Source of the DNA: Parasporobacterium sp.
GTDB lineage: Bacteria; Bacillota; Clostridia; Lachnospirales; Lachnospiraceae
Assembly: GCA_017459985.1 (NCBI GenBank)
Contig: JAFUBX010000029.1
Coordinates: forward strand, 1 to 34,718
Length of the DNA: 34,718 nucleotides
Direction: 5' to 3'
Below are positions 1 through 34,718 of this stretch, piece by piece. Both the position numbers and the translations under genes were made by a program. A model generated the notes under the pieces. The model was not told the origin of the DNA. It did no database searches and worked only from the letters and a program-made list of their open reading frames with translations. Each line of letters starts with the position of its first letter. The first letter of the stretch is position 1.

Positions 1-101
1 ATATTTCTTCCATGAAGGAAGATATGATCATTATAGGTTAATAAAAACTGGCCGGTTAATCTGTCTTTCAGTGGCCGGCAATTATGGCTGAGCCTGGCCG
101 C

Positions 102-203
102 CTAATATGGCCCAGGTGGCCGGATAGCGTGGCAATCTGCAACAGAGAATACCATAGATAAAGCAAGTATTAATGTGATAACAGGTGTTAATAGTTTCTT
201 CAT
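102..203 (-). CDS. Small signal-peptide-like ORF (33 aa)
   Basis: A 33-codon ORF starts at an ATG preceded by an AAAGGATT-type ribosome binding site about 6 bases upstream on the minus strand. It begins MKKLLTPVITLILALSMVFS and ends VADCHAIRPPGPY, so two lysines are followed by a hydrophobic stretch of about 15 residues and a short tail with one cysteine. That is the shape of a Sec signal peptide with almost no mature protein. It may be a tiny secreted peptide or the first part of a gene cut short by a stop codon. I recognise no family. The sequence downstream is rich in GGCCGG motifs and shows no continuing reading frame I can name. Confidence 0.35.
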   Translation of the reverse strand: MKKLLTPVITLILALSMVFSVADCHAIRPPGPY

Positions 204-465
204 TACTGTAATCCTTTCTTTAATACTACTTTTATATATGACTTTTTCTTTTCAAAATTAACTATTGTGATGTTGGAATGCATGGTTGATGAGCGCAATC
301 AGAAAACTTCCCACTTCTTCACCAGCCCCCCTTTTTGTAGTGCAGTCATATTATGAAAATCCTCTAAAAGATTATGTAAATACGCTTAGTATAGCCCGAT
401 ATAGGGCAATTTTCAAGTAACCTGAATACAAATATTCTTCTACTAAAAATAGGAGGATATTCACA

Positions 466-666
466 ATGGTCGTATTTGACAGGCTCTGGCAGACTATGAA
501 AGAGAAGAAAATATCCCAATACTCCTTGATACACGATTATCACTTCAGTACAGGACAGCTTGACCGACTCCGTAAGAATTGCAGTGTCAGTACAAATACA
601 TTGGACAGATTGTGTGAGATACTGGACTGCAGACTTGAGGAAATCGCTGAGTACAAAAAGCAATAG
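466..666 (+). CDS. XRE/Cro-type helix-turn-helix regulator
   Basis: This 66-residue protein is almost entirely one Cro/C1-type helix-turn-helix domain. The core pattern runs from SQYSLIHDY (helix 2 region) through STGQLDRLRKN (recognition helix) to TNTLDRLCEILDCRLEEI, which is the typical closing helix pair of the short XRE family found in Firmicutes. The start is supported by AGGAGG at 451-456 at good spacing. There is no effector or dimerisation domain, so it is a stand-alone DNA-binding protein, as often found on mobile islands. It lies in an A/T-rich block just ahead of a ribbon-helix-helix protein on the same strand. Its targets are unknown. Confidence 0.8.
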   Translation: MVVFDRLWQTMKEKKISQYSLIHDYHFSTGQLDRLRKNCSVSTNTLDRLCEILDCRLEEIAEYKKQ

Positions 667-776
667 CCTGAGCACATCAAATTAACTATATAAATATATT
701 CATTATTATACTACAAATACCTAATATATTAAAACCACTTTTGACAGATTACAATAAAAATGTTGAGGTGGTTTTT

Positions 777-971
777 ATGGAAAAGGAAATACGGATTACA
801 AAGAAAATACCGAAAACTGGAGACGAGGGGTTTAAGGTGGTTTCTGTTCGTATGCGGGAAGAACTGCTTGATAGGCTGGACAGGCTGTCAGCAGAGACCA
901 ACCGCTCCAGGAATGAACTGATTAATATCCTGTTGGAGAGTGCAGTGGAGATTGTTAAAGTGGATGAGTAA
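777..971 (+). CDS. Ribbon-helix-helix (CopG/Arc-like) protein
   Basis: This 64-residue protein has an N-terminal lysine-rich tail followed by FKVVSVRMREELLDRLDRLS and then NRSRNELINILLESAVEIV. That order (short beta strand, helix, turn with N-R-S-R-N, helix) is the ribbon-helix-helix DNA-binding fold of CopG/Arc repressors. I chose the ATG at 777 because GAGGTGG lies directly upstream. A TTG at 741 in the same frame has no ribosome binding site. The start region carries an inverted repeat (AAAACCAC at 731-738 and GTGGTTTT at 768-775) that includes the ribosome binding site, so translation could be controlled by a hairpin or by self-binding. Its partner gene, if it is an antitoxin, is not visible next to it. 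Confidence 0.75.
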   Translation: MEKEIRITKKIPKTGDEGFKVVSVRMREELLDRLDRLSAETNRSRNELINILLESAVEIVKVDE

Positions 972-1006
972 CCACTATCTGATACATGTATCCTTATATG
1001 CAGGTA

Positions 1007-1056
1007 AGTAGTGCGGGGGAAATATATATTATAATATATATTTCCTCCGCACTACT
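1007..1056. repeat. 50-bp near-perfect palindrome
   Basis: Bases 1007-1030 and 1033-1056 are complementary over 24 pairs with only one G:T wobble (1017/1046) and a two-base centre. The outer half is G/C-rich (AGTAGTGCGG) and the inner half is alternating A/T. It could act as a bidirectional terminator (weak, as there is no clean T-run), a cruciform, or the remains of a MITE-like element. No other copy is visible in this window. Confidence 0.8.
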
Positions 1057-1060
1057 GCTG

Positions 1061-1159
1061 TATGGACGATGGCATTGGAACCATGCAATCGTTGATAAGA
1101 TTTTTCACGAGTTGCAGTATTATGAAAAAAACAAAGATGGAATAGACCAAAGTGGTTAA
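1061..1159 (+). pseudogene. Possible C-terminal coding remnant
   Basis: An open stretch without a start codon reads YGRWHWNHAIVDKIFHELQY and continues YEKNKDGIDQSG before a TAA. The composition looks protein-like, but there is no ribosome binding site and the 50-bp palindrome lies directly upstream. It may be the tail of a gene lost by rearrangement. I cannot assign a family. The rest of the gap 972-1331 holds only this stretch, the palindrome and the promoter of the next gene. Confidence 0.2.
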
Positions 1160-1278
1160 AGGAAATATATCGAAAAATGGCCTGTGCGTTCACGCTGAGG
1201 GCCTCTTTTCCTGTTTGCTGTAAAACTGCACACGAAAGCGTTCCCACGCCTTGGAATGAACAAAAAACGAACTGACAG

Positions 1279-1320
1279 TTGGCTTTTTCTGTTATTACTG
1301 ATAAAATACAAAACAGAAAG
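1279..1320 (+). promoter_or_regulatory. Promoter and candidate operator of the mntA-hepT pair
   Basis: TTGGCT at 1279-1284 and TAAAAT at 1302-1307 are separated by 17 bases, a good sigma-A promoter. An 8-bp inverted repeat, TTTCTGTT (1286-1293) and AACAGAAA (1312-1319), flanks the -10 box. This is where an autoregulating toxin-antitoxin complex would bind. The operator role is inferred from position only. Confidence 0.5.
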
Positions 1321-1331
1321 GGCGTCAGGGT

Positions 1332-1634
1332 ATGACTGAACATATTTATTCATTTACAGAATTAAGTGATATGATAAAACCGATTTTGAAAAAGTATAAT
1401 GCTGAACAGGCAGTCCTGTTTGGTTCTTATGCCAGGCATGAGGCAACGCCCTATTCAGATATTGATTTATATGTTATTGGTGGAAATACATTTGACCCGA
1501 CCGATATATTCTGCATAGCAGACGAGTTATATAAAACTGCAGAAAAAAATGTGGATGTCTATGAACAACGGGAAGTCAAAGCAAACTCTCCACTGCATCA
1601 TACAATTTTAAAGGAAGGAGTGGTGATTATATGA
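1332..1634 (+). CDS. mntA: MntA-type minimal nucleotidyltransferase antitoxin
   Basis: This 100-residue protein has the minimal nucleotidyltransferase signature: G31-S32-Y-A-R, then SDIDLY with the metal-binding pair D43 and D45, and a third acidic residue D75 in NVDVYEQ. Full length is about 100 residues, normal for MNT-domain antitoxins. In MntA-HepT systems the antitoxin blocks the HEPN RNase by adding AMP to a tyrosine near its active site. The downstream hepT-like gene overlaps it by four bases (1631-1634), which fits translational coupling and the usual gene order of the type VII systems. The gene sits in an A/T-rich island-like block. Assignment rests on motif plus partner and is strong. 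Confidence 0.88.
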   Translation: MTEHIYSFTELSDMIKPILKKYNAEQAVLFGSYARHEATPYSDIDLYVIGGNTFDPTDIFCIADELYKTAEKNVDVYEQREVKANSPLHHTILKEGVVII

Positions 1635-1963
1635 AATATACAGATGAGCAACGTATCGAAAAGATAGTTGAAAAAACAGAAAAACTCCTGCAGTATATTT
1701 CAGATAATTCCATAACAGAGATGGATATTCTTAATGAAGAAACTATCCGATGGACAATCACTACACCGTTGTATAATATTGGGGAACAGGCTTACTATCT
1801 ATCGGAAGAATACAAAGAAGAACATGCCCAAATACCCTGGGCAAAGATTTCTGGATTAAGGCATAGACTTGTACATGATTATGAAGATACTAATTGGGAA
1901 ATTGTGAACAACATCATTTTCAATATCCTGCCTGACTTTTTAGAAAAAGTTAGAAAATTGTAA
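1631..1963 (+). CDS. hepT: HepT-like HEPN-domain RNase toxin (DUF86)
   Basis: This 110-residue all-helical protein ends its conserved part with LRHRLVHDYEDTNW. It contains R77-x4-H82-x-Y84, the RX4HXY motif of HepT toxins in which Arg and His cut RNA and the Tyr is the residue AMPylated by the MNT antitoxin. The upstream part has the family's WTITTPLYNIGEQA helix. The frame starts inside the mntA stop region with AAGGAAGGAG upstream. Its length fits DUF86/HepT. Such pairs are known for plasmid or island maintenance and possibly phage defence. All key residues are present, so the toxin is probably intact. Confidence 0.88.
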   Translation: MKYTDEQRIEKIVEKTEKLLQYISDNSITEMDILNEETIRWTITTPLYNIGEQAYYLSEEYKEEHAQIPWAKISGLRHRLVHDYEDTNWEIVNNIIFNILPDFLEKVRKL

Positions 1964-1965
1964 AA

Positions 1966-1989
1966 AAGGTTCCCTAAAAGGTTCCCTAA
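1966..1989. repeat. Tandem 12-bp repeat, integrase-arm-like
   Basis: AAGGTTCCCTAA occurs twice with no gap (1966-1977 and 1978-1989), directly after the hepT stop codon. Short direct repeats of this sort beside a tRNA 3'-end fragment are often arm-type binding sites of tyrosine integrases. No integrase gene is in the window, so the role is inferred. Confidence 0.5.
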
Positions 1990-2043
1990 GGGGTTGATGC
2001 CACGAAACCTCCTTTATTTTCAACGTTTTTTCATTTCAGCTTT

Positions 2044-2064
2044 GTTCGAATCCCACACTCTCCG
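2044..2064 (+). other. tRNA-Ser 3'-end fragment, candidate attachment site
   Basis: The sequence matches the 3' part of a tRNA-Ser: the T-loop TTCGAAT (2045-2051), the 3' half of the T-stem CCCAC (2052-2056), the acceptor strand ACTCTCC (2057-2063) that would pair with a GGAGAGT 5' end, and discriminator G (2064). The bases 5' of the T-loop do not pair with CCCAC, so this is not a tRNA gene. It is the kind of partial copy left at the far end of an element inserted into a tRNA-Ser gene. Confidence 0.55.
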
Positions 2065-2073
2065 TGTCTGGCG

Positions 2074-2106
2074 GGAGCCCTTGATATAGCAGGGCTCCTA
2101 TTTTTT
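2074..2106 (+). terminator. Rho-independent terminator
   Basis: GGAGCCC (2074-2080) pairs with GGGCTCC (2092-2098) across an 11-base loop and is followed by TATTTTTTA. It lies just after the tRNA-Ser 3'-end fragment and may be the original tRNA terminator carried along in the duplicated block. It would also stop mntA-hepT transcription. Confidence 0.75.
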
Positions 2107-2140
2107 ACTTTTCCGAATTATGGGAACAGCTGGGAACAAA

Positions 2141-2437
2141 TCAGATAGATAATAGTTCGTTTAGTTGTATAATCTGTTCTTCTTCCGCCCAGACATAGGT
2201 TCCCATATATTCTCCCTTAAATAAATTCCGGCTGCCATCAAGATACTGATAGTAATCGCAATCATATTTCTCCGGGACGACCTGCATCTTACCGTAGCAG
2301 GATTCCAGAATATCAGCAATCTGATATTTACTTAATGTCTGGGACTTTGTCAGATATTCTTTTTTCAAATTGCGTTCAATTTCAGTATAGGTTACAAATT
2401 TTTGTAATAACGTGAACGAGGAGCTGGTGCTTTTCAT
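2141..2437 (-). pseudogene. C-terminal fragment of a transcriptional regulator
   Basis: The reading frame from about QKFVTYTEIERN to the stop resembles the end of Firmicute response-regulator or SARP-like proteins: a helix-turn segment (SKYQIADILE), then VPEKYDCDYYQYLDGS and KGEYMGTYVWAEE, the characteristic tail after the winged-helix domain. The N-terminal receiver and most of the DNA-binding domain are missing. The first residues (MKSTSSSFTLL) are simply antisense to the ribosome binding site of the neighbouring plus-strand gene, and the ATG at 2437 has no Shine-Dalgarno. I read this as a 5'-truncated relic rather than a 98-residue gene. The family assignment is from remembered motif similarity and is moderate. 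Confidence 0.5.
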
Positions 2438-2906
2438 GGATTCAAGAGACCAGATAGTAGAAAAACTGAGACATATTTGCTATTCCTATACCGATATCCT
2501 CGGCAGGGTTATTTTATTTGGCTCTTATTCCAGGGATGAAGCTCAATCCGGATCAGATATTGATCTGTATATCGAACCGAAAAATCCGGAAATGACAACT
2601 GCCAGATTTGGTGCCAGTAAGCGATATAAGTCTTTTAAATACGATTTGTATGATGCATTTCCAGTAGAATTTGATCTATTGGCATATGGCGGAAAAAGGG
2701 ATCTTTCCAATATGCGAAAGAGCCCGCTATGGAAGCAAATTGAAAAAGATGGGGTACTGATTTATGACCAAAAAACAGAAGCAAAGAGAGTGTATCGGAA
2801 TCTGCAGGAAAAGTGTTTGATGCGCTCTTGGCGATGGAATAGAAATTCATGTATTATTTCAGAAAACTCCGGCAAATGCATCTTCTACAGCAAGTTCCGG
2901 ATTTAA
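2436..2906 (+). CDS. MNT-type nucleotidyltransferase with damaged C terminus
   Basis: Starting at the ATG at 2436 (GAGGAG upstream), the protein has the nucleotidyltransferase signature G29-S30-Y-S-R, SDIDLY with D41 and D43, and the third carboxylate D80 in VEFDLL. The conserved part ends near DGVLIYDQKTE, at about residue 113. After NLQEK the frame turns basic and Trp/Cys-rich. In the neighbouring frame the same DNA reads KVFDALLAME and stops at 2840-2842, so a one-base loss in an A-run probably shifted the end. No HEPN partner follows; a dispersed repeat (2854-2986) starts there instead. It is probably an antitoxin-type enzyme that has lost its partner. Confidence 0.65.
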   Translation: MDSRDQIVEKLRHICYSYTDILGRVILFGSYSRDEAQSGSDIDLYIEPKNPEMTTARFGASKRYKSFKYDLYDAFPVEFDLLAYGGKRDLSNMRKSPLWKQIEKDGVLIYDQKTEAKRVYRNLQEKCLMRSWRWNRNSCIISENSGKCIFYSKFRI

Positions 2907-2986
2907 GATGCATTTTAAATGTTCTTAAAATGACACTTCCACTGTACGCGTAGCAGTTTTTCTGTACAAGATGCAGGAGGGAGTCT
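2854..2986 (+). repeat. Dispersed hairpin repeat, copy A
   Basis: This block is clearly related to 7227-7339. Both read AGAAAACTCCGGCAAATG near the start and AAGATGCAGGAGGGAGTCT at the end. Copy A has a perfect 11-bp inverted repeat, AAATGCATCTT (2874-2884) with AAGATGCATTT (2905-2915), around a loop containing ACAGCAAGTTCCGGATT. It also has about 20 extra bases between two CTGTAC motifs. Partial relatives lie at 6919-6972 and 33135-33172 on the minus strand. Confidence 0.75.
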
Positions 2987-3061
2987 GCAGCGAAATCGAC
3001 TGCAGTACAAGCATATATGCATCCCAAATTTCATTCATAGATGAACACGTAAGGATGAAGG

Positions 3062-4402
3062 CTACGGCCGGCCCTGCGCGTTCTTCCAGCGTCCGGAGAA
3101 GAAGAATACAAATCCGACGATAGCCTGGATCAGAGAGGCGATGGGCAGGGCATAGCCGATGCCGAAGAGGCCGGCTCCGATCACCGTGCTTACGATCAGG
3201 CATGCCGGAATGCGGACAACATAGGTGGAGACCACGTTATTGATCAGGGTGAGCCGGGTATGGCCGGTGCCGTTGATGAAGCCGTTTACGCAGAAGGCCA
3301 GGGAGCAGAGCAGGTATTCATATTTATAGCCTGCGAAATAGGAGATGCCCTCGCTGATGACGGCGCTGTCCCTGGTGAAAATACCGGTCAGTTCTCCCGG
3401 AATGAACAATCCCAAAAGGAAAAATACAACGGCAAACAGTTCGCTGAGCAAAGAGCCGTACCACAGACATCTGACTGCTCGGCCGTTCTGGCGTGCGCCG
3501 ACATTCTGGGCAACCATGGCTGAGATCGAGGAGTTGAAGGCGTAGGTGGGGATGGTGGCAAACAGGAAGATCTTGTCCAGGATCCCGGCAGCTGCGGAGG
3601 CATTGAGCCCCAGGCTGTTGATGATGCCTTCAATGATGATGAAGGAGAACATGACCAGGAATTCCTGCAAGGCTACAGGAATGCCGATCTTCAGAAGCGG
3701 CAGGGCGTGTTCCTTCATGAGACGAAGGCTCCGGAGATGAAAATCAAAGGGGAAGCCTTTGCGCCTGACATACAGAATGCCGAATACCATACAGAGAAGC
3801 TGCGCCAGCATTGTGGCTATGGCCGCACCGGCGGCGCCGAGACCGCACAGGCCGATGAGAATCACATCGCCGATGATATTGACCACGGTGGAGACTCCGA
3901 CAAACAGAAGAGGTGATTTCGAATCGCCCATTCCCCGCAGGATACCGGAAAGCATGTTGAAAACGGACTGGAAGATGTAGCCTATGCTGCAGATGAGCAT
4001 GTAGGAAATGGCTCCGCCCATGGCTTCTTCCGGCGTGTTGATCCAGTGAAGGACCGGAACGGTGAGGGCGGCGACGATGATCATCAGTCCGCCTCCGAAG
4101 ATCAGGGAAAGGGTGAAGGCGGTGGCGGAAACCGGCCCCAGAGACTGCTGTTCGCCGGCTCCGAAACGCTGTCCGATAAGGACGGTGGCCCCTACGGACA
4201 GACCGATCAGAATCATCAGAAATGTGGCGATCACTGTGCCAGAGATTGATACCGCCGCCACATCTGAGGTTTCGGCATACCGCCCTACAATATACAGATC
4301 GACCATGCCGTAAAGCGTCTGAAGAAGATTTGCTCCGATAAACGGAAGCGTAAACACCCACAATTTCCGAAACACACTTCCCTGGGTTAAATTATTTTCC
4401 AT
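3062..4402 (-). CDS. MATE family multidrug/cation efflux transporter
   Basis: A 446-residue integral membrane protein with about 12 hydrophobic segments in two related halves. The N terminus (LTQGSVFRKLWVFTLPFIGANLLQTLYGMVD) and the stretch around VGRYAETSDVAAVSISGT are typical of the NorM/DinF-like MATE branch in Clostridia. These proteins sit in the cytoplasmic membrane and export drugs or metabolites using a sodium or proton gradient. Length is normal and there is no frameshift. The start has a GGAAAGTGGAG purine stretch upstream. The gene diverges from the C39-like gene, with about 120 bases between them. The substrate cannot be told from sequence. Confidence 0.93.
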   Translation of the reverse strand: MENNLTQGSVFRKLWVFTLPFIGANLLQTLYGMVDLYIVGRYAETSDVAAVSISGTVIATFLMILIGLSVGATVLIGQRFGAGEQQSLGPVSATAFTLSLIFGGGLMIIVAALTVPVLHWINTPEEAMGGAISYMLICSIGYIFQSVFNMLSGILRGMGDSKSPLLFVGVSTVVNIIGDVILIGLCGLGAAGAAIATMLAQLLCMVFGILYVRRKGFPFDFHLRSLRLMKEHALPLLKIGIPVALQEFLVMFSFIIIEGIINSLGLNASAAAGILDKIFLFATIPTYAFNSSISAMVAQNVGARQNGRAVRCLWYGSLLSELFAVVFFLLGLFIPGELTGIFTRDSAVISEGISYFAGYKYEYLLCSLAFCVNGFINGTGHTRLTLINNVVSTYVVRIPACLIVSTVIGAGLFGIGYALPIASLIQAIVGFVFFFSGRWKNAQGRP

Positions 4403-4460
4403 TTTTCACTCCACTTTCCTGTGCCGGCCGCGGCCCGGTTCCGGCCGTAGTCAGACTTCA

Positions 4461-4488
4461 TTGATTTTCCGCCTTTTTCTGCTACAAT
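4461..4488 (+). promoter_or_regulatory. Sigma-A promoter of the C39-like gene
   Basis: TTGATT at 4461-4466 and TACAAT at 4483-4488 are 16 bases apart, with TGC directly before the -10 box (extended -10). Transcription would start near 4495, leaving a short leader before the ATG at 4524. Confidence 0.6.
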
Positions 4489-4523
4489 GAAGAAAAATAA
4501 GGCTTTAAAGAGACTGCAAAATT

Positions 4524-5129
4524 ATGAAAACACCATTACGATATCAGGCTACAGAATTTGACTGCGGGCCGACAACGATGACGAATGCAATCATGTATTT
4601 ATTTGACAGGGAGGAGATTCCTCCCGATCTGATCCGTCACATCGGGCAATGCACCCTGGACAGTTTTGATGATAAGGGACACTGCGGCCGGTACGGGACC
4701 AGCGGCGCATCCATCTGCTATTTCGGCGCCTGGCTGAATGAACTGCGGTACGCCGGACTGCTTCCGATCCAGAGCTATTTCACCGGCGGGCAGGAGGTGT
4801 TTTTCGGAGAAAGCAGTCCCCTGACGAAAGCCCTGCAGGAAGGGGCGGCCATCGTGCTTCATGTATATCTTCACGGCGCCGGCCATTATGTGCTGGTGAC
4901 CGGGGCGGAAGCAGAAGACTACAGGGTCTTTGATCCCTATTATTCGGATGCGCCGGTTTCTTCGGATGGAGTCATCAGAGTCGGGGATCAGCCCTATTCC
5001 CATAATCTTCTGGTTTCCAGGGACCGTCTGAATGACAATTCCCCGGGGGATTATTCCATGGGAAGTCCGGAGAGCAGAGAAGCATTGGTGATGAAACGTT
5101 ACCGGATCGATGACCTGTATGTGATCTGA
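4524..5129 (+). CDS. Peptidase C39-like family protein
   Basis: This 201-residue protein without a signal peptide or membrane segment has the C39-like papain-fold residues: Cys14 in FDCGPTTMTNA, His121 in GAGHYVLVTG and Asp137 in VFDPYY. C39-like domains are known as bacteriocin-leader peptidases when fused to ABC transporters. Stand-alone cytosolic forms like this one are common in Clostridia and their substrates are unknown. There is no ABC transporter or peptide precursor next to it, so a bacteriocin role is not supported. The conserved triad suggests an active cysteine peptidase or amidase. It has its own promoter and a likely terminator hairpin downstream. Confidence 0.8.
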   Translation: MKTPLRYQATEFDCGPTTMTNAIMYLFDREEIPPDLIRHIGQCTLDSFDDKGHCGRYGTSGASICYFGAWLNELRYAGLLPIQSYFTGGQEVFFGESSPLTKALQEGAAIVLHVYLHGAGHYVLVTGAEAEDYRVFDPYYSDAPVSSDGVIRVGDQPYSHNLLVSRDRLNDNSPGDYSMGSPESREALVMKRYRIDDLYVI

Positions 5130-5297
5130 GGACGGTCGTCCCGTCAGTTCTGCGGGTCCGGGGCATCTGTGACGATCAGAATGCTTTCCTCCGGTTCCGA
5201 AATAAACAGATTTTCTTCGTACGCAATGTTAGTACAGTTCTTGAAATACAGGTCTGTGCTGACGTTTTATTTTTAATAACATTTTGTAAACTCCCTG

Positions 5298-5358
5298 GGA
5301 GAATTGTATCATATCGGAAAACTCTGATACAAGGATGTATTGATTCTCCGCGGTTTTT
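5298..5358 (+). terminator. Nested hairpin, probable terminator
   Basis: GGAGAAT (5298-5304) pairs with ATTCTCC (5343-5349), and inside it TTGTATCA (5304-5311) pairs with TGATACAA (5325-5332). GCGGTTTTTC follows. A nested stem ahead of a T-run fits a terminator for the C39-like gene, though the unpaired bulge makes it unusual. Confidence 0.45.
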
Positions 5359-5384
5359 CATTTATAACATTCCTGTGATTCCTT

Positions 5385-5589
5385 CCCGGAGGCGCTGCCG
5401 CAGACATCCCGGAGCTGCTGCAGAGGCTTAGGGAAGAGACACAGTTTCACAGGAAAGAAATATCGGGAAGAACCGTCGGAATCCGGGGCCAGGATCATGG
5501 AACAGGCGGCCGCCTTCTTCCCGGAAGCAGATGAACAGGCGATCCGCAAAATGCTGGGGATCCGGAACAAAAACGGAAAAGGGATTTAA
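5385..5589 (+). pseudogene. Frameshifted coding remnant upstream of the Nudix gene
   Basis: Two adjacent frames together look like the tail of a lost gene. One reads AAADIPELLQRLREETQFHR and the other, further on, reads ARIMEQAAAFFPEADEQAIR then KMLGIRNKNGKGI before a TAA at 5587-5589. The stop is one base from the Nudix ATG, the spacing of a former operon partner. I recognise no family. The rest of the gap 5130-5590 holds only the nested hairpin at 5298-5358. Confidence 0.3.
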
Positions 5590-5590
5590 A

Positions 5591-6307
5591 ATGGAAGATA
5601 AGGATCTGATCTGGGAAGAAATAAAAACAGAACACATCATACAGGATGAATGGATCGATTTCCGCAGGTCGACGTACCGCTATCCGGACGGAAAGGTGTT
5701 TGAGCCGTATTACAGTTACAGCCGGCGGGATTATGTGGTGATCGTCGCGACGGATGAAGAGGGCAGATTTCTCTGCGTCCGCCAGTTCCGTCAGGGGATC
5801 GGGGAGGTGACGACCGAATTTCCAGCGGGAGGGATTGAACGGAAGGATGGCCGGGAGTACGCAGGCCGGGGGCTGCGGGAGAACTCTTCGGACAGCGCCA
5901 TGCGGGAGCTGCGGGAAGATCCTTCGGACAGCGCTGCGATAAAGTCTCGGACACAGTCTTCGAATGATGACATTCGAAAATTGCGGGAAGACCCTCTGGA
6001 GACTGCCATGCGGGAGCTCCGGGAAGAGACCGGCTATGTATCAGATGAGTGGGAGCATCTTCTGACGATCCCCTCCAACGCGACGATCTCTGATAATTAT
6101 GCATATATCTATCGGGCGAAGAACTGCAGGCAGGCCGGAGAGCAGGAGCTGGACGAGACGGAATACCTGAAAGCGCTGCGGCTTTCCTCCGGGGAACTCC
6201 GGAATCTGATTGCAGAAGGAAAGTTCCAGCAGGCGGTACACGTCATGGCCTGGCTGCTGGCGAAGGATGAACAGTCTGCGAAGGATGGACAATCCGCGAA
6301 GGACTAA
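5591..6307 (+). CDS. Nudix hydrolase (ADP-ribose pyrophosphatase-like) with duplicated Nudix helix
   Basis: The N-terminal part (RRDYVVIVATDEEGRFLCVRQ, EFPAGGIE) and the Nudix helix R141-E-L-R-E-E-T-G-Y149 place this 238-residue protein with ADP-ribose/sugar-nucleotide pyrophosphatases. In the family, the conserved glycine and the REL/EE helix form one compact GX5EX7REUXEEXGU box. Here about 46 extra residues separate them. They contain two further copies of the helix start (L95-RENSSDSAMRE and L107-REDPSDSA) before the complete copy at L131-REDPLETAMRE. At DNA level the first two units are a 36-bp tandem repeat. A six-residue repeat (KD-E/G-QSA) also ends the protein. The ATG at 5591 is preferred because the family begins there; upstream frame codons belong to a remnant. 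Activity is uncertain. Confidence 0.85.
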   Translation: MEDKDLIWEEIKTEHIIQDEWIDFRRSTYRYPDGKVFEPYYSYSRRDYVVIVATDEEGRFLCVRQFRQGIGEVTTEFPAGGIERKDGREYAGRGLRENSSDSAMRELREDPSDSAAIKSRTQSSNDDIRKLREDPLETAMRELREETGYVSDEWEHLLTIPSNATISDNYAYIYRAKNCRQAGEQELDETEYLKALRLSSGELRNLIAEGKFQQAVHVMAWLLAKDEQSAKDGQSAKD

Positions 6308-6520
6308 TTTGAGGGCTCCCGGGCTGAAAACCAAAAAAACTCTTCTTTTCCCGGGTGTATATGCCCCAAATGCTCTTGTGCAGAATAGCTCGGATCTGAG
6401 TCTGCAAATAATAAATCAAGTAAAAATAAGGCACTTTGTAAATTTTTACGGGTCTTCTGCACCTTGGGTGGGTGCCTTCCTGTTGTCGAATGTGCCGTAA
6501 AATCCATGCCGCTGTTAACT
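6308..6520. other. Intergenic stretch with minor hairpins
   Basis: No gene is supported here. An inverted repeat GTAAAAAT/ATTTTTAC flanks an AAGGCAC that could also pair with GTGCCTT near 6474. CCCGGG occurs twice near 6318 and 6352. None of these has a clean T-run, so I do not call a terminator for the Nudix gene. Confidence 0.3.
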
Positions 6521-6868
6521 TCATCCATATTTGCTTCCATCATGCCATTTGGACTATCCTGGAAATAATCATCATTTACTATCCCTGTCATTTTTACGAA
6601 AACAGGGATAAGGTTTCCAATAATTTCATATATAGTCCAGGTCAGTCTCTCTCAGGACCTTCATTTCGGACCATATTTTGAAAAATCGTCACTTTCTATC
6701 CCTGTTTTCAATTTCGAAACAGGGATAAGGTTTCCCGATAATTTTATATATGGCCCAGTTAGGGGCTTCTCCAACCTCGCAAATTGGACTATATATAAGA
6801 AAACTGCCAATTACTATCCCTGTTTTCCGGATCAGCGCAGGGATAGTATTTGGCAATTATTTCGCTGA
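6521..6868 (+). repeat. 348-bp multi-hairpin element, copy 1
   Basis: The element aligns end to end with 34371-34718 (same length, same orientation, one compensating 1-base shift). It contains three hairpins built on one motif, CTATCCCTGT paired with ACAGGGATA: centres near 6595, 6710 and 6829. The third is longest, with TGCCAATTACTATCCCTG (6805-6822) facing CAGGGATAGTATTTGGCA. Hairpin 1 is closed by GGACTAT (6551-6557) and ATAGTCC (6632-6638). Related GGAC-ATAT arms surround hairpin 2. No ORF is conserved between the copies. It looks like a structured RNA or a non-autonomous mobile element. Confidence 0.85.
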
Positions 6869-6918
6869 TCACCCAAAGACCTTCGGACTACGCAAATTCC
6901 TGTACGTATATTTCTGAA

Positions 6919-6972
6919 AAAAAGCATCCGCATGCTCTTAAATCCGGAATTCGCTGTGGCAGATGCTTCTGC
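6919..6972 (-). repeat. Dispersed hairpin repeat, copy D, ending in a T-run
   Basis: On the minus strand the stem AAGCATC (complement of 6962-6968) and GATGCTT (complement of 6922-6928) encloses CACAGCGAATTCCGGATTTA, the same loop motif as in copies A (2854-2986) and B (7227-7339). The right arm runs into seven Ts, so this copy would work as a minus-strand terminator. No minus-strand gene precedes it. Confidence 0.5.
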
Positions 6973-7226
6973 CTGTAGTGTATCCATAATCGTTTATTTT
7001 TATCGATTATTGAATACAGAAACCTGCTCCTGTCTCCACAATCAAACATGATACATTTAAAGACAGCTGTCTCCGCAATTTACCGTTTCCGGAAAATAAC
7101 GGATACAAAGCCGCCGGCATCTGGATCAAGCGATTCACTCAAGGTGCACTTCCACCGTTCGCTGAGAGCCCGAGATAGTTGCGTGGCCGAGGGGTATTTT
7201 CTCACGAAAGGGCCAAAAATCAGGAA

Positions 7227-7339
7227 TTATTTTAGAAAACTCCGGCAAATGTATCTTCCACAGCGAGTTTCGGATTTGCGATACTTTTTAAATGTTCTCA
7301 GAATGGCACTTTCACTGTACAAGATGCAGGAGGGAGTCT
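7227..7339 (+). repeat. Dispersed hairpin repeat, copy B
   Basis: Related to copy A over its full length, but without the 20-base insertion between CTGTAC motifs. The stem here is GTATC (7251-7255) with GATAC (7280-7284), where copy A has GCATC with GATGC, so both sides of one base pair have changed together. The loop keeps ACAGCGAGTTTCGGATTT. The ORF that spans this repeat (7048-7413) has no ribosome binding site or family resemblance and is not called. The gap 6869-7514 otherwise holds copy D and an ATAATCG/CGATTAT hairpin near 7000. Confidence 0.7.
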
Positions 7340-7514
7340 TGCCAATAGATCGACCATCAATTTCACCTATTTTCATGCCGTTTGCGCTGGCCTTCCTGAA
7401 TAATATAAAATAATACCTTTGCACAAAACAGATACAATCGGGTATTCTGCTTGAAATTCCTCAGTGTTTGAGATACGTTGTAAAAAACGAGGCATCATGG
7501 AAGGAGGAGCAGAC

Positions 7515-8320
7515 ATGAAACGGATTATTGGGGTATTTCCGGCACTGGTATTATGAATGACAACATGTATGGTCTGCCTGGCGCAAGAGCCGCAGGAAAT
7601 GGCATCCGCGGAAATGGTTTGGCAGGATTCGGCTCTGCAGGTAGTGACATCGCTGAATGCGGCTCTGCGGGAAGGAGAGATCATCAGCCAGGAACGTATA
7701 GTGTGCGGCCTGGGGACTGCAGCAGACTCTGGTGGATTTTGGCTGCAATAACGCGGCCGACGGAAATGCGGGCCCGGAACATTTTCCGCATTAAATCAGG
7801 TACTGGCTGCGTTCGGCCGGGAAGGAACGGACCTTGTGGACGCTCCGGCCTACGGGGAACTGCTGGCACTGCTTCTGGTCGCAAAGGATGAGGACGAAAC
7901 CTACACGGATCTTCTGCGGCTGCATTTTGACCGGGGGGAAAACTCCAGCGCGTACCGGTATCTGCAGGGATGCGTATATTTTGCGCAGGAACATTATTTC
8001 CGGGCGCTGGAAGCATTTGAGGAAAGCAATTATCAGGACTGGGAGGAACGGGCAGCGGCTCGGTCACCACATATCTGCCGGGAGGCAATTACCGGATCAA
8101 GGATGCGGCGGGGACGGACTGGTACGGATACAAGGATGCCTTCGGACGGTACGGCAGCTATGAATACATGTCCTTTGATGAATTTGAGGAGGATGAATAT
8201 CTGACCTGGCTGGGAGCCGGTTATGAATGGACGATCACGATCAATGTGACGGAAGCCAATCCGGATGCGACCGGCGTCGGCTCCGTCTACAGCGATTGGG
8301 ATTCCTGGAGCAGGGAGTAA
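7515..8320 (+). pseudogene. Broken TPR-type exported protein gene
   Basis: AAGGAGGAG precedes an ATG at 7515 that opens MKRIIGVFPALVL, interrupted by TGA at 7554-7556, then continues in frame as MTTCMVCLAQEPQ. Together these form a signal peptide with a lipobox-like cysteine. Two more frame changes follow. The middle part (ALNQVLAAFGREGTDLVDAP, then YRYLQGCVYFAQEHYFRALE) has the small/large residue pattern of tetratricopeptide repeats. After about 8053 the frame shifts to GSVTTYLPGGNYRIKDAAGT and ends SVYSDWDSWSRE with TAA at 8318-8320. The pieces keep good coding bias, so inactivation looks recent. The original product was probably an exported or lipid-anchored TPR protein with a C-terminal beta domain. 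The name is tentative. Confidence 0.65.
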
Positions 8321-8323
8321 GAA

Positions 8324-9709
8324 ATGGCAATCGTTGGTACATTTGCAGTGCCCCACCCGCCGATGATCATTCCGCAGGTGGGCAGAGGAAGCGAAACGCA
8401 GGTAGAAGCAACGATCCGGGCATATCACAGGATCGCCGGAGAGATCGCCGCATTAAAACCGGAGACTATCATTATCTCCAGTCCCCATGCGGTGATGTAT
8501 TCCGATTATTTTCATATTTCGCCGGGAACGCATGCGGCTGGATCCTTTGCCCGGTTCGGCGCTGCGGAGGTCTCGTTCCGGGAAACATATGACACGGAAC
8601 TGAGGGAGACGATCTGCAGCCTGGCCGAGGAGCGGAACCAGCCGGCGGGAACCCTGGGCGAGAGGGACAAAACCCTTGATCACGGGACTATGGTACCGCT
8701 GTATTTCATCAGACAGCATTATCAGGAGTTCCGGATCATCCGGATCGGACTATCCGGACTGCCCCTGACCACCCATTATGAAATGGGGCAGGTGATCCGG
8801 GAGGCGGTGCAGAAAATCGGACGCCGCGCGGTCTATGTGGCCAGCGGAGATCTTTCCCACAAGCTGCAGGATTACGGCCCCTATGGGTTCGCACTGGAAG
8901 GCCCGGAATATGATGAGAGGGTCATGGATGTGTTGGGCCGGGCCGCGTTCGGAGAATTGCTGGAGTTTGAAGAGGGATTCTGCGAGAAGGCGGCGGAATG
9001 CGGCCACCGTTCCTTCGTTATGATGGCGGGCGCCCTGGACGGCGACGCGGTAAGACCTTGCCGGCTGTCTCATGAAGACGTGACCGGGGTAGGATATGGA
9101 ATCTGCGGATTTTTCCCGGAGGGGCAGGACGACAGCCGCCGTTTTCTGGACCGGTATCTCCGGAAAACGCAGGAGGAGCTGAAGAAACGTCGGGACGCGG
9201 AAGATCCTTACGTTAGGCTGGCCAGAACCTCTCTGGAAAGCTATATTCTCAACCGGCAGGAGATTGACATTCCGGACTGGGTCCCGAATGAAATGAGAAG
9301 CCGGACTGCCGGCGCATTTGTGTCCATTCACGAACACGACCGGCTGCGGGGCTGCATCGGCACCATCCTTCCTGTCACCGGCAGTCTGGCCCGGGAAATC
9401 ATCCAAAACGCCATCAGCGCGTCCACCCGGGATCCCCGGTTTGATCCCGTTAAGCCGGCGGAGCTTCCCTGGCTGCAGATCAATGTGGATGTCCTGGGCA
9501 CGCCGGAGCCGATTGACAGTCCGGAACAGCTGGATGTGAAACGGTACGGAGTGATCGTGACAAAAGGGAGAAAACGGGGGCTTCTTCTGCCGGATCTGGA
9601 CGGCGTTGACAGCGTGGAGCAGCAGATCCGGATCGCGAAACAGAAGGCGGGGATCCGCCCGGAGGAGCCGGTTTCGCTGGAGCGCTTTGAGGTGGTCAGA
9701 CATTATTGA
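8324..9709 (+). CDS. amrAB: AmmeMemoRadiSam fusion: Memo-like (protein B) plus AMMECR1 (protein A)
   Basis: Two domains are joined in 461 residues. Residues 1 to about 265 are the Memo/LigB-like domain: VPHPP (H11), SSPHAVMYSDYF (H55), LDHGTMVPLYF (H120) and ASGDLSHKL (H179), which are the positions that bind metal in class III extradiol dioxygenase relatives. Residues about 293-461 are the AMMECR1 domain with the signature LRGCIG at 341-346 and the C-terminal VSLERFEVV. In many bacteria these are separate proteins (AmrB and AmrA). The third component, a radical SAM enzyme, overlaps the stop codon. The biochemical reaction of this trio is not established. The ribosome binding site lies in the end of the preceding pseudogene, which suggests a once-shared transcript. 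Confidence 0.93.
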   Translation: MAIVGTFAVPHPPMIIPQVGRGSETQVEATIRAYHRIAGEIAALKPETIIISSPHAVMYSDYFHISPGTHAAGSFARFGAAEVSFRETYDTELRETICSLAEERNQPAGTLGERDKTLDHGTMVPLYFIRQHYQEFRIIRIGLSGLPLTTHYEMGQVIREAVQKIGRRAVYVASGDLSHKLQDYGPYGFALEGPEYDERVMDVLGRAAFGELLEFEEGFCEKAAECGHRSFVMMAGALDGDAVRPCRLSHEDVTGVGYGICGFFPEGQDDSRRFLDRYLRKTQEELKKRRDAEDPYVRLARTSLESYILNRQEIDIPDWVPNEMRSRTAGAFVSIHEHDRLRGCIGTILPVTGSLAREIIQNAISASTRDPRFDPVKPAELPWLQINVDVLGTPEPIDSPEQLDVKRYGVIVTKGRKRGLLLPDLDGVDSVEQQIRIAKQKAGIRPEEPVSLERFEVVRHY

Positions 9710-10617
9710 CGGAAATGGTGCGGCTCCACTGGGGAGGCCGGTGCTCCCTGAGGGTCGGAGTTTCCAGGGATGTATGCTGTATGGCGAAATGCGAGGTGTG
9801 TTTCAGACACTGTGAATTGAAGGAGGGGCAGGTCGGTGCCTGCGGTGCGAGAAGCTGCAGGGACGGGACGGTCTGCGCGGAGAATTACGGCAAAGTGACG
9901 TCTCTGGCGCTGGATCCGATCGAGAAGAAACCATTGCGGAGATTTCACCCCGGCAGCAGGATCCTGTCTGTCGGGAGCTATGGGTGCAATCTGCGCTGCC
10001 CATTCTGCCAGAACCATGAGATTTCCTGGGATCCGGCGGCCATGCGGTTCGCAGAGACTGCGGACGAGATTTCCCCGGAGGAGCTGGCGGAAATGGCGGC
10101 GTATTATTGCCGGGAAGGTAATATCGGTGCTGCATTTACCTATAATGAACCGCTGGTGGGATATGAGTACGTCTGCGACGCTGCCCGGCTGATTCACGAG
10201 AAGGGAATGGTAAATGTGCTGGTCACCAATGGGACTGCCAGCCTGCCGGTCCTTCGCAGGATCGCTCCTTATATTGATGCCATGAACATTGATCTCAAGG
10301 GATTTTCTCCGGATTATTATCGGGAGATTCTGCATGGGGACCTGGCTATGGTGCAGGCATTTATAGAAGAAGCAGCCGGGTTTTGTCATGTGGAGCTGAC
10401 CACGCTGATTGTCCCCGGAGAAAATGACTCCGAGGAGGAAATGCGGAGAATCAGCGACTGGATCAGCCGCCTGAGTCCGTCCATCCCCCTGCACATCTCC
10501 AGGTTTTTTCCACGGTATCAGATGACCGACCGGCCAGCCACTTCGGTGAGCAGAATCTATCGCCTGGCCGATGTTGCGCGGGAACGTCTGGAATTTGTTT
10601 ACACCGGAAACTGCTGA
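9706..10617 (+). CDS. amrS: AmmeMemoRadiSam system radical SAM enzyme
   Basis: This protein of about 300 residues carries the radical SAM motif CX3CX2C at C94, C98 and C101 (SYGCNLRCPFCQNHEIS), followed by conserved blocks of the pyruvate-formate-lyase-activase-like family (TYNEPLVGYEY, VNVLVTNGT, NIDLKGFSPDYY). A second cysteine set at the N terminus (KCEVCFRHCELKEG, GACGARSC) is typical of this family. The frame opens with TTG at 9706, overlapping the previous stop by four bases. The ATG at 9781 (MAKCEVC) matches the usual family start better and could be the real one, giving 278 residues. Tight coupling with the Memo-AMMECR1 fusion supports a shared, still unknown, radical reaction. Confidence 0.93.
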   Translation: MTEMVRLHWGGRCSLRVGVSRDVCCMAKCEVCFRHCELKEGQVGACGARSCRDGTVCAENYGKVTSLALDPIEKKPLRRFHPGSRILSVGSYGCNLRCPFCQNHEISWDPAAMRFAETADEISPEELAEMAAYYCREGNIGAAFTYNEPLVGYEYVCDAARLIHEKGMVNVLVTNGTASLPVLRRIAPYIDAMNIDLKGFSPDYYREILHGDLAMVQAFIEEAAGFCHVELTTLIVPGENDSEEEMRRISDWISRLSPSIPLHISRFFPRYQMTDRPATSVSRIYRLADVARERLEFVYTGNC

Positions 10618-10706
10618 GAAGCTCTTGCGGCAGGAAAGCAGGAGGCGATTTTTGGCGGACGCTTGTCGGACCAGCGCCTTCTGCGGATTCATTGGAGTGC
10701 CGCCTC

Positions 10707-10929
10707 TTACCGCAATGCTCGACGTTTCTGACAGCGGCTGACGAAAAAGTGCAGCAATGCGTGAGATTTTCGGCAGACGCTCCGTTCAGACCCGGATTTT
10801 GCCGAAAAAATGCAGCAATGCGTGAGTTTTTTGGCAGAAACGCTGCTAAGAGAGATTCCTTGCCGAAAAAATGCAGCAATGCGTGAGTTCTTTGACAGGG
10901 CATGCCGAAAAAATGCAGCATTGCGGTGA
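10707..10929. repeat. REP-like palindromic repeat, expanded copy
   Basis: The left arm TTACCGCAATGCT (10707-10719) faces the right arm AGCATTGCGGTGA (10917-10929). Between them a unit beginning GCCGAAAAAATGCAGCAATG recurs at 10740, 10801, 10862 and 10904. The first three steps are 61 bp apart, the last 42 bp. The same arms and the CGACGTTTTTGACAG linker recur at 21862-21969 and, more diverged, at 26980-27038. It lies between the radical SAM gene and a strong terminator. Confidence 0.8.
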
Positions 10930-10945
10930 ATCCAGGGATTACTTT

Positions 10946-10982
10946 CGCATGACTTTTATCGTCGGAAAGTCATGCGTTTTTT
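10946..10982 (+). terminator. Strong rho-independent terminator
   Basis: CGCATGACTTT (10946-10956) pairs perfectly with AAAGTCATGCG (10966-10976) over 11 bp with a nine-base loop, followed by six Ts. It ends the AmmeMemoRadiSam transcript. The following 10983-11146 shows no gene. Confidence 0.9.
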
Positions 10983-11146
10983 CGAGTTTTCAAATTCCGC
11001 ATAAGTCCTGATCTTTTGTTCTGGCAGCGCCCGATAGATTCATTGCAGCAAAGGGCAATAGCCGGAATGCTTTTTTGTATCACAATTGTATCTGTAAAAG
11101 AAGACGGAAATGATTAAACTGGGAGCAATTTACGGACTGTAGAATA

Positions 11147-11192
11147 ATGAAAGAATTTCATAAACATAAATGCAAATCAATGAAATATTTCA
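11147..11192. promoter_or_regulatory. Two upstream palindromes, candidate operators
   Basis: ATGAAAGAATTTCAT (11147-11161) and TGAAATATTTCA (11181-11192) are near-identical palindromes. The second is repeated exactly at 11394-11405, downstream of the promoter. Two related sites about 210 bases apart flanking a promoter fit a repressor that loops DNA, as LacI-family proteins can. They lack the central CG of classic LacI operators, so the binding protein is uncertain. Confidence 0.4.
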
Positions 11193-11324
11193 AAAATATT
11201 GTTCTTTCAAGCTAATGTTTTGAATTGACGATTATACAAAATATCCAAAAACTGCCGATTATTGATAAAAAGTTAACAAAATTATGCACAATTTGATGTA
11301 AAAAAATACCATCGATATTGATTG

Positions 11325-11353
11325 TTGAAGGAATGTACAAATTATTATACAAT
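11325..11353 (+). promoter_or_regulatory. Promoter of the LacI-transketolase-AcnX operon
   Basis: TTGAAG (11325-11330), a 17-base spacer and TACAAT (11348-11353) form a good sigma-A promoter. Transcription would begin near 11360, about 110 bases before the LacI-family gene, with the downstream palindrome inside the leader. Confidence 0.55.
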
Positions 11354-11379
11354 GAAAACGGCTTGAAATGAAGTGTTAT

Positions 11380-11408
11380 CCATGAAATAATAATGAAATA
11401 TTTCATGG
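11380..11408. promoter_or_regulatory. Downstream operator-like palindrome
   Basis: CCATGAAATA (11380-11389) is the inverted copy of TATTTCATGG (11399-11408), and the perfect palindrome TGAAATATTTCA lies at 11394-11405. It sits 20 to 50 bases after the predicted start of transcription, where a bound repressor would block elongation, or where the leader RNA could fold. Confidence 0.4.
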
Positions 11409-11468
11409 AATCCCACCCCCGCTATGATAACACTATTTTAAGCAGCAATTATTAATGGAGAGAAAAAA

Positions 11469-12488
11469 ATGTCACAAAATGTCAGATTGTACGAGATTGC
11501 AAAAGAAGCCAAAGTATCCCCTGCAACGGTATCCCGTGTATTTATGAATAAGGACTGTGTCAGGGATGAAACCAGAAAACAAGTGCTAAGTGCAGCAAAA
11601 AGCCTTGGGTATGAGGTGAAAAACAACAAACAGCCTGAAAAGGATTCACGATTTATAGCGCTCTTTGTAGGAGATATCAGAAATCCGTTCTTCAGCGATA
11701 TGATTTTCCTGTTACAGGAAGAGTTCCTGAAATATGATTATGTGGTTGTTCCGTTCAGTAACCAGTTTGACCGTGAAAAAGAGAAACGATTATTTGAGCA
11801 AATGAGAAGAGATGATTATGCGGCTGTTGTGCTGTTCTCTTCGATGGATACGGAAACGCTGGAACATATTATTGATGGACTCAAATGTCCCGTGACGTTA
11901 ACAGACAGAGTGATAGACGGATTCAAAGGGAATGTTGTAATACAGGATAACTTTCAGGCAGGGTACATTGCTACAAAGCATTTGATTGATTTGGGGTATC
12001 ACCAGATTACATTCCTTGCCGGAAACAAAACCTCTGCTTCCAGTGTAAGCAGAGTTGAGGGATATAAACTTGCCCTGAAAAACGCATTTCTTCCGGTAGA
12101 AGAAGACTTGATCATGTATGGAGAAATGAGTATCAGAAGGGGATACGAAGATGGTCTTAAGTATATTGAGAAACTGGAGGACCTGCCCCGGGCGGTGATA
12201 ACAGCAAATGATATGACCGGCATCGGTTTTCTTGAGGCATGCAAAGAAAGACATATTAGCGTTCCGAATGATATCTCAATAGTAAGTTTTGACGGAATCG
12301 ATTTATCCGGACTTAAGAGCATTAATCTTACAACTGTGCGGCAGCCAATAGAAGAGATGGCCCGACAGATCTGCAAACTGACTGTGCAATCAATCGAAAA
12401 CCCGGAAGTAACCCGTAATAATCGTGTCCTTCTGGAGCCATCGCTGATAATAAGAGGATCTGCCTGCAAAAATAATCGGGTTAATTAA
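11469..12488 (+). CDS. LacI family transcriptional regulator
   Basis: The 339-residue protein begins with the LacI DNA-binding headpiece (residues 6-27: RLYEIAKEAKVSPATVSRVF, with the TVSR recognition helix) and hinge, followed by a periplasmic-binding-protein-like sensor domain (IALFVGDIRNPFFSDMI to the end). Features of that domain include RVEGYKLALK, ITANDMTGIGFLEAC and ISIVSFDGIDLS. Length is normal. GGAGAG lies upstream of the ATG. It is the first gene of a long co-directional operon with 27 bases to the next gene, so it probably represses the operon and itself until the imported substrate or a product binds. The ligand is unknown. Confidence 0.92.
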   Translation: MSQNVRLYEIAKEAKVSPATVSRVFMNKDCVRDETRKQVLSAAKSLGYEVKNNKQPEKDSRFIALFVGDIRNPFFSDMIFLLQEEFLKYDYVVVPFSNQFDREKEKRLFEQMRRDDYAAVVLFSSMDTETLEHIIDGLKCPVTLTDRVIDGFKGNVVIQDNFQAGYIATKHLIDLGYHQITFLAGNKTSASSVSRVEGYKLALKNAFLPVEEDLIMYGEMSIRRGYEDGLKYIEKLEDLPRAVITANDMTGIGFLEACKERHISVPNDISIVSFDGIDLSGLKSINLTTVRQPIEEMARQICKLTVQSIENPEVTRNNRVLLEPSLIIRGSACKNNRVN

Positions 12489-12515
12489 CAAAGCACACTT
12501 AAAGGAAGTGAGGAG

Positions 12516-13319
12516 ATGACTGAATTACAGAAACAAGCTTCAGAAGTTCGTCAAACCGCGTTTCGTTTAATGCACGATGTAGGTGGAGGCCATTATGGAG
12601 GAAACCTGTCTGAAATAGAAGCATTGACAGTTTTATATGGAAACATAATGAATGTCAGAGGCGAGGATCCCGATTGGGATGAACGAGATCGATTTGTTAT
12701 GTCCAAGGGGCATGGCGGTTTTGGCTTATATGCAACATTGGCCTATTACGGATTTGTTGATTATGACGTTGTAGCAAATGATGATGAGTTTGGTGTGATG
12801 GTGCCTAAACATGCATCTACAGAAGTTCCCGGCGTAGAAGTATGCACAGGATCGCTGGGACAGGGGTTGTCCATCGCAAATGGAATTGCTCTGGGCCTGA
12901 GGGCTGATGGCAGTTCTTCCCGGGTTTATGCACTGCTGGGCGACGGAGAATGCAATGAAGGACAGATCTGGGAAGCAGCCATGACGTCTGCGAAATACAA
13001 TCTCGATTCCTTAATCATCGTAATTGATAACAATCATTATGAGTTTGACGGACCAACCTCGGAGGTTATGCCGATCGAGCCAATCGAAGATAAGTGGAAA
13101 GCATTTGGATGGAAAACATTCAGAGTAGACGGACATGATACTTCAGAACTTGTCGAAGCATTGAATGAAGCAAAGAAAGTGAAAGGCTGTCCGTCGGTTG
13201 TGATAGCGGATACCGTGAAAGGCAAAGGCATATCATACATGGAGAATGTTACGACCTGGCATGCCGGCAGTGTAACGCAGGAACAGTATGAACAAGGCAT
13301 GAAGGAATTGGAGGTGTAA
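12516..13319 (+). CDS. Transketolase-like protein, N-terminal (TPP-binding) subunit
   Basis: This 267-residue protein is the first half of a split transketolase. It carries GGGHYGGNLSEIEAL (H26), the MSKGHGG loop (K64, H66) and the thiamine diphosphate motif starting G142-D-G-E and ending D171-N-N. Transketolases move a two-carbon ketol unit between sugars in the cytoplasm. In split forms the pyrophosphate-binding and pyrimidine-binding domains are separate chains that form one active site. The second half follows after two bases. Such split enzymes are frequent in catabolic operons of gut bacteria and often act on unusual sugars. No sugar kinase is encoded in this operon, so the acceptor is unclear. 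Confidence 0.92.
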   Translation: MTELQKQASEVRQTAFRLMHDVGGGHYGGNLSEIEALTVLYGNIMNVRGEDPDWDERDRFVMSKGHGGFGLYATLAYYGFVDYDVVANDDEFGVMVPKHASTEVPGVEVCTGSLGQGLSIANGIALGLRADGSSSRVYALLGDGECNEGQIWEAAMTSAKYNLDSLIIVIDNNHYEFDGPTSEVMPIEPIEDKWKAFGWKTFRVDGHDTSELVEALNEAKKVKGCPSVVIADTVKGKGISYMENVTTWHAGSVTQEQYEQGMKELEV

Positions 13320-13321
13320 GC

Positions 13322-14254
13322 ATGGGATTCACAGATATGAAGAAAACCTTTTCCCAGTCTCTGATCGATCTGACAGAGCAGGGGGAAAATATTGCCATGG
13401 TTGATGCGGATCTTATGCGGATTGTCGGTTCCAACTATTTTCGTGATAAGTATCCGGAAAGATACTTTCAGGTGGGAATCGCAGAACAGGATATGATCGG
13501 AACAGCCGCAGGACTGGCGCTTACCGGAAGAACCGTATTCACATCCTCTTTTTCTAATTTTATTGCGCTTCGTGACGCGGACCAGATCTGTAATACCGTG
13601 TGTTACAACGATTTAAATGTAAAGATGTGCGGGATCTATGCCGGCGTATCCAGTGAGAAAAACGGAGGAACACATATTTCTGTCAGTGATATTAATCTGT
13701 TCCGGGGTCTTCCGAAAATGAAGGTCATTGATCCCGCGGATGCAAATGAATTCTACCAGGCAATGTGCTGTGCCGCAAAAACTCCCGGACCCGTGTATAT
13801 CAGAATTTCAAAAGGTCCAATGGAAGAAATATTGCCACAGGAGTATCAGTTTGAATTAGGAAAAGGAATCCAGCTTAAAGACGGAGATGACGCCACACTG
13901 ATAACAACCGGATTAACGACCGGATTTGGGATTAAGGCCTGTGAGGCGCTGGAAAACAAAGGAATTCATATAAGACATATTCATATGCCTACGATAAAGC
14001 CGATTGATGAAGAGCTGGTAATAAAAGCAGCAAAAGAAACAAAGATGATTTTTACTGCAGAGAATCACACAGTAGTCGGCGGTCTCGGAAGCGCAGTTAC
14101 GGAAGTGATTACACAGAGCTGTCCGACTAAAGTAGAACGGATGGGAATTCCGGATGTGTTTTGTGTTGGAGCAAGCATTGCCTATCTTTCCGATCAACAT
14201 GGCTTTTCAGCAGAAAAAATTACAGACCGGATAATAAGCGTTCTTAATCATTGA
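13322..14254 (+). CDS. Transketolase-like protein, C-terminal subunit
   Basis: The 310-residue second half of the split transketolase contains the pyrimidine-binding domain with the catalytic glutamate E55 in FQVGIAEQDMIG, the segment SSFSNFIALRDADQI, and GVSSEKNGGTHISVSD in place of the DGPTHQ loop of full-length enzymes. A transketolase C-terminal domain follows (DATLITTGLTTGFGIKACEA). GGAGGTGTAAGC before the ATG gives a strong ribosome binding site. The start is two bases after the first-half stop, so the subunits are made together in equal amounts. The altered substrate loop suggests a substrate different from the pentose-phosphate pathway. The assignment to the transketolase/DXS superfamily is secure; the exact reaction is not. 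Confidence 0.92.
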   Translation: MGFTDMKKTFSQSLIDLTEQGENIAMVDADLMRIVGSNYFRDKYPERYFQVGIAEQDMIGTAAGLALTGRTVFTSSFSNFIALRDADQICNTVCYNDLNVKMCGIYAGVSSEKNGGTHISVSDINLFRGLPKMKVIDPADANEFYQAMCCAAKTPGPVYIRISKGPMEEILPQEYQFELGKGIQLKDGDDATLITTGLTTGFGIKACEALENKGIHIRHIHMPTIKPIDEELVIKAAKETKMIFTAENHTVVGGLGSAVTEVITQSCPTKVERMGIPDVFCVGASIAYLSDQHGFSAEKITDRIISVLNH

Positions 14255-14287
14255 TTCGTGTGATCAGGTATGCAGAGAGGAGAAAAA

Positions 14288-15529
14288 ATGGAACTGACAT
14301 CAGAAGAACTCGCGATTCTAAACGGAGATGAGGGCAAAGCAAGACAGTTCGCAATGGAAATACTGGTGAAAGTCGGTGAAAGCTGCAATGCGAAGCGTCT
14401 GATTCCAATTGACAGTGTACATCTTGTTCTGCATGCATATAAAAGTGCATTTACTGCAGGTGTAGAGGCAGCCGAAAGAATCGCGGAAATGGGCGGCAGA
14501 TTTACGGTTCCGACTACAATCGACCCATGCGGAATGGATACGGAGGACTGGCGTGCTGCCAGAACGCCGGAAGACTATGCGAAGATGCAGATACGTCTGA
14601 ATAATGCCGTTATGAAAATGGGAGTTATTCCTGTATGGACCTGTACTCCGTATTATGGATTTAATCTTCCGAGATTTGGAGAGAATATCGCCTGGTCTGA
14701 ATCCAGCGCAGTATCTTTCGCAAATACCGTATGTGGTGCAAGAACCAACAGGCAGTCCGCAATTATTGATATCTGCATGGGAATCATTGGAAAAGCGCCT
14801 GAAATGGGACTCTATCTGGATGAAAACCGGAAAGGGGAAGTACTGATTCAATTAAACGTCGGCAGACCTCTGAAACAATGGGAATACCCGGCACTTGGAT
14901 TTTTACTGGGAAAGAAACTGGGAAGCCGGATTGGTGTGATAGACGGGATGAAAGGTTCTCCAAGCCAGGATAATCTGAAATCATTATGCGCTGCGGCTGC
15001 CGCCTCAGGATCGGTTGCTCTGCTTCATATTGTCGGGATTACTCCGGAAGCAAGAAGCGTAGAAGACGCTTTTTCAGGAAATATCCCGGAAGAAACGATT
15101 TCTGTAAGAGAAGAGGATCTTCTGAACATTCGTAAAGAGATGAATACTCATGAAGGGGAAGAGATCGATTTTGTAGCACTGGGCTGTCCGCATTACAGCA
15201 TTAATGAAATGATCCGGGTCAGAGATATTCTGAATGGCCGGAAGATACATGAGTCCGTAACGATGTGGATCTTTGCGAATTCCTATGCGATAAAGCTTTC
15301 AGAGGAAATGGGGATCCGGGAGGAACTTGAAAAGGCAGGAATCATTATCCGGGCGGAAACCTGTATGATTATCTCACCTTTGTCTGAATGGGGATTCAAA
15401 ACAATTATGACAGACTCGGGCAAATGTACTCATTATGCTCCGATGGAATGTAAAACAGACATCGTTTTTGCCAGTACTGAGGAATGTGTGGAATCAGCAG
15501 TTGCCGGGCATGTAGTGATGGAGGTATGA
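14288..15529 (+). CDS. Aconitase X catalytic (large) subunit
   Basis: This 413-residue protein matches the DUF521/AcnX catalytic domain: ELTSEELAILNGDEGKARQF at the start, IDSVHLVLHAYKS, then conserved cysteines in WTCTPYYG (C119), NTVCGARTNRQS (C149), ALGCPHYSINE (C300), AETCMIISP (C359) and DSGKCTHYAP (C380). AcnX enzymes are iron-sulfur hydro-lyases. Characterised members dehydrate cis-3-hydroxy-L-proline in bacteria or mevalonate 5-phosphate in archaea. I prefer the ATG at 14288, which has AGAGAGG upstream, over one 18 bases earlier. The small swivel subunit follows after five bases, the usual two-gene bacterial or archaeal form. Neither proline-pathway nor mevalonate genes are adjacent, so the substrate here is probably different. 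Confidence 0.92.
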   Translation: MELTSEELAILNGDEGKARQFAMEILVKVGESCNAKRLIPIDSVHLVLHAYKSAFTAGVEAAERIAEMGGRFTVPTTIDPCGMDTEDWRAARTPEDYAKMQIRLNNAVMKMGVIPVWTCTPYYGFNLPRFGENIAWSESSAVSFANTVCGARTNRQSAIIDICMGIIGKAPEMGLYLDENRKGEVLIQLNVGRPLKQWEYPALGFLLGKKLGSRIGVIDGMKGSPSQDNLKSLCAAAAASGSVALLHIVGITPEARSVEDAFSGNIPEETISVREEDLLNIRKEMNTHEGEEIDFVALGCPHYSINEMIRVRDILNGRKIHESVTMWIFANSYAIKLSEEMGIREELEKAGIIIRAETCMIISPLSEWGFKTIMTDSGKCTHYAPMECKTDIVFASTEECVESAVAGHVVMEV

Positions 15530-15534
15530 GAAAG

Positions 15535-15960
15535 ATGAAAGAATTGAAAGGTCATGTTGTTGTAAACGGTACCGCTGAAGGAAATGCCATAGTGACCGGT
15601 CAGCCTTTCGGTTTCTTTGGCGGCGTGGATCCGACCACCGGAATAATCATGGATACCTGGCATGAACTTCATGGTGAGAACATAAAAGGAAAAGTGTTTG
15701 TGTTCCCGGAAGGAATGGGATCTACAGTAGGAGCAGCCATAATACTTGAACTGGTAAGAACCGGATGTGCTCCGGTTGCAATGCTCAATAATAAGACAGA
15801 GATCATCACGGCAGCAGGCGGCGTCATTGCAAAGAAATTTTATGATAAAGACCTGCCGATGATTGACGGGTTTGACTGTAATATTGTTGATGAAATCAAA
15901 ACCGGAGATTACGTGAAGATTCTGGAAGACGGAACGGTGATCATAACCGAAAAGGAATGA
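15535..15960 (+). CDS. Aconitase X swivel (small) subunit
   Basis: This 141-residue protein is the DUF126 swivelling domain of aconitase X. Its landmarks are PFGFFGGVDPTTGIIMD, GKVFVFPEGMGSTVGA (with the conserved serine loop), and RTGCAPVAMLNNKTEIITAA. It completes the active site over the large subunit. I chose the ATG at 15535 because GGAGG at 15520-15524 is well spaced. An upstream in-frame start would overlap the large subunit by about 45 bases without a ribosome binding site. Coupling to the preceding gene is tight. A gap of about 107 bases follows before the substrate-binding protein gene, with no clear extra promoter. Confidence 0.9.
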   Translation: MKELKGHVVVNGTAEGNAIVTGQPFGFFGGVDPTTGIIMDTWHELHGENIKGKVFVFPEGMGSTVGAAIILELVRTGCAPVAMLNNKTEIITAAGGVIAKKFYDKDLPMIDGFDCNIVDEIKTGDYVKILEDGTVIITEKE

Positions 15961-16067
15961 GCCGGCGTCCTGAAACATGGGGGTGTGCGGTGGGGAGAAT
16001 AAAACCCATTGCATTTATATAGCGGAATTTAGGCAATCTCGTACAGATGATATGAAAGGAGAAGAAA

Positions 16068-17324
16068 ATGAAAAAACTATTGTCACTGATAATTGCTGTT
16101 GTTATGACGACAGCATTATTAGCCGGAGCAGTCTTCGCTGCGGAAGGCGAAGCAACTGAAACGGTGAAACTTTGTATCGGTACCCCTTTGTCCGGAAGCT
16201 ATGCCGATTGCGGAAAGCAGGGACTGGAAGGTGCGCAGTATGCGGTAGACTACATTAATAATAATGGCGGAATCCAGGCGCTTGGCGGAGCAAAGATCGA
16301 ATTGATTTCTTTCGATACAACCAGTGATTCCAATCAGTCAATGATTGCCATGGAACGTGCTGTTGAACAATACAGTCCGTCAGCCGTATTGGGAATGAGC
16401 TATTCCGGTCTTACCGTTCCGTGTCTTCCGGTTGCTGAAAAACTGCAGACACCGCTGCTCACAACATGCATCAGCCCGGATCTGAATAATCAGGGGTACA
16501 AATATATCTATGCTCCCGATCCGAAGTCGGCCCAGTTCGCAGATCAGCAGGCGAAAGCATTAATGACCCTGAATGATGAGTACGGCTATGACCTTACAAA
16601 GATTGCAATTGTTTACGAAGATTCCGAGTATGGAATTACCACGGCAGAAAGCGACAAGGCGATTGTGGAAGCAGCAGGATTTGAAGTAGTAATGTATGAG
16701 GCATTTCCTGTAGGATTCACAGATGCATCCTCCCTGGTTACCAATGTTAAGAGTTCAGGCGCAACGGTTCTGTTCCCGGCTGCCGGAACCCAGGAAGCAA
16801 TTCTCATTATCAATGCGCTTAAGAGCATCAATTATATGCCGCTGATTATTGCCGGCGGCGCCGGTTTCTTATGGCCGACAATCCGTGATGAGCTGGGTGA
16901 TAATATCAATGGAATTCTCTCTGCATCTCAGTGGAACTGGGATTCCAAATATATTCGTGATAATGAAGAACTCTGGGATTTTGTAAATGGGTTTGAAGAA
17001 GAATACGGATATTTCATTACAGAGCATGGCGGAGCATACGCCGGTCTTGTAGGGGTATTTGTATCTGCAATTGAAAAATGCGGCTCTGCTGATCCGGTTG
17101 CAATCAGAGACGCGCTTGAGGGAATGGAGATCAGAGAAGGTCTTGGTCAGTTGTTTGCGCCGGGATATATAACCTTTGATGAAACAGGATGGAATGATTC
17201 GGCATATGCAGTGCTGATTCAGTGGCAGGCATGTGAAGATGGCATTTATCGTCCGTTGACGATTTATCCGGAAGAGGCAGCATCGGTTGAACTGATCGTA
17301 GATGAGGATCTGTTTAAATATTAA
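16068..17324 (+). CDS. LIV-type ABC transporter substrate-binding protein
   Basis: The 418-residue protein has a Sec signal peptide (MKKLLSLIIAVVMTTALLAG, probably cleaved after AVFA) and the type I periplasmic-binding fold of leucine/isoleucine/valine-type receptors: IGTPLSGSYADCGKQGLEGA, IELISFDTTSDSNQS, IAIVYEDSEYG. It captures the solute outside the cell for the permease encoded downstream. LIV-type receptors bind branched amino acids but also amides, urea, aromatic acids and others. Oddly, there is no lipobox cysteine at the cleavage site, although Firmicute receptors are nearly always lipid-anchored. GAAAGGAGAAG precedes the ATG. The operon context points to a hydroxylated or amino-acid-like substrate. 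Confidence 0.93.
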   Translation: MKKLLSLIIAVVMTTALLAGAVFAAEGEATETVKLCIGTPLSGSYADCGKQGLEGAQYAVDYINNNGGIQALGGAKIELISFDTTSDSNQSMIAMERAVEQYSPSAVLGMSYSGLTVPCLPVAEKLQTPLLTTCISPDLNNQGYKYIYAPDPKSAQFADQQAKALMTLNDEYGYDLTKIAIVYEDSEYGITTAESDKAIVEAAGFEVVMYEAFPVGFTDASSLVTNVKSSGATVLFPAAGTQEAILIINALKSINYMPLIIAGGAGFLWPTIRDELGDNINGILSASQWNWDSKYIRDNEELWDFVNGFEEEYGYFITEHGGAYAGLVGVFVSAIEKCGSADPVAIRDALEGMEIREGLGQLFAPGYITFDETGWNDSAYAVLIQWQACEDGIYRPLTIYPEEAASVELIVDEDLFKY

Positions 17325-17338
17325 TCAACGATTGGAAA

Positions 17339-17370
17339 GGGGCTGCTGCATTATCAAATGCGACAGCCCC
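17339..17370 (+). terminator. Intra-operon hairpin after the receptor gene
   Basis: GGGGCTG (17339-17345) pairs with CAGCCCC (17364-17370), and GCATT pairs with AATGC inside. TTGTCTTTC follows, a weak T-run. Hairpins here commonly stabilise or partly terminate transcripts so that more receptor than permease is made. Confidence 0.6.
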
Positions 17371-17417
17371 TTGTCTTTCACAGAACCTTATGACGATCAT
17401 TTATGGAGGAAATTATC

Positions 17418-18293
17418 ATGTGGATGTTTGGTCAGTCTGTAATTAACGGGCTGTTGATGGGCGGCGTTTATGCACTTGCTGCCGTTGGGCTGACATTGAT
17501 ATTTGGTGTTATGAAAATCGTGAATTTTGCTCAGGCAGAATTCCTGATGCTCGGGATGTATGCAACCTGCCTTCTGGTGGATGTATTTCATTCTGAACCA
17601 TATGCAATGATCGTGCCGGTTGCTGCAATCATGTTCATTGTTGGTTATATCATCTATCTGTTAATTGTAAGACCGCTTGTGAATAAAGAAGGAGTGAACC
17701 GTTTTGTCCTTCTGACATTGGGACTGCAGTCCTTTCTCCAGGGACTTGTTCAAGTGGTTTTTGGAACAGATTACAGGACGGTAAAATCGGCAACGAAAGG
17801 CAGCAGTCTGTTTCTTGGAGAATATTCATTTGCAGTTCCGCGGCTGATTGCCATGGGAGTCGTTCTGATTCTATTTGCCATCCTGGCAGTGATTATCAAG
17901 AAAAGCGAAATGGGACGGGCATTACGGGCAACATCGGAGAATTCGAAAATTGCTGCAATGATGGGAATTAATCCGGCAGCTCATTTTGCACTTGCATTTG
18001 GTCTTGGGGCAGCATTGACTGGAATCGCAGGATTGCTGCTTACACCAATGTATTATACATATGCCACCATCGGAGATCTGTTCGGGACGATGACTTTCGT
18101 AGTGGTGGTGATTGGTGGAATGGGAAGTATCAAAGGTGCCCTGATTGGAGGTCTGCTCATAGGATTGATTGAAGCATTAACTTCCAGTTATATAGCAATG
18201 GATCTGGGTACTGCAGGTATCTTTGTAGTATTCGTTATCGTGCTTCTTCTCAGACCGCAAGGTTTATTCGGAGGAGGTGCCAGAGAAGTATGA
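17418..18293 (+). CDS. LIV-type ABC permease (LivH family)
   Basis: This 291-residue membrane protein has about eight hydrophobic segments. It starts MWMFGQSVINGLLMGGVYAL, the hallmark opening of LivH permeases, and contains GLTLIFGVMKIVNFAQAEFLMLG and the cytoplasmic coupling region GRALRATSENSKIAAMMGIN. The ATG at 17418 is chosen because GGAGG at 17405-17409 lies eight bases upstream. With the LivM partner it forms the channel in the cytoplasmic membrane. Its stop overlaps the next start by four bases, showing translational coupling. The length and order (receptor, H, M, G, F) are those of a complete LIV importer. Confidence 0.95.
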   Translation: MWMFGQSVINGLLMGGVYALAAVGLTLIFGVMKIVNFAQAEFLMLGMYATCLLVDVFHSEPYAMIVPVAAIMFIVGYIIYLLIVRPLVNKEGVNRFVLLTLGLQSFLQGLVQVVFGTDYRTVKSATKGSSLFLGEYSFAVPRLIAMGVVLILFAILAVIIKKSEMGRALRATSENSKIAAMMGINPAAHFALAFGLGAALTGIAGLLLTPMYYTYATIGDLFGTMTFVVVVIGGMGSIKGALIGGLLIGLIEALTSSYIAMDLGTAGIFVVFVIVLLLRPQGLFGGGAREV

Positions 18294-19300
18294 CGAAGAA
18301 AAACAATGCAATAATAAGAAAGAATATAATAATTCTGGTTATTTTCCTTGCGGTTTTCAGCCTGCTTCCTTTGGTTATGACGCAGAATTATCTGACATCT
18401 ATGATGGTTCAGTGCTTTTTGTTTGCGGCAATGGGAGTTGCCTGGAACCTGATCGGAGGGTATGCGGACAGGGTTTCCATCGGACATTCTGCATTTTTGG
18501 CTGTTGGAGCATACACTTCCTATATCATGTATCTCGACTTTGGGATTTCACCGCTTATCGGCATGTTCGTCGGGATGATCATCGCAGGGGTACTGGCTTA
18601 TCTGATCGGTTCGCTTTGTCTGGGACTCCGGGGTACCTTCTTTACACTGTCGACGATTGCGTTTGCTGAGATATTTAAAAATATACTGCTGCATTTCAGA
18701 GAAGTGACAAATGGCTCTTATGGTCTGATTTTGACATACTCCGGAGATGATCCGGTGAATCTGCAGTTTGGGACGAAGACGCCGATCTATTATATTTCAC
18801 TGGTTTTGCTGGCAGCAATTGTATTGTTCAACATTTTCTTTGAAAAAAGCAAAACAGGTTACTGCCTGAAGGCAATTGGCGAAGATGAAGACGCGATCAG
18901 ATCTCTGGGATTTAATACCCGGAATGTCAAACTTCGTACCTTCATCATCAGCGCTATGCTGACATCTCTGATCGGCACGATCTATGGATTTTATCTGGCC
19001 TATATCATGCCTACCAGTATCGCGTCCACGCCAGTGTCGATAAAGATCATTGTTGTAGCTGTAATTGGCGGCGCAGGATTATTATGGGGACCTGTACTCG
19101 GAGCATTTATCATCATTCCGCTGACCGAATTAGTGAATGCAACGCTCGGATCAATCAGCGGTGCCAATACCATGATCTATGGTCTGGTGTTGATTCTGAT
19201 CATTCTGTTCAGGCCAAAAGGAGTGCTTTCGCTATTTATTGAAGGCGGATGGGTCAACAAAAAAATAAAAAGTTTGCGAAAAATAAAGACAGAGGTGTGA
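18290..19300 (+). CDS. LIV-type ABC permease (LivM family)
   Basis: The 336-residue second permease has about nine or ten hydrophobic segments and the LivM signature regions GVAWNLIGGYADRVSIGHSAF, LCLGLRGTFFTLSTIAFAEI and the EAA-like coupling stretch KTGYCLKAIGEDEDAIRSLG. It pairs with the LivH protein. The C terminus is strongly basic and cytoplasmic (NKKIKSLRKIKTEV). It starts inside the last codons of the LivH gene and ends three bases before the ATPase start. Nothing is truncated. The solute cannot be predicted from the permease itself. Confidence 0.95.
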   Translation: MTKKNNAIIRKNIIILVIFLAVFSLLPLVMTQNYLTSMMVQCFLFAAMGVAWNLIGGYADRVSIGHSAFLAVGAYTSYIMYLDFGISPLIGMFVGMIIAGVLAYLIGSLCLGLRGTFFTLSTIAFAEIFKNILLHFREVTNGSYGLILTYSGDDPVNLQFGTKTPIYYISLVLLAAIVLFNIFFEKSKTGYCLKAIGEDEDAIRSLGFNTRNVKLRTFIISAMLTSLIGTIYGFYLAYIMPTSIASTPVSIKIIVVAVIGGAGLLWGPVLGAFIIIPLTELVNATLGSISGANTMIYGLVLILIILFRPKGVLSLFIEGGWVNKKIKSLRKIKTEV

Positions 19301-19303
19301 GCA

Positions 19304-20038
19304 GTGGAAAATATACTTGAAGTACGTAATTTAAAGAAGAGCTTTGGAGGTATCCACGCTGTAAGAGACGTGTCTTTCGATATCAGGAAAGGCGAAGTGC
19401 TTGCACTGGTTGGTCCAAATGGATCCGGTAAATCAACCTGCGTAAATCTGATCAGCGGAATGTATACGCTTGATTCCGGGACAATCACATTTATGGGGAA
19501 AGATATAACAAAGGAAAAAATGGAAAAAAGGGTAGAGCTGGGAATCGGAAGAACGTTCCAGACCCCCAAACCATTTACCAACCTGTCGGTTTATGACAGC
19601 GTATTTACCATTGCATTAAAATATAATAAAACCTTTGATCAGGCCGCTGAAAAAACAATACAGATACTGGAAAAGACGGATCTGATAAAAAACATTGATA
19701 TGAAGAGCGGAAAACTCCCGATCGAAAAAAGGAAATGGCTTGATCTGGCCAGAGTTCTTGCGATAGAGCCAAAACTGATCATGTTTGATGAGGTTATGGC
19801 GGGATTAAACCCGACAGAACTGGAAGGGAGCCTGGATCTGATAAAACAGATCAATGAGGAGGGAGTCTCTGTTCTGTTCATCGAACATGTTATGCGCGCT
19901 GTTATGGAGATTGCCGATAGGATTATTGTTTTGGATGAAGGACAATTGCTTGCAGAAGGACTGCCGGAAGAAGTTATGAGTAATCCGGCGGTGATAAATG
20001 CTTATATCGGCGGGAGGACAGAGAATGCTAAAGATTGA
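19304..20038 (+). CDS. LIV-type ABC ATPase (LivG family)
   Basis: This 244-residue cytoplasmic ATPase starts at GTG (19304) with AGAGGTG upstream. Walker A is GPNGSGKST (residues 37-45), the Q-loop region is GRTFQTPKPF, and Walker B is LIMFDE. The usual LSGGQ signature is replaced by KLPIEKRKWLDLAR. Such divergence is common in one branch of LivG proteins (from my memory of the family), and the DEVMAGL sequence after Walker B belongs to the same branch. It powers import together with the LivF ATPase, with which it overlaps by 14 bases. Confidence 0.94.
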   Translation: MENILEVRNLKKSFGGIHAVRDVSFDIRKGEVLALVGPNGSGKSTCVNLISGMYTLDSGTITFMGKDITKEKMEKRVELGIGRTFQTPKPFTNLSVYDSVFTIALKYNKTFDQAAEKTIQILEKTDLIKNIDMKSGKLPIEKRKWLDLARVLAIEPKLIMFDEVMAGLNPTELEGSLDLIKQINEEGVSVLFIEHVMRAVMEIADRIIVLDEGQLLAEGLPEEVMSNPAVINAYIGGRTENAKD

Positions 20039-20729
20039 TCATGTAAATGCCGGATATGGCGACCTTCAGGTTTTGTTTGATGTATCCCTGGAAGTAAATG
20101 AAGGTGAGGTCGTTGCGCTTGTAGGATCCAACGGAGCAGGAAAATCAACCCTGCTGGATATTATTTCCGGCTTTGTGCCTGTCTTGTCAGGAACGGTTGA
20201 ATTTAATGGAGTTGATCTTTCTAAAGTACCTGATTATAAGAGAACGAGAATGGGGATTGCTCATATTCCGCAGGGAAGAGGAATTCTTAATACAATTACG
20301 GTTGAGGAGAATCTTCTTGTGGGGAGTTATGTCAAATCGGCACGCGCTTCCAGAGCGAAAAATCTGAAAGCTTCTTATGATCGTTTTCCGATTCTTTATG
20401 AAAGACGAAAACAGATGGCAGGGAGCCTGAGCGGCGGACAGCAGCAGATGCTGGCGATCGCCCGTGCGCTGATGTTAGAACCGAAACTTATCATATTGGA
20501 TGAGCCGTCACTGGGGCTAGCTCCGATTATTGTGGAAGAAGTATTTGATATTATTGCAAACGTGAGCAAGACGGGTGTATCGATGCTGCTTATTGAACAG
20601 AACCTGATTCAGTCGTTAAATGTAGCAGACAGAGGTTACGTTCTGGAAACCGGTCGTATTGTAATGCAGGGAAATGCCAAAGAATTATTGGCAAATGAAG
20701 AAATCACGAAAGCATATTTAGGAATTTAA
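20025..20729 (+). CDS. LIV-type ABC ATPase (LivF family)
   Basis: The 234-residue partner ATPase has a canonical Walker A (GSNGAGKST, residues 34-42), the signature LSGGQQQMLAIARAL and Walker B LIILDEPSLGLAP. IPQGRGILNTITVEENL is the typical LivF Q-loop region. The ATG at 20025 is selected because CGGGAGG lies directly upstream. It starts within the LivG coding end, so the two are coupled. Because this ATPase has a full signature while LivG does not, the heterodimer may have one stronger ATP site. Confidence 0.94.
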   Translation: MLKIDHVNAGYGDLQVLFDVSLEVNEGEVVALVGSNGAGKSTLLDIISGFVPVLSGTVEFNGVDLSKVPDYKRTRMGIAHIPQGRGILNTITVEENLLVGSYVKSARASRAKNLKASYDRFPILYERRKQMAGSLSGGQQQMLAIARALMLEPKLIILDEPSLGLAPIIVEEVFDIIANVSKTGVSMLLIEQNLIQSLNVADRGYVLETGRIVMQGNAKELLANEEITKAYLGI

Positions 20730-20746
20730 CTGAAAGGAAGAAAGAT

Positions 20747-21769
20747 TTGAAAGCAGCAGTAACAATCAATAAAGAGTCGATCCGTATTGATCAGGTGCCG
20801 AAACCGGAACCCAAAGAAGATGAAGTCCTTGTAAAGGTTTTAGCCGCCGGGATTTGCGGCGGAGATGTCAGAGTTTATAATGGGACATTTCCGTATCTTA
20901 ATTATCCGATCATTAACGGACATGAGTTTTGCGGAATTGTAGAAGGCAAAGGAAAAACTGTTCAGACAATAAAAGAGGGGGACTATGTCACAGGAGAACC
21001 AATCATTCCCTGCGGACATTGCTATGCCTGCTCGATCGGAAAACCAAACTGTTGTTCTGATCTTAAAGTCCTTGGGGTTCATGTAAACGGATGTTTTGCA
21101 GAGTATGTTTGCGTAAAGGCAGACAGGATTTACAAATTGCCGGATGCAATTCCTCCGGAGGACGGCTGTCTGATTGAACCATATGGAATCGGACTCCACG
21201 CTTTACATCGGCTGGCACTGACAGAAGAGGATTCCCTGTTTATTATCGGCGCCGGCCCGATTGGAATATCCGCTTTGGATATTGCAAAAAGCATTGGCGC
21301 AAAAGTAATGATCAGTGATTTGTTTGAAAAGCGCCTGGAAATTGCGGAAAAAATGGGAGCCGACCGGTTGGTCGTATCCGGAACCTGCGATATAGATGCT
21401 GCCGTCGATGAATTTACCGGAGGGCAGAAATTCCCGGCAGTGCTGGAAGCAACCGGAGTTCCGGCGGTGATGCAGTCAACACAGAACTATGTGGCCAATG
21501 GCGGACGCATTTGTCTGGCAGGGGTAACAAATAAAACATTTGAATTATCAACAATGGCTTTTTGCAATAAAGAGGTCGCCGTTTACGGTACAAGAAACAG
21601 TTATCATGAATTCCCGGAATTAATAGATCTTTTTGCGCAAAAGCGCCTGCATCCCGAGCTCATGCGGACCCATATTTTTTCACTTGATGATTATGGCGAG
21701 GCGATTAAGATGGCGTCAAAGAATACAAGTGATGTTTGTAAGATCGTAATTAAGGTTGCGGATAGGTAG
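20747..21769 (+). CDS. Zinc-dependent alcohol/polyol dehydrogenase (MDR family)
   Basis: This 340-residue medium-chain dehydrogenase starts at TTG (20747) with AAAGGAAG upstream. Catalytic zinc ligands are C37 (AAGICGGD), H59-E60 (NGHEF) and the glutamate of CLIEPYGIGLHAL. The structural zinc loop is C89, C92, C95 and C102/C103 (PCGHCYACSIGKPNCC). The NAD-binding motif is GAGPIG. It is closest in pattern to threonine 3-dehydrogenase, sorbitol or galactitol-phosphate dehydrogenases and should oxidise a secondary alcohol to a ketone. It is the last gene of the operon, 17 bases after livF. Oxidation to a ketone would suit later dehydration by AcnX or two-carbon transfer by transketolase. Confidence 0.9.
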   Translation: MKAAVTINKESIRIDQVPKPEPKEDEVLVKVLAAGICGGDVRVYNGTFPYLNYPIINGHEFCGIVEGKGKTVQTIKEGDYVTGEPIIPCGHCYACSIGKPNCCSDLKVLGVHVNGCFAEYVCVKADRIYKLPDAIPPEDGCLIEPYGIGLHALHRLALTEEDSLFIIGAGPIGISALDIAKSIGAKVMISDLFEKRLEIAEKMGADRLVVSGTCDIDAAVDEFTGGQKFPAVLEATGVPAVMQSTQNYVANGGRICLAGVTNKTFELSTMAFCNKEVAVYGTRNSYHEFPELIDLFAQKRLHPELMRTHIFSLDDYGEAIKMASKNTSDVCKIVIKVADR

Positions 21770-21861
21770 CGATGTATAGCTGCAGGGTTATCAAATATCT
21801 CATGACTTTTTTCGCCGCCTTGCCTGTGCAGGCGGCTTCGCCGGCAGACAAGACTTGCCTC

Positions 21862-21969
21862 TTACCGCAATGCTCGACCGTTTACCGCAATGCTCGACGT
21901 TTTTGACAGGGGTTGCCGAAAAAATGCAGCATTGCGGTAGATGCGCCGAAAAGTTGCAGCATTGCGGTA
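21862..21969. repeat. REP-like palindromic repeat, doubled copy
   Basis: Two left arms (TTACCGCAATGCT at 21862-21874 and 21882-21894) face two right arms (AGCATTGCGGTA at 21938-21949 and 21958-21969). The linker CGACGTTTTTGACAGG and the GCCGAAAAAATGCAGC segment are the same as in the 10707-10929 copy. It lies between the 3' ends of the dehydrogenase gene and the convergent LysR gene. A GCCGCCT/AGGCGGC hairpin at about 21813-21835 lies just upstream but lacks a following T-run. Confidence 0.8.
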
Positions 21970-22011
21970 GATCCAGGGCCTGCCGGCATCATCAATACCC
22001 TCGCTGCACCA

Positions 22012-22959
22012 TCAGTACCCGCGCTGGATCATGTCCTGTTCCGGTCGGTAGGTCCGGAATTCTTTTTTCAGCATATTGACGTACATCTGGATCAGGGGGT
22101 TGTCGTTGCCCTTTTTCCAGATGGCCATCAGCGAACTTTCCTGTCCCCGGATCTCCACTTTGGCGATCTGGGGGCTTTCGATATCCCGGATAAACAGGTC
22201 GCACAGAAGAACCTCGTTGTCGTTCTGGATATTCCAGATCAGGGAGTGGGGACTGCTGACATATTTGGTGATCCGGGGTCCGAATCCGCTCTCATAGCAC
22301 AGGTGAGAATAGTATTTACAATAGGAAGGAAAGGTCTGGGGGGAATTGAAGATAAAGTCCTGGTCCTTCAGGTCCGACAGCTCGATGGATTTCCGGGAGG
22401 CCAGCGGGTTGGTCTTCAGCATACAGGCCAAAAGCGGACAGGTGTAGAGCGTTTCGTATTCCAGAGAATCATCGATATAAGGCAGCTCAAAGGAAAGGGC
22501 CGTCATAATGTCGATGGAGCCATTCTGGACATAGTAAAGCCAGTTGTTGATGGGGACATATTCGGTTGTGATGGTGATGTCGGATACCGTCCGCAGTTCC
22601 CGCTCGGTGGTCTCCATGGGGGTCAGTCTCCGGGCCGAATCCATGGCGCCTACAGTCAGCCGGTTCTTTCGCGAATGTGACAGGGTCCGGGCGTTATTCA
22701 GATCCTTTTCGAACCGGGAGATCAGACTGCTCCATTCATTGTACAGATATTCCCCGGCAGCAGTCAGCTCCAGAGGGCGTTTGTCCCGGAGAAATAGTTC
22801 CAGTCCGATGGTCTCTTCCAGAACCTTGATCCGTCTGGTCAGGGTCGGCTGGGCAATGAACAACAGTTCCGCCGCCCTGGAAAAACTCCGGGTCCGGGCC
22901 AGTGTCAGAAATAATTCAATATGGTAAAAGCTGACGTCAAGAAAGTTCGACTGATTCAT
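22012..22959 (-). CDS. LysR family transcriptional regulator
   Basis: The 315-residue protein has the LysR winged helix-turn-helix at residues 10-65 (FYHIELFLTLARTRSFSRAA, with AQPTLTRRIKVLEETIG as recognition region) followed by a two-lobe effector domain. AGGAGG precedes the ATG at nine bases. It diverges from the hydrolase-MFS-aldehyde dehydrogenase genes, with 238 bases between. That is the classic layout for a LysR activator that responds to a pathway intermediate and represses itself. A perfect T-N11-A-type palindrome lies in the gap. The inducer is likely the aromatic substrate or product of the PhlG-like hydrolase. Confidence 0.93.
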   Translation of the reverse strand: MNQSNFLDVSFYHIELFLTLARTRSFSRAAELLFIAQPTLTRRIKVLEETIGLELFLRDKRPLELTAAGEYLYNEWSSLISRFEKDLNNARTLSHSRKNRLTVGAMDSARRLTPMETTERELRTVSDITITTEYVPINNWLYYVQNGSIDIMTALSFELPYIDDSLEYETLYTCPLLACMLKTNPLASRKSIELSDLKDQDFIFNSPQTFPSYCKYYSHLCYESGFGPRITKYVSSPHSLIWNIQNDNEVLLCDLFIRDIESPQIAKVEIRGQESSLMAIWKKGNDNPLIQMYVNMLKKEFRTYRPEQDMIQRGY

Positions 22960-23010
22960 GAGAGGCTGCCTCCTGCCAGTGTTTCTTCTCCCTGAAATTT
23001 CTGCATTATT

Positions 23011-23029
23011 ACAAATCAGTATGATTTGT
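23011..23029. promoter_or_regulatory. LysR-type operator palindrome
   Basis: ACAAATCA and TGATTTGT are perfect inverted arms around GTA. The site fits the T-N11-A rule of LysR boxes. It lies just after the -10 box of the LysR gene, where binding would repress that gene, and about 110 bases ahead of the hydrolase -10 box. Confidence 0.5.
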
Positions 23030-23033
23030 TTCT

Positions 23034-23063
23034 ATTATAGCGTTGAAATTGGGAAACTGACAG
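23034..23063 (-). promoter_or_regulatory. Promoter of the LysR gene
   Basis: On the minus strand CTGTCA (complement of 23058-23063), an 18-base spacer and TATAAT (complement of 23034-23039) form a sigma-A promoter. The LysR-type palindrome follows immediately. Confidence 0.45.
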
Positions 23064-23141
23064 GGAAAAGCACGGATTTAATATGACAGTTTGTAATAAT
23101 AGTATGAAAAATCGCTAATTTTATCCAGCTAAAGCAGCGAA

Positions 23142-23147
23142 TATAAT
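23142..23147 (+). promoter_or_regulatory. -10 box of the hydrolase operon
   Basis: TATAAT is perfect, but the -35 position (23119-23124, TTTTAT) is poor. A promoter with a good -10 and a weak -35 box is what a LysR activator usually serves. Confidence 0.4.
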
Positions 23148-23197
23148 AAAATTATCAGAAACCAGGCAACAGCTGAAATAAATAAGGAGGTTTTATT

Positions 23198-24016
23198 ATG
23201 GGGAAAAAGGTGCCGGTCAGCAATAATGACCGCGAAAAGAGCTTTTTCAAGTATTATGCGCAGGAGCTTGCTCCGGGAGATCCGGACAAGTACGCTGCCA
23301 TTGCCGGAGGGCCTCAGCCCAATGAGAATGCAATGCGGATCCAGGATCGCAATGACCTGTTCCTTCCCGGGTATCTGCCGGGAGAATTCGGATACTGGCT
23401 GCTGGAAGACGGAACCGCAATGATCGCCAACAAGACCTTCTTCAAGGGCGTGACGGGAGAAATGTTTGACTGGTGGTTTGCATGGCATCCGATCGACAGA
23501 CTGCGTTATGCGATCTGGGACAGCGAGGATCATTATGATGTCTATCTGGAGGATCCGGCGAAGGCGCTGGATATGAGCAAATCCATGCGGGAACGTCATT
23601 GGGGAAGCGTCCATTACATCTGGGAAGATATCGGATTCGGCGGCGTGGACATGCTGCGGATCGCATTTGAAAAACCGGAAGTTCTGGGATATGACGAGTC
23701 CAAAGTGGACACCGACGCCTGCAACGCACTGGTATGCGCCAACGTCAAGGTCTATGGTTCCGGGGACACTCCGGATGTGCCGGTGGTGATGACGCATTTC
23801 CTTCGTCCGGTGGAAGGCGGCAGCGAGCTGCGGAGCAGATTCTGGTTCGGATGGCAGATCATTGACGGAAAGGCAGTGAAATGCATCCCCGACGGTGCCA
23901 GCGTTCCGGCAGCCGCACCGATTGCCCTGCTGAATCACAATGTCAAGGAATTCTCGAATCTGGCTGCGATTCTTCCGGCAGTCTATGAGGAAGAGAAGGA
24001 TCATTGGGCAATCTGA
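23198..24016 (+). CDS. PhlG/phloretin-hydrolase-type C-C hydrolase (DAPG hydrolase family)
   Basis: This 272-residue cytosolic protein matches the DAPG hydrolase family (2,4-diacetylphloroglucinol hydrolase PhlG and Eubacterium ramulus phloretin hydrolase). EMFDWWFAWHPIDRLRYAIW is its hallmark. The zinc-binding pattern His-x30-Glu is present as H112 (SEDHYDV) and E143 (IWEDIG), with H247-x3-E251 (LLNHNVKEF) near the end and H200 in MTHFLRP. These enzymes split a C-C bond between a polyhydroxylated aromatic ring and an acyl side chain, releasing a phenol and a carboxylic acid. AAGGAGG precedes the ATG. It leads a LysR-flanked operon with an MFS carrier and an aldehyde dehydrogenase. The acyl-phenol substrate is inferred, not proven. 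Confidence 0.85.
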   Translation: MGKKVPVSNNDREKSFFKYYAQELAPGDPDKYAAIAGGPQPNENAMRIQDRNDLFLPGYLPGEFGYWLLEDGTAMIANKTFFKGVTGEMFDWWFAWHPIDRLRYAIWDSEDHYDVYLEDPAKALDMSKSMRERHWGSVHYIWEDIGFGGVDMLRIAFEKPEVLGYDESKVDTDACNALVCANVKVYGSGDTPDVPVVMTHFLRPVEGGSELRSRFWFGWQIIDGKAVKCIPDGASVPAAAPIALLNHNVKEFSNLAAILPAVYEEEKDHWAI

Positions 24017-24117
24017 GCACAATGCAGTGAGTCTGAGCCCATGGGTTCGGACCGGGACATACGTACTACGTATGATTAAAAGGGAGTCGTCCCTGAGACG
24101 ACAGAATGGAGCGTATT

Positions 24118-25389
24118 ATGGGTAAAAAAGTAACCTTAACCGACAGCCGCTTTGGCAAATGGGGCTGGAGCATGGTAATTTATACCATGCTGATGTATTT
24201 CTTCTGGGCTGGCATCGCAACGGACTGCCTCAATCTGTATCCGGATGCATTTGCCGCCAAATTGGGATGTGATTCCACACTGCTGCTGGGATATGCCACC
24301 CCGGCCGGATTTATCAGTGTGCTTTCCACCTTCCTGTTCGGCCGGCTGGTCATCAAATGGGGCGTTAAGAAAATGACCGCCCTCGTACTGATCCTGACCG
24401 GTATCTTCTACTGCTTCTTCGGAATGGTCACGACGCCGGTGATGTATTTCATCGTGCTGACACTGTTTACCTTCACATCCATGGCATTTGGTATGATCAC
24501 TACCGCAACCCTGATGGGCAACTGGTTCCCCCGCAAGAAGGGCGTTGCTCTCGGATGGGGCACCATGGGTGCGCCGCTCTGCACCGCCATCTTTGTCGCC
24601 ATTGTCGGTGCTTTGTATAATTCCATCGGTATCATGTGGACTTCGGTCCTGGTAGGCGTGGTCATGATCATCCTCGGAATTGCAACGATCTTCTGGGTCA
24701 AGGATATCCCGGAAGAGGTCGGCGCTTATCCGGACAATATTCCTGAGGGTCTGGAAGAACTGAAGCGGCAGCGGGAAGAGATGGATAACTACAAGAGCCC
24801 CTTCACTCTGGGCAGACTGTTAAAGGACAAAGACATGTGGCTGATCGCTTTGGGATTCGGTATGCTCTGGATGGTTACCATCGGCGTGGTTTCCCAGTTC
24901 ATTCCGCGTATGATGAGCGTTGGAACACCGTATCCGACCGCCATGACCATGCTGACCATTACGGCTGTCATCGGTATCGCCGGATCCTATTTCTGGGGCT
25001 GGCTGGATCAGAAGATCGGTACCAAGAAAGCAACGGTGGTTTATTCCCTTTCTTATATTGTGGCACTTCTGCTGCTGATCTTCGCTCAGGTGGAGTTCCT
25101 GACCTATGTGGCATTGCTGTTTGTCGGCCTGGGAATCGGCGGTCTGCTGAATCTGATGGCTTCTCTGGTTATCGCCGTATTCGGCCGTTATGATTTCACC
25201 GCTGCCAACTCTGTGGTTATGCCGATTGCTGTGCTGCTGATGAAATGCGCATTCCTGGTCATGGCACTGGCACTGAATGCTTCCGGCGGAGATTACACCA
25301 TGCCGTATCTGATCTTCATCGGCATTGACATTCTCGGAATGATCCTGATCCTGTGTGTCACCAATAAGTGCAAAGGAAAGAATGAATAA
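24118..25389 (+). CDS. MFS transporter (oxalate/formate antiporter-like)
   Basis: The 423-residue membrane protein has about 12 hydrophobic segments in two sets of six and the MFS loop-2 motif GRLVIKWGVKKMT after segment 2. NWFPRKKGVALGWGTMGAP is characteristic of the OFA-like MFS branch that carries small organic anions. The ATG at 24118 is preferred as GGAG lies seven bases ahead; an ATG at 24106 lacks a site. The 100-base gap from the hydrolase gene contains an imperfect palindrome around GAGCCCATGGG but no terminator. It probably imports the aromatic substrate or exports the acid product of the hydrolase. Confidence 0.9.
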   Translation: MGKKVTLTDSRFGKWGWSMVIYTMLMYFFWAGIATDCLNLYPDAFAAKLGCDSTLLLGYATPAGFISVLSTFLFGRLVIKWGVKKMTALVLILTGIFYCFFGMVTTPVMYFIVLTLFTFTSMAFGMITTATLMGNWFPRKKGVALGWGTMGAPLCTAIFVAIVGALYNSIGIMWTSVLVGVVMIILGIATIFWVKDIPEEVGAYPDNIPEGLEELKRQREEMDNYKSPFTLGRLLKDKDMWLIALGFGMLWMVTIGVVSQFIPRMMSVGTPYPTAMTMLTITAVIGIAGSYFWGWLDQKIGTKKATVVYSLSYIVALLLLIFAQVEFLTYVALLFVGLGIGGLLNLMASLVIAVFGRYDFTAANSVVMPIAVLLMKCAFLVMALALNASGGDYTMPYLIFIGIDILGMILILCVTNKCKGKNE

Positions 25390-25424
25390 TTGCCTGTCAA
25401 AGATTGATGCAAGGAGCGAAAACA

Positions 25425-26873
25425 ATGGAAAAATATAAATTATATATCAACGGCGAATGGGTGGAGTCCTCCTCCGGGGAATATTATGATGATATGAATC
25501 CCTACACCGGCGAGGTATTTGCCCAGGTCGCCAATGCGACGGAGGAGGATGTCCGCAAAGCCATCGATGCCGCGCAGGCAGCATTTCCGATCTGGAGAGA
25601 GGTGCCGCCGGCAGAGAAACGCAGGCTCCTGATCCGCTGCGCAGAGATTCTGGAGCGGCGGCTGGACGAGATCTCAGGGATCCTTGCGGCAGAAACCGGA
25701 GCGGCAGGCCCCTTCGCCAAATTCCAGGCGATGAATACGCCGGAATTCTTCCGGGAGGCTGCTTCCCAGGTGTTCATGGTCAGCGGAGAGATCATTCCCG
25801 CCGATATGCCGGGGCAGACCGGTATGGTGTGGAGACAGCCGGTGGGCGTAGTCGGAAGCATTTCCCCCTGGAATGCGGCTCTTCTGCTGGCAGTCCGGGC
25901 CATCGTGTTCCCGATTGCCTATGGCAATACCTGCGTGCTGAAAACCAGTGAAGCATCTTCTGTAGCCGGCGGCGTGATCATCGCCCAGATCTTTGAAGAA
26001 GCCGGATTCCCGCCCGGAGTGCTGAACGTGATCCTGACGGGGCCCGGAAGAAGCACCATGGTGGGGGATATTCTCACCTCGGATAAGAGGGTGAGGAGAA
26101 TGACCTTTACCGGCTCAACGGCGGTCGGACGCCGGCTGGCTGTGCAGTGTGCCGAGAATCTGAAGAAGATCTGCCTGGAGCTGGGCGGCAATGATCCGAC
26201 CCTGATCCTGAAGGACGCGGATCTGGATTTGGCGGTCAATGCCGCCTGCTTCGGCCGTTTCATGCATCAGGGCCAGGTCTGCATGAATACCAAGCGGATC
26301 ATTGTGGAAAAGAGCATTGCGGACGAATTTATCGAGCGGTTTACCGCCAAGGTGAAATCCCTGAAATACGGAGATCCTTCGGAACCGGATACCATCGTCG
26401 GTCCGCTGATCAATCAGTCCCAGATGGACAAGCTGGTCGCGCAGGTGGAGCATGCCATCGAACAGGGCGCCGAGCTGAAATGCGGCGGCGGACATCAAGG
26501 GCTGGTCTATGAGCCGACCGTTCTGATCCTGAAGGAAGACATGGATCTGGCACACGAAGAGACCTTCGGTCCGGTGGCCAATATCCTGATCGCCGAAAGT
26601 GACGAAGACGCCCTGCGGATCGCCAACGATTCCGATTATGGTCTGTCTTCCGGCGTGATCACACAGGATATCGGCAAGGCCATCGATTTCGCCGAGGCGC
26701 TGGAGTCCGGATGCTGCCATATCAATGATTCCTCCCTCGGAGATGACCCCCATGCACCGCTTGGCGGTATGAAAGACAGCGGTTACGGCAAAAACGGAAT
26801 GTATGCCATCGACGAATTTACCGAAATTCGCTGGGTCACCATGCAGAGAAAACCAAACCACTATCTGTTCTAA
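25425..26873 (+). CDS. NAD(P)-dependent aldehyde dehydrogenase, aromatic-aldehyde type
   Basis: This 482-residue enzyme has the aldehyde dehydrogenase signature throughout: SPWN (N150), TFTGSTAVGRRLA, LELGGNDP with the general base E252, and GQVCMNTKR with the catalytic C286. The stretch GSISPWNAALLLAVRAIVFP, then GNTCVLKTSEAS, resembles vanillin and salicylaldehyde dehydrogenases more than glycolytic or betaine types. The start at 25425 has AAGGAG upstream. It is the third gene of the LysR-controlled module and should oxidise an aldehyde (perhaps aromatic) to an acid. A terminator hairpin follows. The link to PhlG-type cleavage suggests further use of an aromatic or aliphatic fragment. Confidence 0.9.
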   Translation: MEKYKLYINGEWVESSSGEYYDDMNPYTGEVFAQVANATEEDVRKAIDAAQAAFPIWREVPPAEKRRLLIRCAEILERRLDEISGILAAETGAAGPFAKFQAMNTPEFFREAASQVFMVSGEIIPADMPGQTGMVWRQPVGVVGSISPWNAALLLAVRAIVFPIAYGNTCVLKTSEASSVAGGVIIAQIFEEAGFPPGVLNVILTGPGRSTMVGDILTSDKRVRRMTFTGSTAVGRRLAVQCAENLKKICLELGGNDPTLILKDADLDLAVNAACFGRFMHQGQVCMNTKRIIVEKSIADEFIERFTAKVKSLKYGDPSEPDTIVGPLINQSQMDKLVAQVEHAIEQGAELKCGGGHQGLVYEPTVLILKEDMDLAHEETFGPVANILIAESDEDALRIANDSDYGLSSGVITQDIGKAIDFAEALESGCCHINDSSLGDDPHAPLGGMKDSGYGKNGMYAIDEFTEIRWVTMQRKPNHYLF

Positions 26874-26891
26874 TACACTACCCCCCTCTTC

Positions 26892-26925
26892 AGAAGAGCT
26901 GCCTCCGGGCAGCTCTTCTTCTTGG
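26892..26925 (+). terminator. Terminator of the hydrolase-MFS-aldehyde dehydrogenase operon
   Basis: AGAAGAGCTGCC (26892-26903) pairs perfectly with GGCAGCTCTTCT (26908-26919) over 12 bp with a TCCG loop, followed by the short pyrimidine run TCTT. It is a strong stem with a modest T-tract. Confidence 0.7.
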
Positions 26926-26979
26926 AATTTCATTTTATTTTCATTTTCAGATGCTATATTTACCCGGAAGCTGGGAGGC

Positions 26980-27038
26980 TTACCGCAGTGCCTGAAGTTT
27001 TTGACAGCGATGGTCGAAAATGTCGGGCATTGCGGTAA
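26980..27038. repeat. REP-like palindromic repeat, single diverged copy
   Basis: TTACCGCAGTGCC (26980-26992) faces GGCATTGCGGTAA (27026-27038) with one mismatch, around GAAGTTTTTGACAGCGATGG and TCGAAAATG. It is the simplest member of the family at 10707 and 21862, with one pair of arms. The arm pairing is kept although GCT has become GCC on the left and AGC has become GGC on the right. Confidence 0.75.
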
Positions 27039-27090
27039 ACGAAGATGAAAAAAATTATAGGAGAACAATAGAAAAACGGAGGAAATACAA

Positions 27091-28107
27091 ATGCTGACAA
27101 AGAAAAAAGGAATCCTGATGATCGTGTCCATCGCGCTGATGGTGGTGATGCTGTCTGCGCAGGTGCTGTTTGCCGGAGAGGCAGGAGAATCCGAGGGAGG
27201 AAGCCGCGGCGGTCAGGGAGGACCCGGAGGTCCGGGAGGCAACGGCGGCATGAGCGGCGGAATGCAGGCGGAGACAGACGAGACCGTCCAGGCCGCATTC
27301 GAGGAGGCGTCTGACAAATTTATCCAGGAAATTTATGTGGATGAGGAAACCGGGACAAAACTGGAGTACAGCCTGTATATTCCGGAAACAGCCGGTTCTG
27401 AAGCAACCGGGGACAAATCCTATCCTCTGCTCATGTTCATTCCGGATTCCTCGGCATCCGGGCTGAGCGCAGCGGATATCGTGAGCCGGTATTACGGCGC
27501 CGTCGTGTGGGCAACGCAGGAGGATCAGGAGAAGCACCCGGCTTACATTTTCGTGCCGGCCTTTTCGGAGACAGTCGTAGATGATAACTGGAACACATCA
27601 GACCAGATCGAAACCGCGGTCAGGGCAATAGAATCTCTGATCGGGGAATACAACATTGACACAGACCGGATCTATACCACCGGGCAGTCCATGGGATGTA
27701 TGACTTCCCTGTATCTGAACAGCAAATATCCGGATCTGTTCGCAGCCTCTCTGTATGTTTCCGGACAATGGGATATCTCCGTCCTGAAGGGAATGGAGGA
27801 GCAGACCTTTTTCTATATCGTATCCGCCGGTGACAGCAAGGCTTCCGGAGGACAGGCGGAGGTGAAGGCCATGTTTGATGAAGACGGCGTCTCTTACACC
27901 TCCGGGGAATGGAACTGCAAGGACGAAGATCAGAATGAAAAGGCAGCTGCCCTGATTGCGGAGGATCTTCCCGCCAATATGGTTCTGTTCGAAGCCGCCT
28001 ATGCAGATGATTCCGGCAATGAGCAGGCTCTCGGTCATATGCAGTCCTTCAACTATGCATATAAGATCAGTGCTGTGAGGGACTGGCTGTTTGAACAGAC
28101 GAAATAA
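27091..28107 (+). CDS. Secreted alpha/beta hydrolase (esterase, PHB-depolymerase-like)
   Basis: The 338-residue protein has a signal peptide (MLTKKKGILMIVSIALMVVM, cleavage near LFA-GEA), a low-complexity glycine-rich linker (about residues 34-58, repeated GGPGG) and an alpha/beta hydrolase domain. The nucleophile elbow GQSMGCM places the serine at 200. Likely triad partners are D248 (SAGDSK) and H316 (LGHMQSF). The pattern resembles the esterase PHB/feruloyl-esterase group of secreted enzymes. GGAGG lies upstream of the ATG. Given the PhlG-like module before it, it could release aromatic acids from plant material, but that is a guess. No cell-wall anchor motif is visible. Confidence 0.82.
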   Translation: MLTKKKGILMIVSIALMVVMLSAQVLFAGEAGESEGGSRGGQGGPGGPGGNGGMSGGMQAETDETVQAAFEEASDKFIQEIYVDEETGTKLEYSLYIPETAGSEATGDKSYPLLMFIPDSSASGLSAADIVSRYYGAVVWATQEDQEKHPAYIFVPAFSETVVDDNWNTSDQIETAVRAIESLIGEYNIDTDRIYTTGQSMGCMTSLYLNSKYPDLFAASLYVSGQWDISVLKGMEEQTFFYIVSAGDSKASGGQAEVKAMFDEDGVSYTSGEWNCKDEDQNEKAAALIAEDLPANMVLFEAAYADDSGNEQALGHMQSFNYAYKISAVRDWLFEQTK

Positions 28108-28185
28108 AACAGTTTATCTTTTGCCCTGGGAATGGTAACATAAAAGTCACAGAAATACCATGACCACGGAAAGAGAGGACCCAAC

Positions 28186-29322
28186 ATGATGAAACCCAGT
28201 GAGTTTTTTCCGGAAATTCAGGGAAATTTCGGATTTGGATGCATGCGTCTGCCTATGACGGACGGGAAGGTGGATTACGAAGAGTTCCGGAAAATGACGG
28301 ATGCATTTATTGACGCAGGATTTAATTATTTTGATACCGCCCACGGATATCTGAACGGAATGTCAGAGCTGGCGATCCGGGACTGCGTGTCGCAGCGCTA
28401 TGACCGAAGCCGCTTCCTGCTGACCAACAAACTGTCGGATCCGTTCTTTGAACGGCAGGAAGATATCCGGCCATTTGTAAAGCAGCAGCTGGAATGGTGC
28501 GGCGTGGAGTATTTCGATTTCTATCTGATGCATGCCCAGGATCATGAAAATTATCCCAAGTATCAGGCCTGCAGAGCTTACGAAACCTGCAGCGAGCTGA
28601 AGAAGGAGGGGCTGATCCGGCATCTGGGAATCTCCTTCCATGATAAGCCGGAGGTTCTGGAAATGATCCTGACGGACCATCCGGAGGTGGAGATCGTGCA
28701 GATCCAGTTTAATTATGTGGATTATGAAGATGCACGGGTGCAGAGCCGGGCGGTTTACGAAGTCTGTGAGAAATTCCAAAAGCCGGTCATCGTGATGGAA
28801 CCGGTCAAGGGCGGGATCCTTGTCAATCTCCCGGAACAGGCGAAGCAGATCCTGCAGGGACTGGGAGCAGGCAGCAACGCAAGCTACGCCATGCGATTTG
28901 CCGCCAGTTTCCCGCAGATGACCATGGTGCTGTCCGGCATGAGCGATCTGGAGCAGATGCAGGACAACCTCCGGACCATGCAGGAGTTCAAAGCTCTGAG
29001 CGGGGAGGAGATGTCCGCCATTCATCAGGTCCGGGAGCTGCTGAACAGCCTCAACACCATTCCCTGCACCTCCTGCAAATACTGTATCGAAGAAAATCAC
29101 TGTCCGCAGCAGATCCTGATCCCGCGGCTTTTTTCGGCGTTGAATGAATATGAGATCTTTCATAGTCCCAGTACCATTTTTGTCTATAACCATTTTATGA
29201 CCGGAGACGGAAACGGCAAAGCCTCCGACTGCATCAAATGCGGAAAATGCGAAAAGGTCTGTCCGCAGCACCTGAAGATCCGGGATCTCCTGGAGCAGGT
29301 AGCCCGGACGCTGGAGCAATGA
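28186..29322 (+). CDS. Aldo/keto reductase with C-terminal 2[4Fe-4S] ferredoxin domain
   Basis: The first 280 residues form an aldo/keto reductase barrel with the catalytic tetrad D50, Y55, K82 and H116 (FDTAHGYLNG, LTNKLSD, YLMHAQDHE). The tail holds eight cysteines in two clusters: C294, C297, C300, C306 and C349, C352, C355, C359 (CIKCGKCEKVCPQ). Such fused oxidoreductases are widespread in anaerobes and pass electrons through the clusters; substrates are mostly unknown. The length of 378 residues is normal for the group. The ribosome binding site (AGAGAGGA) is adequate. A gap of 78 bases separates it from the esterase-like gene, so co-transcription is possible. Confidence 0.92.
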   Translation: MMKPSEFFPEIQGNFGFGCMRLPMTDGKVDYEEFRKMTDAFIDAGFNYFDTAHGYLNGMSELAIRDCVSQRYDRSRFLLTNKLSDPFFERQEDIRPFVKQQLEWCGVEYFDFYLMHAQDHENYPKYQACRAYETCSELKKEGLIRHLGISFHDKPEVLEMILTDHPEVEIVQIQFNYVDYEDARVQSRAVYEVCEKFQKPVIVMEPVKGGILVNLPEQAKQILQGLGAGSNASYAMRFAASFPQMTMVLSGMSDLEQMQDNLRTMQEFKALSGEEMSAIHQVRELLNSLNTIPCTSCKYCIEENHCPQQILIPRLFSALNEYEIFHSPSTIFVYNHFMTGDGNGKASDCIKCGKCEKVCPQHLKIRDLLEQVARTLEQ

Positions 29323-29363
29323 CATTGGGGTACCGTTAAGAAGGTTTTCAGAAAGGGATCATT

Positions 29364-30089
29364 ATGAAGAAATTATCAACCATGAAGACAAAGACAGGGC
29401 CCGGACTGTTGGGGGCGCTGCTGTGTCTGCTTCTGATTGCAGCGGGCGGCAATGCAGCCTTTGCCCAGGAGAATTATCCGGCACCGGACTTCTATGTGCG
29501 GGTGAGCGGGGCGGAAGGCTCCATCAATTTCCGCGCGGGAGCGGGAACCAGTTCTCAGATCTACTCAGAGATCCGCAACGGCGAAATTCTCCATATCTCG
29601 GATATGCAGTACAACAGAGGCGACGATCTGTTCTTCGGCAATACCTATTACCAGGGCCGCAGCGGCTGGGTCTCCCTGAGGCAGACCACCGTGCTGACCG
29701 GAGGAGACTACGGGCTGCCGGATTTCTATGTGGCAGCCAGCGCTGACGGCGGATCCCTGAATTTCCGTCAGGATGCAGGCACCTCCGCCGGGATCATCAC
29801 GGAGATCCCCAACGGAACACAGCTGCATATCACGGATATCCGGTACAATCAGAGGGATGATTTCTTCTTCGGATATACCAGCTACCAGGGCCGCAGCGGC
29901 TGGGTCTCCCTGCGGCAGACCACTATCCTGCGGGGACAGGCGGCCGGCCAGACAGCAGGACAGGCCGCCGGGCAGAAATCCGCGCCGTCAGTGCCTGCGC
30001 CGTCAACTTACACACCGCAGCCAACTCCCGCACCGCAGCCGAGCGGTACGGTGCAGCAGGGCAGCGTCACCATCTCCTTCGGGGATTAA
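29364..30089 (+). CDS. Secreted protein with two SH3b repeats
   Basis: This 241-residue protein has a signal peptide (cleavage near AAFA-QEN) and two tandem bacterial SH3 domains (about residues 41-112 and 119-190), each with the pattern F-Y-V...NFR-x-GAGTS and ending YQGRSGWVSLRQTT. A GQ/AG-rich and then proline/threonine-rich tail follows. Bacterial SH3 domains bind cell-wall peptides. There is no catalytic domain, so it is probably a wall-associated binding or structural protein. The two repeats are also very similar at DNA level (about 230-bp period), suggesting a recent internal duplication. Its purpose and partner are unknown, though the neighbour gene also encodes a wall-binding protein. 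Confidence 0.82.
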   Translation: MKKLSTMKTKTGPGLLGALLCLLLIAAGGNAAFAQENYPAPDFYVRVSGAEGSINFRAGAGTSSQIYSEIRNGEILHISDMQYNRGDDLFFGNTYYQGRSGWVSLRQTTVLTGGDYGLPDFYVAASADGGSLNFRQDAGTSAGIITEIPNGTQLHITDIRYNQRDDFFFGYTSYQGRSGWVSLRQTTILRGQAAGQTAGQAAGQKSAPSVPAPSTYTPQPTPAPQPSGTVQQGSVTISFGD

Positions 30090-30117
30090 GAATCGTAATT
30101 TTCACAGAACCATTAAG

Positions 30118-30155
30118 CAGGGCCATCGCAAAATGCGATGGCCCTGGTTTATATT
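30118..30155 (+). terminator. Terminator between the SH3 gene and the convergent giant gene
   Basis: CAGGGCCATCGCA (30118-30130) pairs perfectly with TGCGATGGCCCTG (30134-30146), a 13-bp stem with an AAA loop, followed by GTTTATATT. It probably serves the SH3 gene and may also slow transcription from the opposite side. Confidence 0.75.
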
Positions 30156-30183
30156 CTGTATAAGAGAATTTCTGCGCTGCCGA

Positions 30184-33057
30184 TCAGAACGGATAAGCGC
30201 TGCCCATTTCCCGTTTGGTGGCGTAGGTGTAATCCCAGATCTCGTCCAGAACCGGCCGGTATTTCAGATCGGCTTCGGATTTCAGCTCAACGACATTCTG
30301 GTTGTCCACCAGATAATAGACCACGTCGCCGTCATTGTTGTAGGTCTGGACGATAGCCCATTCATGGTTGTAGCCATAGTCGATCGGCGTCCAGCAGGGG
30401 ATGTCCAGATAATCGCAGACGGTGTCCACGGCGAGGGCAAAATGCCGGCAGACGCCGATGGCGGTCTTATTGCTCATCTTCATAATAATATCGATGGCGG
30501 ATTCGCCTACGGTATTATAATCCAGGTCAAAGATCATGTAGTCGGTACGCATGACCATGTTAGTTCCCGGTGTTGTGAAGAGGAACTGGGATTCCGTACT
30601 CATGTTGTTGAATTTGGTCCCGAAGGGGGTCTCGAACAGGCTGTCCCGGTAGGAAGCAATATAATTGTTGTCGTATTCGGTTTCCGTATGATGCTCGTAG
30701 AAATAATCATCGGATTTTCCGCTGTCGAGATAAATGCCGTATTCCTCCATCCGCTCCTCATAAGCCATGGAAACATATTCCTTGACGTAGGTATAGGTCT
30801 GGGCATCGATCAGGAAATAGTATCCGCCGTCGTCATAGGTGGTCTTAAGGGAAACAAATCCCAGATCATAGTCATTCAGATTGCTGACCTTTTTCTTCAG
30901 ATTGTAGAAAATGGAATATGCGGTGCTGCTGTCGCTGCTTCCTGCAAACAAATAGAAATTATTTCCCGCCTCCAGCATGCTGTAGATCTCCTGGGCGGCT
31001 TCATCCGTTGCGGAGTAGGCATAGACCGTATTGGAAGAATTCGGCCATACGCTGTAGTTCTCCCAGAGGTAGGAGACACGGGAGCTTTTGGTTGTGGCGG
31101 AATCCGTATTGGATAAGGACACGTAGGTCTTATCAGCCGGATTGCTCAGCGGTTCGCCGGTATAAGCCTCGACGAAATAGTAATAGGTCGTATTGGCATC
31201 CAGATACCAATCCACATATTTGCAGGCGGTCTCGGTGATGTTGACCAGCTGGTATTCTCCATCCTCTGAAGTGGCCCGGTAAACATAATATCCGTCAGCG
31301 CCGGGGACTTCTGTCCAGGTGACCAGAAGCCGTTCGCTGTCATCGCCGTAATTCTCCACGGTGACGGTGTTGGACGGCAGCAGGGCCTGATTTTCATCGG
31401 CGGCGACCGGTTTGCTGAGAAGCTTTGCGGTGGTGGCTTCGTTGATCACGCCGTCTGCAGGCAGATCATTTGCCAGCTGGAATGCCCGCAGCGCTTCCCT
31501 GGTATAGGAACCGAAATCTCCGTCTGCAGGAGTCTTCAGGTAACCAAGGTCATAGAGCATCTGCTGAACGGCGGTTACGGTGCTTCCGGAATCACCGGCA
31601 TATAATGTGGTATAGGGGGCTGCATCCGCGGAATTCAGAACCGGGATCGTAGCTTCATCCACAACGCCGGTCACCGGCAGATTGTTGTACAGCTGGAATT
31701 TCTCAATTGCCCAGGTGGTCTGTCTGCCGTAATCTCCGTCGGTGAATACGGAGTATCCAAGACCGGAAAGGATCTTCTGCACATTGAGGACTTCATTGCC
31801 TTCCATGCCTTCTTCCAGTCTGGAGGTGACTTCGGTGATCGGCTGAAGGTCTGCAAGGGCAGCCAGCGTCATGGGGCCGGCTTCGCCGTCCACATACAGG
31901 CCGTGATCCTTCTGGAATGCGGTAACGGCATTTGCCGTAAACTGTCCGTAATACCCGTCGATCACGGTATCCAGATATCCCAGATCCGCCAACGCCTGCT
32001 GGACTCTCCGGACATTTTCGCCGGTGGCTCCGATGGTCAGATTATCAGAAGCATCGATCGGATCGGAAGCTTCGTCTTTTTCGCTGTCTTTGCTTTCTTC
32101 TTTGTCGTCTTTATCCTGAGTGTCCTGATCCTCTTTGTTCTGACCGTCTTTATCGTCCTGGTCCTCTTTGTCATCCTGGCTGTCGCCGGCCTTTGAGAAC
32201 AGAACGCCCTGGGTGATGGGTCCGGCGATGCCGTCTTCATACAGACCATTGGCTGTCTGGAAGGCCAGAACGGAACCCGCAGTATATGGGCCGTAATATC
32301 CGTCGATCACAGTATCCAGAAATCCCAGATCCGCCAGTGCCTGCTGGACTCTCCGAACCGCCTCGCCAGTGGCTCCGATGGTCAGGGAATCGTAGGTGTT
32401 GCTGTCATTGTCGGAGGCTGCATCGGACCCCGTTTCCTGAGAAGAGGTTTCCGCGGGTTCTCCGGAGGTGTTGCTGAGGGCAGCCATTAAGGCGCTATAG
32501 GTATAGGGACCCACCACGCCATCGACATAAAGTCCGTAGTCTGACTGGAAGCTGATGACGGCATTTTCCGTATAGGGACCGAAATATCCGTCGATTACGG
32601 TATCCAGATATCCCAGATCCGCCAGTGCCTGCTGCACTTCTGCCACATCGTCTCCATACATTCCGATGACCAGAGATCCGTCGGCAATTTCCTGCTGGCC
32701 TTCAATGGCAGCCTGCTGCTCGTCCCGGAACTGGCCTTCCGCCAGGATCTCCGGCTCAGCCTCGGCGGTATCATCGGCTGCGTCAGCCGCGTCGTCGGCT
32801 TCAACGGTTTCATCGGCGTCGTCAGCCGCCGGCGCTTCGGTGATCTCACCAGCGATTTCCTGAGCAGCTTCCGGAGTCTCCGGGATCTCAGCCGTCAGCT
32901 CTTCAACCATTTCCACTGCTTCGGCCACAGCTGCTTCTTCCGGCACGGCTTCTTCTGCCAGTCCTGTCAGGGGGCTGAACATCGTGCAAGCGACGGCAGC
33001 TGCCAGAATCGAAGCCGGGATCTTCCATAAGTGCTTCCTGGTAGTTCTTTTGCTCAT
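30184..33057 (-). CDS. Secreted protein with five peptidoglycan-binding repeats and a transglutaminase-like domain
   Basis: The 957-residue exported protein has a signal peptide (to about residue 34), a 70-residue acidic Ala/Glu/Asp linker, and five PG_binding_1 repeats at about 129-195, 225-290, 339-405, 413-475 and 485-548. Repeats 1 to 3 share VQQALADLG-[FY]-LDTVIDGYYG. A second acidic linker (291-336, rich in D, K, E and Q) separates repeats 2 and 3. A fibronectin type III-like module lies at about 560-648. The C-terminal domain is transglutaminase-like: C870 (AIGVCRHFA), H898 (NHEWAIV) and D918 (LVDNQNV). It is likely a wall-bound cysteine enzyme. AGGAG precedes the ATG. The substrate is unknown. 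Confidence 0.88.
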   Translation of the reverse strand: MSKRTTRKHLWKIPASILAAAVACTMFSPLTGLAEEAVPEEAAVAEAVEMVEELTAEIPETPEAAQEIAGEITEAPAADDADETVEADDAADAADDTAEAEPEILAEGQFRDEQQAAIEGQQEIADGSLVIGMYGDDVAEVQQALADLGYLDTVIDGYFGPYTENAVISFQSDYGLYVDGVVGPYTYSALMAALSNTSGEPAETSSQETGSDAASDNDSNTYDSLTIGATGEAVRRVQQALADLGFLDTVIDGYYGPYTAGSVLAFQTANGLYEDGIAGPITQGVLFSKAGDSQDDKEDQDDKDGQNKEDQDTQDKDDKEESKDSEKDEASDPIDASDNLTIGATGENVRRVQQALADLGYLDTVIDGYYGQFTANAVTAFQKDHGLYVDGEAGPMTLAALADLQPITEVTSRLEEGMEGNEVLNVQKILSGLGYSVFTDGDYGRQTTWAIEKFQLYNNLPVTGVVDEATIPVLNSADAAPYTTLYAGDSGSTVTAVQQMLYDLGYLKTPADGDFGSYTREALRAFQLANDLPADGVINEATTAKLLSKPVAADENQALLPSNTVTVENYGDDSERLLVTWTEVPGADGYYVYRATSEDGEYQLVNITETACKYVDWYLDANTTYYYFVEAYTGEPLSNPADKTYVSLSNTDSATTKSSRVSYLWENYSVWPNSSNTVYAYSATDEAAQEIYSMLEAGNNFYLFAGSSDSSTAYSIFYNLKKKVSNLNDYDLGFVSLKTTYDDGGYYFLIDAQTYTYVKEYVSMAYEERMEEYGIYLDSGKSDDYFYEHHTETEYDNNYIASYRDSLFETPFGTKFNNMSTESQFLFTTPGTNMVMRTDYMIFDLDYNTVGESAIDIIMKMSNKTAIGVCRHFALAVDTVCDYLDIPCWTPIDYGYNHEWAIVQTYNNDGDVVYYLVDNQNVVELKSEADLKYRPVLDEIWDYTYATKREMGSAYPF

Positions 33058-33096
33058 TGACTTCTTACTCCTGTTCTAAAAATCGCATAATTAAAT

Positions 33097-33125
33097 ATTT
33101 TAACAAAGGAAAAAAGTAAAAACAA
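33097..33125 (-). promoter_or_regulatory. Promoter of the PG-binding/transglutaminase gene
   Basis: On the minus strand TTGTTT (complement of 33120-33125), a 17-base spacer and TAAAAT (complement of 33097-33102) form a sigma-A promoter 40 bases before the start codon. Confidence 0.5.
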
Positions 33126-33134
33126 CATTTTTAT

Positions 33135-33172
33135 AGTGCCATTTCAGGAGCATTTCAGATGCATCTTAAAAT
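33135..33172 (-). repeat. Partial copy C of the dispersed hairpin repeat
   Basis: Read on the minus strand, GATTTTAAGATGCATCTGAA and then ATGCTCCTGAAATGGCACT match the segment 2900-2937 of copy A, with scattered changes. The first arm and loop of the full repeat are missing. It lies directly upstream of the promoter at 33097-33125. Confidence 0.45.
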
Positions 33173-33213
33173 CGCGCATCCTCTAAACAGGAACAAAGAC
33201 CGAATGCGGGAGA

Positions 33214-33242
33214 TTGAGAATCATGACCGGATAGAGTACAAT
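33214..33242 (+). promoter_or_regulatory. Promoter of the GH5 gene
   Basis: TTGAGA (33214-33219), 17 bases and TACAAT (33237-33242) form a sigma-A promoter 69 bases ahead of the ATG at 33311. Confidence 0.55.
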
Positions 33243-33310
33243 CAGGGCAAAACGAAAAAGAGAACCCGGTGCAGGCGGGAAACCGGCGCCGGTACAGGCA
33301 GGGAGCAGCG

Positions 33311-34339
33311 ATGAAAGTATTTGATGGATATACAAAGGGGGTCAATCTGGGCGGCTGGCTGTCCCAGTGCGATCATACGGAGGAACGGTATCAGACGTTT
33401 ATTAAAGAGGAAGATTTTCAGGTGCTGGCCGGATGGGGGATTGACCATGTCCGGGTGCCGGTGGATTATGATCTGGTGGAGGAGAAGGACGGAACCTGTC
33501 GGGAATCCGGATTTGCCCATATTCAGGATGCCATCGACTGGGCCGGAAAATACCGCCTTAATCTGATCCTGGATCTTCACAAGACCTTTGGATATTCCTT
33601 CGATGAGGGGGAAGCGGAAAGCGGGTTCTTCGAAAAACCGGAATACCAGGAACGTTTCTACAGACTTTGGGAGCAGTTCGCCCGGCGGTTCGGAATATAT
33701 GGGAATCGGGTGGCATTTGAACTGCTGAATGAGGTGACGGATAAAGCATACTGTGAAGAATGGAACCGTATTGCCGGCATCTGCATCGGACGGATCCGCA
33801 AGATCGCGCCGGAGGTGGATATCCTCGTCGGCGGTTATCATAACAACAGCGTGGAGGCGGTCAGGGATCTGCTTTTGCCGCCGGATGAGCATATCGTCTA
33901 CAATTTCCACTGTTATGAGCCGATTGCATTTACCCACCAGGGGGCGTACTGGATTCCGGCAATGAACCCGGACTTCCGGATTTCCCTGGACAGCACCATC
34001 AAAGAGATGGAAGCAGCCGCAGGCCGGATGGTCTTCCCGGGATGGGACGGTTATGGCCGCTTCGATCCGATGGACCCGATGAGCCCCGCCTTTTTTGAGA
34101 CGTTGTTTGAAGAAACCGTACAGACGGCAAAGGAGCGGGACGTCCGTCTCTATTGCGGCGAGTACGGAGTGATTGATCTGGTTCCTCCGCAGCAGACCGT
34201 CCGGTGGTATGAAATGATCCATGCAGCCTTTGAAAAATACGGGATCGGACGGGCCGCCTGGAGCTACCGGCAGATGGATTTCGGTCTGTCGGATGCGCGG
34301 CTGGACCACGTCAGGGATGCTCTGCTGAAATTGCTGTGA
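33311..34339 (+). CDS. Glycoside hydrolase family 5 (cellulase/exo-glucosidase-like)
   Basis: This 342-residue protein without a signal peptide is a GH5-type (beta/alpha)8 barrel. It has KGVNLGGWLSQ near the start, HVRVPVDYD, LILDLHKTFGYSF, the acid/base pair N140-E141 (FELLNEV), HCYEPIAFTHQ and the nucleophile E284 (YCGEYGVID). These correspond to the conserved GH5 catalytic residues. The ATG at 33311 has GGGAGC upstream and begins right at the domain; an upstream GTG in frame is not supported. As the enzyme is cytoplasmic, it should cut imported oligosaccharides or glycosides, such as beta-glucosides, rather than polymers. A glycoside substrate would suit a flavonoid-using neighbourhood, but this is only inference. 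Confidence 0.92.
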   Translation: MKVFDGYTKGVNLGGWLSQCDHTEERYQTFIKEEDFQVLAGWGIDHVRVPVDYDLVEEKDGTCRESGFAHIQDAIDWAGKYRLNLILDLHKTFGYSFDEGEAESGFFEKPEYQERFYRLWEQFARRFGIYGNRVAFELLNEVTDKAYCEEWNRIAGICIGRIRKIAPEVDILVGGYHNNSVEAVRDLLLPPDEHIVYNFHCYEPIAFTHQGAYWIPAMNPDFRISLDSTIKEMEAAAGRMVFPGWDGYGRFDPMDPMSPAFFETLFEETVQTAKERDVRLYCGEYGVIDLVPPQQTVRWYEMIHAAFEKYGIGRAAWSYRQMDFGLSDARLDHVRDALLKLL

Positions 34340-34370
34340 GAGAATGATCGTACAGAACTGCCCGGCGACC

Positions 34371-34718
34371 TCATCTATATTTGCTTCCATTTGACATCCG
34401 GGCCATCCAGGAAATAATTGCCATTCACTATCCCTGTCATTTTTGCGAAAACAGGGATAAGATTCCCCAATAATTTCATATATGGTCCAGTTCAGGCTCT
34501 CTCAGAACCTTCATTTTGGACCATATTTTGAAAAATCGCTGTTTTCTATCCCTGTTTTCAACTTCGAGACAGGGATAGGATTTTCCAATAATTTCATATA
34601 CGGTCCAGTCCGGGCCCTCTTCTACCCCACAATTCGGACTGTATATAAAAAAACTGCCAATTACTATCCCTGTTTTCCGGGTCAGTGCAGGGATAGTAAT
34701 TGGCAATTATTGCGCTGA
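34371..34718 (+). repeat. 348-bp multi-hairpin element, copy 2
   Basis: Collinear with 6521-6868 over the whole length and ending at the window edge, so it may continue. The three CTATCCCTG hairpins are kept. The third is perfect here: TGCCAATTACTATCCCTG (34655-34672) faces CAGGGATAGTAATTGGCA (34688-34705). The arms closing hairpin 1 are GGGCCAT and ATGGTCC, versus GGACTAT and ATAGTCC in copy 1. It begins 31 bases after the GH5 stop codon. Confidence 0.85.

Follow-up and report, generated by a model that had tools for sequence, protein, structure and literature searches.

A BIME/REPIN-like family of interspersed palindromic DNA repeats, seen only in one Parasporobacterium species, as probable landing sites of a putative RNA-guided IS110-family element

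Introduction

Two similar stretches, each with three related hairpins, lie on one contig of Parasporobacterium sp. and raise the question of whether such an element persists for the structure of an RNA or for the sequence of its DNA. The original prediction, made from these two copies, held that they might be a structured RNA family, an attenuator-like array or a MITE-like element, and pointed to a compensatory base change in one stem. The window, meaning the whole stretch of DNA analyzed (34,718 nucleotides), is the entire contig C109 of a single 3.53-Mb genome assembly of 131 contigs, which is 94.75% complete with 4.98% contamination and in which many contig ends fall in hairpin repeats. The analysis described here indicates that the repeats look like mobile or protein-binding DNA, not conserved RNA.

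Results

The two copies in the window and their boundaries

Copy 1 (6521-6868) and copy 2 (34371-34718) lie on the same strand and are 85% identical over 351 bp with no net indel, in agreement with their description as paired elements of like orientation. The predicted length of 348 bp, however, is not a biological length, because copy 2 is cut short by the end of the contig, and the repeat continues on both sides of copy 1. Two other contigs, C113 and C123, carry the last 141 bases of copy 2 at an end, and C127 opens with the last 95, a pattern typical of assemblies that break within repeats. Copy 1 occupies the middle of a ~430-bp composite (6450 to about 6880), itself part of a larger repeat mosaic, in which a head module is followed by units A, B and C and then by further modules, each of the latter with its own distribution. 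The features, all on the forward strand, are as follows.

6450..6517, +, head module (GGGTCTTCTGCACCTTGGGTGGGTGCC...), a 5' end common to many copies and absent from copy 2
6545..6643, +, unit A, palindrome of two inverted half-sites; model hit with core hairpin 6579-6610
6662..6761, +, unit B; model hit with core hairpin 6696-6727
6780..6879, +, unit C; model hit with core hairpin 6814-6845
6820..6821, +, CT dinucleotide, the IS110-family insertion point in other copies as placed from junctions; free here
6881..7052, +, tail module, most of which occurs at nine other places
7050..7152, +, second downstream repeat module with its own distribution of copies
7168..7340, +, third, separate mosaic repeat module with its own distribution of copies
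34394..34493, +, copy 2 unit A; model hit with core 34428-34459
34512..34611, +, copy 2 unit B; model hit with core 34546-34577
34630..34718, +, copy 2 unit C, cut by the contig end; core 34664-34695, with a free IS target CT at 34670-34671

The three core hairpins predicted for each copy are thus confirmed, and both copies are unoccupied by insertion sequences (IS). The start of unit C in copy 2 is placed near 34630 because the model hit, 34642-34718, corresponds to model positions 13-89. The right end of unit C is GATCACCCAAAGACC, where units A and B have GGTCCA instead. In six other copies (L011, L013, L027, L032, L033 and L035) the match begins only at about 6518-6520, without the head module. 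A query with the tail region matches nine other places from query position 1 to 163-272 at 75-93% identity, and five more over only its first 27-96 bases. A GH5 cellulase gene, with its stop codon at 34339, ends just ahead of the copy 2 array. Elsewhere in the window, an additional copy of the third mosaic module lies at 2843-2986, and 8324-9709 encodes one protein with a LigB-like dioxygenase domain and an AMMECR1 domain.

Unit architecture and copy number

The search of the host genome proposed with the original prediction yielded at least 82 hairpin units at 38 places. The covariance model used was built from 34 units and 150 candidates were scored, so that weak copies may be missed; units truncated at contig ends and a single weak hit (C59, 40.6 bits) are part of the count, and some contig-end pieces are possibly one copy counted twice. 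The places comprise 16 triplets, 12 doublets and 10 singles, so that 28 of the 38 are clustered. Five more truncated pieces were recognized by eye: three C units that the IS interrupts (C100, C114, C82), half of a unit next to the IS on C67, and part of a unit on C35.

Each 100-bp unit consists of two inverted half-sites of ~41 bp (TGGACCAT, an AT-rich middle, and CTATCCCTG) around a loop of ~13 nt, and an array consists of up to three units inside the larger mosaic. Unit spacing is 117 or 118 bp in 42 of 44 cases, once two copies truncated at contig ends (C109, C123) are allowed for, and 107 bp, about one helical turn shorter, in the other two (C24, C49). Hairpin loops are specific to position within the array, and A, B and C units are mixed in several hybrid arrays, as expected if units recombine. 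Truncated and single-unit copies are common and some copies are interrupted by IS. By eye, the older triplets L024 and L025 are without head and tail, and diverged relatives are present in the same genome as a triplet on C91, which retains the unit spacing of the family, a doublet on C49 and an array on C67. Heuristic open reading frames overlap the array in 12 of 39 loci, one of them 302 aa long (L038), so that "intergenic" is only an approximate description; array orientation relative to neighboring genes is mixed, as judged from crude ORF calls.

Two loci on C67 are arranged differently when inspected by eye: L039 has three direct-repeated left half-sites followed by three right ones in place of alternating pairs, and L067 is an array with direct-repeated left half-sites. 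Other repeats were also seen by eye near the arrays. A second hairpin family, GGAAGGT..GGTATGGAGTTTACAGGCTTTTTC..ACCTTCC, often lies downstream of them (L014, L028, L037, L040 and others), and a third family around GCAATGCTGCA / CTGCCGAAAAATTGCAGCATTGCG occurs at L032, L033 and L035 and in the 5' flanks of L005, L006, L016 and L021. Repeats of this third family stand directly 5' of the head module in some copies, and the upstream flank is often T-rich.

Folding, covariation and the claimed compensatory change

Predicted RNA folding is much stronger than that of shuffled sequences (z of -7.60 and -8.96 for copies 1 and 2). The hairpin-1 stems, GGACTAT/ATAGTCC in copy 1 and GGGCCAT/ATGGTCC in copy 2, have the sequences originally given, but the difference between them represents two unlinked polymorphisms and not a compensatory change. 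Among 29 typed A units, a tally that includes the near-duplicates L014/L015 and L020/L022, the closing pair is C-A in 17, C-G in 8, T-A in 3 and T-G in 1 (Fisher p = 1.0); the second difference, A to G, yields G-T with the opposite base unchanged. A change that is persuasive in two copies thus dissolves when 29 are compared. In the diverged C91 array, which lies outside the 29, the closing pairs of all three units are matched (T-A, T-A, C-G). Perfect complementarity between neighboring arms of copy 2, on which the proposed switch between two folds was based, is present (ATATGGTCCA at 34480, TGGACCATAT at 34517) and measures 10 bp, not the 9 bp reported; this alternative pairing arises because the half-sites have the GGACC/GGTCC motif in common.

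Both arms lie in one register (i+j=102), and by a fixed criterion the 100-base register is kept in 68 of 75 units. The stems were examined for covariation by unit type in this common register using distinct rows only (25 A, 15 B, 23 C). No signal was found: the proportions of paired cells are 65.4%, 69.9% and 69.9% for A, B and C, compared with 65.4, 70.0 and 69.8% in shuffles, and pairing equals or exceeds the observed value in 259, 365 and 237 of 500 shuffles, respectively. Pairs with two-sided changes are not above shuffles (190, 114 and 472 of 500 at least as high), the variable pairs are broken as often as kept, and adding the C91 units leaves the outcome unchanged. Mismatches of A-C outnumber those of G-T in each unit type (101 to 19 in A, 39 to 36 in B, 126 to 75 in C), whereas selection at the RNA level on this strand would leave the reverse.

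In a pooled alignment, A1, composed of 34 of 83 extracted units chosen as 100-base stretches, so that its gapless fit is partly by choice, 68.3% of cells pair compared with 69.7% in shuffles; the observed value is reached by all 500 shuffles on four measures and by 499 on a fifth, and two-sided changes occur in 10 pairs against 15.9 in shuffles. This pairing deficit was rejected as a signal, being an artefact of mixing unit types, as the test by type lies at shuffle level. The consensus structure from RNAalifold comprises the core and parts of the arms when computed by type, and the core alone for mixed types. On RNAalifold's own pairs, with 77 units used, G-U outnumbers A-C by 41 to 1, 20 to 10 and 35 to 6, in a structure fitted to the same sequences and with columns that are nearly always or mostly U-G included in the counts. 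The core itself is a nearly invariant 9-bp stem that hardly varies and is therefore uninformative on covariation in either direction. Searches of the repeat copies against Rfam gave no family at its cut-off, and terminator-like sites around copy 1 show no excess.

Sequence constraint on the core

Comparison of 46 nearest-neighbor pairs drawn from 68 units gives 266 differences, of which 18 core columns hold 17 against 47.9 expected and the outer arms 46 against 42.6 expected. The core columns were picked after their conservation had been seen, so that the p of 6e-8 is too good and the result is indicative. It suggests that the core is constrained or has recently spread and that the outer arms behave as if neutral; recent spread, constraint in a mobile lineage or gene conversion could each also explain the depletion in the core.

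An IS110-family element in the hairpin cores

Half a hairpin abuts the same foreign sequence at five places (C46, C67, C100, C82 and C114). All five junctions fall at the same CT dinucleotide of the core, with the left end of the element at C46 and C67 and the right end at C100, C82 and C114; the three right junctions and the left one at C46 are in C units, and the left one at C67 is in an L039-type unit. The five junctions represent three to five insertions. The element on C67 belongs to the IS110 family: its 478-aa transposase scores 216.1 bits against a cut-off of 140 for NF033542 (NCBIfam "IS110 family RNA-guided transposase") and contains the domains DEDD_Tnp_IS110 (E 1.1e-31) and Transposase_20 (E 2.6e-17), and a noncoding region of 555 nt lies downstream of its gene. 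A second, different IS110-family element, of 391 aa, is present at L068 (C61:1-2500).

Of 200 family genomes, 21, the own one among them, encode a related transposase (E up to 1e-60). Among 12 IS loci (own and 11 relatives) a noncoding scaffold was recognized in eight; L090, L091, L097 and L098 have none in the stretch examined. The putative guide, defined as the eight bases before a fixed point of the scaffold, matches the IS's own flank at 7-8 of 8 positions in all eight scaffold-bearing elements, the flank of the relatives being taken as the target without an empty site. For the element in this genome the guide is TAAAACAG and the target in the hairpin core is GAAAACAG. With the constant AG left out, the true assignment of guides to flanks matches at 42 of 48 positions, the single best of 40,320 permutations, a count that overstates independence because five of the eight IS are related and have similar GGAG-ending flanks. 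The guide fits its own flank strictly best in five of eight cases and is tied with another IS's flank in three. The relation first became apparent in the own IS together with two relatives, and five further elements were then used to check it.

A putative second guide (T-side, top-strand) matches at 19 of 22 positions jointly, but 3 of 300 shuffles and as many of 300 decoys score at least as high, and L088, judged by eye, does not conform. For the 101-nt stretch containing the guide, predicted folding is no stronger than in shuffles (z +0.57), and the IS has no match in Rfam. We infer that the guide segment is expressed as a guide RNA. On sequence evidence, the new feature is a presumably RNA-guided IS110-family element whose putative guide matches the hairpin core and whose ends lie at one dinucleotide of that core at all five junctions. 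The guide segment is readable in silico, as guide and flank agree in eight related IS, and target prediction for this subgroup is therefore directly testable.

A search within the Y1 and IS110-type families identified no mobilizer of the repeats, and neither a target-site duplication (by eye) nor an empty site was seen for them. No cognate RAYT gene was found in this genome, at whose completeness of 94.75% a missed gene is possible: the only two Y1 proteins, at 27.1 and 34.9 bits, lie below the RAYT cut-off of 80. They were rejected as a RAYT or repeat mobilizer, since both exceed the IS200/IS605 cut-off and score as ordinary IS200/IS605 transposases. A TnpB gene (NCBIfam) lies beside L056 and a TnpB-like ORF of 403 aa, recognized by eye and motif, beside L055.

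Distribution in other genomes

By blastn only the own genome among 61 matched, and none of the 60 relatives. The covariance model matched 2 of 14 genomes in the genus (E up to 0.05) and 2 of 299 in a family sample (E up to 0.001), own included in both cases; the family sample contains 298 other genomes, one of them a congener, and was searched with stricter filters and 13 candidates scored per genome. The weak hits in G004 and G324 proved unrelated on inspection of their sequence, leaving no genuine match in the 13 congeners or the 298 other genomes. A long inverted duplication at the end of a G004 contig (L086, G004:C131) is probably an assembly fold-back. The repeat had no match in phage and plasmid collections or, with one pattern scanned, in viral contigs. 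Four stretches from a pattern scan of named genomes were discarded, being about the number expected by chance (hand estimate) and having GGACC arms in place in none. A full-text literature search, which does not prove absence, returned no description of this hairpin repeat. Among the genomes searched, the family is seen only in this species.

Discussion

The original suggestion of a repeated, MITE-like element is upheld in the sense that copies are many and dispersed, that arrays are truncated and hybrid, and that some are interrupted by IS. We consider it likely that these are species-restricted, BIME/REPIN-like interspersed palindromic DNA repeats that serve as landing sites for an RNA-guided IS110-family IS. 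Two inverted half-sites of ~41 bp would make up the 100-bp unit and up to three units an array within a mosaic, and the family would have spread and diversified in this lineage through a copying mechanism together with recombination between units. Copies, hybrids and truncations are observed directly; from them we infer that the repeats are mobile and spread as non-autonomous DNA. Since the sequence is constant, above all in the core CTATCCC/GGGATA, without covariation in the variable pairs, the selected property is likely to be recognition as DNA, and one recognizer is probably the IS110-family element, whose putative guide matches the core and which uses the hairpins as landing sites.

A structured RNA family, or an attenuator-like array, that can adopt either of two folds would account for the strong predicted folding of both copies, the nearly invariant 9-bp core stem, the pairing between neighboring units in copy 2, the matched closing pairs of the C91 array and the excess of G-U over A-C on RNAalifold's own pairs. 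Covariation, however, is absent both in the pooled alignment and by type, A-C mismatches exceed G-T in every type in the common register, and 17 of 29 copies have a broken closing pair in hairpin 1; nor is there an Rfam match over the cut-off, a terminator-like excess around copy 1 or, by crude ORF calls, a consistent orientation relative to neighboring genes. An RNA function is consequently very improbable. The conservation of a sequence motif without pair covariation would also be expected of binding sites selected by the host for a nucleoid, topology or segregation protein, with up to six half-sites regularly spaced. The scarcity of recent differences in the core (in columns picked after inspection), the near-uniform spacing with two exceptions of about one helical turn less, and the same spacing in the diverged C91 array fit such sites, although most spacings are inherited from one ancestor, no candidate protein can be named, truncated and single-unit copies are common, and the arrays are absent from congeners. 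Host-selected binding sites are thus unlikely.

Occurrence at many sites and restriction to a species would fit a classical MITE, that is, a non-autonomous element moved by a resident or former DDE transposase acting on the imperfect ends of the ABC triplet, ATTGGACCAT / ATCACCCAAT. By eye, the older triplets L024 and L025, lacking head and tail, end near these sequences. The ends nevertheless agree at 7 of 10 positions only and no target-site duplication was recognized (both by eye), newer copies have other boundaries (about 6450, 6518 and 6880), and no partner gene with such ends was found within the Y1 and IS110-type families, so that we regard a classical MITE as possible, though on the doubtful side. 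We also put forward, tentatively and as a rather unlikely proposal, that the arrays are the substrate of a RAYT-independent system that recognizes the 41-bp half-site and copies or organizes up to six of them, giving both LR-LR-LR and LLL-RRR arrangements, the guide of the IS having secondarily adapted to a pre-existing repeat.

Comparison with known systems

Interpreted as interspersed palindromic DNA, the repeats resemble the BIMEs and REPs known from Proteobacteria and from other phyla (PMC2817692, PMC3733652): dispersed palindromes in alternating orientation, in regular mosaic arrays and often species-specific. Many dispersed, clustered and inverted copies are found here as well, with position relative to genes judged from crude ORF calls. 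They differ in that the half-sites alone are ~41 bp, whereas a whole REP is 20-40 bp, that neither a GTAG nor a CGTC tag is seen by eye next to the arm in the 34-unit consensus (GGAC lies inside the arm), and that no RAYT gene was found. The inverted doublets, predicted hairpins and dispersal within one genome are shared with REPINs (part of PMC3116915), but the units here form triplets with position-specific loops, again with no RAYT found. The family thus adds a REP-like repeat without a detected RAYT; the literature drawn on also includes part of PMC2267715.

REPs are known IS targets according to a portion of PMC1525189, and the insertions described here differ from those of IS110/IS1111 elements into REPs in that the target repeat is new and belongs to another lineage, and in that the second guide is weakly supported. 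The transposase, at 478 aa, compares with about 340 aa for IS1111s and 315-450 aa for IS110s in passages of PMC11187229, where a noncoding region downstream of the transposase gene, such as that of the C67 element, is also described as usual for IS1111-type elements. The likeness to ISPa11 and others, as portrayed in parts of PMC1525189, PMC11187229 and PMC11208160, lies in a DEDD transposase, here putatively RNA-guided as well, that inserts at one position in a folded repeat.
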